Shown in pieces: positions 1-64,000 of a DNA stretch of 64,000 nucleotides. This stretch comes from an uncultured Pelagibacteraceae bacterium (lineage in GTDB: Bacteria > Pseudomonadota > Alphaproteobacteria > Pelagibacterales > Pelagibacteraceae), in the NCBI GenBank assembly GCA_902585265.1, contig CACICY010000002.1, positions 1 through 64,000 on the forward strand, given 5' to 3'. The notes under the pieces were generated by a model, which saw nothing but the letters and a program-made list of their open reading frames with translations, was not told the DNA's origin and searched no databases. The first letter of the stretch is position 1. Each line of letters begins with the position of its first letter. The translations under genes and the position numbers were made by a program.

Positions 1-146
1 AGAAATTTCCAATTATCTAAGGTATTTGAATAAATTTGGCCCTTTTTATTCAATATTCTTTTTGCTTCTTGGGGCAAAGTATCTTTAAAAGATCTTAGTC
101 CTTGAACAGATTTATTTCTCTGCTTAGTATTATATTTAAAATTCAT
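1..146 (-). CDS. DUF721 / DciA-family protein, 5' part only
   Basis: This is the N-terminal 48 codons of a minus-strand gene cut by the window edge and absent from the ORF track. Translation from the ATG at 146 gives a basic leader followed by LPQEAKRILNKKGQIYSNTL and NWKF. This matches the opening of DUF721 proteins, where a kkGxIysxLxxNW pattern precedes the conserved W-VG segment. In many bacteria DUF721 proteins (DciA) load the replicative helicase DnaB. That role is family knowledge and is not shown here. No in-frame Met lies downstream in the visible part, so the ATG at 146 is the only start. It directly abuts the mutY ATG on the other strand. Confidence 0.75.
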   Translation of the reverse strand, partial: MNFKYNTKQRNKSVQGLRSFKDTLPQEAKRILNKKGQIYSNTLDNWKF

Positions 147-1133
147 ATGACAAGTCAAAACATACCAAATAAAATTTTAAATTGGTACGATAATAATAAA
201 AGAGATCTTCCTTGGCGAAAAAAAGTCTCTGGAACGCGAAAAGAATATTTTACTCTAGTAAGTGAATTTATGTTGCAACAAACACAAGTTAAAACTGTTA
301 TACCATATTTTGAAAATTTTATTTCTAAAATCCCAGATTTAAAAAGTTTATCAAGAGTTAGTGATGCTAAATTAATGAAATGTTGGGAAGGATTAGGCTA
401 TTATTCAAGAGCTAGAAATCTCAAAAAATCAGCAAAATATATTATAAGTGAATTTAATGGCCAGCTTCCAAATAATGAGGATGATTTAAAATCTCTTCCT
501 GGGGTTGGAGATTATACATCAAAAGCAATCATGGCAATTGCATTCAACAAAAAAATAATTCCTTTAGATGGAAATATTGAAAGAGTTTTAAAAAGAGTAT
601 TTTATTTAAAAAAAGAAAAAGAAATTTCTAAAGAAAATTTACATAAAAAAAAAACTTTTTTTAAAGAAACAAGTAGAGCTAGTGATTATGCTCAAGCTAT
701 AATGGAAATAGGTGCATTAATTTGTAAACCATCTAGCCCACTATGTTATCAATGTCCCATATCAAAAAATTGTAAATCTTTTAAAAAAAATGACTTTACA
801 ATTATTAAAATAAATAAATTTAATAAACAAAAGTTTTTTGAAGCAAGTATTTTTCTAAATAAGCAGAATAATTATTATCTTTTAAAAAATAGAAAATTTA
901 ACTTTTTAAAAGATATGCCCATATTCCCTATGAATGAGATACCTAAGATGAAGTTTAAAAATCACATAGGAAAAAGGATAAATATAAAGATGTCGAATAT
1001 GGATATGAGAATTGCAATCAAGATTAAAAATAATTTACCAGATAGGAAAGATGGATTTTTTGTAAATGTTAAAGATTTAAGTAATTGGACTTTACCTTCA
1101 TTTACAAAGAAAATACTTAATAGTATCAAATAA
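147..1133 (+). CDS. mutY: A/G-specific adenine glycosylase MutY
   Basis: MutY removes adenine mispaired with 8-oxoguanine or G in base excision repair. The 328-residue product has the N-terminal catalytic signature SEFMLQQTQVKTV, the helix-hairpin-helix plus catalytic Asp segment LPGVGDYTSKA...PLDGNIERV, and a [4Fe-4S] ligand set C-x6-C-x2-C-x5-C in ICKPSSPLCYQCPISKNC. The C-terminal NUDIX-like domain is present but diverged. The tracked ORF opens at 102, but family alignment (MTSQNIPNKILNWYDNN) favours the ATG at 147. That start leaves no spacer to the divergent DUF721 gene, so the promoter must lie inside that gene and the transcript may be leaderless. The gene is followed 4 bases later by the FAD monooxygenase. 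Confidence 0.93.
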   Translation: MTSQNIPNKILNWYDNNKRDLPWRKKVSGTRKEYFTLVSEFMLQQTQVKTVIPYFENFISKIPDLKSLSRVSDAKLMKCWEGLGYYSRARNLKKSAKYIISEFNGQLPNNEDDLKSLPGVGDYTSKAIMAIAFNKKIIPLDGNIERVLKRVFYLKKEKEISKENLHKKKTFFKETSRASDYAQAIMEIGALICKPSSPLCYQCPISKNCKSFKKNDFTIIKINKFNKQKFFEASIFLNKQNNYYLLKNRKFNFLKDMPIFPMNEIPKMKFKNHIGKRINIKMSNMDMRIAIKIKNNLPDRKDGFFVNVKDLSNWTLPSFTKKILNSIK

Positions 1134-1137
1134 ATTA

Positions 1138-2268
1138 ATGAAAAAAATTGCAATTATTGGTGGAGGAATATCAGGCTTATATTTTGCAAATATTTTAAAT
1201 AATCAAAAACAATTTGAATATAAGATATTTGAAAAAAAAGATAATTATAATTTTCTTGAAGGTTATGGAATTCAATTATCAGTGAATAGTATAAAATTAT
1301 TAAATAGTATTGGATTTAAAAATGTATCTGCATCTGAGATCAGCTTTCCTACAAAAGTGAATTTCATACAAGCAAATAATTCAAAAAAAATCTGTGAGAT
1401 AGACCTTACACAATTTAATGATTATACTAATAGATATACAACACTTAAAAGATCAACATTATTAAAATTCTTATTTCAAAACGTACCAAAAGAAAAAATA
1501 AAATTTAATTCAAATATAACAAAAGTAGAAAATTCAAATGGCATCACAATTTCTTTTGGAGATAATAAAAATGAGAAATTCGATTATTTGATTGTTTCTG
1601 ACGGTATTTTTTCACAAACAAAGTCATTAATATTTAATGAAAGTATATATCCAAAATATAATCTTAATGTTGCATTGCGAGGTAAATTAAAAGGTGATTA
1701 TGGTAGTGATATTTCAATATATATGGGATCGAATAGTCACTATGTGATCTATCCTGTAAATCAAAATAACGAGCATAATTTTGTAGCGATTGTAAAAAAA
1801 AAATTATCCTCAGATCAATTAAAAAATTATGATTTATTTAAATCTACAGAATTTTTGAACTCTTTAGTATCTGGATTGCAAAAAACATCCCAAATAAGCT
1901 TTGAAAATTTAAGTGAATTGAAATCATTTCCTGTTTATGTCAGCAGCGACTTTCCAGGTTATAATAAAAAAAATATATTTTTATCAGGTGATGCTTTATT
2001 CACTTTTCCCCCATCATTTGCTCAAGGAGCCTCTCAAAGTATCGAAACTGCAAATGATATATTAAAAAGTATTTTGAAAGGTACAAATGAATTCTATCAA
2101 GAAAGGATTCGGAGTATTTCTTCTATAAATAATAAATCTAAGTTAAACCATTTTTCATTTCACTTATCAAATCCCATCAATATTTTTATTAGAAATAAAA
2201 TTTTGAAATATCTCTCAAAAAATAAAAAATTTCTTGAAAGTTATTTGGGTAAAATTTACAGAGCTTAA
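1138..2268 (+). CDS. FAD-dependent monooxygenase (UbiH / salicylate hydroxylase-like)
   Basis: This is a 376-residue flavoprotein of the class A aromatic hydroxylase fold. The N-terminus carries the Rossmann dinucleotide motif IAIIGGGISGLYFAN. A central YLIVSDGIFSQTK corresponds to the DG motif, and LSGDALFTFPPSFAQGASQSIE is the GD motif that binds the FAD ribityl. Together these define a hydroxylase or epoxidase acting on an aromatic or polyprenyl substrate. The substrate cannot be read from sequence. UbiH-type ubiquinone hydroxylation is possible, but the closest resemblance is to salicylate hydroxylase/zeaxanthin epoxidase-like members. It follows mutY by 4 bases and converges on ccrM with a 4-base TTAA overlap of both stop codons. 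Confidence 0.8.
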   Translation: MKKIAIIGGGISGLYFANILNNQKQFEYKIFEKKDNYNFLEGYGIQLSVNSIKLLNSIGFKNVSASEISFPTKVNFIQANNSKKICEIDLTQFNDYTNRYTTLKRSTLLKFLFQNVPKEKIKFNSNITKVENSNGITISFGDNKNEKFDYLIVSDGIFSQTKSLIFNESIYPKYNLNVALRGKLKGDYGSDISIYMGSNSHYVIYPVNQNNEHNFVAIVKKKLSSDQLKNYDLFKSTEFLNSLVSGLQKTSQISFENLSELKSFPVYVSSDFPGYNKKNIFLSGDALFTFPPSFAQGASQSIETANDILKSILKGTNEFYQERIRSISSINNKSKLNHFSFHLSNPINIFIRNKILKYLSKNKKFLESYLGKIYRA

Positions 2269-3338
2269 TTTGTAGGCCTTAATCTTTGTCTCAAATCATC
2301 AATTGGTTTTAAAGAATTTCCAGATTTATAATGCCAAAAAGTCCATCCGTTACAACTTTCTGCACCAATAATTTTTGCTGCAACTTTATGGATTGAACCC
2401 TCCGATTGTTGATATTTTATACTTCCATCCACCATAATTTTAGCATTTACTTTTTTCTTTTGATCATAAATTTCTGTTCCAGGTTTTATCAAGCCCATTT
2501 CAACTAATGATCCAAAAGGAATTCTTGGTTTAGATCTATTATTTTGAAGTGTATCAAGATATTCATCTTTTATGACATCTGTATTTTCTAATCTTTTTTT
2601 TGTAGCGTCAAAATAATTTTTTTCTTTTTCAATTCCAAAATACTTTCTACGTAATTTTTTAGAAACAACAGCCGTGGTACCTGATCCTAAAAATGGATCT
2701 AAAATAAAATCATTTTTATTTGATGAGGCTAATATTATTCTATGGAGTAACGCTTCTGGTTTTTGAGTAGAATGGACTTTTTTTCCATTGTTTTTTAATC
2801 TTTCTTTGCCATTACAGATTGGAAGGTTCCATGTAGATCTCATTTGGAGGTCATCATTCAAGCATTTTAATGATTGATAATTGAAAGTGTATTTCGACCC
2901 CTCACTTTTTGATGCCCAAATAAGTGTTTCATGTGCGTTAGTAAACCTTGTTCCCCTAAAATTTGGCATTGGATTATTTTTATTCCAAATTACATCGTTT
3001 AGTATCCAAAAACCTAAATCTTGGATTGTAGCACCCACTCTAAAAATATTGTGATAACTACCTATTACCCAAATCGATCCATTCTTTTTTAAAATTCTCT
3101 TACATTCTTTTAACCAATCAAAAGTAAATTCATCATAACTTTTAAAACTTTCAAATTGATCCCATTTATCGTCTACAGCATCTACTTTAGATGTATCCGG
3201 TCTGCTTAATTCTTTTTTTAATTGAAGGTTGTATGGGGGATCAGCAAAAATAAGATCAAAAGTTTCATCAGGAATTTTTTTTAATTCCTTTAAACTATCT
3301 CCATTAATAATCTTGTTTTTTAAAGTTTGATTACTCAT
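2265..3338 (-). CDS. ccrM: CcrM-type adenine DNA methyltransferase (GANTC)
   Basis: This 357-residue protein is a beta-class N6-adenine methyltransferase. It has the catalytic DPPY motif early (FADPPYNLQL) and the SAM-binding FLGSGTT late. The C-terminal RAMA-like domain (IPFGSLVEMGLIKPGTEIY ... GWTFWHYK) is typical of CcrM/HinfI-type enzymes of alphaproteobacteria, which methylate GANTC and act in cell-cycle control. There is no restriction endonuclease beside it, so it is an orphan methylase. Three GANTC sites lie in the 75 bases upstream, two of them inside the predicted promoter. The GANTC specificity is inferred from family resemblance. Confidence 0.92.
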   Translation of the reverse strand: MSNQTLKNKIINGDSLKELKKIPDETFDLIFADPPYNLQLKKELSRPDTSKVDAVDDKWDQFESFKSYDEFTFDWLKECKRILKKNGSIWVIGSYHNIFRVGATIQDLGFWILNDVIWNKNNPMPNFRGTRFTNAHETLIWASKSEGSKYTFNYQSLKCLNDDLQMRSTWNLPICNGKERLKNNGKKVHSTQKPEALLHRIILASSNKNDFILDPFLGSGTTAVVSKKLRRKYFGIEKEKNYFDATKKRLENTDVIKDEYLDTLQNNRSKPRIPFGSLVEMGLIKPGTEIYDQKKKVNAKIMVDGSIKYQQSEGSIHKVAAKIIGAESCNGWTFWHYKSGNSLKPIDDLRQRLRPTN

Positions 3339-3351
3339 TTTCTAATTATTA

Positions 3352-3380
3352 ATTAGACTCCAGAGTAGAGTCTCCGTCAA
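3352..3380 (-). promoter_or_regulatory. ccrM promoter with embedded GANTC sites
   Basis: On the minus strand a -35 TTGACG (3375-3380) is followed after exactly 17 bases by -10 TCTAAT (3352-3357). These match the sigma-70 consensus at 5 of 6 positions each. GANTC sites sit at 3356-3360, overlapping the -10 edge, and at 3368-3372 in the spacer. The two halves form a 6-base inverted repeat (AGACTC/GAGTCT). A third site lies at 3400-3404. The predicted transcription start is only a few bases before the ccrM ATG. Control by methylation is inference. Confidence 0.6.
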
Positions 3381-3413
3381 CCTGAGATTGAATTATTTTG
3401 AGTCTACTTGTTA

Positions 3414-3992
3414 CTATTTTTTTTTAAGACTCAATATGTTGTGTATAGGACTGAATGTTTTTCGATGAAATCTAGTTACTCCATATTTTCTAATAGCATT
3501 AATGTGATCTCTAGTCCCATAACCCGCATTTAAATCCCATTTATATTTTTTAAAACTTTCTGACATTTTGATCATCAGTTTATCTCTCGAAACTTTTGCA
3601 ATTATTGATGCTGCTGAAATTTGTTTAATTTTTTGGTCTCCTTTAATTATAGTTTTAACAAGATAATTTCTTAATTCTGGTGATTTATTTCCATCAATAA
3701 GTACTAAATTTGGTTTAACTTTTAGTTTTTTTATAGCTCTCTTCATGGCTAATAAACTAGCATTTAAAATATTTAGTTTTTCTATTTCCTTAACTGAGGC
3801 AGATCCTATAGTCCAAATAGAATTTTTTTTTATATATTTTGCTAATTTTTCTCTATCAATCTTATTTAACTTTTTTGAATCTTTTATCTCTTTCTTGTTA
3901 ATATTTTTTTTTAGAATAACAGCTGCAGCATATACTGGACCAATTAAACTTCCTCTACCAACTTCATCAACTCCAGCTATAATTTTTCTCAT
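3414..3992 (-). CDS. rnhB: Ribonuclease HII
   Basis: RNase HII cleaves the RNA strand of RNA/DNA hybrids and single ribonucleotides in DNA. The 192-residue protein opens with the signature IAGVDEVGRGSLIGPVYAAAV, holding the first catalytic Asp-Glu pair. LVLIDGNKS supplies the next Asp, and SAASIIAKVSRDKLM is the classical later motif. Length is normal for the family. Its ATG shares its A with the stop codon of the 44-residue membrane ORF upstream (TAATG), so translation is probably coupled. ccrM follows on the same strand after 75 bases. Confidence 0.95.
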   Translation of the reverse strand: MRKIIAGVDEVGRGSLIGPVYAAAVILKKNINKKEIKDSKKLNKIDREKLAKYIKKNSIWTIGSASVKEIEKLNILNASLLAMKRAIKKLKVKPNLVLIDGNKSPELRNYLVKTIIKGDQKIKQISAASIIAKVSRDKLMIKMSESFKKYKWDLNAGYGTRDHINAIRKYGVTRFHRKTFSPIHNILSLKKK

Positions 3993-4126
3993 TAAGTAAT
4001 AAAAAAATGATATAAAAGTGCTCCAATTATCAAACCTTTAATAAAAGTAATCCACAATAATCCATAATTTGAAAGATTAAGTTTTTCTCTCCACCAATTT
4101 ATATATTTTTTATGTATTTCTATCAT
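3992..4126 (-). CDS. Small single-pass membrane protein (44 aa), not in ORF track
   Basis: I found this short ORF by translating the gap between rnhB and the uracil-DNA glycosylase. It encodes 44 residues starting MIEIHKKYINWWREKLNLSN. A hydrophobic stretch of about 20 residues follows (LLWITFIKGLIIGALLYHFF), then the stop. The basic, Trp-containing amphipathic start followed by one membrane span suggests a small inner-membrane protein. The stop codon overlaps the rnhB start as TAATG. The gene fills the otherwise empty gap almost exactly, and both facts argue that it is real. I do not recognise a function. Confidence 0.65.
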   Translation of the reverse strand: MIEIHKKYINWWREKLNLSNYGLLWITFIKGLIIGALLYHFFIT

Positions 4127-4133
4127 CGTAAAG

Positions 4134-4838
4134 TTAGACTGATATTCTTAATTCATCAATTTTCTTCCTGATTTGTTTTAAATCAGCCCAAGAATATTTT
4201 TTTTGTTCAGCTTGCCTTAATAAATATGCTGGGTGAAATGTGATCATTGTCAAGTATGTTTTATTATGAATGATTAAATCTTTCCAAACACCTCTTTCTT
4301 TTGAAATTTTTATCTTAGATCCAAAAAGTGATTCCATGGCTGAACTACCCATCAGAATTAAAATTTTAGGATCAATAATTGAAATATGTTTTCGAAGAAA
4401 ATTCGAATATCTATTAATTTCTGAAGGCTCAGGCTTTCTGTTATTTGGTGGTCGATAGTTAACTACATTAGTAATATAAACATTATTTCTTTTTATTTGA
4501 ATAGCCTCTAACATTTTATTCAATAATAGCCCAGCGTCTCCCACAAATGGCTTCCCTTGCTCGTCTTCTTTTTGACCTGGGCCTTCACCGATTACCATAA
4601 TTTTACTTTCGCTGTTCCCATCAGCAAATACTAGTTGCGTAGCATTATTCTTCAGTTCACAATTATCTATATTTTCGATTTCATTCTTTAATTCTAAAAG
4701 AAGTTTTTTTTTATCTTCTAGCTGTGGTTTAGTTTTAAGTCTGTTAATTGGCTTATCGTTAAATATATATTCAATTTCATTTGAGTTAAGATTTTCAAGG
4801 TTTAATATGTCATTTTGATTTTTGAGATTTAAAGTCAT
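4134..4838 (-). CDS. Uracil-DNA glycosylase, family 4/5-like
   Basis: This protein excises uracil from DNA. The body carries VIGEGPGQKEDEQGKPFVGDAG, the GEAPG-type first motif with the following FxGxAG. YITNVVNYRPPNNRKPEP is the conserved N-V-xxRPPxNRxP block, and TFHPAYLLRQ is the second active-site motif. This is the family 4 layout, with a poorly conserved N-terminal extension of about 70 residues. The Cys residues expected for the family-4 [4Fe-4S] cluster are not obvious: the stretch has GEGPG rather than a Cys-rich pattern, so cluster binding is uncertain. The ORF track extends to 4931, but the ATG at 4838 avoids overlap with the divergent TPR gene and leaves a 10-base spacer. Confidence 0.85.
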   Translation of the reverse strand: MTLNLKNQNDILNLENLNSNEIEYIFNDKPINRLKTKPQLEDKKKLLLELKNEIENIDNCELKNNATQLVFADGNSESKIMVIGEGPGQKEDEQGKPFVGDAGLLLNKMLEAIQIKRNNVYITNVVNYRPPNNRKPEPSEINRYSNFLRKHISIIDPKILILMGSSAMESLFGSKIKISKERGVWKDLIIHNKTYLTMITFHPAYLLRQAEQKKYSWADLKQIRKKIDELRISV

Positions 4839-4848
4839 AAATTTTAAT

Positions 4849-6522
4849 ATGAAAATTTTATTAATAATTTTATCATTTTTAGCACTGCAGACCAGTACAT
4901 ATTCAAGTACTTCTGAAGATAATAAATTCAATCAAAAGTATCTCTCTAATTATTTTTCTGCTTTAGTTTCATCAGGTAATCAAAAAAATGAGGCAGCACT
5001 TGATTATTTTAATTCATCTAAATTTCTTATCCAAAAACATGATAATTTTTTAAAAAAGTATGTATTTTCACTAGTTTTAAATGGACAAGTTAAAAAAGGA
5101 ATAGACCAAATAAAAATTTCAAAAAATGATATTAATTCAAATACCTTTGAGCTTAACCTTCTCCTTTTAGTTGATAGCTTTAAGAAAAAAGATTTTAAAC
5201 AAGCCAATAAAAGAATCAAAGAATTTCAAATGGACAAAGATGATGGAACTTACGAATACGTAATTTACAAAATTTTAAAAGATTTTAATTATCTGTTTAT
5301 TAAAAAAGAGGCTATTGAAGATAATAAATATGGATCATTAAGTTTAATTTCAACTGCTTTTCAGAATTGTTATTTAAACTCACAAAAAACAAATTCATAT
5401 TTTGAAAGGTTATTAAATAGTTCTGATGGAGATTATTCGAGATATATGTATTTTTATTTTGCAAATCTCATTGAGAATAAAGAACTTAAAAAAGTAAATG
5501 AAGTATCAAAAAGAATTGAACCTTTAGGAGATAGTATATTATTACATCAAATCAAAGATTGGATTGATAATGAAGATTATAAAAAATTTAAAACTCATTT
5601 CTCTTGTAAAAATGAAAATGATATTTTGGCTGAGATTTTTTATTTGGTATCTAATTTATTTTCCACGCAAAATATTTTTGATCAGTCAAATTTTTATTTA
5701 AGAATATCAGAATACTTAAATCCTAAATTTTATTTCAATCGGACTTTGCTTGCTGAAAATTATTACTTAAATAAGAATAATTACCAAGCTAATAAAATTT
5801 TAGAAGATTTCAAAAAAAAAGATAAATTATACTTTTGGTATAAAACAAAAAAGATTGGGAGAATACTATCTGAAGATAATTCAGAAGAAGAAGCTGCAAT
5901 TTATATTAAGAAGCATTTCAATTCTATAAAGTCTCCAACTTTAAAAATCCTTTATGACTATGCAAACATTAATAAAGGTTTTGAAAATTATGAAATTGCT
6001 ATCGAATATTACACCGAATTAATGAAAAAGGTTGAAAAGAATTCTTATGCACTCTCAAGGATCCTTTACAGAAGAGGTAGCAGCTATGAAAGGATGGGAA
6101 ATTATGAAAAAGCGGACAAAGATATGTTGGAGAGTTTAAAAATATATCCAAATGAACCATATACTATGAATTATCTTGCTTATAGTTGGCTAGAAAGAAA
6201 TCACAAAATAGATGAAGCAATAGAAATGATACAGTCGGCCTATAAACAAAAAGAAGATGATCCATATATAACAGATTCTGTCGGTTGGGGATATTATTTG
6301 ATTGGTGATTATGTTAATGCTGAAAAATACTTAAAAAGAGCTTTGCAGCTTATGCCAGACGATCCAATTGTTAACGATCATTATGGCGATGTTCTTTGGA
6401 GACTAAATAAAAAACTACAAGCAAACTATTATTGGCGGGCTGTTTTAGGGTTTGAGGAAACAGAAGATAAAATGAAATTAAAAATAAAATCTAAATTATT
6501 AGAGGGTTTAGAAAAATCATAA
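4849..6522 (+). CDS. Secreted/periplasmic TPR-repeat protein
   Basis: A 557-residue protein with a signal peptide (MKILLIILSFLALQTSTYSS) and an extended helical body. The last 200 residues contain clear tetratricopeptide repeats, for example RRGSSYERMGNYEKADKDML, GWGYYLIGDYVNAEKYLKRA and YGDVLWRLNKKLQANYYWRA. TPR proteins act as scaffolds. Alphaproteobacteria often carry such a gene just upstream of ispE, and here the gap to ispE is only 3 bases. No lipobox Cys is visible at the signal-peptide end. The start at 4849 is preferred over the track's 4822 because it begins the signal peptide directly. Confidence 0.8.
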   Translation: MKILLIILSFLALQTSTYSSTSEDNKFNQKYLSNYFSALVSSGNQKNEAALDYFNSSKFLIQKHDNFLKKYVFSLVLNGQVKKGIDQIKISKNDINSNTFELNLLLLVDSFKKKDFKQANKRIKEFQMDKDDGTYEYVIYKILKDFNYLFIKKEAIEDNKYGSLSLISTAFQNCYLNSQKTNSYFERLLNSSDGDYSRYMYFYFANLIENKELKKVNEVSKRIEPLGDSILLHQIKDWIDNEDYKKFKTHFSCKNENDILAEIFYLVSNLFSTQNIFDQSNFYLRISEYLNPKFYFNRTLLAENYYLNKNNYQANKILEDFKKKDKLYFWYKTKKIGRILSEDNSEEEAAIYIKKHFNSIKSPTLKILYDYANINKGFENYEIAIEYYTELMKKVEKNSYALSRILYRRGSSYERMGNYEKADKDMLESLKIYPNEPYTMNYLAYSWLERNHKIDEAIEMIQSAYKQKEDDPYITDSVGWGYYLIGDYVNAEKYLKRALQLMPDDPIVNDHYGDVLWRLNKKLQANYYWRAVLGFEETEDKMKLKIKSKLLEGLEKS

Positions 6523-6525
6523 TTA

Positions 6526-7374
6526 ATGAGATTTGAAAAGATTAAATCACATGCAAAAATTAATTTATCGCTTAACGTTCTAGGAAAACGAAAGTCAAAA
6601 CTTCATAATTTAGAAACTCTAGTTGCTTTTGTTGATTTACATGATCAAATTTTTATTAAAAGAATAAACAATAAAAATCATGTAGTAAGATTTTCAGGAC
6701 AATTTTCTAATAAAGTACCAAAAGTAAATACTGTTAGTAATTTGTTAAATATTCTAGATAAAAAAAAAAAATTAAAAAATCATAAATATTCAATTTTAAT
6801 AAAAAAAAATATTCCTCAAAAAGCTGGACTTGGTGGGGGCTCTATGAATGCGGCCTCTTTAATAAATTACTTTGAAAAAAAAAATAAAATCAATTTAACA
6901 TTAAAGGAGAGACATAATTTATGTTCAAAATTAGGGTCAGATGTAATTTTGGGTATTGATCAAAAAAATTTAATTATTTCTTACAAAAAAAAAACTACAA
7001 AAATTAAAAAAAATTTAAAAATGTTCGTTTTAATGGTTAAACCTAATTTTGGCTGTTCTACAAAAGTTATCTTTAACGGAGTTAGACATTACTCAAAACC
7101 ACAATTATCAAAAATAAAGTCAAAAAATATTGATTTTAATTTAATGTCAAAGTTAAAAAATGATTTAGAAATCATATCTACAAAAAAATATCCTAGACTT
7201 CAGAAACTTAGAGATTATTTTTTAAATATTGATAAAAATTCATATGTAAGAATGTCAGGATCTGGCTCAACAATCGTTGGGTATTTTAAGTCCAAAAAAG
7301 CCGCACTAAATGCAAAGAAATTATTAAGAAAAAATTATAAAAACTATTGGTGTAATTTATCAAAAACTATATAA
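6526..7374 (+). CDS. ispE: 4-diphosphocytidyl-2-C-methyl-D-erythritol kinase
   Basis: IspE phosphorylates CDP-methylerythritol in the non-mevalonate isoprenoid pathway. The 282-residue GHMP kinase opens with SHAKINLSLNVLGKR, the usual substrate-binding Lys-Asn segment. The ATP loop IPQKAGLGGGSMNAASL follows, and the third GHMP motif is RMSGSGSTIVGYF near the C-terminus. Length is close to the E. coli enzyme. The sequence is unusually lysine- and asparagine-rich, consistent with the AT-rich genome. It lies 3 bases after the TPR gene and is followed by tRNA-Gln. Confidence 0.93.
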   Translation: MRFEKIKSHAKINLSLNVLGKRKSKLHNLETLVAFVDLHDQIFIKRINNKNHVVRFSGQFSNKVPKVNTVSNLLNILDKKKKLKNHKYSILIKKNIPQKAGLGGGSMNAASLINYFEKKNKINLTLKERHNLCSKLGSDVILGIDQKNLIISYKKKTTKIKKNLKMFVLMVKPNFGCSTKVIFNGVRHYSKPQLSKIKSKNIDFNLMSKLKNDLEIISTKKYPRLQKLRDYFLNIDKNSYVRMSGSGSTIVGYFKSKKAALNAKKLLRKNYKNYWCNLSKTI

Positions 7375-7406
7375 AGCTTTTTTTTTGTGATATATGAAAT
7401 TAATTT

Positions 7407-7480
7407 TGGGGTGTAGCCAAGTGGTAAGGCAGCGGTTTTTGGTACCGCCATCCTAGGTTCGAATCCTAGCACCCCAGCCA
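7407..7480 (+). tRNA. tRNA-Gln (TTG)
   Basis: A full cloverleaf is visible: a 7-bp acceptor stem TGGGGTG/CACCCCA, a D-arm GCC-AAGTGGTAA-GGC with the canonical GG, an anticodon stem GCGGT/ACCGC with loop TTTTGGT (anticodon TTG), and a T-arm with TTCGAAT. The discriminator is G and CCA is encoded in the gene. It lies 3 bases before the start of the tRNA nucleotidyltransferase gene. Confidence 0.97.
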
Positions 7481-7483
7481 CTT

Positions 7484-8758
7484 ATGTACAATTTTTTTAA
7501 AAAAATCTTTAAAACAAACAAAAAACTTACTCTTAAAGATAGCTCTTTTTTAAAGATTTATAAAACCACTGAAATTTCAAAACTTTTTGACTCGATATCT
7601 AACTTTAATGACACAAGTGAAATTAGATATGTAGGGGGTTGTGTAAGAAAAATTTTAAATCAAGAGGATGTGGATGACATTGATTTAGCTGTAAATTTAA
7701 ATCCAAACCAAGTTAAAGAATGTTTGCAATCAAATAACATTAAATTCTTTGAAACTGGCATAAAACATGGGACTATTACTGCAAATATAGGACAAAAAAA
7801 TTTTGAGATTACATCATTGAGAGAAGATGTTGATACCGATGGAAGACATGCAAATGTTAGATACACAACAGACTGGTTAAAGGATTCATCAAGAAGAGAT
7901 TTTACCATTAATTCTATTTATGCTGATAAAGATGGTAATTTGTTTGATCCAAATGGAGGTGCCAAAGATATAGAAGAGGGAAGGGTAACTTTTATTGGTA
8001 ATGTAGATAATAGAATTCAGGAAGATTATTTAAGAATTTTGAGATATGTGAGATTCTTTATAAATTATAGTAATCACCCCCATAATTCATCAGTAAAAAA
8101 ATCAATTAAACAAAACATCGCTGGTGTAGCCAATCTTTCAAAAGAAAGATTAATGAGCGAATTAAAAAAAATTATTTTATCTAAAAATTTTTTACAATTA
8201 TCAAAAGACTCTTTTTCATTAGAAATTTTAACAACGATTTTTCCTCAGCTTGTAAATCTTAATAATTTAGAAAAAATGAATGATTACTCAAAAAATATAT
8301 TTAAAAACAAAACATTTATTTTTTTGATTTCCTACTTAATTATAGATGAAACTGATAATGCAAATTATTTTTTATTTAAGTATAATTTATCAAATGAAGA
8401 TAAAAAAAGAATAAAGTTTCTTATTGAAAATTATGAATTATTCTCTGAAAAAGACTATTTCAATAAAAAAAATCTTCAAAGGATTTTTTATTTTAATAAT
8501 AAATCTTACGTTATTGATTTATTAGATTTAAAAATTTTTAACTCTAAAACAGTACCAAAAAAACTAATTCAATTAAAAAAATATTTTGAACAGTTTAAGA
8601 AACCTATTTTTCCATTAAAAGCACAGGATTTACTTGAAAAATACAATTTAAAAGAAGGTAAAGAATTTGGACAAAAAATTAGATTACTTGAGGACTTGTG
8701 GTTAAATAACAGCTTTAAATTAAGTAATAAAGAAATTGATAACGTATTAAATAATTAA
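7484..8758 (+). CDS. tRNA nucleotidyltransferase / poly(A) polymerase family (class II)
   Basis: This 424-residue class II nucleotidyltransferase has the active-site segment [12 protein letters not shown]...DDIDLAVN, including the catalytic Asp pair. The template and RNA-binding region includes [20 protein letters not shown], a strong family signature, and a helical C-terminal domain follows. In this family members either add CCA to tRNA 3' ends or polyadenylate RNA. In this window all three tRNA genes encode CCA, so a repair role is likely if it is CCA-adding. The usual GGxVRD reads GGCVRK here. It starts 3 bases after tRNA-Gln and ends in a TTAA overlap with greA. Confidence 0.88.
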
Positions 8759-9231
8759 ATATATTTAACGTCTTTTATTTCAAAATTTTTTACGCCTGCA
8801 GGAGTTTTAATTTCAACTAAATCGCCCTTATTTTTACCAATTAGACCCATACCTATCGGCGATTTAAAATATATTAGTTTTTCTTTTAAGTTTGCCTCAT
8901 CCTTTCCAACAATCTTATATTTCAAACTTTCTTCAGTATCTAAATTTTGTAGCATTATAGTTGAACCGAATATAACTTTTCCGTCGTTATCTAATTTTGA
9001 AACATCAATAACATTTGCTCTAGCTATAATATCTTCAACTTCTTGAACTCTTCCTTCATTGTGAGATTGCTGCTCTTTTGCAGCATGATATTCTGCATTT
9101 TCCTTAAGATCTCCATGTGATCTTGCTTCAGCTATGGCCGCAACTATTTCAGGTCTTTTTTTCTCCTTTAAGAAAATTAATTCTTCTTTTAATTTTTCTA
9201 AACCTCTAACTGTGATCGGCTCTTTTTCCAT
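8755..9231 (-). CDS. greA: Transcription elongation factor GreA
   Basis: GreA rescues backtracked RNA polymerase by stimulating transcript cleavage. The 158-residue protein shows the N-terminal coiled coil with the tip signature [22 protein letters not shown], which holds the acidic residues inserted into the polymerase channel. The globular FKBP-like C-terminal domain contains [23 protein letters not shown]. Length and motifs are fully typical. It is downstream of hemF on the minus strand with a 3-base gap, and its stop overlaps that of the nucleotidyltransferase gene. Confidence 0.97.
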
Positions 9232-9234
9232 AAT

Positions 9235-9888
9235 TTATTTCCATTTAGCTACAGGAGGTAGTGACATTAAAATAGCCTCAACATTACCGTTCGTTTGTAA
9301 ACCAAACTTTGTACCTCTATCATAAAGTAAGTTAAATTCAACATATCGACCTCTTTTTTCTAATTGAATTTCTCTTTGTTTATTTGACCATTTTTTATAT
9401 TTTTTGTAAAAATTTTTATTATGTTTATTACAAGATTTCTTTAATTCATTATGAAACCATTTTTCTAAACTTTTATCTTTAAGGCAAGGAGTAACATCCA
9501 TCCCTCCACCAAACCATCCATGAGAAGTGTAAATATATCTAGTGTTAAAATGCATAGCAGGAACATGAGGGTTTTTCATATGCATTACTACTGATATACC
9601 TGCTGCCCAAAAGTTTGGATTTTTATCTCCCCCAGGAATTCTATTTCTAAATTGTTTTGAAAATTTTCCGTAAACTTCAGAAAAATTTACCCCTACTTTT
9701 TCAAATATTTTCCCATTTTCTAATATTCTAAATTGGCCACCACCTTCATTTGAGTTTTTTCCTCTTTCCCAATTTTTAATTTTGAAGATATTTTTTTTTC
9801 CTTCTAATTCTTCTATTTCTTGACAAATTACTTCTTGCAAAGTTTTAAACCAATTTCGTGCTAATTTTTTTTTAATTGTTTGATCCAT
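9235..9888 (-). CDS. hemF: Oxygen-dependent coproporphyrinogen III oxidase, shortened
   Basis: HemF oxidatively decarboxylates coproporphyrinogen III in haem synthesis. The product has the family blocks GGGQFRILENGKIFEKVGVNFS, NPHVPAMHFNTRY, WFGGGMDVTPC and RGRYVEFNLLYDRGTKFGLQTNG. At 217 residues it is much shorter than the usual 280-300. Compared with the E. coli protein as I recall it, about 60 residues between YKKYKKW (about 161-167) and the RGRYVEFN block are missing, including the conserved FFDDL segment. The protein also stops right after PPVAKWK, about 25-30 residues early. The reading frame is intact throughout. It overlaps trmL by 17 bases. Activity is uncertain. Confidence 0.8.
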   Translation of the reverse strand: MDQTIKKKLARNWFKTLQEVICQEIEELEGKKNIFKIKNWERGKNSNEGGGQFRILENGKIFEKVGVNFSEVYGKFSKQFRNRIPGGDKNPNFWAAGISVVMHMKNPHVPAMHFNTRYIYTSHGWFGGGMDVTPCLKDKSLEKWFHNELKKSCNKHNKNFYKKYKKWSNKQREIQLEKRGRYVEFNLLYDRGTKFGLQTNGNVEAILMSLPPVAKWK

Positions 9889-10333
9889 AAATATTTGATT
9901 GTCTTATATTTTCTGACAATACTATTGCAACTGAAGATGCGAGGTTCAAGGATCTTTTTTTTTCAATCATTGGTATTTTTATCTTATTCTCTAGTCTTTT
10001 ATGAATTTCATCTGGGACACCTGAACTTTCTCTTCCAAATAGTAACGTGTCATTGTATCTAAATTTAAATTCAGTATAAATTTTACTTGCCTTAGTAGTC
10101 ATCAAAACTACTCTATCATTTTTTTTTGCTTCAAAAAATTCATCTGAACTTTTGTAAATCCGCATCAATTTTTCATCCAGGTAATCCATCACAACTCTTT
10201 TAAAGCGCTTGTCATTTAGTAAAAATCCACAAGGCTCTATAATCTCAAGAACAGCCCCAAGGCAAGAACAAGTTCGAGCTATCGCAGCCGTATTTTGTGG
10301 TATATCAGGCTCGTAAAGTGCTATTTTAGGCAT
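9872..10333 (-). CDS. trmL: tRNA (cytidine/uridine-34 2'-O)-methyltransferase TrmL
   Basis: A SPOUT-class methyltransferase of 153 residues. The N-terminal KIALYEPDIPQNTAAIARTC and the knotted SAM-binding elements LLFGRESSGVP and KRSLNLASSVAIVLSE are diagnostic of the TrmL/YibK family, which methylates the wobble ribose of certain leucine tRNAs. The ORF track starts at 10366, but the family begins at the equivalent of MPKIALYEP, so the ATG at 10333 is preferred. It heads the trmL-hemF-greA group and is divergent from petA. Confidence 0.9.
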   Translation of the reverse strand: MPKIALYEPDIPQNTAAIARTCSCLGAVLEIIEPCGFLLNDKRFKRVVMDYLDEKLMRIYKSSDEFFEAKKNDRVVLMTTKASKIYTEFKFRYNDTLLFGRESSGVPDEIHKRLENKIKIPMIEKKRSLNLASSVAIVLSENIRQSNIYGSNN

Positions 10334-10430
10334 CGATTTAGTTTTTTTGTGTGTCATTGTTACCATGGAAAAATAACCTTTTTCTTCATATATGAAATCA
10401 TATATTAAGAAAAAATTAAAATAATAATAA

Positions 10431-10949
10431 ATGTCAGATTCAGAAAAAAAGAAGCCAAATAGACGAGATTTTATAGTGACTGCAACAACGGCAGCAGGTG
10501 CAGTAGGGGTCGGCGCGGTTGTTTGGCCATTAGTTGATCAAATGAACCCAGACGCATCTGTAAAGGCATTAGCGAGTACAGAAGTTGATATAAGTGCAGT
10601 AGAACCTGGTCAATCGATAACTGTTTTGTGGAGAGGCAAACCAGTTTTTATAAAAAGAAGAACTCAAGATGAAATTGATAGTGCAAGAGCTGTTGATCTA
10701 AGTGAATTGAAACATCCTGAAAAAGATGAGGATAGAGCAAAAAATCCAGAGTGGCTTGTAATGTTGGGAGTATGCACTCACCTTGGATGTGTACCTTTAA
10801 ATGATAAAGGAGATTATGGGGCATGGTTTTGTCCATGTCATGGTTCACACTACGATACATCTGGAAGAATTAGAAAAGGACCGGCACCTACAAATATGGA
10901 AGTGCCAAAATACGAATTTGTAAATAGTAACACTATTAAAATTGGATAG
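10431..10949 (+). CDS. petA: Ubiquinol-cytochrome c reductase Rieske iron-sulfur subunit
   Basis: The Rieske protein accepts electrons from ubiquinol in the cytochrome bc1 complex. The 172-residue product begins with [22 protein letters not shown], a twin-arginine-like signal that stays as the membrane anchor. The [2Fe-2S] ligands are in [10 protein letters not shown] and CPCHGSHYD, giving two Cys and two His plus the disulfide Cys pair. [11 protein letters not shown] ends the cluster fold. It is the first gene of petABC, with petB starting 8 bases later. Confidence 0.97.
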
Positions 10950-10957
10950 AAAATTTT

Positions 10958-12226
10958 ATGAGCGATCACGAATACACACCTAAATCAAAAGTTGGAAAAT
11001 GGTTTAATGATAGACTTCCATTACTAACACTTGCAAACCATTTAACAGATTATCCTACTCCCAAAAATTTAAATTATTGGTGGACATTTGGTGGAATTCT
11101 TACTTTTTGCTTAATCACTCAAATAATTACTGGTATTGTTTTGGGCATGCATTATGTGGCTCATGCTGATTTAGCGTTCCAGAGTGTAGAACACATAATG
11201 AGAGATGTTAATTATGGTTGGTTAATCAGATATGTTCATGCAAACGGCGCATCTATGTTTTTCTTAGCTGTTTATATTCATATCTTTAGATCTTTGTATT
11301 ACGGGTCATACAAATCACCAAGAGAAGTTATTTGGATTATAGGTATGTTGATTTATTTCCTTATGATGGCAACTGCATTTATGGGGTACGTTCTTCCTTG
11401 GGGGCAAATGAGTTTCTGGGGTGCAACAGTAATTACAAACTTATTTAGTGCCATTCCTTTAGTAGGGGAGAGTATCACGAACTGGCTTTGGGGAGGTTAT
11501 TCAGTTGATAATCCAACTTTAACTAGATTTTTTAGTTTACACTATTTGTTTCCTTTTTTAATCTTAGGACTAGTTGTGCTTCACATTTGGGCGCTACATG
11601 TTCCAGGAAACAATAACCCTATTGGAATAGATATAAAAAAACCCTCTAAGGACACTGTTCCTTTTCATCCGTATATAGTGATTAAAGATGCATTTGCACT
11701 TTTAATATTCTTATTAATATTTGCATTCTTTGTATTCTTTTCACCTAATATTCTAGGCCATGCGGATAACTATATTGAAGCAAACCCACTAGTCACACCA
11801 GCTCATATTGTTCCTGAATGGTACTTGTTACCATTTTATGCAATCTTGAGATCAGTCCCCGATAAACTGCTTGGAGTAATAGCAATGTTTGCTGCAATAT
11901 TTGTATTAGTGATTTTACCTTGGTTAGATACTTCTAAAGTTAGATCAACTGTTTTCAGACCTATATATAAACAGTTCTACTGGTTTTTAGTTGCTGATGT
12001 ATTAATACTTGGTTATGTTGGCGCAATGCCAGCAGAGGGCTTGTATTTATTAATCGCAAGAGTGGCAACAGCCTATTACTTTGCACACTTTTTAATAATT
12101 TTACCTTTCTTAGGAATGAAGGAAAAAACAACTCCATTACCTCTAAGTATAACTGAACCTGTATTGGGTGGATCTACTGATATGGCGATGGCTAGAAATA
12201 ATTCAGATTTTAAAGATAAACTGTGA
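10958..12226 (+). CDS. petB: Cytochrome b of the bc1 complex
   Basis: A 422-residue multi-span membrane protein carrying both haem b groups and the quinone sites. Visible features are the haem-ligand His pairs in [20 protein letters not shown] and [21 protein letters not shown], the [19 protein letters not shown] segment, and the quinol-oxidation PEWY motif in [18 protein letters not shown]. About eight to nine hydrophobic helices are apparent. The stop overlaps the GTG start of petC (GTGA). Confidence 0.98.
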
Positions 12227-13008
12227 AAATCTTTTTAAAATTTACTTTCTTATTTGTTATAATTTCATCATTAATTTTATCGAGAGCAAATGCAGCTGGT
12301 GAACAGCAAGAATTATTAAAAGTTGATTGGTCTTTTAAGAGTTTCTTTGGCAAATTCGATAGAGCTTCCCTTCAAAGAGGATATCAAGTTTATACGGAAG
12401 TTTGTGCTTCATGCCACTCACTTAAACATTTAAGTTATAGAAATCTCGCAGAAAAAGGTGGACCAGAGTTTACAGAGCTTGAAGCTAAAGCGATTGCCTC
12501 AAATTTCGAAGTAACAGATGGACCAAACAGTGATGGAGAAATGTTTGAAAGACCAGCTAAGTTGTCCGATAAATTTGTAATGCCTTATGCAAATGTTCAA
12601 GAAGCAATTGCTGCTAATGGAGGAGCTTATCCTCCAGATATGTCAGTGCTTGTAAAAGCAAGAGGTGGTGGAGCAAACTATATTTATTCTGTTTTAATGG
12701 GCTACGATGAACCGCCAGCAGGTATGGAGCTTGATGATGGTGTGTATTACAATAAATATATGTATGGAAATAAAATTAAAATGGCATCCCCTCTGGATGA
12801 TGACATTGTAGAGTATTCTGATGGAACAAAAGCAACAGTAGATCAAATGGCCAAAGATGTAACAACTTTTTTACAATGGACGGCTGAACCACATTTAGAG
12901 GCAAGACATAAACTAGGTTTTAGGGTGATTATATATTTATCAGTGTTAACAATTTTAGTTTATTTCAGTATGAAAAAAATCTGGTCACGTATTGAAACGA
13001 AAGTTTAA
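12223..13008 (+). CDS. petC: Cytochrome c1
   Basis: Cytochrome c1 passes electrons from the Rieske protein to soluble or membrane cytochrome c. The 261-residue product has a signal peptide ([16 protein letters not shown]), the haem c motif CASCH and the downstream KMASPL Met, the likely sixth ligand. A C-terminal anchor helix follows ([16 protein letters not shown]). The start is a GTG at 12223 that overlaps the petB stop, a classic translational-coupling arrangement. Its 3' end overlaps convergent ychF by 24 bases. Confidence 0.97.
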
Positions 13009-14061
13009 AATATCTCCATCCTTAACAATATAATCTTTACCTTCTAATCTCATTTTACCAGCCTCTTTAGATTTTAACCATCCCTGATTATTTAAAAAAT
13101 CTTCATAAGAAATTGTTTCAGCTCTTATAAATCCTTTTTCAAAGTCAGAATGAATTTCCCCTGCAGCATTTGGTGCTGTAGATTCCTTTGTAATAGTCCA
13201 TGCTCTTGACTCCTCAGGTCCTGATGTAAAAAAAGTTTGTAAGGATAAAAGTTCATATCCTTTTCTAATTAATGAATTAAGTCCTGTCTCCGACATATTA
13301 ATCATTTTCATATAATTTTTTTTTTCACTTTCATCATCTAATTGGTTTATTTGATTTTCTATATCTGCAGAAATTACCAATGTATTTTTTTCATCAAATT
13401 TTTTTATAAAGTCCTCAGTATATTTATTACCTGACTTAATACTTTCCTCATCTACATTGCACACATATAGTTTTGGTTTGGTACTAAGAAGTCCGCTATT
13501 TTTTATAAGTTTTTGATCGAATTCATTTGTGATCAATGTTAAATCACCATCCTCATCGATCATTTTCTGAGCTGCCTCTAACAATTTGAGCTCTTCATTA
13601 TCAACATTTTTTTTATTTTTTTTATCAAGTCTCTTTTGAATTGACTCTAAATCAGCTAACTTCATTTCAGTTTCTATAATCTCTAAATCTCTTACAGGAT
13701 CAACGGTAGGGTTAACATTTTGAATGTCATCTGAGTCAAAACATCTGATCATATGAATAATGGCATCAACTTCTCTGATGTGAGATAAGAATTTATTACC
13801 TAATCCTTCCCCTTTAGAGGCACCTTTAACAAGACCTGCGATATCAACAAATGAGATGGTAGTATTAATCTTTTTTTTTGAAATTGAAATTTCAGCAAGT
13901 TTATCAAGTCTTTCATCGGGAACTGCCACAATACCAATATTTGGATCAATTGTGCAAAAGGGAAAATTTTCTGCTTGTGCTTTATTAGAGTTTGTTAAAG
14001 CATTAAATAAAGTAGACTTACCAACATTTGGCAATCCAACGATTCCACATTTAAAACCCAT
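12985..14061 (-). CDS. ychF: Ribosome-binding ATPase YchF
   Basis: YchF is an Obg-family P-loop protein that hydrolyses ATP and binds ribosomes. The 358-residue protein has the P-loop GLPNVGKSTLFNALT, the switch segment FVDIAGLVKGASKGEGLGNKF and a C-terminal TGS domain (GEIHSDFEKGFIRAETISYED). It abuts pth upstream with no spacer, and the ychF-pth pairing is common in bacteria. The C-terminal codons overlap the petC coding end on the opposite strand by 24 bases. Confidence 0.97.
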   Translation of the reverse strand: MGFKCGIVGLPNVGKSTLFNALTNSNKAQAENFPFCTIDPNIGIVAVPDERLDKLAEISISKKKINTTISFVDIAGLVKGASKGEGLGNKFLSHIREVDAIIHMIRCFDSDDIQNVNPTVDPVRDLEIIETEMKLADLESIQKRLDKKNKKNVDNEELKLLEAAQKMIDEDGDLTLITNEFDQKLIKNSGLLSTKPKLYVCNVDEESIKSGNKYTEDFIKKFDEKNTLVISADIENQINQLDDESEKKNYMKMINMSETGLNSLIRKGYELLSLQTFFTSGPEESRAWTITKESTAPNAAGEIHSDFEKGFIRAETISYEDFLNNQGWLKSKEAGKMRLEGKDYIVKDGDILNFRFNT

Positions 14062-14622
14062 TTAATTGTTGTTAACAGTGCTAGAAAATAAGTCTAATTT
14101 TTTATCAATCAAGATAGTTAAAGACTCAATTATATTACTTGTTATTGAGTCCAAATGAACTTGTTCATCCTCATTAAAGTCGTTTAGCACATAATCAGAA
14201 ACAGATATTTTGTTTTCTGGCTTTCCTATACCAATACGAACTCTTGAATATTCTTTGCCTATAAACTTATCAATTGATGCAATACCGTTGTGACCTGCAC
14301 TTGACCCACCAAACTTTGCTTTAATTTTTCCAAATTCAATATCTAGATCATCATGAAATACAATCACATCTTCTGCATCTATTTTGAAGTATTCAAGTAG
14401 CTCTCTAATACAAATTCCTGAATTATTCATAAATGTGAGAGGTTTAATTGCATATATTTTTTTATCACCAATATTCCCAGTAGTTAATAATCCCTTAAAC
14501 TTTGGTTTTTGCTTAGACAATCCAAATTTTTGGTTAATCGCGTCAACAATCTTAAAACCAATATTATGTCTATTATTTTGACTATTAGGAGTCGGATTTC
14601 CTAAACCAACAAGTAACAACAT
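14062..14622 (-). CDS. pth: Peptidyl-tRNA hydrolase
   Basis: Pth recycles peptidyl-tRNA dropped from ribosomes. The 186-residue protein has VGLGNPTPNSQNNRHNIGF with the catalytic His. KPLTFMNNSG follows, then the conserved FHDDLDIEFGKIKAKFGGSSAGHNG block. Gene order rplY-pth-ychF on the minus strand is typical of proteobacteria. It is separated from rplY by 36 bases and abuts ychF. Confidence 0.97.
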   Translation of the reverse strand: MLLLVGLGNPTPNSQNNRHNIGFKIVDAINQKFGLSKQKPKFKGLLTTGNIGDKKIYAIKPLTFMNNSGICIRELLEYFKIDAEDVIVFHDDLDIEFGKIKAKFGGSSAGHNGIASIDKFIGKEYSRVRIGIGKPENKISVSDYVLNDFNEDEQVHLDSITSNIIESLTILIDKKLDLFSSTVNNN

Positions 14623-14658
14623 ATCAAATCAAATCTGGAAAAAAAATTTCACTATTTA

Positions 14659-15375
14659 TTATTTTTTATCTGATGAAGATTTATCTTCTTCTTTAGCTTT
14701 TTCACCTTCAGCTTTATCACCATCAGTTGAAGTTTTATCACCGCCTTCTGCAGCTGCCTCTGCTCCTTCGCTAGCCTCACCTTCAGCTGCCTCTGCTGGT
14801 TTTTCTGGCTCTTTAACTACAGTAGGTGCAGCAACTGTTGCAATCACAAAGTCTCTACCTTGTATCGTAGGGGTTACATTTTCAGGTAAACTAATTGAAG
14901 AAATTTTTATACTTGTACCAATATCTAAACCTTCTAAATCGACAACAAGCTCAGTTGGAATATTTTCTGCTGGACATCTCAGTTCTACTTTACGTCTTAC
15001 TATATTTAGTACACCTCCACGTTTCAGTCCTGGTGATAGTTCATTGTTTATAAATTTCACAGGTATTTCTAAAATAATTTTTCCACCTTTAACAATTCTC
15101 ATCAAGTCGAAATGAATAGGCTCATCAGTGACAGTGTCAAAAGCAATATTTCTTGTTAGAACTTTTTGTTCTTTTCCATCTAAATTAATAGAAATTACGT
15201 TAGATAAAAAATTTTCTTTATTTATTAAATTTTTTAATTCTTTAGTTGTAATTGAGATTTTTTCATTTGGCTGTTCTCCACCATAAACTATACCTGGAAC
15301 ATTACCTTTACTTCTTAAGTCGTTAACTTGGCCTTTAGTCTTTGTATCTCTTATTGTTGCCTGAATTATGCTCAT
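14659..15375 (-). CDS. rplY: 50S ribosomal protein L25 (CTC form)
   Basis: L25/CTC binds 5S rRNA. The 238-residue product has the L25 domain (RSKGNVPGIVYGG, NVISINLDG, PIHFDLMRI) and the TL5/CTC beta domain (GVLNIVRRKVELRCPAENIP). A final stretch of roughly 50 residues is rich in Glu, Ala, Lys and Ser, low-complexity and probably disordered. Such acidic tails are usual in alphaproteobacterial L25 proteins. The gene lies between prs and pth, an arrangement widely conserved in bacteria. Confidence 0.96.
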   Translation of the reverse strand: MSIIQATIRDTKTKGQVNDLRSKGNVPGIVYGGEQPNEKISITTKELKNLINKENFLSNVISINLDGKEQKVLTRNIAFDTVTDEPIHFDLMRIVKGGKIILEIPVKFINNELSPGLKRGGVLNIVRRKVELRCPAENIPTELVVDLEGLDIGTSIKISSISLPENVTPTIQGRDFVIATVAAPTVVKEPEKPAEAAEGEASEGAEAAAEGGDKTSTDGDKAEGEKAKEEDKSSSDKK

Positions 15376-15417
15376 AAATTGCAGGTTTTATACCGCAGTT
15401 TGGTAATTTTACAAGAT

Positions 15418-16350
15418 TTATTTAAATAGATCTGAAACAGATGTTGAATTAGAAATCCTTTTAATAGCCTCAGCTAGTAATATTGATATTGATAATACTT
15501 CAATATTTCTTACTTTTTTAAGTTTGTCTGAACTATCAATACTATCTGTAATAACTAAGTTTTTAATTTTTGAACTTTTTATCTTTTTAACCGCATCACC
15601 GCTAAAAACTCCATGAGTTGCATATACGTGAACTTCTTTTGCACCTCTTTTTACTAAAGCGTCCGCCGCATTAACAATTGTTCCTCCAGAATCAATTATA
15701 TCATCTGTTAAAATACAAATTTTGTTTCTAACATTTCCAATAACATTCATAACTTGAGATTTTCCAGGACTAGGTCTTCTTTTGTCTACAATTGCTAATC
15801 CAACATCTAATTTTTTTCCTAAAGCTCTTGCCCTTTCAACTCCTCCCACATCAGGTGCAACACAAATTATATTATTACTTTTAATTTTCCTTTTAATATG
15901 CTTTGCAAAGATTGGTGTAGCAAAAAGGTTATCAACTGGAATATCAAAAAAACCTTGAATTTGACCAGCATGTAAATCCACTGTTACCACTCTGTCAGCT
16001 CCTGCATTTGTAATTAAGTTTGATACTAATTTTGCAGAAATAGAAGTTCTCGGTACAACCTTACGATCTTGTCTCGCATACCCAAAATATGGAATTACTG
16101 CAGTGATATTTTTTGCAGATGATCTTTTAAGTGCGTCTATGCAAAGAAGTAATTCCATCAGGTTATCATTTGCTGGAGAGGATACAGATTGAATTATAAA
16201 AATACTATTTCCTCTTATATTTTCATTAATCTCAATATAAATCTCACCATCAGCAAATTTTCTGATACTGGTATTAACTAATTTATTTTTAAGATTTTTA
16301 GAAATTTTATTACTTAGCTGTTTATTGCTATTTCCAGTGAGAATCTTCAT
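15418..16350 (-). CDS. prs: Ribose-phosphate pyrophosphokinase
   Basis: Prs makes PRPP from ribose 5-phosphate and ATP for nucleotide, histidine and tryptophan synthesis. The 310-residue enzyme shows the ATP-binding segment [10 protein letters not shown], the metal/PRPP-binding [18 protein letters not shown] and the PRPP loop [17 protein letters not shown]. Length is standard. It is 42 bases upstream of rplY on the same strand and 14 bases downstream of pgeF. Confidence 0.97.
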
Positions 16351-16364
16351 TTTTTGAGAATATC

Positions 16365-17117
16365 TTATTTAATCATAATTACAGAAATATTTCTACCATA
16401 ATCATTTAATTTATTTTTAATTGATCTCCTAGCACTAAAAAAGTTGTTACTTAATAAATATGTATCTTTTTTGATAATTTCAATGTTTTTAACTCCAAAT
16501 TTAAGAAGTTGCTCTTTAATATAATCTGCTAAACTGAAATATATTTTATTTCTTTTGGTTTTAAAAAATTTTTTATTATATCTTTCTTGTTTAATAAATT
16601 TATCCAAGAAATCATTTCTTACCTCATAGCTATCTTTTCCTATACAAGGTCCAATTACAACTATTAAATCTTTAAATTTACTACCACTTGACTTAAATTT
16701 TCTTAATGTAGTAGATACTATTTTTTTGTATGCTCCTTTCCATCCTGCATGTAGCGCACTAATTAAATTATTAACCGGGTCATATATAAAAACAGGAGCA
16801 CAATCGGCTGTCAAAATTCCTAAAGCGATACCTTTTTTATTTGTTATTAATGAGTCACCTTTTAATTTTTTTTTTGGAATTTTACTTATTTTATAAACAT
16901 TATTACTATGAATTTGATCTAATAATACGAGATTATTTTTATCACAGCCAATTTTTTGGCAAACTTTTTTTATATTTTCCTTAACATCTCTTTTTTTATC
17001 ATCAGATCCTAGACCGCAATTTAAACCTTTGTAAATACCTTTTGAGACACCTCCAAATCGATTAAAAAACCCATGTCTTATCATTTTAAACTTAGAAAGT
17101 TTTTTTGATTTAAACAT
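16365..17117 (-). CDS. pgeF: Peptidoglycan editing factor PgeF (YfiH/laccase-domain family)
   Basis: YfiH-family proteins are purine nucleoside or cell-wall-editing enzymes formerly called multicopper polyphenol oxidases. The 250-residue product has the family zinc-site blocks: DQIHSNNV with the first His, [14 protein letters not shown] with the Cys, and [14 protein letters not shown] with the second His. The exact physiological substrate in this organism is unknown. Its ATG overlaps the stop region of the upstream MidA-like gene by one base. Confidence 0.9.
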
Positions 17118-18199
17118 TATTCAAAGCCAAAAAAATTATTATTTTTATTTTTGTATCCAAAAATTACTTTAAAGAGGCTACCCATTTGCTTTTCTTCCAG
17201 TAGCCGAGATAAAGTTTCTTTCATATATTTCTGTTCTTGATAAGTCCTTTTTTTTTCTAAAATCTGCGCTCTTTTCATTATCCCCATTCTTTCTAGAAAA
17301 AACCTTTGAGTGACTACATTTTTTACTTTAAGATTATTTTTAAGGAAATACTCTTTTAATAAAGTAAAATTTACTAGTGAAGTAATATCTGCTTTACCAA
17401 GATTTTTTAACATTGTCTCAGTTGAAATTTTTTTATTATCCATCACTGCCTGAATGGTATTTGAGTTATTACTATTTAAATAACCATAATCTATAAGTAA
17501 AATACCACCAGAAAGTTTATTGATTTTCTTTATTATTGGATTTAACTCTAATAACCCCTTTTTAGGAAATTCAATAAATTTAAGTTTTTTTAGTGTCCCA
17601 AAAGTCATTATTTGAGCAAAATCTTTTTTATTACTTCTTATAAACTTTTCAATAATATCAATATTGTCTTTCACTGAATAACATTTTTCAAATAACTCAT
17701 TATTTATGATCGAAAACTGTTTAATTGGTATTGCATCAAAAAACTCGTTTCCAAAAAAAATAACTGGTCCCTTTTTTATTGAATTAAAGTTTTTGATCCA
17801 TTTAATTCGATTATTATCTATATTTTGCTTTTGTAATTTTTTTAAAAATAAACTTTTCTCATATAAGTAAATTTTTATAGCTTTATTACATTCTGGAAAA
17901 TTTTTTAGAGTATTAATTATAACTTTCGTTAAACTTCCATCTCCTGGTCCAAGTTCTACAAAATTAAATTCTTCAGGTTTACCCATTTTTTCCCAGGAAG
18001 AAATCAACCATATGCCTATAATTTCTGAAAACAGATTTGAAATAGTAGGGGATGTTATAAAATCTCCATTTTTGCCAAATGGATCTTTTCTAGAATAATA
18101 ACCTATCTGAGGTTCATATAGAATTTTTTCAATAAAATCATCAACAGGTAAAGGTTTTTTTGATGTAATTTTAAATTTTTTGAGATTTGGTTTCATCAT
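17117..18199 (-). CDS. SAM-dependent methyltransferase, MidA/NDUFAF7 family
   Basis: A 360-residue member of the MidA family, whose mitochondrial homologue NDUFAF7 methylates an arginine of a complex I subunit. The entry segment FIEKILYEPQIGYYSRKDPFG and GDFITSPTISNLFSEIIGIWL are hallmark sequences. NFVELGPGDGSLTKVIINTL is the SAM-binding loop. GNEFFDAIPIKQF is the conserved acidic active-site region. A complex I role is inferred from the family. It overlaps lgt by 29 bases and pgeF by 1 base. Confidence 0.9.
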   Translation of the reverse strand: MMKPNLKKFKITSKKPLPVDDFIEKILYEPQIGYYSRKDPFGKNGDFITSPTISNLFSEIIGIWLISSWEKMGKPEEFNFVELGPGDGSLTKVIINTLKNFPECNKAIKIYLYEKSLFLKKLQKQNIDNNRIKWIKNFNSIKKGPVIFFGNEFFDAIPIKQFSIINNELFEKCYSVKDNIDIIEKFIRSNKKDFAQIMTFGTLKKLKFIEFPKKGLLELNPIIKKINKLSGGILLIDYGYLNSNNSNTIQAVMDNKKISTETMLKNLGKADITSLVNFTLLKEYFLKNNLKVKNVVTQRFFLERMGIMKRAQILEKKRTYQEQKYMKETLSRLLEEKQMGSLFKVIFGYKNKNNNFFGFE

Positions 18200-18956
18200 T
18201 TCTTTTAAAATAAATTAAAAACCCAATTAAAATCATTATGGCACTTAAAAGCATCCCCATACTTACATATCCAAATAAATATCCAATTTGTATATCTGGC
18301 TCTCTAAAAATTTCAGTGGCAATTCTAAAACATCCATAAAGTATTAAGAACATGAATGAGCAGGTTCCAATTTTATAATTTTTATTAAAAAAAATTAAAT
18401 TCATTAAAATAAATAAAATAATACCTTCTAAAAATGCTTCATATAATTGAGAAGGGTGTCTTAATTTATCATCGTAGTTTGGAAAAAAAACTCCCCAATT
18501 AGAATTTGTAACTTTTCCAACTAATTCTCCATTTATAAAATTTGAAATCCTACCAAATAAAATGCCTATTGGAGCTGTAATAGATACTAAATCCAAAAAA
18601 ATAAAAATATCTTTCTTATTCTTTTTTGAAAATAAAAAACTAGCAATAATTATACCAATTAACCCCCCATGAAATGACATGCCTCCATTCCATATCATAA
18701 AAATTTCAATTGGATTTTTTAAAAAATACTTAAAATTGTAAAAAATTACATATCCTAGCCTTCCTCCAATAATAATTCCTATTATCAAATATGAGATATA
18801 ATCTTCAAATAATTTTGAAATTAAATTGTCCTTAATAAGTATCTTTTTACAATATATCCAACCGAAAATAATCCCAAAAATATATGCTAGCGAATACCAC
18901 CTGACACTTAAAGAGAATATTTCTAAAGCTACTGGGTCAAAATTATTAGTAAACAT
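18171..18956 (-). CDS. lgt: Prolipoprotein diacylglyceryl transferase
   Basis: Lgt adds diacylglycerol to the lipobox Cys of prolipoproteins in the inner membrane. The 261-residue polytopic protein has IGGRLGYVIFYN, the HGG motif in MSFHGGLIGI, and the signature GRISNFINGELVG with the catalytic Arg/Asn region. RHPSQLYEA is also conserved. It is the first gene of the lgt-midA-pgeF-prs-rplY-pth-ychF run and is divergent from the ubiK-like gene. Confidence 0.96.
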   Translation of the reverse strand: MFTNNFDPVALEIFSLSVRWYSLAYIFGIIFGWIYCKKILIKDNLISKLFEDYISYLIIGIIIGGRLGYVIFYNFKYFLKNPIEIFMIWNGGMSFHGGLIGIIIASFLFSKKNKKDIFIFLDLVSITAPIGILFGRISNFINGELVGKVTNSNWGVFFPNYDDKLRHPSQLYEAFLEGIILFILMNLIFFNKNYKIGTCSFMFLILYGCFRIATEIFREPDIQIGYLFGYVSMGMLLSAIMILIGFLIYFKRNDETKSQKI

Positions 18957-19006
18957 TTGTATAATTTATTATAAGCTATTAAATATAATTCTAGTAAATA
19001 ATTATT

Positions 19007-19249
19007 ATGTCAAAATCAAGATTCGTATTCGATAAATTTGCAAAGCTAATTGAACAAGGTCTGATTAATTACAAAGATGTATCTGACGAAGTAATTTCAA
19101 TACTAAAATCAAAGAGAGATGAAATTGTATTTAAAATGAAACTAGCAAGTAAAGAGGAAGTAGATATTTTGAATAAGAGAATTAGCAATCTTGAAAAAAA
19201 ACTAGAAGAAAAAAATAAAAGAAAAAAAACTAGTAAGGCAAAGAAATAG
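19007..19249 (+). CDS. UbiK/BMFP-domain accessory factor
   Basis: An 80-residue protein of the BMFP (YqiC/UbiK) family. The N-terminus (FDKFAKLIEQGLINYKDVSDEV) is an amphipathic helix. The C-terminal half is a predicted coiled coil (KEEVDILNKRISNLEKKLEE) ending in a lysine-rich tail. E. coli UbiK is a trimeric factor for ubiquinone synthesis with membrane-fusogenic activity. A link to ubiquinone fits the respiratory genes nearby but is inference. Its end overlaps the convergent histidine kinase gene by 20 bases. Confidence 0.8.
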   Translation: MSKSRFVFDKFAKLIEQGLINYKDVSDEVISILKSKRDEIVFKMKLASKEEVDILNKRISNLEKKLEEKNKRKKTSKAKK

Positions 19250-20546
19250 TTACTTTCAAACCACCTAGTTTTGATTTGTTAAAGTTAATATCCCCCCCGT
19301 GAGATTTTATAATGTCAGATGATATAGATAATCCTAAACCAACACTTGATTTTGATTCAGACCTACTTTTATCAATTTTATAGAATGGTTTGGTAATATT
19401 TTGAAATTCTGATTTTTTAACTCCAGGACCGTCGTCATCAATCGATATTAGGATAGTTGAATTTTTTGTTTCTAAATTTACTGAAATTTTTTCTGCATAC
19501 TTAATAGAATTATCTAGTAAATTATTTATACACCTCGTAATTAAATTTCTTCTTCCATTGAAGTATGTGTTTTTTTTTAATTTTCTCTGAATATTTTCAT
19601 TTTCAAACTTAAGAATAATTTCATCCAAAAGTTCCGAGATATCAAAAGTTTCAGTTTTATCATTAGCACCTGTACTTGCAAACTGAAGGTATTCATTTAG
19701 CATTTTTTCCATTTCATCAACATCCTTTGATATTTTTTCTGAAAGATCCTTGTCCTTAATAACAGCAAGTTGTAGTTTAATTCTTGTGAGAGGTGTTCTT
19801 AAATCATGACTTATTCCAGATAACATCTCAGATCTTTGATTTAAATGTCTTAGAATTCTTTTTCTCATTTTTTCAAATTCCAGACCTGCTTTTCTTATTT
19901 CTAATGCGCCTGATGGCCTAAACTCCTCAACATCTTCACCTCTACCAAACCTCTCTGATGCCTGGGCTAATTTTGTTATAGGTCTAGTTTGATTTTTTAA
20001 GAAAATCATCGCCACTGCTATCATCAAAATTGCAGGAATGGTTATCCAAAAAGCAAATATTCTAATAGAGGATGATTGTATTCTTTCTTTTGGAAAAAAA
20101 ATTTGCAAAACTCCATCTCTAAATTTTATTCTTAAATCTACAACTTCCTTGTATGAAATTGTATTAAACCAATGTTCACCAATTTTAGGTTTCAATTCTC
20201 TTCTCAATGTCCTGTCCATAGGACTAAACCATCTTTCAACTTTTATATCTGGTAACTTTTCATTTTTTAAAAATCTTACAGAAAAGCTAAAATTTTTATT
20301 GTAAAGGTCGGTAACTATTTTTTTATTATATTCATTTTCATTGTCATAAATATCAATAATAGTTACTATTTCACTCACTAGTGATTTTGTTAAGCCTTTA
20401 TTGGTTTTAATCCATAAACTGTCAAAAAAAACTAAAGAGATTGTAATTTGTAAAATTAATATTGGGACAGCAACAATTAGCAATCCTCTATAAAATAATC
20501 TTTTAGGTAATATGTTCTTTAAAATTCTATTCAATCCAAAGGACAT
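19230..20546 (-). CDS. Sensor histidine kinase, EnvZ-like
   Basis: A 438-residue two-component sensor. There are two membrane helices (about residues 20-40 and 165-185) flanking a periplasmic domain. A HAMP segment follows (RPITKLAQASERFGRG), then the H-box SGISHDLRTPLTRIKLQL, the N-box NNLLDNSIKYA, and the ATP-lid glycine motifs DDGPGV and GLGLSIS. The H-box matches the EnvZ subgroup. The track starts at 20600, but the ATG at 20546 (MSFGLNRILKN) gives a conventional N-terminus. It overlaps the response-regulator gene by 20 bases, so the two are co-translated. The signal sensed is unknown. Confidence 0.9.
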   Translation of the reverse strand: MSFGLNRILKNILPKRLFYRGLLIVAVPILILQITISLVFFDSLWIKTNKGLTKSLVSEIVTIIDIYDNENEYNKKIVTDLYNKNFSFSVRFLKNEKLPDIKVERWFSPMDRTLRRELKPKIGEHWFNTISYKEVVDLRIKFRDGVLQIFFPKERIQSSSIRIFAFWITIPAILMIAVAMIFLKNQTRPITKLAQASERFGRGEDVEEFRPSGALEIRKAGLEFEKMRKRILRHLNQRSEMLSGISHDLRTPLTRIKLQLAVIKDKDLSEKISKDVDEMEKMLNEYLQFASTGANDKTETFDISELLDEIILKFENENIQRKLKKNTYFNGRRNLITRCINNLLDNSIKYAEKISVNLETKNSTILISIDDDGPGVKKSEFQNITKPFYKIDKSRSESKSSVGLGLSISSDIIKSHGGDINFNKSKLGGLKVTISLPY

Positions 20547-21204
20547 AACCTTCTCCTCTGATGGTTTGCAAGTATTTCGGACTTTTTGGAGTTTCTTCAA
20601 TTTTTTTTCTTAATCTAGTAATAATAACATCTATTGATCTTTCTTTATTTAGGTCTATTAAACTTGCAATTTCATCTCTTTTATAGATCTTGCCAGGAGA
20701 ATTTATCATCTTTTCTAAAATAAGTTTTTCGGTATTGTTTATTTTTAGTCTTTGGTCATCTTTAAAGATAAAAAGTTTTTTTAGATCTATTTTTATATTT
20801 CCAAATTCAATAACTCTTTTTATCTCTAATGATTTAGTTTTATTTAAAATATTATTTATTCTTAAAATTAATTCCTTTGGTTCAAAAGGTTTTGTTAAAT
20901 AATCATCTGCACCTACCTCAAGTCCTTCAATTCTTTCAGATGGTTCTCCCTTGGCTGTTAGCAATAAAATTGGTGTATCAATTTTTTTTTTATAATCTTG
21001 AGTAAACTCTAAACCAGTTTTTCCTGGCATCATTATATCTAATACTATCAAGTCAAATTTGATAATTTTAGTCTTTTCAAAAGCATCATTTGAATCTTTG
21101 GCAGTTGAAACAAGATAATTATTTTGATTTAAATACTCTTTTACCAGATCTCTAATCCTATCATCATCATCTACAATTAATATATGTGCTTTAAAGTTTT
21201 TCAT
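20527..21204 (-). CDS. OmpR-family response regulator, PetR-like
   Basis: A 225-residue regulator. The receiver domain has the acidic pocket ILIVDDDDRIRD, the phosphoacceptor Asp in LIVLDIMMPGKTG and the Lys in DDYLTKPFEP. The C-terminal winged helix ends RSIDVIITRLRKKIEE..GEGYVLW. The receiver strongly resembles PetR of purple alphaproteobacteria, which is encoded with PetP near petABC. The start at 21204 matches the family; the track's 21231 is too long. It sits between the MarR-family gene (14-base overlap) and the histidine kinase (20-base overlap). Targets are not shown. Confidence 0.88.
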   Translation of the reverse strand: MKNFKAHILIVDDDDRIRDLVKEYLNQNNYLVSTAKDSNDAFEKTKIIKFDLIVLDIMMPGKTGLEFTQDYKKKIDTPILLLTAKGEPSERIEGLEVGADDYLTKPFEPKELILRINNILNKTKSLEIKRVIEFGNIKIDLKKLFIFKDDQRLKINNTEKLILEKMINSPGKIYKRDEIASLIDLNKERSIDVIITRLRKKIEETPKSPKYLQTIRGEGYVLWIE

Positions 21205-21634
21205 TAATAATTTTTTTAAGTACTTTATCAAAACTTATAACATCGTTAGACTCAGAACTTAAAAATGCATCATAAATTCTTTTTTTTTGAGCAGAAAAAA
21301 TTTCATCAAATATTTTTTCTCCTTCTTCTGTTAAGTATACATGTTTAACTCTTGTATCTATTTCATCTCTTTTAAATTCAATGGCTTTGATCTCTACCAA
21401 ATCATTAAGAACTCTATTTAAACTTTGTTTCGTAACCTTAAGCTTTCTTAATAAGTTTGAAATAGTTATGCCTTCATACAAAGATATAAGGTGAATTACT
21501 TTATTGTGAGCAGTTCCTAAAGCATGTTTATCTAAAACCTTTTTAGCATCAGCGACAGTTTCTCTATATCCATTGAATATTTTTTCGATATATTCTTTTA
21601 ATTGTTGATCTTTCAGATACAAAAGTTTTTTCAT
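21191..21634 (-). CDS. MarR-family transcriptional regulator, PetP-like
   Basis: A 147-residue winged-helix protein. The DNA-binding part is VIHLISLYEGITISNLLRKLKVTKQSLNRVLNDLVEIKAIEF, and the beta wing is RDEIDTRVKHVYLTEEGEKIFDE. This KQSLxRVLxxL arrangement resembles PetP, the MarR-type protein encoded beside PetR in Rhodobacter. It is the first gene of the three-gene regulatory operon. The gene starts divergently from ilvE, and the two promoters overlap in a 61-base gap. Autoregulation would be typical for MarR proteins but is not demonstrated. Confidence 0.82.
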   Translation of the reverse strand: MKKLLYLKDQQLKEYIEKIFNGYRETVADAKKVLDKHALGTAHNKVIHLISLYEGITISNLLRKLKVTKQSLNRVLNDLVEIKAIEFKRDEIDTRVKHVYLTEEGEKIFDEIFSAQKKRIYDAFLSSESNDVISFDKVLKKIINEKL

Positions 21635-21648
21635 AATGGTAAGTTATA

Positions 21649-21684
21649 TTGACATATTATATATACAAAGATATTTTTTCTAAA
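21649..21684. promoter_or_regulatory. Overlapping divergent promoters for ilvE and the marR-like operon
   Basis: On the plus strand TTGACA (21649-21654), a 17-base spacer and TATTTT (21672-21677) precede the ilvE ATG. On the minus strand TTTAGA (21679-21684), a 17-base spacer and a perfect TATAAT (21656-21661) precede the regulator ATG. The two promoters occupy the same DNA, so polymerase or regulator binding on one should affect the other. These are matches by eye. Confidence 0.55.
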
Positions 21685-21695
21685 AAATAAATCAA

Positions 21696-22577
21696 ATGAT
21701 ACCTTACGATAAAAGAGACGGAAAAATCTGGTACAATGGTGATCTTGTTGAATGGCAGGATGCAAAGCTGCATGTCATCAGTCACGGACTACACTATGCA
21801 AGTTTAGTTTTTGAGGGTGTGAGGGTGTATGATGGTGAAATTTTCAAACTACAAGAACATACAGATAGATTATATCATTCGGCTAAAAGAATGGATATGA
21901 ACATTCCATACACAAAAGAAGAAATAAACAAAGCTTGTAACCAGATAATAAAAATTCAAAATGTACAGAATGGTTATCTAAGACCTTTTGCTTGGAGAGG
22001 GAGTGAAATGATGGGTGTGTCTGCTCAGAAAACAAAAATAAATGTAGCAGTAGCCACTTGGGAGTGGGGCGACTATTTCGATCCTAAGTTGAAAATTGAA
22101 GGTATTAAATTAAATATTTCTAATTGGAGAAGACCAGCTCCAAATACTATACCATGGGATAGCAAAGCTGCAGGACTGTATATGATTTGTACACTTTCCA
22201 AGCACGAGGCTGAAAGACAAGGATATAGCGAGTCGTTAATGTTAGATCACGAAGATAATGTTGCAGAGTCAACGAGTGCAAACATATTTTTTAAAGATAA
22301 AAATGGTGAACTTCATACTCCAATTCCAGACTCATTCTTAAATGGTATCACAAGGCAAACTGTTATTGAATTAGCAAAATCAAAAAATATAAAAGTTCAT
22401 GAAAGAAAAATTAAAACAAATGAATTAGCAAGTTTTGAAGGGTGCTTTTTAACTGGGACAGCTGCTGAGATAACACCAATTTCTCAAATTGCTGAAAATA
22501 ATTATAAAGTTTGTGATCTTATTTTAGATTTGTCAGCAAGCTATGGCAAATTAGTAAGAAAAAAAAAGGCTGCTTAA
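21696..22577 (+). CDS. ilvE: Branched-chain amino acid aminotransferase
   Basis: IlvE is a PLP-dependent fold-IV transaminase that makes or degrades valine, leucine and isoleucine. The 293-residue protein has the opening DKRDGKIWYNGDLVEWQDAK, LHYASLVFEGVRVYDGEIF, the PLP-lysine region WDSKAAGLYM and the signature EAERQGYSESLMLDHEDNVAE. Fold-IV relatives such as D-amino acid transaminase are possible, but the length and motifs fit IlvE best. It converges with pgsA in a 4-base TTAA stop overlap. Confidence 0.93.
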   Translation: MIPYDKRDGKIWYNGDLVEWQDAKLHVISHGLHYASLVFEGVRVYDGEIFKLQEHTDRLYHSAKRMDMNIPYTKEEINKACNQIIKIQNVQNGYLRPFAWRGSEMMGVSAQKTKINVAVATWEWGDYFDPKLKIEGIKLNISNWRRPAPNTIPWDSKAAGLYMICTLSKHEAERQGYSESLMLDHEDNVAESTSANIFFKDKNGELHTPIPDSFLNGITRQTVIELAKSKNIKVHERKIKTNELASFEGCFLTGTAAEITPISQIAENNYKVCDLILDLSASYGKLVRKKKAA

Positions 22578-23152
22578 TCTTTGTTATCTTCAGATATCGC
22601 GTGGTCTATACCTTTCCTTAAATATTCATATCCAGTATATAAAGTAAGAAAAGCTGAGAGCCACAATAAAATTATTCCAATTGTTTGAGCATTATAGTCT
22701 TGAAAATTTATAATTTTATTTCCAGTTTCTCCAGTGAGCAAAACAGAAATACAAAACATTTGAAGAAATGTTTTTACTTTTGCTAAACTTGAGACTGGAA
22801 GTTTAATACTTCCTTTGGCTAAAAATTCTCTTAAACCAGAAATTAACACCTCTCTTGTAAGTATTATTATTGCAGCAATAACTTCATAGTTTTTAATAGT
22901 ACCATCCATAACAAGCAATATTAGAGCAGTTGCTACTATAATTTTATCAGCAATTGGATCTAATAACTCTCCGAGTTTAGACTCTTCTTTAAACATTCTC
23001 GCTAATAATCCATCTAAGAAGTCAGTAAATGAAGCAATTACAAATAGTGCAAAAGGAATTATATCTCCATAAAACCCTGGCAAATAAAATGCAAAAACAA
23101 ATATTGGAACAATTATAATTCTACCAATAGTTAGATAATTTGGAATTTTCAT
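22574..23152 (-). CDS. pgsA: CDP-diacylglycerol-glycerol-3-phosphate 3-phosphatidyltransferase
   Basis: PgsA makes phosphatidylglycerophosphate, the precursor of phosphatidylglycerol. The 192-residue membrane protein has the CDP-alcohol phosphotransferase signature DFLDGLLARMFKEESKLGELLDPIADK (DGxxAR...GxxxDxxxD). Hydrophobic helices lie on either side. The gene is directly downstream of uvrC with a 3-base gap; uvrC-pgsA linkage is common in proteobacteria. Confidence 0.95.
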   Translation of the reverse strand: MKIPNYLTIGRIIIVPIFVFAFYLPGFYGDIIPFALFVIASFTDFLDGLLARMFKEESKLGELLDPIADKIIVATALILLVMDGTIKNYEVIAAIIILTREVLISGLREFLAKGSIKLPVSSLAKVKTFLQMFCISVLLTGETGNKIINFQDYNAQTIGIILLWLSAFLTLYTGYEYLRKGIDHAISEDNKD

Positions 23153-23155
23153 ATA

Positions 23156-24991
23156 TTACTCGTGGAAGTAATTATATATCTTTTTCGCAACTTTTTCTTC
23201 AACTCCTTCAACTGTTTTTATCTCATCTAAGCTGGCGGATTCAACTGCTCTGGCTGAGCCAAAATGATTTAAAAGCGCTCTTTTTCTAATAGATCCAATC
23301 CCGTCAATTTGATCAAGTAAAGACTTACTAATACCTTTTTTTCTCTTTGCTCTGTGTGCGCTTATTGCAAATCTATGTGACTCATCTCTTAATCTTTGTA
23401 AGAAAAAGAGGGTAGGGTCATTTTTTTCAAACTTAAATTCTTTACCATTATGAAAAAATGTTTCATTACCACTATTTCTAAATTTACCTTTTGCGATTGC
23501 TATCATTGGAATATCATGTAATCCTAATTCATTAAGTGTTTCTCTAGCTACTGAGTATTGTCCTTTCCCACCGTCAACTATTACTAAGTCTGGCATTGTT
23601 AAATAATTATCTTTTTCGTGAACAGCTCTTTTAAATCTTCTATTTAAAACTTCTCGCATCATTCCATAATCATCTTGTTCATTTTTCTTAATTTTAATAT
23701 TAAATTTTCTATACCTTTTTTTAATAAAACCTTCATCACCAAAAGTAATGAGTGCACCAACACTATTAGTTCCTTGAATATGACTATTGTCATAAACCTC
23801 AACTAGATTAATATTATTTTCTAGATTAAATTTTTTAGAAACATTTTCAAACAACTCTTTATTATTTTGGCTCTCATAAATTTTTCTATTTAGGCTATCT
23901 TTTGCATTTTTTAGTGCTTGATTTATAACTTTTAGTTTAGAACCTCTTTTTGCAACAGAAATATTGATTTCTTTATTTTCTTTTTGGGAAAGTGTTTTTT
24001 CAATTAGGACTTTTTCCTTTATTTCATCACTTAAGATAATGGAGCTTGGTACACTTTTGTTTTCATAAAATTGAGAAACAAAAGAATTCAAAATTTCTTT
24101 TAGGTTATCGTCTGGGTCGTGTTTAGGAAAAAAGGCTTGGTTTCCCCAGTTTTGTTTTGATCTATAGAAAAATACTTGAATACAAGTCTTACCAGACTCT
24201 TTGTATCCAGCTATAACATCTGCCTCAACTAAATTTGCCTCATTTATTCTTTGAGATGATTGAATAATATTTAAAGATTTAATTCTATCTCTCAATATTG
24301 CAGCTTTTTCAAAATCTAAATCAGAACTTGCCTTTTCCATTTGTCCTGACAAATTTTTTTGTATCTTTCTTGATTTACCAGATACGAATTCAATTGCGCT
24401 ATCTACTGATAGCTTATAATCATCTTTTTCTATGTATCCAACACATGGACCAGAACATCTCTTGATTTGATAAAGGATGCACGGTCTTTCTCTTTTTTTA
24501 AATACTGTATCATCACAAACTCTTAGTTGAAAAATTTTCTGGATCATTTTAATAGTCCAATTTGCAGATCCAGCTGAAGCAAATGGTCCAAAGTAAAAAC
24601 CCTCTCTAGTTTTTTTTCCTCTATGTCTTCTAATTTGAGGCCATTTATCCTCATTTCCAATAAAAATAAATGGAAATGATTTGTCGTCGCGTAAAAGTAT
24701 ATTGAATTTAGGTTTATATTTTTTAATTAAGTTTGCCTCTAGTAGAAGTGCTTCACTCTCATTAGAGGTACTTGTGATCTCAATTTTTCTTGTTTGAGAT
24801 AGCATTCTCTCAGTTCTAATAATATGATTTTTCTCCGAAACATAACTCTTTAATCTGTTGGGTAAATTTTTTGCTTTACCAACATAAAGTATCACATTCT
24901 TTTCATTTAACATTCTGTATACACCAGGAAGTTTGGGTATAAGTGGTAGCTCTTTTTTAATTGCTTCTTTACCTATATCAGAACTTATCAT
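23156..24991 (-). CDS. uvrC: Excinuclease ABC subunit C
   Basis: UvrC makes both incisions in nucleotide excision repair. The 611-residue protein has the GIY-YIG nuclease ([30 protein letters not shown]) and the Cys-rich [19 protein letters not shown]. The UvrB-binding UVR segment is [17 protein letters not shown]. The RNase H-like C-terminal nuclease contains [19 protein letters not shown] and [10 protein letters not shown], and tandem helix-hairpin-helix motifs end it ([21 protein letters not shown]). The ATG at 24991 is chosen over 25021 because it reduces the overlap with folB to 14 bases. uvrB lies in the same minus-strand run about 2 kb upstream. Confidence 0.97.
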
Positions 24992-25403
24992 GACTTCTTT
25001 TTTTTGAAATTTGAATACCAACGGATGAGCAATCTTTCATGATTTCTAATTTCTCAATTTGAAGACTTATTTTATCAATTCTTTTATCTTTAAATAATTC
25101 ATCGAATACATCTTCCGCTAATGTTTCAAGAAAATTATAATGTTTATTTTTGATAAGTTTCTTTATCAATCTTACAATTTTTGCATAATTTACAATTGAT
25201 TTAATATCTTTATCATTAGAAGGTTTTTTATCTTCGTAGTTTACTTCTAAATTAAATTTAACTTTTTGGGGAGCCTCTTTTTCAAAATCAAAATAACCAA
25301 GTTTTAAATTTAAAATAAGTTCTTTGATAAGCACCTTCTTTTCATAATTGAAAAGGCTTTTGATTTTATCAATCTTTACAATTTTTAAATTATTTTTCTT
25401 CAT
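24978..25403 (-). CDS. folB: Dihydroneopterin aldolase
   Basis: FolB converts 7,8-dihydroneopterin to the hydroxymethyl pterin in folate synthesis. The 141-residue protein shows [27 protein letters not shown] with the family Glu. INYAKIV-like [11 protein letters not shown] and the [10 protein letters not shown] motif follow. Divergence and lysine enrichment are strong, so this call rests on motif order more than on identity. It overlaps the hydrolase by 4 bases and uvrC by 14. Placement next to an SDR gene suggests a small pteridine cluster. Confidence 0.82.
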
Positions 25404-26320
25404 ATTCTAGATCCTATATATTCTAATATAACTGGATTGTAATATTGAAAACAGGTTGCCTGATCCATACTGTGTCCATCTTTAACTTTAAATTTATCTG
25501 ATTTATTTTTCCCTAATTTAAAACATTTTTTTCCATCAATTGTATAATCTTTAGATATAACAATTCTTTTCATTCCATCAATTTGATCCAACCAATCAGA
25601 AGTCAATCCTTCAAAAGGATCTTTTGGATGAGTAAAAGCCAATAGTGGAACTTTAAGATTTTTTAATATTTCGTCATTATATTGGGACCTTAAATCGTAT
25701 TGTGCAGGTTTTTTTTCTTTAAATTTAGCTAAACCTTCTTCTAATCCTAATTTTGATACCTTATACTTCTTGCTTAGTCTATCAAAGCACGCTTGCATAT
25801 ATGCTATTCCTCCCCCAGCTTTGTCAGGATGTCTTGAAAAGAATAGTAGAGTTGTTAATCCACCACAAGAATGCCCAGTGACAAATATCTGTTTTCTAGG
25901 AACGCCCAAAGAAACGAGTTTTTCTACTAACTCTAAATTTTGTTCTACTCTTTTGTCTAACTTTGATTTGCCTTCGTATGGTTTTTTTGAAAACCACCAT
26001 TTTTTTCCCATATCACCTACTATTTTATGTGCACATAAATTATAGAGCATAATTTTTTTTCCATTTATTTCTTCATCTATTAATGAAACACGGTTTCTAA
26101 TTTGGTCTATAGATGTACAAAAATTTTGTTTTCCATCAAAATTACTTTGACCATGGTTATTGATTAAAATTATTTTATTAGTCGGATCTTCAATTGTTGA
26201 TAATTTAGTTACTTTAAATTTCTTTGATAAAAATCCATCTTTCTTAATATTGTGACCATCAGCAAACGATGTTGATATTGTCAGAATAAATATTGATAAA
26301 AATAAGTATAAATTTTTCAT
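25400..26320 (-). CDS. Secreted alpha/beta-hydrolase-like protein
   Basis: A 306-residue protein with a signal peptide ([20 protein letters not shown]). A nucleophile elbow is visible as VTGHSCGGLTTLLFF, giving Ser in a GxSxG context. Late His candidates include FKVKDGHSMDQATC. The fold assignment is therefore alpha/beta hydrolase, of dienelactone hydrolase or esterase type, in the periplasm. No substrate can be named. Its start overlaps the stop of the SDR gene (ATGA). The ATG at 26320 was chosen because it begins the signal sequence. Confidence 0.7.
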   Translation of the reverse strand: MKNLYLFLSIFILTISTSFADGHNIKKDGFLSKKFKVTKLSTIEDPTNKIILINNHGQSNFDGKQNFCTSIDQIRNRVSLIDEEINGKKIMLYNLCAHKIVGDMGKKWWFSKKPYEGKSKLDKRVEQNLELVEKLVSLGVPRKQIFVTGHSCGGLTTLLFFSRHPDKAGGGIAYMQACFDRLSKKYKVSKLGLEEGLAKFKEKKPAQYDLRSQYNDEILKNLKVPLLAFTHPKDPFEGLTSDWLDQIDGMKRIVISKDYTIDGKKCFKLGKNKSDKFKVKDGHSMDQATCFQYYNPVILEYIGSRI

Positions 26321-27050
26321 TCTTTTCCACCCATTATGTCTGGAGTTTGCCAATTTAAGTTTTGACCACTATCTATTGCTAATACTTGTCCAGTAATAGA
26401 TATATTTTTAATAAAAAAGTCTACCGCGTTGCATATTTGTTGAACATCTACTTGTCTTTTGAGAGGTGTTGCCATGTATTGTTTTTTAAAATGTTTTTCA
26501 CTTTGTCTCTTGTTTTTAATTGTAGGACCAGGAGCAATTCCATTAACTCTTATTTTTGGCGCCAAACTCATGGCACTAGTTTTTGTAAGGGTATACAGTC
26601 CAGTTTTACTTATGGTATAAGAAAAAAAATAGGGAGTAAGTTTAAAAACTCTTTGATCAATTATATTTATAATATTATTGTTTTTACTCTTAATATTTTT
26701 AGCAAATTCTTTTGACAAAAGCGCAGGTGTTCTTAGATTTGTTCTTAAATGTTGTCCCCAACTATCTGTGTTAAAATTTTCTAATTTATCATTTTCAAAC
26801 AGAGAAGCATTATTTATCAAACAATCAAAATATTTTAATTTGGATTTTGCAAATTTAACAATCTTATTTACATCACTTTCAACACTTAGATCTCCTTTAA
26901 TCAAATAAACTTTCGTACCATTTATAGATAATTCTTTTTTAAGTTTTTCAGCCTTTACTTTTGATTTATTATAATGAATTACAATTTCTACTCCCTTGCC
27001 TGAAAGTTTTCTAGCTATGGCAGCACCAATTCTAGTGGCTCCACCAGTAA

Positions 27051-27072
<22 letters not shown>
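26317..27072 (-). CDS. Short-chain dehydrogenase/reductase, possibly pteridine-reductase-like
   Basis: A 251-residue classical SDR. The cofactor motif is [18 protein letters not shown], with Arg at the place where pteridine reductases (PTR1/FolM) carry it. NNASLF is the NNAG-type motif and [12 protein letters not shown] holds the catalytic YxxxK. The C-terminal segment [10 protein letters not shown] is also canonical. Location two genes from folB makes a role in reducing pterins or folate plausible, but this is inference; a generic SDR is the safe call. It overlaps uvrB by 22 bases. Confidence 0.82.
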
Positions 27073-31463
<4,391 letters not shown>

Positions 31464-31474
31464 TTCTTTGAAAA

Positions 31475-31858
31475 CTACTTGGTTTTTTTCTTTTTCTCTA
31501 AACCAAATACTGGAGAGTTTCTAAATCTTAAAACAAGAATTGCTATAGCAATTAAAACAATGGCACCTGCTTCATATAATAATACTTCTGGATTAATTGA
31601 CTTTCCTTGTAAAATTATAAATCTAGAAAGTGCAGTAATTGCAATAAATAATGGAAGAGTTATTTGAATTGATTGACTTTCCCAAAATACTCTTACCATT
31701 GCTAAAACTTCTAGGTATAGAAAAAGTAAAAGCAAATCAGCCAAAGTAACTTTTTGAACAACTATCATTTGATATATCTCAATACCAAATGCTATAATTG
31801 TAGCAGCAAGTATAATTATCAAGGCTATTAATTGGATTTGTTTTACTATATTTTCCAT
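31475..31858 (-). CDS. PsiE-family membrane protein
   Basis: A 127-residue protein with four hydrophobic segments: LIALIIILAATIIAFGIEIY, LADLLLLFLYLEVLAMVRVF, LPLFIAITALSRFIIL and EAGAIVLIAIAILVLRF. This layout, with the acidic/Arg-containing second helix, matches the phosphate-starvation-inducible PsiE family. Its function is poorly known even in E. coli. A short lysine tail ends the protein. It is 24 bases downstream of trxB. Confidence 0.75.
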   Translation of the reverse strand: MENIVKQIQLIALIIILAATIIAFGIEIYQMIVVQKVTLADLLLLFLYLEVLAMVRVFWESQSIQITLPLFIAITALSRFIILQGKSINPEVLLYEAGAIVLIAIAILVLRFRNSPVFGLEKKKKTK

Positions 31859-31882
31859 AGATAACTTATAAATGATCTTAAA

Positions 31883-32830
31883 TTAATTTGAAGCTAAATA
31901 TTTTTCTGCTTCTAAGGCAGCCATACAGCCCATTCCCGCTGCTGTTACTGCTTGTCTAAAAATTTTATCTTTAACATCGCCAGCAGCATAAACACCCGGA
32001 ACATTTGTTTCAGTAGAATCACTTTTTGTAATTAGATAGCCTGTATTGTCCATTTCTAATTGATCTTTAAATAGTGAAGTAGCAGGGTCATGACCAATAG
32101 CTATAAATAAACCGTCAATTTTTAGCTCTGACATTTCATTAGTTTTAGTATTTTTAATTTTTAAACCTTTTACATTTTTCGGTTCTTCATCCCCAATCAC
32201 TTCTTCAACAACTGAGTCCCAGATAATTTCAATTTTTTTGTTTTCCATTAATTTTTTTTGCAAAAGTTTTTCTGCTCTAAGTTCATTTCTTCTGTGAATT
32301 AACTTTACTTTTGATGCAAATTTTGTAAGAAACATTGCCTCCTCAACTGCTGCATTACCACCTCCAACTACTGCTACTGTTTTATCTTTAAAAAAGAAAC
32401 CATCACATGTTGCACATGCCGAAACTCCAAATCCTTTAAATTTTTCCTCAGATTCAATATTTAACCATCTTGCTTGTGCACCCGTTGAAATTATAATTGA
32501 GTCTGCAGTATATTTTTGTCCACCATCGCCTATTGCCTCAAAAGGTTTAGATTTTAAATTTACAGATTGAATATGATCTTCAACTAAATCTGTTCCTACC
32601 GCTCTAGCTTGCTCTCTCATTTGTTCCATTAACCATGGTCCTTGTATTACATCAGCAAATCCTGGATAGTTTTCAACATCAGTTGTAATTGTTAGTTGAC
32701 CGCCTGGTTGCATACCTGCAACTAACATTGGTTTCAGCATTGCTCTAGCAGCATAAACAGCTGCAGTGTAACCCGCCGGACCAGATCCAATTATTAACAC
32801 TTTTGTATGTTTAGTTGGTTTTTCACTCAT
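31883..32830 (-). CDS. trxB: Thioredoxin-disulfide reductase
   Basis: TrxB reduces thioredoxin with NADPH. The 315-residue flavoprotein has the FAD motif VLIIGSGPAGYTAAVYAARA, the redox-active CATC in VSACATCDGFFF, the NADPH-binding VAVVGGGNAAVEEAMFL and the C-terminal FAD segment VYAAGDVKDKIFRQAVTAAG. All hallmark residues are present at normal length. It is divergent from the ELM1-like gene with a 20-base gap. Confidence 0.97.
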   Translation of the reverse strand: MSEKPTKHTKVLIIGSGPAGYTAAVYAARAMLKPMLVAGMQPGGQLTITTDVENYPGFADVIQGPWLMEQMREQARAVGTDLVEDHIQSVNLKSKPFEAIGDGGQKYTADSIIISTGAQARWLNIESEEKFKGFGVSACATCDGFFFKDKTVAVVGGGNAAVEEAMFLTKFASKVKLIHRRNELRAEKLLQKKLMENKKIEIIWDSVVEEVIGDEEPKNVKGLKIKNTKTNEMSELKIDGLFIAIGHDPATSLFKDQLEMDNTGYLITKSDSTETNVPGVYAAGDVKDKIFRQAVTAAGMGCMAALEAEKYLASN

Positions 32831-32850
32831 AGAGGTCTATATAGTTAATA

Positions 32851-33795
32851 ATGAGCAAATTAAAAGGTATTTTATTGACCGAGGGCATGCATGGTATGTT
32901 GAGCCAAGTTGAAGGCTTAGCTAAAGCTTTGGACATAGATTTTACTCACCATAAGGTTGAACTAAATAATTTATGGAAGTTAATTCCACCAAAATTTACC
33001 CCAATTTCTCAAAGAGTTTATAAAAAAATTAACCAATCAGATTATGATTTAATTATTTCTTGCGGACGAAAAAGTATAATTCCATCTATTCATTTGAAAA
33101 GTATTTCAAATAAAAAAGTCTTTAATATTCATATTCAAGACCCAAAAATAAACTTTAATTACTTTGATTTTATAGTTGCACCAGAGCATGATGGTATTAA
33201 TGGATCTAATGTTATTACTACAAAAGGAGCTCTCCATTATCTTTCAGAAAATGAAATATTAGAGAGTAAGGATTATCTAAACTCTTTCATAAAAAAAGAC
33301 CATAGAAAAATTTGGTGTTTAATAATGGGTGGACCAACAAAATACTACGACTATTCAACTAAGAATATGAAACATATTTTTTCAATTTTTTATAAACTTT
33401 TAAAAAAACATGATTTTCAAATTGTTGTTATCCCATCAATGAGAACACCATTAAATACTATTCATTATGCAAAAGAATTTTTTGGTGAAAATCACACAGT
33501 TATAATGAATGTTGATAAAAAAGCTTACTTATCTGCATTGGCTATATCTGAGAATATAATAGTAACTTGCGACTCTAGTTCAATGATTTCTGAGGCTGCC
33601 TTAACTGGAAAACCTGTTTATATTGCAAATATTTTACCCAGAAAAAATGATATAAGATTCCAAAGATTTAGAAATTTATTTAGAGAATTAAATATCACAA
33701 GAAACCTTGGAGAAGAAATAGAAACTTGGACCTATGAAAAACTTGATGAAACTAATAGGGTTGCGAAAATTATTAAAGAGAAAATAAATAATTGA
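32851..33795 (+). CDS. ELM1 / DUF1022-family protein
   Basis: A 314-residue member of the family related to plant mitochondrial fission factor ELM1 (bacterial DUF1022). Visible marks are ILLTEGMHGMLSQVEGLAKAL at the start and ISCGRKSIIPSIHL in the middle. Toward the end are ENIIVTCDSSSMISEAALTGKPVYIANI and KNDIRFQRFRNLFRE. The end segments have the look of a GT-B glycosyltransferase-like nucleotide-sugar site. In bacteria the role is not established. The stop shares its last A with the ATG of the next gene, so the pair is probably co-expressed. Confidence 0.8.
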   Translation: MSKLKGILLTEGMHGMLSQVEGLAKALDIDFTHHKVELNNLWKLIPPKFTPISQRVYKKINQSDYDLIISCGRKSIIPSIHLKSISNKKVFNIHIQDPKINFNYFDFIVAPEHDGINGSNVITTKGALHYLSENEILESKDYLNSFIKKDHRKIWCLIMGGPTKYYDYSTKNMKHIFSIFYKLLKKHDFQIVVIPSMRTPLNTIHYAKEFFGENHTVIMNVDKKAYLSALAISENIIVTCDSSSMISEAALTGKPVYIANILPRKNDIRFQRFRNLFRELNITRNLGEEIETWTYEKLDETNRVAKIIKEKINN

Positions 33796-34460
33796 TGTCC
33801 TATTTAAATTCGATACTTTATAATTCAAAAAAATTTGATAGTCCATTTGTACATTGGGAATTAAATAAACCCCTCAACGATATTCAAATAAATGAGATAA
33901 TAACTGCAGATATTTCTGATCCTGCAAAACATAATCTTAATTACGATGGCACTAGAGCAATTGATGGAGGAGAAGGAAAATTCAGGGAAGGTATTTCAGA
34001 TGGTGGGAAAGCATTAAAATTTAGATGTTTTGTCACCAAGGAAAATAGTAATGAATTCCCAGGACTTACTAATCTAATTAAAGAACTTCAAAATAAAAAA
34101 ACATATAAAAAAATATCTGAATTAATAAATAAAGACTTATCAAATTCTTATGTAAGAGTTGAAGTAATTTGTGATCGAGAAGGCTTCTGGTTAAAACCAC
34201 ATTGTGATATCAAAGAGAAACTTATGTCATGCTTGTTATTCGTTAATAAACATAATGAAAGTGAGGATTTAGGAACAGATTTTTATGATAATGATTTAAA
34301 GCTCATAAAAACATTGCCTTATAAAGATAATTATGGATATTTTTTTTCAAGTGGGCCTGATACTTGGCATGGAATGGAAAAAAAAGAAATAATTAAAGAG
34401 AGAAGATGCTTACAAGTAAATTATGTTACTTTTAAAACTGATTGGAAGGTAGAAGATTAA
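33795..34460 (+). CDS. 2-oxoglutarate/Fe(II) oxygenase-like protein
   Basis: A 221-residue protein. LKPHCDIKEKLMSCLLFVN provides an HxD pair at the entry of a double-stranded beta-helix. DTWHGMEKK provides the distal His, and KERRCLQVNYV provides an Arg suited to 2-oxoglutarate. This order fits Fe(II)/2OG dioxygenases of the prolyl-hydroxylase-like type. No substrate is evident. The track's start uses a TTG at 33792; the ATG at 33795 is preferred and makes a one-base overlap with the ELM1-like gene. It converges with the Anbu gene in a TTAA overlap. Confidence 0.68.
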   Translation: MSYLNSILYNSKKFDSPFVHWELNKPLNDIQINEIITADISDPAKHNLNYDGTRAIDGGEGKFREGISDGGKALKFRCFVTKENSNEFPGLTNLIKELQNKKTYKKISELINKDLSNSYVRVEVICDREGFWLKPHCDIKEKLMSCLLFVNKHNESEDLGTDFYDNDLKLIKTLPYKDNYGYFFSSGPDTWHGMEKKEIIKERRCLQVNYVTFKTDWKVED

Positions 34461-35182
34461 TCTTCCCAATCAAATCTAGGAAAAGTGTCAAAAACTTTAA
34501 AAATTCCCTCAGACCAAGTATTACAAACTTTCGAATAATCCTCATCATTTAAACTTAAACATTTTAAAGAAGCTAATTTATTTTCATCTTTTTTATAAAT
34601 TGCAAAGTCTATTGGTGGTCCTACAGTTAAATCACTTTTTAAAGTTGAATCCATCGATATTAAAGCACATCTAGATGCATCTCCAATTGATACATTTGGT
34701 TTAATAACTCTATCTAGTATTGGTTTACCATACTTAACCTCACCAATTACGAGATAAGGTTTACTGTCTGCTGGTCTTATATAATTTCCTTGAGGATAAA
34801 TAAGATACAGTTCTGTTTTTTGTCCTTTTATTTGCCCACCAATAATAAAAGTTGAACCTAAAAGTACATTATCAGTGTTAATTCCCTGAGGAGAAGAGTG
34901 CTCAATATTTAAAGATCCAACATATGAAGCTATTTGTTCAAAATCTTTGCAAGTATTTAAATTCATTATTCCAGATGAACTACCTAAATCTTTTTCGATT
35001 GATTTATAGACTGCCTGTGATGTTCCTAAATTTCCTGATGTAACAATTACTATTGTTCGATCCCCGACATCATGTGTAAACATTTTAGAATATATATTTA
35101 CGTTATCCAAACCGGCGTTAGTCCTGGAGTCTGATGCAAATACAAGTCCTTCGTTTGTTTTAATTCCTATACAATATGTCAT
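34457..35182 (-). CDS. Proteasome-type peptidase, Anbu family
   Basis: Anbu is an ancestral-type proteasome beta subunit (COG3484). The 241-residue product starts MTYCIGIKTNEGLVFASDSR. Counting from the Thr after the initiator Met, the catalytic set is Thr1, Asp17 and Lys32, as in Anbu proteins. SGNLGTSQAVYKSIE and LLGSTFIIGGQIKG are further family marks, as is the Ser/Asp-rich ISMDSTLKSDLTVGPP. The start at 35182 is chosen so that Thr1 follows Met directly. It is divergent from a circularly permuted ATP-grasp gene, the usual Anbu partner. The family's other partners are not nearby. Confidence 0.9.
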   Translation of the reverse strand: MTYCIGIKTNEGLVFASDSRTNAGLDNVNIYSKMFTHDVGDRTIVIVTSGNLGTSQAVYKSIEKDLGSSSGIMNLNTCKDFEQIASYVGSLNIEHSSPQGINTDNVLLGSTFIIGGQIKGQKTELYLIYPQGNYIRPADSKPYLVIGEVKYGKPILDRVIKPNVSIGDASRCALISMDSTLKSDLTVGPPIDFAIYKKDENKLASLKCLSLNDEDYSKVCNTWSEGIFKVFDTFPRFDWED

Positions 35183-35289
35183 GACCAATTCTTATTTAAA
35201 AAAGCCATATTTTTCAAACCTTTTATGTCATAGCTGATATTTAATTTTAGCATTTGTTTTGCAAATTTATTTAATAAAAAATCTTAAAT

Positions 35290-36735
35290 ATGGTTACTTC
35301 GTTTTGGAAAAACTATGATGCTAAGTCCGCATATGACGGATATTTGACAGGAGATAACAAGCTTAGAAAGCATGCTAGAATAATGTCAGGTATTCTAGAA
35401 AGGCATGGAAAAAAAAAATTACAGGAAATTGAAAAAAATTGTCAAAGCACAATAAGTGCTAGAGGCATAAATTTTAGAGTTTATGCTGCAAATAATAGAG
35501 CAGAGGAAAAAAAGTGGCCCTTAGATATTATCCCTAGAATCATACCCAAGTCTCAATGGAATAAAATATCAAGAGGATTAACCCAAAGGGTAAAAGCACT
35601 AAACTTATTTATTGACGATGTTTATAACAAGAAAAAAATTTTTAAGGATAAAGTTATACCTAGAGATTTGATTTTTAATTCACCATACTATTTGAAAGAA
35701 TGTGAAGGTTTTTCACCAAAGTATAAAGCTTGGGCAAACATTTCAGGTATAGATTTAATAAGAAATTATAATGGAGAGTATTTAGTCCTTGAAGATAATC
35801 TGCGCGTTCCCTCTGGAGTGTCATACATGCTAGAAAATAGAATGGTTATGAGGGATGTATTTCCAGAATTATTCACAAGATACAAAGTTTCATCAGTCCA
35901 TCAATATTCTAACAAACTCTACCAAAGTATGGTTGAGTGTATTCCAAAAAAAACAGACAATCCACATATGGTCGTATTGACACCAGGTATTTATAATTCT
36001 GCATATTTTGAACATTCGTTCTTAGCAGAACAAATGGGAATAGCTCTTGTAGAGGGCAAAGATCTCTTTGTTGAAAATGATAATGTTTATATGAAAACTG
36101 TTAAAGGTAAATTAAAAGTTGATTGTATTTACAGAAGATTAGATGACACATTTCTTGATCCAAAAGTGTTTAATAAAAGTTCTCTAATTGGGGTCCCAGG
36201 ATTATTCAAATGTTGGAAAAAAGGGAATGTTGGAATAATTAATGCAATTGGAACAGGTGTAGCTGATGATAAAGCTGTTTATGCTTATGTAAACAAAATG
36301 ATTGTTTATTATTTAGGTGAACAGCCAAAATTAAACCAAGTGGAAACGTTTTTATGTGAAAATAAAGTTCACAGACAGCATGTTATTGAGAACATATCAA
36401 AGTTGGTTGTTAAGCCCGCAAATGCCTCTGGAGGTTATGGGATAATGATAGGTCCTAAAGCTCCAAAAAAAGAGAGAGAAGAAATGATAAAAAAAATAAA
36501 ACAAAATCCCAGAGAATTTGTAGCACAACCTTTGGAGATATTATCAACAATTCCAACAATCTCTGAAGACGGAATAGAGCCTAGGCATTTAGATTTAAGA
36601 CCGTTTATATTAAATGGCAAGTCTACTTATGTGACTATGGGAGGACTTACTAGAGTTGCATTAAGAAAAGGAAGTACTATTGTAAATAGTTCACAAGGTG
36701 GAGGCTCAAAAGATACAATGGTTGTTGAAGCCTAA
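35290..36735 (+). CDS. Circularly permuted type-2 ATP-grasp protein
   Basis: A 481-residue protein of the family encoded in Anbu loci. [36 protein letters not shown] and the permuted ATP-grasp core [21 protein letters not shown] are diagnostic, as is [17 protein letters not shown]. These proteins are thought to make a peptide or amide ligation product together with an alpha-E protein and a transglutaminase-like protein. The product is unknown. About 107 bases of non-coding DNA separate it from Anbu, presumably holding both promoters. The 3' end meets carB in a CTAA overlap. Confidence 0.9.
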
Positions 36736-39700
36736 TTTCCTTGAAGGGGTTTGACCTTTAATTTTTTCGTCTTTAGTGAGTTTATTGCTTCTAAAAATGA
36801 ATAGGCTGTTGACATATTGGTACAATAAGGAATTTTATTTGCCAAAGTTCCTCTTCTTAATGCTAAAGCATCATTAATTCTGCTTTCACTATTTCCACCA
36901 CCTGTATTTATAACTAAAGCAATTTTTTTAGAATTTAAAATATCAACTATATGTGGTTTTCCACTACTTACTTTGTTGATTTTTCTACATTTCATTCCAT
37001 TTTTTTTTAAGATATCTGCAGTTCCTTTAGTAGCAGATAAAGTAAATCCAAGTTTTATAAGTCTTTGAGCGACACCAACAATTTCTTGTTTGTGAGAGTC
37101 TTTTACAGATAAAAATGCTAGACCCTTAGTAGGAAGAGAGTTTGCTGCTGCAATTTGACTTTTGGCTATTGCCATACCAAAGTCATCATCAAATCCCATC
37201 ACTTCACCTGTTGATTTCATCTCTGGTCCAAGCAATAGATCACTGTCTGGGAATTTATTAAATGGAAATACAGCCTCTTTAACAGCAAATTTTTTATTTG
37301 TTCTATATTTTAATTTATATTTTGAAAGTTTTTCACCTGCCATTATTCTTGATGCAATTTTGGCCAATGGAATCCCATTAGCTTTCGATACAAATGGAAC
37401 AGTTCTGCTTGCTCTTGGGTTTACCTCTATAACAAATATTTCATCCTTTTTTATTGCAAATTGAATATTTAAAAGCCCTTTAACTTTTAGCGCTAATGCT
37501 AATTTTCTCGTTTGAATTTTAATTTCTTTTAAAAGATTATCTTTGATAGAAACTGGAGGTAGACAACAAGCAGAGTCTCCAGAATGTACCCCCGCTTCTT
37601 CAATGTGCTGCATAATACCAGCAACATAAACATCTTTAGCATCAGAGATGGCGTCCACATCAACTTCCATTGCGTGATCTATAAATTTATCGATTAAAAT
37701 AGGATTTTGTTCTGAAGCTTTAAAAGCCTCATTAATAAACTTTTTAAGTTGGCTTTTATCATGAACAATCTCCATTGCTCTTCCACCTAAAACATATGAA
37801 GGTCTAACAACAACAGGTAGTCCAATTTTTTCACTTATTTTAATTGCTTGATCAAATTTGTTAGCAATTCCACTTTCTGCTTGTTTTAAATTTAATTTAA
37901 TTAATAGATCCCTAAACCTATCTCTGTCTTCTGCAAGATCAATAGAAGTATATTGAGTACCAAGTATTGGTAATTTATTCTCATGTAAGAATTTTGCTAA
38001 TTTAATTGGAGTTTGACCTCCAAATTGAGCAATAACACCTATCAGATTGCCATTTGATTTTTCTTTTAGAATTATATTTTGAACGTATTCTTCAACCAAT
38101 GGTTCAAAATATAGTCTATCACTGGTGTCATAGTCTGTTGAAACTGTTTCAGGGTTACAATTGACCATTATTGTTTCAAATCCAGCTTCTTTTAAAGAAA
38201 AGCTTGCCTGACAACAACAATAATCAAACTCTATACCTTGGCCAATTCTGTTTGGACCCCCTCCAAGTATTATTATTTTTTTCTTATTGCTTGGATTTGA
38301 CTCACACTCTGTATTTAATGAAAAGTTTCTTTGGTATGTTGAGTACATATATGGAGTAAAGGATTTAAATTCTGCTGCACAAGTATCTACCTTTTTAAAT
38401 ACAGGTAAAACTTTTAGCGCAACCCTTTTAGATCTAACAATTTGTTCTTTGATTCCGCTGATTTTTGATAACTTTTTGTCTGAAAAGCCAATAGACTTTA
38501 CTCTATTAAATTCGTTATATGTTTTGGGCAAACCCTTCTTTTTTATGTTTTTTTCTTCGTCTACTAGATCCTTAATTTGATTTAAGAACCAAGGATCAAC
38601 ATTTGATAATTTATATATTTTATCTAATGAAATATTCTTTCTAAAAGCTTCAGCAATTAATAATAGTCTATTTGGAATATTAACTTTTAAATTTTTAACA
38701 ATATCTTTTCTTGAGTAGTTAAAAAAATTATCCAATCCAGAAAGTCCAGTTTCTAAAGATACCAAAGCTTTTTGAAAAGATTCTTTGAAATTTCTTCCAA
38801 TTGCCATTGCTTCACCAACAGATCTCATTGAAGTTCCAAGTACAGCTTTGGTGTCAGAAAATTTCTCAAATGTAAATCTAGGTATTTTTGTAACCACATA
38901 ATCAATTGTTGGTTCAAATGAAGCGGGCGTCACCTTTGTTATTTCATTTTTTAACTCATCAAGAGTGTATCCCACTGCAAGTTTAGCAGCTACCTTAGCG
39001 ATCGGAAAACCTGTTGCTTTTGATGCAAGAGCAGAGGATCTTGATACTCTTGGATTCATTTCTATTATAACCATTCTTCCATTTCTAGGATTTATTGCAA
39101 ACTGAACATTTGATCCCCCTGTTTCAACTCCGATTTTTCTCAAGCAGGCAATAGATGCATTTCTCATGACCTGGTATTCTTTATCAGTTAAGGTTAAAGC
39201 TGGAGCAACTGTGATAGAGTCTCCTGTATGGATACCCATTGGATCTACATTCTCAATTGAACAAATAATTATGCAGTTATCATTTTTGTCCCGCACAACT
39301 TCCATTTCAAATTCTTTCCAACCTTCCAAAGACTCCTCAATTAAAACTTGATTTTGAGGAGACTCATTCATCCCAGTCTTGACAAGTTTAAAGAAATCTT
39401 TTTTATTTTTAGCTATTCCTCCACCTAAGCCTCCCAATGTAAAAGAGGGTCTTATAATCGCGGGTAAACCAATTTCTTTTAAACACTTAGGTGCATCCTT
39501 AAAATTATTTAAGATCTTTGATTTAGGTAGATCTAAGCCAATGTCAGACATATTTTTTCTAAATTTTTTACGATCTTCTGCATTTTCTATTGCTTTTGAC
39601 TTTGCGCCTATTAATTCGATTTTGTATTTTTTTAGTAGTCCGGCTTTTTCTGCGCTTATTGCTAAATTTAATGCAGTTTGACCCCCCATTGTTGGTAAAA

Positions 39701-39956
39701 TTGCATTAGGTTTTTCTTTTTTAATAACTTCTTCTAAAACAGGAATTGTGATGGGTTCAATATAGGTTTTATCTGCAACTCCAGGATCAGTCATAATAGT
39801 TGCAGGATTTGAATTTATTAAAACTACCTCGAAACCCTCATCTTTAAGAGCCTTACATGCTTGCGTACCTGAATAATCAAATTCACATGCTTGCCCAATT
39901 ATAATTGGTCCTGCTCCAATAACTAATATTTTTTTAATGTCTTTTCTTTTTGGCAT
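36732..39956 (-). CDS. carB: Carbamoyl-phosphate synthase large subunit
   Basis: CarB makes carbamoyl phosphate for pyrimidines and arginine. The 1074-residue protein has two homologous ATP-grasp halves. The first begins [22 protein letters not shown] and the second [40 protein letters not shown] and [20 protein letters not shown] are the paired metal-binding motifs. The C-terminal MGS-like allosteric domain follows. It overlaps carA by 23 bases. Confidence 0.98.
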
Positions 39957-41127
39957 ATTTTTTTACATCTTGAATAAAATTATTGAATAAATATTTGCTG
40001 TCTTGCGGTCCAGGATTTGCTTCTGGATGATATTGGACAGAGAAAACAGGTTTATTTTTTAATCTTATTCCTTCAATAGAATCATCAAAAAGTGACTTAT
40101 GAGTTATTTGAATATTTTTTGATAAGCTTTTTTCTATAACAACAAAACCATGATTTTGACTTGTAATTTCAACTGAGTTAGTAATTAAATTTTTGACTGG
40201 ATGATTTGCACCTCTATGACCTAGTTTCATTTTTTTTGTTTTTGCATTCAAAGCTAAAGCTAAGATTTGATGACCAAGACAAATTCCAAAAATTGGATAT
40301 TTCAATTTTATCAATTTTTTTATATTATCAATCGCATACTCTCCAGTTGCTGCTGGGTCTCCAGGACCATTAGATAAAAAAATACCATCAGGATTAAGTT
40401 TTATAATTTCATCAGCAGTTTTTTTACAAGAAACTACTTTAACTTCACAGTTATAATCAGAAAAATATCTTAAAATATTTTTCTTTATCCCATAATCAAT
40501 TGCAACAATTTTAAACTTTGTTTTAATATTTTTTTTGTATCCAATTTTTTTTTTCCAAGTCTTAAAACCTTTCCAGATATAAGTTTTTTTAGTTGATACT
40601 TCTTTTGCAAGATCTAGTCTGTTTAAACCAGGCCATTTTATCGACATATTAATTAGTTTTTTTACGTTGAATTTTCCTTTTTTATTATTTGAAATAGTAC
40701 CTTTTGGAGCACCTTTATCTCTTATAAAGTTTGTTAAACTTCTTGTATCCAGTCCAGTTAAACCAACTATTTTGTTTTTTTTAAGCCATTCATCTAATGT
40801 TCTTAAAGCTCTATAATTTGAGGGAGAAGTAATCTCAGAATTAAATATTACACCTTTTGTCCAAACTTTATCTGACTCAAAATCCTCATTGTTGGTCCCA
40901 ACATTTCCTATATGAGGAAATGTAAAGTTGATAATTTGTCCAGCATACGATGGGTCTGACATAATTTCCTGATATCCTGTTAAAGATGTATTAAAACAAA
41001 CCTCACCAGTTGAAGTTCCCTGGTATCCAAGCCCGATACCTCTAAAAACCAGCTTATTATCTAGAACTAAAATACCTGTTGGAAATTGTTGTTTAATTGC
41101 AATTTTATTTTGTTGTTTTTTGTTCAA
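39934..41127 (-). CDS. carA: Carbamoyl-phosphate synthase small subunit
   Basis: CarA is the glutamine amidotransferase that supplies ammonia to CarB. The 397-residue protein has the N-terminal small-subunit domain ([24 protein letters not shown]). The class I glutaminase follows, with the nucleophile Cys in [16 protein letters not shown] and the catalytic His-Glu in [12 protein letters not shown]. It is upstream of carB and divergent from the yqeY-like gene across a 123-base gap. Confidence 0.98.
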
Positions 41128-41250
41128 TTACAACTCATGAGTTAAAGGTCTATACAATAAAACCTTTTTTTGCGCAACACATCTAATGTATATTTTGTAA
41201 AAAAAATATTTTTCTTTTTGAAGAATTTTCTCAATACGCTAAGATTAAAT

Positions 41251-41715
41251 ATGTCACTTAGAGAAAGTATAGAGTTAGACTACAAAACAGCTTTAAAAGC
41301 TAAAGATAAAAATAAAATATCAACTTACAGGTTAATATTATCTGGGATTAAGGATTTGGATATTAATAATAGATCTGGGACTGAAAAAAAAGAGACAGAT
41401 AATGAGGATATCAAGAAATTACTAAAAAAAATGATTAAACAACGTAGCGAATCAATTGAGTTATATAAAAAAAATAATCGTAAAGATCTCCAGGATATAG
41501 AAGAACAAGAAGTGAGTGTAATTAGTCAATACTTACCTAAACAGATTAGCGAAGAGGATACCAAGAAAATATGTGAAAAAGCAATTAAATCAACAGGCGC
41601 AAATTCAATAAAGGATATGGGAAAAGTTATGGGTGAATTAAAGAAAAATAATGCCGATAGTATTGATTTTTCTAAAGCGGGAGCGATTATAAAAGAATTA
41701 TTAAATCAAAAATGA
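41251..41715 (+). CDS. GatB/YqeY-domain protein
   Basis: A 154-residue YqeY-family protein. The opening SLRESIELDYKTALKAKDKNKISTYRLILSGIKD and the C-terminal segment ISQYLPKQISEEDTKKICEKAI are typical. The final GATB-like helical domain (KDMGKVMGELKKN) resembles the tRNA-binding tail of amidotransferase subunit B. Its cellular role is not established. The ATG at 41251 is preferred; the tracked ORF includes an unsupported upstream extension. Its end overlaps dnaG by 4 bases. YqeY next to dnaG-rpoD is a common bacterial arrangement. Confidence 0.9.
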   Translation: MSLRESIELDYKTALKAKDKNKISTYRLILSGIKDLDINNRSGTEKKETDNEDIKKLLKKMIKQRSESIELYKKNNRKDLQDIEEQEVSVISQYLPKQISEEDTKKICEKAIKSTGANSIKDMGKVMGELKKNNADSIDFSKAGAIIKELLNQK

Positions 41716-43487
41716 AATATCCCAAGGAGTACTTACAAGAAATAAAAACTAGGTTAAAAGTTTCAACTGTAGTTTCTAAAACTGTAAGCTTGAAAAAAAG
41801 AGGAAAGGAATATGTAGGTCTTTCGCCATTTAAGACTGAAAAAACACCTTCTTTTACAGTAAATGATGAAAAGGAATTTTATCATTGCTTTAGCACTGCA
41901 GAGCATGGAAATATTTTTGATTTTGTTATGAAGACTCAAAACTTAAAATTTGGCGAGTCAGTTAAGTATTTAGCAAATTTAGCAGGAATGAGGCCTTATA
42001 CATTTTCAAAAGAGGATGAGATAAGAGAAGAAAAATGGAATAAGTATAAATTAGTATATGCAAAATATGTAGAGTTTTATCATAAAGATCTTTTCAAAAA
42101 TCCTCTAGCAAAAAAAGCAAAGGATTATTTAAAAAATAGAAGTTTAACTATTGAAGAAGTAAAGAAATTTAAAATTGGATATGTTTCAAATGATGAAAAG
42201 TTTAAAGAAGAGATTTTTAAGGAATTTACTGAAAGTGAAATCAAAGAAACTGGATTATTTTATTTTGACGAAAATAAAAAAAAAAATGTAGATAGATTTA
42301 GAGACAGAGTAATTTTTCCAATAAACAATATTTCAGGTGACCCGATAGCTCTTGGAGGAAGAATTTTAGAAGATAATAAATATCTTGCTAAGTATATTAA
42401 CTCACCAGAAACTCCTTTTTTTAAAAAAGGATCCAATCTCTATAACCTAGATTTTACAAGAAAACTTTCAAATAATTCAGAAAACATATTTCTTGTTGAA
42501 GGTTATATGGATGTAGTTGCTCTTAGTAAAAATAAAGTGGAAAACGTTGTTGCTAATTTGGGTACTTCTTTAACTACAAGGCAAGTATTAACTCTTAATC
42601 AATTTTTTCGACATATCACCGTTTGTTTTGATGGTGACGAAAGTGGATATAAAGCAGCTTTAAGAGCAGCAGAAAATTCTATTATTGAATTAAAACCTGA
42701 AAAAGAAATTTCATTTTTATTTTTACCCGACAAACATGATCCAGATAGTTTTGTAAATGAAAAGGGAAAGGATTTTTTTGAAAATTTTTCAAAAAACAAT
42801 TCTGTACCTATTCATAAATTTATATTTAATCATTACTCGAAAGAAATGAATGATAACCCTTCATCAAGGGCTATTTTTGAAAAAAAACTTAGAACAATTG
42901 CATCTACAATTAAAGATGAATTTATTAAAAAATATGTACTTGAAGAATTTTTAGATAAAATTTCTGAGTTAACACCAAATACAAACTTTAAATATAAAAA
43001 AAATTATATCAGATCCACAAAATCACTTAGATCAACTCAGAATTATTACAACGAAACAAAGTCTTTCACAGCTATTGATATTAAAGAATTTTCTTTTTTG
43101 TATATTTTACTAAAAAAACCTGAGCTTATAAAAGAGAATTTTAATTTAATAGAAAATGTAAAACTATTTAGTAGTGAAAATAAATTATTACTTGAAGAAA
43201 TTGTTAATCAAACAAATAATTTTGAAAATACTAATGTTGAAAATTTGAAAATTGACCAAGGTTTGATAGATAGAGTTTTTAAGTATGCATCTATTAAGCA
43301 TATATTAGTTAAAAACTTAAATGATGACCAAAAAATTCTTGAAATATTGTCTGAGTTAATAAGAGACCTTAAAAATTATGAACTTGAATTAAGAATTTCA
43401 GATTTAGAATCAAGATTTTCAAAGGATTTAAGTGAGGCAACTTTTAATGAGTTAAAAGAGCTTAAAAAACTGCAAAAAATCAATTAA
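41712..43487 (+). CDS. dnaG: DNA primase
   Basis: DnaG makes RNA primers at the replication fork. The 591-residue protein keeps the overall architecture. The N-terminal zinc-finger-like domain includes [19 protein letters not shown] and HGNIFDFV. The TOPRIM core has [12 protein letters not shown] and [12 protein letters not shown], and a helicase-binding C-terminus follows. Three of the four usual zinc ligands are replaced: Ser38 and Lys41 stand in for Cys-x2-His, and Thr62 replaces the last Cys, leaving only Cys59. The domain fold may persist without zinc. The gene is flanked by yqeY and rpoD. Confidence 0.96.
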
Positions 43488-43552
43488 ATTTAAATCAGAA
43501 TCCCATAGATTTTTATAATTTTAGCATTATATACAGACTGAACTTTTTTATT

Positions 43553-45391
43553 GTGGAACGTATAATTACTAAATCATTTGCAAGATTAATGGGCAGAGGT
43601 GTCCATAGGGGTTTTATTACTCATGAGGAATTAAATAAATCTTTAGGGAAAAGAAATTTATCTAACGATAACTTAGAGCAAGCATTTATTCATATTCTTG
43701 ACGAAAAAATAATATTAGTTGAAAAAAAAGCTGACTATAAAGTATTGCGAAAAAAAGAAAACGGCTCGAAAGAAGAAGGTAAGTCAATCGAGAAAAGTGA
43801 CGACCCCATAAGAATGTATCTAAGAGAGATGGGCGGAGTTGAACTTCTATCCAGAGAAGGCGAAATTGCTATAGCTAAAAGAATTGAGGCAGGAAAAGAT
43901 GTGATGCTTAATGCCCTTTCCCAAAGTCCTATTACAGCTCAACAGTTTTTTGAATGGAATAATAAACTTCAGAATGATGAAATTCTAGTTAGAGAAATAA
44001 TAGATATAGATACGAATTATATGGAAGACGAGGATACTGGTCAAAGTGCAAAACAGAAAAAATCTGATGATAGTGGGGGTAGCCAGAATACTGAGGACAC
44101 ATCAGGTAATTCCGAAGATGATGAATTTAATCCAACACTTGCTGCAATGGAAACCGAAATAAAACCTAAAGTTTTACAAACAGTTTATAATTTAACTAAA
44201 GAATATAACAAACTTATAAAGTATCAAAAAGAGAAACTTGATTGTGTATTAAATTCCAAACAATTTTCACCCTCAAAAGAAAAAAATTATAAAAAAATAG
44301 TTGATGATATTTTAGAAAATATAAAAACCCTTCAATTGTCTCCTTCAGTATTAGAGGAGCTAGTTCAAAAGCACTATGTTGAAAATCGCAAAGTTATATC
44401 ATTAGAGGGAAATTTATTAAGGCTCGCTTTAAATGATAAAATTTCAAGAGATGAATTTATTAAATTTTACGTTGGGAATGAAATAAACCCTAACTTGAAA
44501 AATTTCTTAGATACAAATGAGATTTGGAAGAAGTTTCTTCAGAAACACAAAACAGAATTTAAAAACATTAGAGATAGACTAGTTGAAATAAGTAATAAAC
44601 TCGGAATTTCTGTGACAGATTACAAGTTAATGGTTAGCAGAATTCAAAAGGGTGAAAAGGAATCAAGAATAGCAAAAAAAGAAATGGTTGAAGCAAATCT
44701 AAGATTAGTAATTTCCATAGCTAAAAAATATACTAATAGAGGTTTGCAGTTTTTGGATTTAATTCAAGAAGGAAATATAGGATTAATGAAGGCAGTTGAT
44801 AAATTTGAATACAGAAGAGGATATAAGTTTTCCACATATGCAACATGGTGGATAAGGCAAGCAATAACAAGATCAATTGCAGATCAGGCTAGAACTATTA
44901 GAATCCCAGTACATATGATTGAGACAATTAATAAAATTGTAAGAACTCAAAGGTTAATTTTAAGTGAATTTGGTAGAGAGGCCACTCCCGAGGAACTTGC
45001 TAAAAAATTAAGAATGCCACTAGAAAAAGTAAGAAAAGTTTTAAAAATTTCAAAAGAACCTGTGTCATTAGAAAAACCAGTTGGAGATGAAGAAGATAGT
45101 AGCTTAGGAGACTTTATAGAGGATACAAAAGCACTGGCACCTTTAGAGCAAGCGATTAAATCTAATTTAAGCGAAGCTACTACAAAAATTCTCTCAACCC
45201 TTACTCCAAGGGAAGAGAGAGTTTTAAGAATGAGGTTTGGAGTAGGTATGAATACAGACCACACATTAGAAGAGGTTGGGTTGCAATTCTCAGTAACTAG
45301 AGAGAGAATTCGTCAAATAGAGGCAAAGGCACTAAGAAAATTGAAGCATCCTAGTAGATCTAAACAGCTTAAAAGTTTCTTAGAAAGCTAA
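43553..45391 (+). CDS. rpoD: RNA polymerase primary sigma factor (sigma-70)
   Basis: A 612-residue housekeeping sigma factor. Region 1.1 is present ([14 protein letters not shown]). Region 1.2 begins [21 protein letters not shown]. The core region 2 has [58 protein letters not shown]. Region 4 ends [14 protein letters not shown]...[19 protein letters not shown]. The start is a GTG at 43553; an internal ATG at codon 13 would cut into region 1.1. It is downstream of dnaG after 65 bases, so a separate promoter is possible. tRNA-Val follows after 3 bases. Confidence 0.97.
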
Positions 45392-45394
45392 AAA

Positions 45395-45469
45395 GGGCCG
45401 TTAGCTCAATAGTAGAGTACTGCATTGACATTGCAGGGGTAGTTGGAGCGTAACCAACACGGCCCACCA
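45395..45469 (+). tRNA. tRNA-Val (GAC) with unusual D- and T-loops
   Basis: Acceptor stem GGGCCGT/ACGGCCC (7 bp), anticodon stem CTGCA/TGCAG with loop TTGACAT (anticodon GAC), T-stem GTTGG/CCAAC and an encoded CCA are all intact. The T-loop reads AGCGTAA instead of TTCRANY. The D-loop is only AATAGTA and lacks the usual GG. The stems and CCA argue for a real tRNA. The loop changes are discussed as a finding. Confidence 0.88.
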
Positions 45470-45516
45470 TTTAATTGATAAGTACTAAAAAATGTTATAT
45501 TCAATATTATTTTCTT

Positions 45517-45593
45517 GGGCCTGTAGCTCAGTTGGTTAGAGCAGTACACTCATAATGTATTGGTCCCAGGTTCGAGTCCTGGCGGGCCCACCA
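45517..45593 (+). tRNA. tRNA with CAT anticodon (Met elongator or Ile2)
   Basis: The cloverleaf is canonical: acceptor GGGCCTG/CGGGCCC, D-loop AGTTGGTTA with GG, anticodon stem GTACA/TGTAT with loop CTCATAA, T-loop TTCGAGT and an encoded CCA. The anticodon is CAT. It is not an initiator, because position 1 pairs with 72. The GGGCCTGTAGCTC 5' half resembles isoleucine tRNAs of alphaproteobacteria, so a lysidine-modified Ile2 tRNA is as plausible as elongator Met. It ends one base before mlaC. Confidence 0.92.
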
Positions 45594-45594
45594 C

Positions 45595-46185
45595 TTATTT
45601 TATAATAAATTCTTCTAAAGATTTAAATAAAGAATTTATATCACCATCGTTATTTTGAATAATTGACTTAAATTCCTCTTTTTGAGTTCTAGCCAAACTT
45701 AAACCTTCAACAATAAGATCTCTTATTAGTGGTCGTTCAGCATTTTTTGTATAAATTCTCCAATCTATTTTAATTTCAGGATTTTTAGCAGTCTCTTCCA
45801 ACACTGTATTTACAATTGTATATTTTTCACTTAGTTTTTTTTCAGAAATAATAGTAATCTTAGGATCAGAATAATCCACCAATCTACTTGAAAAACTTTT
45901 CAAGAAATAACTCTTAAATAATTTTTTGTATTTGATTTTTTGATCTTCATTTAGACTTTTACGATATTTTCCCAAAGTATACATTCCAATACCATGGATA
46001 TCTACATTGGTTTCTGCAATATTATTCAATTTAATTATCTTAGACTCAACAGGATCTGAACTAGATAGTATTATTGAAGCCTCGTTGACTATTTCTGCTA
46101 TTAACTTACTTGGCTCTTTTGCTTCTAAAGGAATTATGAATATTGATATTAAAAATATTATTGAGTTTATTTTAGTCTTAAACAT
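45595..46185 (-). CDS. MlaC-type periplasmic phospholipid-binding protein
   Basis: A 196-residue protein of the MlaC/Ttg2D family, which shuttles phospholipids between outer and inner membranes. A signal peptide is present (FKTKINSIIFLISIFIIPLEA). The body has YTLGKYRKSLNEDQKIKYKKLFKSYFLKSF, DPKITIISEK and the typical IDWRIYTK...IRDLIVEGLSLA segment. It lies 6 bases downstream of the MlaA-like gene, forming a two-gene unit. The MlaFED transporter genes are not in this window. Confidence 0.87.
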   Translation of the reverse strand: MFKTKINSIIFLISIFIIPLEAKEPSKLIAEIVNEASIILSSSDPVESKIIKLNNIAETNVDIHGIGMYTLGKYRKSLNEDQKIKYKKLFKSYFLKSFSSRLVDYSDPKITIISEKKLSEKYTIVNTVLEETAKNPEIKIDWRIYTKNAERPLIRDLIVEGLSLARTQKEEFKSIIQNNDGDINSLFKSLEEFIIK

Positions 46186-46191
46186 TAAAAA

Positions 46192-46995
46192 TTATTGAGT
46201 ATCTATTTCTTCCCAATCATCGTCATTTAAAGTTTCTGTAGTTTCATCAATATTTAAAATTTTTCTTTTTCTGTCCTGTAAGTAAAGACTCCTTACTGAT
46301 GCATAAAGATCTAAAGAGTTTTTTTCAAGACTTTCAAATGCTTCTAAATTTTTTGCTCTAAAATCAACTCCTGCTGTGAGTCTTGAGTAATAATAGTCAG
46401 AATTTTCAAAATATTTTGTATTATTTGCCACTGTAACATTGTACCAGGCATCACCACCAGAAAAATTGACTAAAGATCCTAAAGAGTCTCTGACAGTCGT
46501 AGGTCCAAGGACTGGAAGAACAAAATAACATCCTTCTTTAACTCCCCAAGTTCCTAAAGTTTGACCATAATCCTCTTTATCTAATTTATCTAGTCCATAA
46601 TAAGAGGCTACATCAAATATGCCTGCGATACCTAATGTAGAATTAATTGAAAATCTCAAAGCATTAATTCCCGCTTCTTTTATTTGTCCTTGCAAAATAT
46701 TATTCGGTACCGTCACTACATTGGTTAGATTGCTTAATGCGTTACTGGTTCCCGATCTAATTGGTTTTGGCAAGTATCTGTAGCCTTTAGCAATTGGTTT
46801 AAAAAATATTTTGTCTAATCCTTGGTTAAAAGCAAAAATACCTCTGTTAACAGTTTCAAAACAGTCTTTTACTTCGGTATTTTTATCTTTTGAATTATTT
46901 TTTATTTTTAAAGCGCCGTCAGATCCAGCAAAAACATTTATAATTAGGACTTGAGAAAGGATTAGAATTAAAAATATTTTTATAAACTTTTTCAT
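46192..46995 (-). CDS. MlaA (VacJ)-family protein
   Basis: MlaA removes phospholipids from the outer leaflet of the outer membrane. The 267-residue protein contains the family blocks FETVNRGIFAFNQGLDKIFFKPIAKGYRYLPKPIR, GIFDVASYYGLDK, DYGQTLGTWGVKEGCYFVLPVLGPTTVRDS and NVTVANNTKYFENSDYYYSRL. The N-terminus is a signal sequence ending VFAGSDGA with no lipobox Cys, unlike typical MlaA lipoproteins. The first Cys in the mature part is at about residue 44. It is followed by mlaC 6 bases downstream. Confidence 0.9.
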   Translation of the reverse strand: MKKFIKIFLILILSQVLIINVFAGSDGALKIKNNSKDKNTEVKDCFETVNRGIFAFNQGLDKIFFKPIAKGYRYLPKPIRSGTSNALSNLTNVVTVPNNILQGQIKEAGINALRFSINSTLGIAGIFDVASYYGLDKLDKEDYGQTLGTWGVKEGCYFVLPVLGPTTVRDSLGSLVNFSGGDAWYNVTVANNTKYFENSDYYYSRLTAGVDFRAKNLEAFESLEKNSLDLYASVRSLYLQDRKRKILNIDETTETLNDDDWEEIDTQ

Positions 46996-47050
46996 TCAAG
47001 CATTTTATAATATATCTTCTAGTTATTTAAAGATTTAATTGTTTGAAATA

Positions 47051-47785
47051 ATGCAGAAAAATGTTGAAAAAATGACTACTAATTATTCTCCAAATTTTGA
47101 TCCTAAAAAAAGAGATAAAAATAAAATAAAATATTTAATCTATCATTATACTGGAATGAAAAATGATAAAATAGCTATTAAAAAGTTAACAGGCTATAAT
47201 TCTAATGTAAGTTGTCATTATTATATAACTGCATCTGGTAAACTAATCCAAATAGTTCCAGATTTATACACAGCATGGCATGCTGGTAAATCAAACTGGC
47301 AGAAATATAAGTCACTTAACTACAACTCCATAGGTGTTGAGGTCTCAAACCCTGGTCATGAGCATGGCTATAAAAAATTTAATGATAATCAAATTAAATC
47401 ATTAATTAAAATTTCGAAATATCTGATAAAAAAATATAAAATTCATAAAAAAAATATTTTAGGTCACTCAGATATTGCTCCTTTAAGAAAAATAGATCCA
47501 GGAGAAAAGTTTCCTTGGAAACTTTTACATGAAAAGAAAATTGGAATTTGGCATAATGTAAATAATTACAAAATTAAATTTTCTAGTAATAAAAGATTGG
47601 AATTTAACTTGGATAAATTTAAAAAATATTTAAATAAAATAGGTTATAAAATTGAATATTCTGACCCTTATCAATTAAGAAAACTTATCAAAGTTTTTCA
47701 AATGAGATTTAGACCTGAGTTAGTTAATGGAAAATTAGATTTTGAATGTTATATGATAGCAAAATCCCTTTATAATCTTAAATAA
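47051..47785 (+). CDS. N-acetylmuramoyl-L-alanine amidase (AmpD-like) with peptidoglycan-binding tail
   Basis: A 244-residue zinc amidase. The Amidase_2 core shows IYHYTGMKNDKIAI (zinc His), HYYITASGKLIQIVPDLYTAWHAGKS, NSIGVEVSNPG, and ILGHSDIAPLRKIDPGEKFPW with the second His and the Asp/Lys active-site residues. A C-terminal segment of about 60 residues resembles a peptidoglycan-binding domain (LRKLIKVFQMRFRPELVNG). No signal peptide is visible, so it may recycle muropeptides in the cytoplasm. The track's TTG start at 47039 is replaced by the ATG at 47051. Confidence 0.9.
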   Translation: MQKNVEKMTTNYSPNFDPKKRDKNKIKYLIYHYTGMKNDKIAIKKLTGYNSNVSCHYYITASGKLIQIVPDLYTAWHAGKSNWQKYKSLNYNSIGVEVSNPGHEHGYKKFNDNQIKSLIKISKYLIKKYKIHKKNILGHSDIAPLRKIDPGEKFPWKLLHEKKIGIWHNVNNYKIKFSSNKRLEFNLDKFKKYLNKIGYKIEYSDPYQLRKLIKVFQMRFRPELVNGKLDFECYMIAKSLYNLK

Positions 47786-47826
47786 TAAAGAATTGAATTT
47801 TATAGAAAAATTTATATTGTCCAACA

Positions 47827-48182
47827 GCCAGATAAAAGACTTATCGCTTTAATTTATTAAGGAGGAAAGTCCGGGCTCTACAAAGACACAGTGCCAGTTA
47901 ATGGCTGGCGGGGGCGACCCTAGGGATAGTGCCACAGAAAATAAACCGCCTTATCAAGGCAAGGGTGAAAAGGTGTGGTAAGAGCACACCGGCTATGTTG
48001 GTAACAGCTAGCGCATGGAAAACCCCACTGGGAGCAAGACTGAGTAGAGATGACACTGTTAGAAATAACAAAAAGCAGTCTTTGGCTAGTCATCAGGGTT
48101 AGTTGCTTGAGCCTTAAAGTGATTTAAGGCCTAGAGAAATGATAAGTTTAAACGACAGAACCCGGCTTATATTTTATCTGGC
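47827..48182 (+). ncRNA. rnpB: RNase P RNA
   Basis: The sequence contains the conserved bacterial RNase P core GAGGAAAGTCCGGGCTC near the 5' end and ACAGAACCCGGCTTAT near the 3' end. AAGGGTGAAA and GGTAAGAGCACACCGG-type segments lie in between. The ends are defined by a perfect 11-bp P1 helix, GCCAGATAAAA (47827-47837) pairing with TTTTATCTGGC (48172-48182). Length of about 356 nt fits type A RNAs of alphaproteobacteria. The true 5' and 3' ends may lie a few bases outside. Confidence 0.95.
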
Positions 48183-48351
48183 ACTAACAAGTTAAGAAAA
48201 AATCTTAAAATAATAATTATCTTTGAATCATAAAAATTCGAAACTATGTTTTGAGAACAAAATAAGAATAAATAATTCATTTTATATATTGACGATATAA
48301 TATAAAACCCATAATATCCCATAAAATCCCAAAAAAGGGAAATTATGGATT
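48183..48351 (+). promoter_or_regulatory. dcw operon promoter and MraZ operator
   Basis: Upstream of mraZ there is a perfect -10 TATAAT at 48296-48301 and, alternatively, TTGACG (48289-48294) with a 17-base spacer to TAATAT (48312-48317). Three CCCA units (TGGG on the minus strand) lie at 48308-48311, 48318-48321 and 48328-48331, spaced exactly 10 bases apart. This is the TGGGN-N5 direct repeat bound by MraZ in other bacteria. Binding would overlap the transcription start, implying autorepression. The first 100 bases hold nothing else I can name. Confidence 0.75.
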
Positions 48352-48807
48352 ATGTTTTTATCTACTTACGAAAACAAATTAGACAAAAAAGGAAGGGTGT
48401 CCGTGCCTGCTAGTTTTAGAAGCTATTTGTCTAATATGGGATACAACGGAATCATATGTTTTCCATCATTTAATAACCAATCAATTGAGGCTTGGCCTCA
48501 AGATAGAATTGAAAAAATTTCCAATGCAATAGATACTCTTAATCCATTTGAGGATAAGAAAGATTATTTTGCAACCTCGATACTATCAGAAAGTATTAAC
48601 TTACAATTTGATAGTGAAGGAAGAATTCTCATTACAGAAAAATTATTAAGACATGCAAAAATTAAAAATAGCATGTTGTTTGTTGGTCAGGGAAAAACCT
48701 TTCAAATATGGGAACCAACAAGCTTTGAAAAATTTAGGGTCACTGCTAGAAAAAAATCAAATATTAATAGGGCTAACCTTAAATGGGAGCAAAAACTTAA
48801 TAACTAA
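48352..48807 (+). CDS. mraZ: Transcriptional regulator MraZ
   Basis: MraZ is a ring-forming AbrB-like DNA-binding protein that controls the division/cell-wall operon. The 151-residue product has two SpoVT-AbrB-like repeats: YENKLDKKGRVSVPASFRSYL at the start and LQFDSEGRILITEKLLRHAKI in the middle, each with the DxxGR core. It is the first gene of the dcw cluster, and the three operator repeats immediately upstream support autoregulation. A GGGA Shine-Dalgarno-like element lies 11 bases before the ATG. Confidence 0.97.
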   Translation: MFLSTYENKLDKKGRVSVPASFRSYLSNMGYNGIICFPSFNNQSIEAWPQDRIEKISNAIDTLNPFEDKKDYFATSILSESINLQFDSEGRILITEKLLRHAKIKNSMLFVGQGKTFQIWEPTSFEKFRVTARKKSNINRANLKWEQKLNN

Positions 48808-48814
48808 AGGGGGA
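48806..48814 (+). promoter_or_regulatory. Strong ribosome-binding site of ftsZ
   Basis: AAAGGGGGA ends 3 bases before the ftsZ ATG. Most genes in this window show no Shine-Dalgarno sequence, so this purine-rich G run stands out and suggests that ftsZ is translated more strongly than its neighbours. Confidence 0.6.
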
Positions 48815-48817
48815 TAA

Positions 48818-50281
48818 ATGACAATTAATTTTAAGACACCAGATATAAAAGAGTTAAAACCAAGAATACTAGTCCTTGGGATTGGAGGAGCAGGAGGTAA
48901 TGCAATTAATGGAATGATAGAGTCTGGTTTACAGGGAGTAGAGTTTATAGCTGTAAATACTGATGCTCAAGATTTAAGACTAAGCCATGCACAAACTAAA
49001 ATTCAAATGGGATTGAATTTAACAAAAGGATTAGGTGCAGGAGCAAAATTAGATATAGGTGAAGCTGCTGCTGATGAATCATTGAATGAAATTGTTAATG
49101 TTCTACAAGGGTCTAATATGGTTTTTATTACTGCAGGTATGGGTGGTGGAACTGGGACTGGTGCAGCTCATGTTATTGCTCGTGCCGCTAAAGAATTGAA
49201 CATACTTACTATAGGTGTAGTAACTCTACCTTTCCTATATGAAGGACCCTCAAGAATGAGAAAGGCAAATCAAGGTCTTGAAGAATTAAGAAAACATGTA
49301 GACACCATTATAGTGGTTCCAAACCAAAATTTATTTAAAATCGCAAGTGAACAAACTACATTTGAAGAATCTTTTTTACTTTCTAATGATGTATTAAAGC
49401 ATGGTGTTCAAAGCATCACAGATCTCATGGTAAGACCTGGGTTAATAAATTTAGATTTTGCTGATGTTGAAACAGTTATGAGTTCGATGGGTAAGGCCAT
49501 GATGGGTACTGGTCAGGCTGAAGGCGAAGGTAGAGCAGTTAAAGCTGCAGAAATGGCAATAAGTAATCCTCTTATAGATGATTATACATTAAAAGGGGCA
49601 AAAGGTTTACTTGTTAATATTACTGGTGGAAAAGACCTTAAACTTTTTGAAGTTGATGAGGCTGTCAATAAAGTAAGAGCTGAAGTAGATCCAGAAGCAG
49701 AACTAATAATTGGAGCAATTACAGATGAGAATCTTGATGGTTTAATGAGAGTTTCTATTGTAGCAACTTCTTTGGATGGACAACAACCGGAGCCAAAATC
49801 AGTGATTAATATGGTCCATAGAATACAAAATAGAAATCCAGGATATTCTGATTTTTCTAATACTAGTTCATCTCAAGCTTTTACATTTTCAAATCAAAAT
49901 AGTTCTATAATAACTAATGGTGCAAATGCACTTAAAATTGAAGAAGAAGTAAAAGCTGAAACAGAGAGCCATCCAACATCGGAAATCAATAGTTCAGAAG
50001 ATTTAGTAAATTCCTCCACTATCAAGGAAGAACCTAATTCAGTTGAAACTGAAGTATCCCCAGTTTTTGATCAATCTATTGAAACAGACAAGAGTGACTC
50101 TTCTCCATCAAATGGTCTAGAGAACTTTGATTTTGATGAAGAAACACCCGAGCTGTTTAATTCGGATGGATCAATTAGTGAAACTGATGATGAGACCTCT
50201 TTAATAAATGAAGTAAATGAAACTAAAGAGGAAGAAGATGATTTAGAAATCCCTGCATTTTTGAGAAGACAAAAAAATTAA
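48818..50281 (+). CDS. ftsZ: Cell division protein FtsZ
   Basis: FtsZ is the tubulin-like GTPase that forms the division ring. The 487-residue protein has the nucleotide-binding [18 protein letters not shown], the tubulin signature [15 protein letters not shown], the synergy loop [11 protein letters not shown] and the C-terminal domain [10 protein letters not shown] long acidic, disordered linker of about 150 residues follows, and the conserved tail [11 protein letters not shown] binds FtsA/ZipA-type partners. This is a complete principal FtsZ. Its place between mraZ and rsmH is unusual, since ftsZ normally ends the dcw cluster after ftsQ-ftsA. Confidence 0.98.
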
Positions 50282-50299
50282 TGGTCTTCAAAAAAATAA

Positions 50300-51295
50300 A
50301 TGAATGCCACCATAAATCTGGAAAACGAACATTTTCCAGTTCTGCTAAATGAATTAATTAGCATTATTTCCCCTCTTTATGGTGGCACATTTATTGATTG
50401 TACTTTTGGCCAAGGTGGATATTCAGAAAAAATTCTTGAGCATAAAAAGAATGATATTATTGCATTAGATCGCGACAAAGAAGTTTTAAATAATACACTT
50501 AAACTCCAAAAAAAATATAAAGAAAGATTTAAATTTTATAATCTTAAATTTTCGCAATTAGATCAAATCAAATTAAAAAATAGTAAAATTAAAGGAATAA
50601 TTTTTGATTTAGGTTATTCACTCAATCAAATTAAAAATTCTCAAAAAGGTTTATCATTTTTCGACAAAGGAAAGCTTAATATGAAAATGGGTATAAATGA
50701 TTTTTCAGCAGACGATATTATATCTAACATGGATGAAAACAATCTCACAAAGGTTTTCAAAGTTTTTGGTAACGAAAAATATTCAAAAAAAATTGCAAAA
50801 GAAATAGTAAAGAAAAGAAAAGAAAAAATTATAGAAACTGAAGATTTAGTTAAAATAATAGATGGCATAAAAAAGTATCAAAAAACAAAAATACACAATT
50901 CTACTAAAGTTTTTCAGGCTTTAAGGATTTTAGTGAATAAAGAAATTAGTGAATTAATTAACGGTTTGGTTAATTCATTTAATTTAATTCCAGTTGGCGG
51001 CGTAATAGCTGTAGTTACTTTTCACTCAATAGAGGATAAAATTGTCAAATTTTTTTTTAAACATTATTCTGAGGAAAAAAATTCCTCAAGATATTTCCCT
51101 AAAGCAGAGATTTCAGAAAGATGTTTTAAATTAATACATAAAAAACCTATTTTACCAAGCTCAAATGAGATAAAGCAAAACCCACCCTCAAGATCAGCTA
51201 AATTAAGGTATGGATTTAAAATAAATAAAAACTGTGATTTTAATGACTTTAGAGAAAAATTTAAAAATTTAATTAATGTTGAGGATCTGAGATAA
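50300..51295 (+). CDS. rsmH: 16S rRNA (cytosine1402-N4)-methyltransferase
   Basis: RsmH (MraW) methylates C1402 in the decoding centre. The 331-residue protein begins EHFPVLLNELISII. The SAM-binding FIDCTFGQGGYSEKIL and GIIFDLGYSLNQIKNSQKGLSF follow. The later blocks are TKVFQALRILVNKEI, VVTFHSIEDKIVKFFFK and NPPSRSAKLRYGFKI. It lies 18 bases after ftsZ and 4 bases before the ftsL-like gene, so it is in the normal mraW-ftsL-ftsI order apart from the inserted ftsZ. Confidence 0.96.
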   Translation: MNATINLENEHFPVLLNELISIISPLYGGTFIDCTFGQGGYSEKILEHKKNDIIALDRDKEVLNNTLKLQKKYKERFKFYNLKFSQLDQIKLKNSKIKGIIFDLGYSLNQIKNSQKGLSFFDKGKLNMKMGINDFSADDIISNMDENNLTKVFKVFGNEKYSKKIAKEIVKKRKEKIIETEDLVKIIDGIKKYQKTKIHNSTKVFQALRILVNKEISELINGLVNSFNLIPVGGVIAVVTFHSIEDKIVKFFFKHYSEEKNSSRYFPKAEISERCFKLIHKKPILPSSNEIKQNPPSRSAKLRYGFKINKNCDFNDFREKFKNLINVEDLR

Positions 51296-51299
51296 TTAA

Positions 51300-51605
51300 A
51301 TGAAAAAATTATTTTTTTTTACACCTATAATTGTTTTAATATTTGCAACTACTTTAACAAAAAATTCAACAAAAAAACTAGATAAAGAAATTTTTCAATT
51401 AAAAGAAAATATTAGAATATTAGAGGATCGTTATGAACTCACTCTACTTGATTATAATATTTTAACTTCACCCAAAAAATTAATGGAATATCAACAATTT
51501 TATTTTGAGGACAAATTTGTAAAAAAGAAAATAGAAAATCTGCGCAAAATAGAATTTTTAAACGATAAACTAAAAATTGAAAAAATGGTTAAAATTAATG
51601 AATGA
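51300..51605 (+). CDS. FtsL-like division protein
   Basis: A 101-residue protein with one N-terminal membrane segment (LFFFTPIIVLIFATTL). A periplasmic helix of coiled-coil character follows (LDKEIFQLKENIRILEDRYELTLLDYNILTSPKKLMEYQ). Size, topology, the LTSP-like segment and position between rsmH and ftsI all match FtsL, which works with FtsB and FtsQ to activate septal synthesis. FtsL is poorly conserved, so position carries much of the call. It overlaps ftsI by 8 bases. Confidence 0.75.
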   Translation: MKKLFFFTPIIVLIFATTLTKNSTKKLDKEIFQLKENIRILEDRYELTLLDYNILTSPKKLMEYQQFYFEDKFVKKKIENLRKIEFLNDKLKIEKMVKINE

Positions 51606-53250
51606 ATTAGACAAAGACTCCCAAGGTTTTGATAAACATAATGATGGTTTTTTATTTAAAGAAAAGAAGTCTTATCTAAATATATCTTTTGAAAGAATAG
51701 CTTTTATTTTTTTTGTATTTTTTTTCCTAGCGATTATTTTTTCATCAAAAGTAATTTTGTTGAGTATCAAAAAAATTCCTGAAATTCAAAAAGTATTAAA
51801 AAAAGAAAACTTCAGATCTAGTATTCTAGATAATGAAGGAAATATTTTGGCTAAAAGTGTTCCAGTAGTCAATTTGGGTATTAACCCAAATCTAGCAATT
51901 GACAAAGAAAAATTATTAATTTCTCTTAAATTAATCTTTCCTGATAAAAGTTTTGATAAGGAAATGTATGGAAAGAAATTCTTTTATGTTAAAAAAAAAA
52001 TTAGTCCAAAAAAACTTGAGCAGATATTACTCCTAGGTGATAAATCCTTTATTCAAGAGGATAGCATAGCAAGAATATATCCTAATGGAAATCTATTTAG
52101 TCATGTAATTGGTCAAATTGATAATGATAATAATGGTATATCAGGAATTGAAAAAACTTTTGATTATGAACTTACAACCACAAAAGAACCTCTTAAATTA
52201 ACTTTAGATAAAGATCTTCAATATTTAATTAAAGAAGAGTTATTTAAATCTAAAGATATATTTCAAAATATTGGAAGTGCTGCAATCTTAATGAATATTA
52301 ACAATGGTAATATCTTATCAATGGTTTCTCTTCCTGACTTTGACCTTAACAAAAGAGAAAAAATATCAGATGTAAAGTATATTAATCGAGCTACTAAAGG
52401 TGTTTATGAATTTGGTTCTGTTTTTAAAACATTTACTTTGGCTGCAGGTCTACAATACAATGTTGTGGAACCGGAAACAGAATTTAAAAACCTTAAAAAA
52501 AGAATTACATGTGCTGGAAATTCTATCTCTGAGTACGATGATAAAATACCATCAGATTTAACTGCTGAAGAGATTTTGATAAGATCAGGAAATATTGGTT
52601 CAGTTAGAATTGCTGAAAAAGTTGGTATTGAGAATTATAACGAGTTTCTTCAAATTATTGGAATTATTGCAAATTTAGAATTCGATATCCAAGAGGTAGG
52701 CACAACCCAATTAGGTAGATGGGGAAAATGTAAACTTGCAACAGTTGCTTTTGGCCATGGAATTGCAACAACTTTATTACAACTTTCAAAAGCATATTCG
52801 ATTATAAGTAATGGAGGATACGATATAACACCTTCATTGTTAAAGAGGGAAAAGTTACAAAGAAAAAGAATACTTAATGAAAACCTATCAGAAAAAATAA
52901 ATCCTATTTTAAGAAAAATTGTATCGACAAAAGATGGAACCGCAGGTTTTGCAAATGTAAAAGGCTATGAAATAGGGGGAAAAACCGGTACTGCTGATCA
53001 ACCATCAAAAGGTGGCTATTCTAAAAAAAAAGTTAATACTTTTGCCTCAGTATTTCCAACTTCTGATCCAAAATTTGTATTAGCTGTAATGTTGGATGAG
53101 CCAAAAGCCAACAGAGAATTTGTCTATCATTATAGAGATGAGAGATATCCTTACAAAGGTAATTGGAGGAATACAGCAGGTTGGACCACTGTCTGGATAA
53201 CAGGTCAGATCATGGATAAAATTGGGCCAATTTTAGCCACAAAATATTAA
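51598..53250 (+). CDS. ftsI: Penicillin-binding protein, FtsI-type transpeptidase
   Basis: FtsI crosslinks septal peptidoglycan. The 550-residue protein has an N-terminal membrane anchor (ERIAFIFFVFFFLAIIFSSKV) and a dimerisation/pedestal region starting FRSSILDNEGNILAKS. The transpeptidase motifs are SxxK in YEFGSVFKTFTLAAG, SxN in IRSGNIGSVRIAEKVG and KTG in IGGKTGTADQ. The track begins with an unlikely TTG at 51577; the ATG at 51598 is used here. It follows the ftsL-like gene and precedes murEF. Confidence 0.95.
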   Translation: MNELDKDSQGFDKHNDGFLFKEKKSYLNISFERIAFIFFVFFFLAIIFSSKVILLSIKKIPEIQKVLKKENFRSSILDNEGNILAKSVPVVNLGINPNLAIDKEKLLISLKLIFPDKSFDKEMYGKKFFYVKKKISPKKLEQILLLGDKSFIQEDSIARIYPNGNLFSHVIGQIDNDNNGISGIEKTFDYELTTTKEPLKLTLDKDLQYLIKEELFKSKDIFQNIGSAAILMNINNGNILSMVSLPDFDLNKREKISDVKYINRATKGVYEFGSVFKTFTLAAGLQYNVVEPETEFKNLKKRITCAGNSISEYDDKIPSDLTAEEILIRSGNIGSVRIAEKVGIENYNEFLQIIGIIANLEFDIQEVGTTQLGRWGKCKLATVAFGHGIATTLLQLSKAYSIISNGGYDITPSLLKREKLQRKRILNENLSEKINPILRKIVSTKDGTAGFANVKGYEIGGKTGTADQPSKGGYSKKKVNTFASVFPTSDPKFVLAVMLDEPKANREFVYHYRDERYPYKGNWRNTAGWTTVWITGQIMDKIGPILATKY

Positions 53251-53261
53251 GAGCGTAAATC

Positions 53262-56108
53262 ATGTTACTTAAAGACTACTTTCCAAATCTTCAAAAAAAA
53301 TACCATAAATTAAGTTTTAGAGGGATAGCTTTTAATTCTAATGAAGTTAAAAAGGGATATATTTTTTTTGCATTTAAAGGGAGTAATACAGATGGAAATT
53401 TATTTATAAAAGATGCTATTGAAAATGGATCAAAAATAATAATTTCTGATAAAGTAAAAATAATTGGTAGTAAAAATAATGTTTTATTTTTAAATGCTAA
53501 AAATCCTAGAAGATTACTATCTCAATTCAGTTCAAAAATATTTAATAAAAAACCAAATAATCTAATCGCAGTTACGGGCACCAATGGAAAGTCATCTATA
53601 GCAAATTTTTATTTTCAAATTTTAAATTTAAATAAAATTAAAGTAGCCTCGATTGGGACATTAGGTGTTGATGGTATAAATATAAAAAACAAATTTGTAA
53701 ATACTACATTTGATACAATACAATTAAATAAAATCATACAAAAATTAAAAGAAAAAAAAATTGAAAATGTTATTTTGGAAGCCTCCAGTCATGGATTAGA
53801 TCAAAATAGATTAGATGGATTAAAATTTGATATTGGTATATTTACGAATTTATCTAGAGATCATTTAGATTATCACAAGTCGTATAAAAATTATTTAAAT
53901 TCAAAATTAATATTATTTAAAAAATTATTGAAAAAAAAGTCTTATGCTATTTTTGATGAAGGTTTAAAAATTTCACCAAAATTGAGTAGAATTACAAAAT
54001 TAAATAAAATAGCAAAATTTACAATAGGAAATACTAAATCAAGTTTTGAAATATTAGACCATCAATTTTTAAAAAATGAACAGAAAATATTATTCAGATT
54101 TAATAAAAAGAAATATAGTTTTTCAACTAAATTAATTGGAAGAGTTCAGATTAAAAATTTACTAATGGCAATTATGACTGCAATGAAAAGTAAAATTTCA
54201 TTGGAGAAAATTTTAAAAATTACTAAAAAAATAGAGCCAGTGAATGGAAGGTTAGAAAAAATTGGAAAACTTTACAATAACGGCATTGTTATTCTTGACT
54301 ATGCTCATACACCAGATGCTTTAAAAACATGTATTAAAAATGTGAAGGAACAATTTAAATTAAGAAAAATTAATCTGGTCTTTGGATGTGGAGGAGAGAG
54401 AGACAAGCCCAAAAGAAAAATAATGGGGAAAATTGCTAGTAAATATTGCGATAAAATATATTTAACAGATGACAATCCAAGAAGCGAAGATCCAAATAAA
54501 ATAAGAAGAGATATCAAGTCTAATATCTCAAAAAATAAAATAATAGAAATACCATCAAGAGAAAGTGCAATAAAATCTGCAATTTTAGATATTAAGTCAA
54601 ACGAGATAGTTATCGTTGCTGGAAAAGGGCACGAAGTCTATCAAGAATATATGTCTAGAAAGTTCTTTTCGGATAGAAAATGTATTGAAAAATTTATCAA
54701 GACTAAAAATAAATCTTTAAATAGAAATTGGAAATCAAATATTATTACAGAGATTACCCAAAAAAAAATAAAAAAAAATATTAATATTAATGAAGCTTCA
54801 ATTGACTCAAGAATTACAAAAAAAAATAATATCTTCTTTGGTATAAAAGGAAAAAACTTTGATGGAAATAAATTTGTTAGTCATGCATTTAACAATGGAG
54901 CCTCAATTTCAATTAACGAAAATAAAAAAAAAAATAAATTTAAAAACGATATATATGTAAAAAACTCGTTAAAGACCTTTTCAGAAATTGGAAAAATGAT
55001 TAGAGCATCATCTGATATTTCAACTATAGCAATCACAGGATCCTCAGGTAAAACTTCTTTAAAGGAGATGTTGGGGCAAATGATGAATAAAATATGTCAA
55101 ACATCTTATTCAAAAAAATCATTTAATAACAAATATGGAGTTCCGATTTCTTTATTTAATATAAATAAAGAGGACAAAATTGGTATCTTTGAAGTTGGAA
55201 TGGACAAGAAAGGAGAAATTGATTTTTTAACAAAAAAGATAATGCCTAATGTTGGTGTAATTACCAATATTTCATACGCACATATTAAAAATTTTAAAAA
55301 TCTGAAAGGTATTGCCAATGCTAAATCAGAGATAATTAATAACATTATTGAAGATGGCACAATCATATTAAATACAGATGATAAATTTTTTAAATATTTA
55401 AAATATAAATCTATTAAAAAAAAATTAAGAATAATTTCATTTGGAATTCAAAAAAAATCAGATGTGAGTTTGCTTAATATAAAAAGAGGGAAATTTAGAT
55501 CTGTAATTTATATCAAATATAATCAAATAAAATTGAAATTTGTTATTAAAAAAAATTTAGAAAACTATATTTATAATATTTTATCAACTTTAGCAGTGAT
55601 ATCTATATATTTTGATTTAGAAAAATTAGATAAATTTTTCTTTAATGATTATAAATTTCCAGAAGGAAGAGGAGATTTAAATATAATTAAGTTAAAAGAA
55701 AAAAAAATTAACCTAATTGATGAAAGCTATAATTCTAACCCTTTATCACTTCAATTTGCATTAAATAAATTAAATAGTATGAATTCTAAATCTAAAAGAA
55801 AATTAATTCTTTTAGGTGATATGTTGGAACTCGGTAAATATTCAAAAAAACTTCACATAGAAGCTGCTAGGAATATTAATGCTACTAAAATTGACAAAGT
55901 TTATGTATACGGCAAGAATATTATTGAAACATTTAACAAAATTAAACCACAAAAAAGAGGAAAAATACTAAATTCAAAAAAAGATATCTTAAATTTTATG
56001 ATAAATGATATTAAGAATGGTGAATATCTAATGATTAAAGGTTCTAACTCCACAGGACTAAATAAAATAAGTAAAAGCTTAAAACTAGGCAAAATAAATG
56101 CTTTTTAG
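53262..56108 (+). CDS. murEF: Fused MurE-MurF ligase
   Basis: One 948-residue reading frame contains two Mur ligases. Residues 1 to about 485 are MurE, with the P-loop AVTGTNGKSSIANF, ILEASSHGLDQNRLDGL and the meso-diaminopimelate specificity motif DDNPRSEDP. Residues from about 495 onward are MurF, with SIDSRITKKNNIFFGIKG, the P-loop AITGSSGKTSLKEML, FEVGMDKKGEI and the late DESYNSNPLSLQFAL. The product would add meso-DAP and then D-Ala-D-Ala to the UDP-muramyl peptide. No stop or frameshift separates the halves. It overlaps mraY by 11 bases. Confidence 0.94.
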   Translation: MLLKDYFPNLQKKYHKLSFRGIAFNSNEVKKGYIFFAFKGSNTDGNLFIKDAIENGSKIIISDKVKIIGSKNNVLFLNAKNPRRLLSQFSSKIFNKKPNNLIAVTGTNGKSSIANFYFQILNLNKIKVASIGTLGVDGINIKNKFVNTTFDTIQLNKIIQKLKEKKIENVILEASSHGLDQNRLDGLKFDIGIFTNLSRDHLDYHKSYKNYLNSKLILFKKLLKKKSYAIFDEGLKISPKLSRITKLNKIAKFTIGNTKSSFEILDHQFLKNEQKILFRFNKKKYSFSTKLIGRVQIKNLLMAIMTAMKSKISLEKILKITKKIEPVNGRLEKIGKLYNNGIVILDYAHTPDALKTCIKNVKEQFKLRKINLVFGCGGERDKPKRKIMGKIASKYCDKIYLTDDNPRSEDPNKIRRDIKSNISKNKIIEIPSRESAIKSAILDIKSNEIVIVAGKGHEVYQEYMSRKFFSDRKCIEKFIKTKNKSLNRNWKSNIITEITQKKIKKNININEASIDSRITKKNNIFFGIKGKNFDGNKFVSHAFNNGASISINENKKKNKFKNDIYVKNSLKTFSEIGKMIRASSDISTIAITGSSGKTSLKEMLGQMMNKICQTSYSKKSFNNKYGVPISLFNINKEDKIGIFEVGMDKKGEIDFLTKKIMPNVGVITNISYAHIKNFKNLKGIANAKSEIINNIIEDGTIILNTDDKFFKYLKYKSIKKKLRIISFGIQKKSDVSLLNIKRGKFRSVIYIKYNQIKLKFVIKKNLENYIYNILSTLAVISIYFDLEKLDKFFFNDYKFPEGRGDLNIIKLKEKKINLIDESYNSNPLSLQFALNKLNSMNSKSKRKLILLGDMLELGKYSKKLHIEAARNINATKIDKVYVYGKNIIETFNKIKPQKRGKILNSKKDILNFMINDIKNGEYLMIKGSNSTGLNKISKSLKLGKINAF

Positions 56109-57183
56109 TCTATTTTCCAACTTAGTTGAAATTTTTAGTTTTCTTAATGTTTTTAAATATTTGACTGTAAGAACCGGTCTATCGATGTTTACATCGATGA
56201 TAGTAGTTTTTTTAGTTGGAGGTCCACTTATCAATTATTTTTCGTCACATCAAATTCACGACCCTATTAGGGAAGATGGACCAAGTGATCATATAGTTAA
56301 AAAAATAGGAACACCAACAATGGGAGGTCTTATGATTTTACTAGGTATTTTCTCAGGAGTTCTTTTGTGGGGTGATTTTTCAAACCCCTATAATTGGTTC
56401 TTACTTTATATAGCTGGATCTTTTGGATTACTTGGAGCTTACGATGACTATCAAAAAATTAAAAAAAATAATTCGAACGGTATAAGCTCAAAGTTAAAGA
56501 TCATATTTCAAATTATTTTAGCATTAGTTGGAATTTTTATTTTTTATTTTTATAGTGGATCTAATGAGATTGAGAATTTATATTTTCCATTTTTTAAAAA
56601 CTTAATAATTAATTTAGGTTGGTTCTTTATTCCATTTTATTTATTTGTTATTGTAGGCTCTTCAAATGCTGTAAATTTAACTGATGGTCTAGATGGTTTG
56701 GCTACAGTACCTGTAATATTAGTTGCGGCTTGTTTTGCTTTTATTAGTTACGTAACAGGAAATATAGTTTTTTCAGGATATTTACAAATCACATATATCC
56801 AAGGAGTAGGGGAAGCCTCTATTTTTTGTGGTGCAATAATAGGATCTTGCTTAGGTTTTTTATGGTTTAATGCTCCACCTGCTAAGATATTTATGGGTGA
56901 TACTGGGTCCTTAGCATTAGGTGGATCATTAGGGGCAGTTGGTATAATTACTAAACATGAAATTGTTCTTGCAATTACAGGTGGACTATTTGTCTTAGAA
57001 GCTATTTCAGTAATTGCACAAGTTATATCGTTCAAACTAACTGGTAAAAGAATATTTAAAATGGCACCAATACATCATCATTTTGAAAAAAAAGGTTGGC
57101 CCGAATCTACTGTGGTTATTAGATTTTGGATAATATCAATTATTCTAGCAATGATAGGTCTTGCAACATTAAAACTAAGATAA
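56098..57183 (+). CDS. mraY: Phospho-N-acetylmuramoyl-pentapeptide transferase
   Basis: MraY makes lipid I from UDP-MurNAc-pentapeptide and undecaprenyl phosphate. The 361-residue polytopic protein has IREDGPSDHIVKKIGTPTMGGLMILL and GAYDDYQKIKKNNSNGISSK. It also has SNAVNLTDGLDGLA with the catalytic Asp region, IFMGDTGSLALGG and the APIHHHFEKKGWPE loop. All signatures are intact. Its stop overlaps the murD ATG as TAATG. Confidence 0.98.
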   Translation: MLFSLFSNLVEIFSFLNVFKYLTVRTGLSMFTSMIVVFLVGGPLINYFSSHQIHDPIREDGPSDHIVKKIGTPTMGGLMILLGIFSGVLLWGDFSNPYNWFLLYIAGSFGLLGAYDDYQKIKKNNSNGISSKLKIIFQIILALVGIFIFYFYSGSNEIENLYFPFFKNLIINLGWFFIPFYLFVIVGSSNAVNLTDGLDGLATVPVILVAACFAFISYVTGNIVFSGYLQITYIQGVGEASIFCGAIIGSCLGFLWFNAPPAKIFMGDTGSLALGGSLGAVGIITKHEIVLAITGGLFVLEAISVIAQVISFKLTGKRIFKMAPIHHHFEKKGWPESTVVIRFWIISIILAMIGLATLKLR

Positions 57184-58493
57184 TGAATGAAAGACAAATT
57201 TATTTTAAAAATAAAAAATTTTTAATTTATGGATTAGGAAAGTCTGGAATTGCTTGTTTGAATTTTTTAAAAAAAAATAATACCTGTTTAATATTTGACG
57301 ATAATAAAAATAATATTCCAGCTGACTTTAAAAAAAAATTAATAAATATTCATAAATTACCGAAAATAAATGTTGATTTTATAGTTCTAAGTCCAGGGAT
57401 AGATATTAAGAAATGTAAGATTTCAAGTTACTTGATTAAAAATAGGTCTAAAATTATTTCAGAGCTTGATATATTTGAAATTAGTTATCCAAACATAGAT
57501 AAAATTACAATTACGGGAACTAATGGTAAATCGACTACTTCAAAATTGCTCTATGAAGTTTTAAAAAACAATAAAAAAGATGTTAGATTAACTGGAAATA
57601 TTGGATATCCGATATTAATGGAGAAAAAAATTAAGAATAATACAATTTTTGTAATTGAAGCATCTTCTTATCAACTTGATTACAGCAAATACTATAGATC
57701 AAAGTATTCAATTATTCTTAATCTTAATCCAGATCATCTTGAAAGGCATTTATCTTTTAAAAATTATGCTGAAGCGAAATTTAAAATAGTAAAATCTCAA
57801 AATAAAAACGACCATGCCTTTATAGATAATCAGAATAATTTTCTAAATAAACTAATTGAAAATAATCCAATAAAATCAAAAGTTATAAAAATAAACTATT
57901 TAAAATACAAAAAATATTTTAGAAAGATAGATAATATTTATTTTAACAATTCAAGTAATAAAAAAAATCTTAGTTTTGTTCTTAGTATTGCCAAGGTGTT
58001 AAAACTAAATTTAAAAACAGTCTTAAATACTGCAAATAAATTTAAAGGGTTAGATTATAGACAACAAATAATCTACAAATCTAAAAAATTATTAATTATT
58101 AACGACTCAAAATCTACTAGTTTTTCATCAACAGCCCCTTTACTTGAAAGTTACAAAAATATTTATTGGATATTAGGAGGACTTGCTAAAAAAGGAGATA
58201 AACTTAAATTAAAAAAAAAATATTTTGCAAATATTAAAGCTTATGTTTATGGAAAAGATAGAAATTTTTTTATTAACTCTCTACCAAACCAAATTTCTTG
58301 CGAGTCTTCATCAACACTTATGAAGATTATGAAAAATTTAAAAAATAATATTAAAAACGATAATACTAAAAAAGTAATTCTTTTTAGTCCATGTGCTGCT
58401 TCTTTTGATCAATTTAAAAACTTCGAAGATAGGGGTAAATTTTTTAATAAAATTACTAAAGCTTTATTTAAAAAAAAATTAGAATATGAGTAA
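57183..58493 (+). CDS. murD: UDP-N-acetylmuramoylalanine-D-glutamate ligase
   Basis: MurD adds D-Glu to UDP-MurNAc-L-Ala. The 436-residue protein begins KKFLIYGLGKSGIACLNFL. It has LSPGIDIKK, the P-loop ITGTNGKSTTSKLLYE, LEASSYQLDY and the terminal VILFSPCAASFDQFKNFEDRGKFF, which is diagnostic of MurD. The track start at 57126 is replaced by the ATG at 57183, which shares bases with the mraY stop. It overlaps ftsW by 8 bases. Confidence 0.96.
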   Translation: MNERQIYFKNKKFLIYGLGKSGIACLNFLKKNNTCLIFDDNKNNIPADFKKKLINIHKLPKINVDFIVLSPGIDIKKCKISSYLIKNRSKIISELDIFEISYPNIDKITITGTNGKSTTSKLLYEVLKNNKKDVRLTGNIGYPILMEKKIKNNTIFVIEASSYQLDYSKYYRSKYSIILNLNPDHLERHLSFKNYAEAKFKIVKSQNKNDHAFIDNQNNFLNKLIENNPIKSKVIKINYLKYKKYFRKIDNIYFNNSSNKKNLSFVLSIAKVLKLNLKTVLNTANKFKGLDYRQQIIYKSKKLLIINDSKSTSFSSTAPLLESYKNIYWILGGLAKKGDKLKLKKKYFANIKAYVYGKDRNFFINSLPNQISCESSSTLMKIMKNLKNNIKNDNTKKVILFSPCAASFDQFKNFEDRGKFFNKITKALFKKKLEYE

Positions 58494-59595
58494 ATATTTA
58501 GATAATTTTTATGACTGGTGGAAAAATATAGATAAATTTATATTATTCATAATTCTTACTTTATTTTTATTAGGTCTTTTTTTTTCATTGGTCTCTACTT
58601 CTCTGATAGCTTCGGATAAATTAGATACAAAATCATATTATTTTTTTTTTAAACATTTTGCTTACATTATTTTAGCAATAGTGATTTTGATTATATTCTC
58701 ATTTTTGAATCAAAAAATTTTACCAAAATTATCATTGATTTTATTCTTAGTTGCATTTTTAAGTTTGTTGTTAGTTCCTTTCCTTGGAACAGAGGTAAAG
58801 GGATCAAAAAGATGGCTAGATTTGATGTTTTTACCAAGATTTCAGCCTGTTGAGATTGTCAAACCTTTTTTTATAATAGTCTTATCATTAATGTTAACTA
58901 TTCAAAATAGACGATTATATTTTAAATATTTCTTAAGCACTTTATTCACAGTTCCAATATTATTATTACTTGTTTATCAACCTGATATTGGACAAACCCT
59001 TTTAATATCAATGGTCTGGTTAGCTTTAATTTTTATTTCTGGAATAAATATTTTTATATTCTTTATATTCTTTTTCATTGTTGGTTCGACTTTAAGTTAT
59101 TTGGTCTTATTTGTTCCAAAATTTGAATATATAAAAATCAGACTCTTGGCTTTTTTAGACTCGAGTTCAAGTAACAATTATCAAGCTGAAAAAGCTAGTG
59201 ATGCAATTATAAATGGTGGTTTTTTTGGCAAAGGTATCGGAGAAGGTACTTTGAATTCAAGAGTCCCTGAAGCACATACAGATTATATAATTTCGGTTAT
59301 ATCGGAAGAGTTTGGTGCAATTATAGTCATTGGAATATTATTTTTATATCTAATTTTTTCATATAGAGTAATAAGCAAAGTCAATTTTCTAAATGAAGAT
59401 TTATATAAACTTATTTTAACTGGATGTGTTTCTTTAATTTTGTTACAGACTTTTATTCATGTAGGTGTTAATATAAGAATTCTTCCTACTACAGGTATGA
59501 CTTTGCCATTTTTAAGTTATGGAGGATCATCTATAGTTAGTACAGCGATTTTATCAGGATTAATTTTGAATTTAACTAAAAGAAAATTAGATTAA
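58486..59595 (+). CDS. ftsW: Septal peptidoglycan polymerase FtsW
   Basis: FtsW is the SEDS-family glycosyltransferase that works with FtsI. The 369-residue protein has about ten hydrophobic helices. The SEDS signatures are KGSKRWLDLMFLPRFQPVEIVKPFF, VYQPDIGQTLL, HTDYIISVISEEFGAI and the family signature GMTLPFLSYGGSS. Position in the dcw cluster supports FtsW over RodA. It precedes murG by 3 bases. Confidence 0.95.
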   Translation: MSKYLDNFYDWWKNIDKFILFIILTLFLLGLFFSLVSTSLIASDKLDTKSYYFFFKHFAYIILAIVILIIFSFLNQKILPKLSLILFLVAFLSLLLVPFLGTEVKGSKRWLDLMFLPRFQPVEIVKPFFIIVLSLMLTIQNRRLYFKYFLSTLFTVPILLLLVYQPDIGQTLLISMVWLALIFISGINIFIFFIFFFIVGSTLSYLVLFVPKFEYIKIRLLAFLDSSSSNNYQAEKASDAIINGGFFGKGIGEGTLNSRVPEAHTDYIISVISEEFGAIIVIGILFLYLIFSYRVISKVNFLNEDLYKLILTGCVSLILLQTFIHVGVNIRILPTTGMTLPFLSYGGSSIVSTAILSGLILNLTKRKLD

Positions 59596-59598
59596 CTG

Positions 59599-60675
59599 AT
59601 GAAAAAAATACTTATTGTAACAGGTGGGTCTGGTGGACATGTAATCCCATCATTAGGTATATATGATGCTTTAAAAGATGATTTTGAAATACATATTTCA
59701 ACAGATTTAAGAGGATCAAAATTTATTAATAATGAAAATTATCATTATTCATTAATTGATGTACCAAATTTATTTTCAAATTTTTTATTACTTCCATATA
59801 ATTTAATAAAATTTTGTATCTCAATAATAAAATCTTACAAATACTTAAAATTTAATAATTTTAATATTCTAATTAGCACTGGCGGATATATGTCACTTCC
59901 TTTATCTTTAGCTTCAAATTTCTTGAATATGAAAATTTATATCTTTGAACCAAATTTGGTTTTAGGAAGAGTAAACAAATTAATGCTTAATTTTGCTAAA
60001 AAAATTATTTGTTATGAAAAAAATTTAAAAGGTATTTCTAAAAAATTTACAAAGAAGATTTATTTAGTCAAACCATTACTTAGAAAAGAAATTTATAAAT
60101 ATCAAAAAAATGAAAAGACAACGATTGCAGAAAAAAAGAAAATATTAATTATCGGTGGAAGTCAGGGGGCAAAATTCTTTGATGAATTTATTACTAAAAT
60201 TATCATAAAACTTTCAAAAATAGAGAAAATTCAAGTTTTGCAACAAGTAATTAATCAAAATTCAAAAGAAAATATAAAAGAATTTTATCAAAAAAACCAC
60301 ATAGAGCACGAGCTATTTCACTTTGACGACAAATTATTATTACAAGCTATTAATTATGATTTAGCTATTACTCGGTCTGGAGCATCAACAATTTCAGAAT
60401 TAGCTTATTTAAATATTCCATTTGTGGCAATTCCATATCCTTATGCTAAAGATAATCATCAATATTACAATGCAGAATTTTATGAAAAAAATAAATCTTG
60501 TTGGTTGATTATGCAAAAAGATATAGACGAAAATAACTTCACAGATTTAATGATAAAAATTTTCCAAGATCAAAATGATTATTTTTCCAAAAAAAATAAT
60601 TTAATTAAATTAAATAAAGAAAATACATGGGAAAAAAATAAATCTAAACTAATTGAGCTTATTAATGAAAATTGA
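59599..60675 (+). CDS. murG: Lipid II-forming GlcNAc transferase MurG
   Basis: MurG transfers GlcNAc to lipid I. The 358-residue GT-B enzyme begins ILIVTGGSGGHVIPSLGIYDAL. It has ISTGGYMSLPLSLAS, EPNLVLGRVNKLM, the glycine-rich IIGGSQGAKFFDEF and the donor-binding TRSGASTISELAYLNIPFVAIPYPYAKDNHQ. The sequence is divergent but motif order is complete. It overlaps murC by 11 bases. Confidence 0.95.
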   Translation: MKKILIVTGGSGGHVIPSLGIYDALKDDFEIHISTDLRGSKFINNENYHYSLIDVPNLFSNFLLLPYNLIKFCISIIKSYKYLKFNNFNILISTGGYMSLPLSLASNFLNMKIYIFEPNLVLGRVNKLMLNFAKKIICYEKNLKGISKKFTKKIYLVKPLLRKEIYKYQKNEKTTIAEKKKILIIGGSQGAKFFDEFITKIIIKLSKIEKIQVLQQVINQNSKENIKEFYQKNHIEHELFHFDDKLLLQAINYDLAITRSGASTISELAYLNIPFVAIPYPYAKDNHQYYNAEFYEKNKSCWLIMQKDIDENNFTDLMIKIFQDQNDYFSKKNNLIKLNKENTWEKNKSKLIELINEN

Positions 60676-62056
60676 TTTAGGAAAAAATGAACTTATTCAT
60701 TTTGTTGGAATTGGAGGAATAGGTATGAGCGGTTTAGCACTGATTATGAATGGGTTAGGTTACAAAGTTCAAGGTAGTGATATTGCACATAATCGAAATA
60801 TTGAAAGATTAAATGAAAACAAAATAAAGGTTTTTTTAAATCATAAAAAAGAGAATATAAAAAAAACGACTGTTTTGGTAATTTCTTCAGCCATTAAAAA
60901 AAATAACCCAGAATTAATTGAGGCAATCAAAAAAAATTTACCAGTTTATACAAGAGGAGATATGCTAGGTCATATTGTATCTTTCATGAGGAATGTTGTG
61001 GTAACTGGTTCACACGGAAAAACAACAACAACATCATTAGTATCTAGTATTTTCGCTGCAGCCAAGTTAGACCCAACTATAATCAACGGTGGTGTATTAA
61101 ACTCATTTGGTAATTCTGCAAAATTGGGTAAAAGTAATTGGTGTGTAACGGAATCTGATGAGTCGGATGGAAGTTTTTTAAAAATTCCCTTTACTTATTC
61201 TATAGTTACCAATCTAGACGCAGAGCACCTAGATTTTTATAAAAATATAAATAACCTTAAAAAAAGTTTCCTTAAATTTTTTGAAAAAATACCATCCGTA
61301 GGTAAAGGGTTTATATGTAGTGATGATCACAATCTTAAAAAAGTTATAAAAAAATCAATTAACAAAAATTTTTATACATATGGTAAAAATAAAACGTCAA
61401 ATTTCCAAATAATAAATATAAAGCAAACAGCCAAATTCTCTAATTTTGATATAAAAATCAATATACCTAGTAAAAAAAAAATAATTAAAGGAATTAAACT
61501 TCCAATGATTGGTATCCACAATATACAAAATGCAACTGCTGCAGTTTCTTTAGCATTTACAATTGGACTACCTGAAAAGTATATCAAACTTGGACTATAC
61601 AATTTTAAAGGAGTTCAGAGAAGGTTTTCTCATTTATTCAGTCATAACAACATAAGTTTTTATGATGATTATGCTCATCATCCAACAGAAATAAGTTCTG
61701 TTCTAAGTGGTGTTAGAAATATCTATAAAGATAAAGAAATTGTATGTGTTTTTCAGCCTCACAGAATTTCAAGAGTACTAAATTTGAAAAAAGAATTTTC
61801 AAAATGTTTTAAATTGGCAGATACAGTTCTGTTGTGTCCCATATACACAGCCAACGAAAAAATAAAAATTAATTTTACTTATGATTCATTTGCAAAATTA
61901 ATAATAAAAAATTCTAATGTTAAATTAATACAAGTTGATCATGAATTACAATTACGAAAATTTATAAAGCAGAATGTATTTGGTAAAAAAATTTATATAG
62001 GTATGGGCGCAGGATCTATATCAAATTGGATGAAAAATTTGGAAAATATTTTTTAA
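60665..62056 (+). CDS. murC: UDP-N-acetylmuramate-L-alanine ligase
   Basis: MurC adds the first L-Ala to UDP-MurNAc. The 463-residue protein has the Rossmann motif HFVGIGGIGMSGLALIM, the P-loop VVTGSHGKTTTTSLV, TESDESDGSFL and the third-domain FYDDYAHHPTEI and CVFQPHRISR. The track starts at a TTG at 60653; the ATG at 60665 is favoured. The stop overlaps the murB ATG as TAATG. Confidence 0.97.
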   Translation: MKIDLGKNELIHFVGIGGIGMSGLALIMNGLGYKVQGSDIAHNRNIERLNENKIKVFLNHKKENIKKTTVLVISSAIKKNNPELIEAIKKNLPVYTRGDMLGHIVSFMRNVVVTGSHGKTTTTSLVSSIFAAAKLDPTIINGGVLNSFGNSAKLGKSNWCVTESDESDGSFLKIPFTYSIVTNLDAEHLDFYKNINNLKKSFLKFFEKIPSVGKGFICSDDHNLKKVIKKSINKNFYTYGKNKTSNFQIINIKQTAKFSNFDIKINIPSKKKIIKGIKLPMIGIHNIQNATAAVSLAFTIGLPEKYIKLGLYNFKGVQRRFSHLFSHNNISFYDDYAHHPTEISSVLSGVRNIYKDKEIVCVFQPHRISRVLNLKKEFSKCFKLADTVLLCPIYTANEKIKINFTYDSFAKLIIKNSNVKLIQVDHELQLRKFIKQNVFGKKIYIGMGAGSISNWMKNLENIF

Positions 62057-62964
62057 TGGAGATAGCGGATATAAAAAAATCAGTATTATTAATAGATGGG
62101 GATATTTTTTTTGATCAAAGCATTAAAAATCTTAATTGGTTTAATATTGGAGGAAAAACTAGAATTTTTTTTAAACCAAAATCTCTTAAAGGTTTAATAG
62201 AATATCTAAAACTTTATGCTTTGAGAGGCAAAATATTTATTTTGGGAAATGGGTCAAATGTATTATTTGATGATGATACATATCAAGGCACAGTAATTAA
62301 GTTAGGTAAAAGTTTCTCAAATATTACTCTACTAGATAACAACACAATTATCGCTGGAACTGCTGCTTCACAAAAAAAAGTTTCGGAATTTGCAATGAAT
62401 AATAATATTTCTGGATTAGAGTTTATGTCATGTATTCCAGGTTCCATAGGAGGTGGTATAAGAATGAACTCTGGATGTTTTAAAAAAGAATTTAAAGATA
62501 TTCTAATTTCTATTCAATTAGTTGATTTTAAAGGTGTTGTAAGAAGTATACCTACAAATAAAATTAATTTTAATTACAGATCAATACAACTACCTAAAGA
62601 TTTAATTTTTTTAAGTGCTACTTTTAAAGGAAATAAAAAAAATAGTGAGGAAATAAATAATTACATGAATGAATTAAATAAAGTTAAAAATATGGCTCAA
62701 CCAACCAAAATTAAAACTAGTGGTAGTACATTTAAAAATCCTATTAATCAAACAGATAAAAAAGTTTGGGAGCTAATTAGAGCAAGCGTTCCTAAAGAAA
62801 CAAGTTATGGAGATGCGATTATCTCCGAGAAACATGCCAATTTTTTTGTCAATAAAAAAAATGCAAAAGCTGTAGATATGAAGTCATTAATTAATTTTGT
62901 AAAAAAGAAAGTAAAAGCTCAGACAGGTGTGAAATTAGAATTAGAAATTGTTGTGGTTGAATAA
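62056..62964 (+). CDS. murB: UDP-N-acetylenolpyruvoylglucosamine reductase
   Basis: MurB is the FAD enzyme that forms UDP-MurNAc. The 302-residue protein shows NWFNIGGKTRIFFKP, the FAD motif LGNGSNVLFDD, GLEFMSCIPGSIGGGIRMNSG and KTSGSTFKNP with the catalytic Ser. A C-terminal Glu lies in LELEIVVVE. It overlaps murC by one base and ddl by one base (TAATG). The start at 62056 replaces the longer track start. Confidence 0.96.
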   Translation: MEIADIKKSVLLIDGDIFFDQSIKNLNWFNIGGKTRIFFKPKSLKGLIEYLKLYALRGKIFILGNGSNVLFDDDTYQGTVIKLGKSFSNITLLDNNTIIAGTAASQKKVSEFAMNNNISGLEFMSCIPGSIGGGIRMNSGCFKKEFKDILISIQLVDFKGVVRSIPTNKINFNYRSIQLPKDLIFLSATFKGNKKNSEEINNYMNELNKVKNMAQPTKIKTSGSTFKNPINQTDKKVWELIRASVPKETSYGDAIISEKHANFFVNKKNAKAVDMKSLINFVKKKVKAQTGVKLELEIVVVE

Positions 62965-63884
62965 TGGATAAAATTTTAATATTAGCAGGGGGATACTCTA
63001 ATGAAAGAGAGATTAGCTTAATAACGGCTAAAAGTGTAATCTATGAATTAAAAAAAAATAAAAAGTATAGGCTTTTATTAATTGAACCAGATGGTGGTTT
63101 TGTAAAAAAATTAAGAAAATTTAGGCCAAATTTAGTTTTAAACCTCTTACATGGTAGGTACGGCGAGGACGGTTATATCCAGTCAATACTTGAGTCTGAA
63201 AAGGTAAGATATTCCCATTCTGGTGTCTTATCATCTTCCCTTGCAATTGATAAAGAAATTTCAAAAAAAATTTTTATAAAAAATAATATTCTAACACCAC
63301 CCTATATTAAATTTTCATTTAACAATAATTTAAATATTAAAAGTATAATAAAAAAAATTGATAAAAATTTTAAATTTCCTGTTGTTTTGAAGCCTATTAA
63401 TGAGGGATCTAGCGTAGGTGTATATATATGTGATAAAAAAAATTTTAATAGAAATTTAATGAAATTAGAAAAATTTAAAGATATTTTAATTGAAAAATAT
63501 ATACCTGGAAGAGAAATTCAAGCTGCTATTTTAGGTAAAAAAAAACTGGGCATAATTGAGTTAAAACCCAAAAGAAAATTTTATGATTACAAAGCTAAAT
63601 ATAGCGCTGGGGCAAAAACTGAACATATAATTCCAGTTAATTTAAGTTCAAAAAATTTTAATAAAATTAATTCAATAGCAATGAAAGCACATAAATTATT
63701 AAAATGTAGGGGTGTGTCTAGGTCAGATTTTAGATTTTATAATAACAAATTTTACTTATTAGAACTTAATACTCAGCCAGGAATGACAGCACTATCCCTT
63801 GTACCTGAAATAGCTAGATATCAAAATATAAGTTTTACAGAACTTATTGAGGAAATAATGAGAGATGCTTCTATCAATAAGTAA
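62964..63884 (+). CDS. ddl: D-alanine-D-alanine ligase
   Basis: Ddl makes the D-Ala-D-Ala used by MurF. The 306-residue ATP-grasp protein has ILILAGGYSNEREISLITA, LNLLHGRYGEDGYIQSILE and the ATP-binding PVVLKPINEGSSVGVYI. REIQAAILG and the metal-binding LELNTQPGMTALSLVPEIA complete the set. Its ATG overlaps the murB stop and its end overlaps the ftsQ start by 20 bases. Position between murB and ftsQ is the standard alphaproteobacterial dcw order. Confidence 0.96.
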   Translation: MDKILILAGGYSNEREISLITAKSVIYELKKNKKYRLLLIEPDGGFVKKLRKFRPNLVLNLLHGRYGEDGYIQSILESEKVRYSHSGVLSSSLAIDKEISKKIFIKNNILTPPYIKFSFNNNLNIKSIIKKIDKNFKFPVVLKPINEGSSVGVYICDKKNFNRNLMKLEKFKDILIEKYIPGREIQAAILGKKKLGIIELKPKRKFYDYKAKYSAGAKTEHIIPVNLSSKNFNKINSIAMKAHKLLKCRGVSRSDFRFYNNKFYLLELNTQPGMTALSLVPEIARYQNISFTELIEEIMRDASINK

Positions 63885-64000
63885 ATATAAACTATATCTT
63901 TATTTATTTTTTCTAATTTTTCTAAGTTCAATATTTAATTTTAAATTTTTAGAAAATTATCAAGATATGTTCAGTTTAAAGAATATAAATATCAGTGGGA
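63865..64000 (+). CDS. ftsQ: Cell division protein FtsQ, 5' part only
   Basis: This gene runs off the window edge and is not in the track. From the ATG at 63865 it reads MLLSISKYKLYLYLFFLIFL, one membrane segment, then DMFSLKNINISG. The last part matches the opening strand of the POTRA domain of FtsQ (typically an LxxIxVxG pattern). Topology, the POTRA-like motif and position after ddl support FtsQ. The start overlaps the end of ddl by 20 bases. Confidence 0.8.
   Translation, partial: MLLSISKYKLYLYLFFLIFLSSIFNFKFLENYQDMFSLKNINISG

Follow-up and report, generated by a model that had tools for sequence, protein, structure and literature searches.

A conserved pair of GANTC sites in the ccrM core promoter: a probably methylation-responsive architecture in SAR11 and other Alphaproteobacteria

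Introduction

The closest described systems are the ctrA P1 and mipZ promoters of Caulobacter, an organism encoding both GcrA and CcrM, in which GANTC lies in or beside the -35 and -10 elements of a sigma-70-type promoter. GcrA binds to domain 2 of sigma, and at methylated promoters it promotes formation of the open complex (PMC7403470); its binding differs between fully methylated, hemimethylated and unmethylated GANTC, and on methylated ctrA P1 it protects the DNA from -35 to -10 (PMC3667746). The Caulobacter crescentus ccrM promoter region likewise contains GANTC, and its activity is described as restricted to hemimethylated DNA (PMC2217572); this gene is activated by CtrA, of which Pelagibacter has no orthologue (PMC2877005). 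GcrA control of ccrM is not a new proposal. According to the available text of a 13-species study of the GcrA regulon, ccrM is a predicted core target in alphaproteobacteria of many orders on the basis of extended GANTC motifs upstream, the control is predicted to have been lost in part of the Caulobacterales, and GcrA acts mainly as an activator (PMC7987155). That portion of the study describes neither a core-promoter architecture nor a register with the -10, does not sample SAR11 densely and makes no connection to bablM.

The last of these, bablM (Rfam RF01784), was put forward as a candidate structured RNA by Meyer et al. 2009, who located it in Pelagibacter, with rnhB on one side and the methylase gene on the other, and saw no mutations in its first stem and few compatible changes in its second (PMC2704228). 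It covers the same DNA and the same conserved letters as the ccrM promoter described here.

Relative to ctrA P1 and mipZ, the SAR11 ccrM gene differs in having two GANTC sites within one core promoter, the second of them locked to the -10, in that the target is ccrM itself, and in the conservation of the layout across families. The promoter layout, its register with the -10, its largely exclusive location and the depth of SAR11 sampling are the new elements of this work.

The ccrM locus and its promoter

The analysed window is the whole 64-kb stretch of SAR11 DNA. Its ccrM gene starts at 3338 and the conserved upstream neighbour rnhB ends at 3414, with the promoter between them on the minus strand. 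The relevant features are as follows.

2265-3338, minus: ccrM, GANTC adenine methyltransferase, 357 aa (Pfam, NCBIfam and PDB matches)
3335-3404, minus: match to Rfam RF01784, 'bablM sRNA' (51.2 bits, gathering score 38, E 6e-6)
3351-3356, minus: alternative -10 register CTAATT, with an 18-base spacer (class-wide CANNNT pattern)
3352-3357, minus: -10 element TCTAAT, non-consensus, overlapping the -10-edge GANTC by 2 bases
3356-3360, minus: -10-edge GANTC site, GAGTC on the minus strand (sequence)
3368-3372, minus: spacer GANTC site, GACTC on the minus strand (sequence)
3375-3380, minus: -35 element TTGACG (sequence); TTGAC constant in 110/110 of the genus, 0 parsimony steps
3376-3392, minus: near-dyad TTCAATCTCAGGTTGAC, 17 bp, overlapping the -35; candidate operator (genus conservation)
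3400-3404, minus: third GANTC site, 24 nt 5' of the -35 (sequence)
3414-3992, minus: rnhB, ribonuclease HII, conserved upstream neighbour (ORF list and profile matches)
3428-3432, minus: fourth GANTC site, within the rnhB 3' end (sequence); retained in some subclades only

A first-pass annotation of this DNA had proposed a ccrM promoter with -35 TTGACG, 17 intervening bases and -10 TCTAAT, one GANTC at the -10 edge, another in the spacer, a third 28 bases further upstream and a fourth in the end of rnhB, and each of these elements is present at the position given. The inverted repeat AGACTC/GAGTCT to which it drew attention exists as well and adds little information, since GANTC is palindromic and any two copies make one. 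The gap between the two core sites is 7 in this genome.

A consensus scan of 3200-3600 returned no sigma-70 promoter and detected neither -10 register, and TCTAAT lacks the consensus A at position 2; on these grounds the ccrM promoter is non-consensus here, yet it is conserved. When the class-wide register described below is applied to the genus of the window, the -10 becomes CTAATT with an 18-base spacer in place of TCTAAT with 17, and both readings are imperfect.

The identity of the gene, named ccrM in the same annotation, is borne out by PDB 6pbd, the structure of Caulobacter CcrM, with which residues 9-354, nearly the whole protein, align (E 5e-141). A profile search found the Pfam domains N6_N4_Mtase and RAMA, so that homology to the Caulobacter enzyme is full-length and includes the C-terminal RAMA domain expected of a CcrM; the NCBIfam CcrM model scored 579 bits, under its curated cut-off of 830. 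Long reads of the cultured Pelagibacter strain NP1 indicate that 99.86% of GANTC is fully methylated (PMC9516812). A second, shorter CcrM-like methylase with ~48% identity to this CcrM occurs in a few SAR11 genomes (loci G140:C2:31287-32045 and G447:C27:6552-7328).

GANTC density in the window and its background

GANTC is depleted in the 64-kb window, with 92 sites observed against 177 expected. Under uniform placement, four sites within 77 nt anywhere in the 64 kb have P = 0.013, and three in the particular 75-nt rnhB-ccrM gap have P of ~0.0002 to 0.0015. The cluster, earlier called striking, is thus notable but only moderately unlikely in the window taken alone (P ~0.01), and is not decisive. 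Across a 464-kb background set, comprising the window and 400 kb of a closed relative, GANTC occurs at 2.0/kb between predicted genes and 1.1/kb within them, in agreement with the published picture for Alphaproteobacteria (PMC3973325), and the relative's 400 kb contains no cluster of four sites in 80 nt. Outside SAR11, GANTC density is 15.6/kb upstream of ccrM vs 1.6/kb in ccrM coding sequence. Two other promoter candidates in the window with GANTC at the -10 (57083 and 59184) were dropped, as they lie inside mur/ftsW-type coding genes. It is conservation, not local clustering, that decides the case.

Conservation of the GANTC pair within SAR11

Comparison of ccrM upstream regions from 110 genomes of the genus revealed a rigid promoter frame, with TTGAC-N18-TCTA in 110/110 sequences and TTGAC and TCTA(A/C)T at constant spacing. 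The -10-edge GANTC is retained in 109/110 genomes and the spacer GANTC in 103/110, while a third GANTC stands exactly 24 nt upstream of TTGAC in 70/110. On a tree built from the ends of rnhB and ccrM, most of the freely evolving columns of the flanking spacer underwent 9-31 changes, compared with 0-1 for the -10-edge GANTC columns and 7 for the presence of the spacer GANTC. All four letters are seen at the central base of the spacer site, which occurs in two registers one base apart at a constant -35 to -10 distance; judged from the alignment, this combination of fixed GA/TC, free centre and moving register is the pattern that would be expected of selection for the methylation word. The centre of the -10-edge site, by contrast, is always G in the genus, and for this reason its conservation could partly reflect ordinary promoter or protein-binding constraint rather than methylation.

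Extended to the whole interval, such constraint would make the GANTC letters part of a protein-binding site, for a regulator of ccrM or as a sigma preference, with methylation irrelevant. A separate near-dyad, TTCAA-N7-TTGAM, is equally conserved and nearly private to ccrM, as such an account would have it. The spacer site, however, keeps exactly G, A, T and C while its N is free and the whole word shifts register; the GANTC word recurs in distant families with different flanks; and other palindromic pentamers are rare in the interval, except AGNCT, which overlaps GAGTCT. We regard a methylation-independent origin of the letters as improbable.

Twelve further genera of the family (g2-g13) were then compared. 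The pair is present as in the window in g6, g11 and g13; the spacer GANTC alone occurs in g2, g5 and g10, and the -10-edge GANTC alone in g3, g7, g8 and 1/3 of the sampled g12 genomes; g4 carries a GANTC pair that is placed differently. In a second SAR11 family, the pair takes the form TTGACctcGATTCtattttGAATCATATTA in 3/4 sampled genera, and the fourth has the -10-edge site alone. At least one core GANTC is thereby kept in 15/16 further SAR11 genera. The alignment of the rnhB-ccrM region across SAR11, proposed with the original annotation as a check, thus shows the pair conserved relative to the promoter in the genus and in much of SAR11. The pair is not obligatory, as g9 and 2/3 of the sampled g12 genomes have no core GANTC while retaining both ccrM and GcrA. 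Loss of GcrA was considered as the cause of this loss and rejected, as GcrA is kept in both genera.

Class-wide architecture

Conservation also holds beyond SAR11. Of 68 other alphaproteobacterial genomes sampled across the class, approximately one per family, nearly half (30/68) carry the layout TTGAC-N(2-5)-GANTC-N(4-7)-GANTC upstream of ccrM; the other 38/68 lack the strict architecture, and 200 rounds of letter shuffling gave 0 matches to it. Measured from the first base of TTGAC through the last base of the second GANTC, the layout spans 24 nt in 26/30 and 25 nt in 3/30; in 30/30 the -10 begins with the final C of that second site, and the hexamer so formed reads CANNNT in 28, with A as its second base in 29/30 and T as its sixth in 28/30. 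Given this constant total length and the last C that starts CANNNT, the second GANTC is locked to the -10, whereas the first floats. Of 32 non-SAR11 loci, from named organisms or MAGs, 14 likewise show the layout; Novosphingobium, Altererythrobacter, Qipengyuania and a Rhizobium MAG are among them.

The architecture is therefore not peculiar to what had been called a lineage with a minimal cell-cycle network, as 30/68 other alphaproteobacterial genomes carry it. Across 28 whole genomes the motif matched 40 times, ~21 of them at ccrM by coordinate matching, and a reversed control pattern matched 6 times in the same genomes, which makes the motif largely private to ccrM genome-wide. A wide SAR11 regulon sharing the pair was not found, the pattern search in SAR11 returning almost only ccrM.

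GcrA, the reader of methylated GANTC

A gcrA homologue, the search for which had likewise been recommended, is present across SAR11, in 137/149 genomes of the genus and in 43/46 genomes covering all 16 SAR11 genera tested, and SAR11 GcrA matches the solved Caulobacter GcrA. It was not found in the genome that supplied the window, which is 69% complete, and this absence probably reflects the incompleteness of the assembly; most of the close relatives of that genome encode GcrA. The widespread presence of GcrA contradicts the picture of a network stripped of its reader and led us to reject GcrA absence as the key to the feature. The Pfam GcrA model PF07750 also scores above its cut-off in the archaeon Sulfolobus acidocaldarius, which means that matches to this family model are not confined to GcrA.

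As in GcrA/CcrM-responsive promoters, GANTC stands in or beside the -35/-10 region of the SAR11 gene. The SAR11 sites do not match the Caulobacter extended motif YGAKTCG; the -10-edge sites read GAGTCT, with a preceding base that is mostly G or A. Brevundimonas GcrA is similarly reported to go without a YGAKTCG-type extension (PMC7987155).

Relation to the bablM element

The window matches RF01784 well above threshold (51.2 bits vs 38), and the same place is matched in other genomes too. In keeping with that model, the stretch might act as a small RNA or 5' leader, as RF01784 and Meyer et al. 2009 have it. The match itself and the folding of one subclade (L020), which is better than that of its shuffles (z -3.7), speak for such an RNA, whereas for the other three of the four sequences folding is at best slightly better than that of shuffles. 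Stem 1 of bablM is the near-dyad over the -35, and stem 2 consists of the two palindromic GANTC sites, whose two N positions form an internal mismatch. Outside the GANTC letters the stem 2 pairs show no excess covariation (47/62 paired vs 45.7 when shuffled, P 0.31), the other such pairs being trivially constant on one side, and stem 1 hardly varies, in line with the sparse stem changes seen by the original authors. In 106/110 sequences 12-14 nt separate the end of the -10 from the ATG, which would put the transcription start only ~5-8 nt ahead of the ATG and leave almost the whole bablM element upstream of that start.

With a stem made of GANTC sites, an absence of covariation, weak folding and an element upstream of the predicted start, the RF01784 stretch is probably a promoter rather than a small RNA. 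Both stems fall on promoter features, the -35 dyad and the GANTC pair; a DNA promoter explains the data better, and we consider a structured RNA very improbable.

The near-dyad TTCAATCnnAGGTTGAC may be the operator of a separate regulator. Its TTCAATC and GTTGAC parts are nearly invariant in the 110 genus sequences, and it occurs in ~1 copy per genome, at ccrM. In the genus it lies over the -35; other SAR11 genera have it overlapping or following the -10. An operator common to many genes was rejected, as the dyad is found almost only at ccrM. In one g2 genome an exact genus-type dyad, TTCAATCTTAGGTTGAC (L191), directly precedes the start of a leucyl aminopeptidase-like gene (pepA), and the ccrM gene of that genome bears a different version of the dyad.

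Proposed mechanism and its alternatives

What we observe directly is the architecture, its conservation, its occurrence largely at ccrM and the fact that SAR11 genomes also encode GcrA; we infer from here the effect of methylation on transcription, the sign of that effect and the role of GcrA at the ccrM promoter. We consider it rather likely that ccrM is expressed from a sigma-70-type promoter with two CcrM targets at fixed core positions, and that the methylation state is read at the methylase's own promoter. Judged from sequence conservation, this promoter is probably a conserved methylation-responsive, autoregulatory one, and probably GcrA-dependent. GcrA bound to sigma domain 2 would read m6A at the -10-edge site and help the poor -10 to open. 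When the replication fork passes, the core site would go from fully methylated to hemimethylated and promoter output would change; the altered output would last until new CcrM restored full methylation, and this hemimethylation cycle would couple ccrM expression to replication.

A variant of the autoregulatory idea differs in both reader and sign. When fully methylated, the two core GANTC sites could directly hinder RNA polymerase, without GcrA, so that replication would leave the promoter hemimethylated, ccrM would fire and CcrM would shut its own promoter in a self-limiting pulse. The GANTC sites overlap the -10 and the spacer, the right place for such an effect, and a published description has Caulobacter ccrM transcribed from hemimethylated DNA alone (PMC2217572). 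However, GcrA is retained across SAR11 and is mainly reported as an activator (PMC7987155), and the poor -10 suggests that help is needed, not relief alone. Such direct repression is, in our view, possible but rather unlikely; we give slight preference to GcrA-mediated activation, acting on methylated or hemimethylated DNA.

In its broadest form, the proposal is that TTGAC-N(2-5)-GANTC-N(4-7)-GANTCANNNT would be an epigenetic element of autoregulation, ancient in Alphaproteobacteria and largely specific to ccrM, which in the CtrA-less SAR11 would supply a main cell-cycle input to ccrM as a GcrA-read switch from replication fork to methylase burst, with bablM as a DNA element and not an RNA; for this whole, we find confidence and doubt evenly balanced. 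If it holds, a methylase tuned by its own mark would be an old feature of the class, kept in very small, free-living, CtrA-less genomes, and very abundant ocean bacteria would possess a simple link between DNA replication and methylation. Existing long-read methylation and RNA data from Pelagibacter would become informative at one known locus, and the Rfam family RF01784 would need correction.

Other GANTC arrangements and genomic position

GC skew sampled in one closed genome places ccrM roughly mid-replichore, an uninformative position. Aestuariivirga sp. (L296) and Taklimakanibacter lacteus (L297) carry four GANTC sites in ~40 nt upstream of ccrM with no TTGAC layout. Six non-ccrM copies of the motif, in six alphaproteobacterial genomes, directly precede a short DivIC/FtsB-type septum gene, with PF04977 confirmed for three; there the motif reads TTGAC-N5-GANTC-N(4-5)-GTGATTC (L394, L397, L402, L404, L414 and L421), a second recurrent tandem-GANTC promoter.
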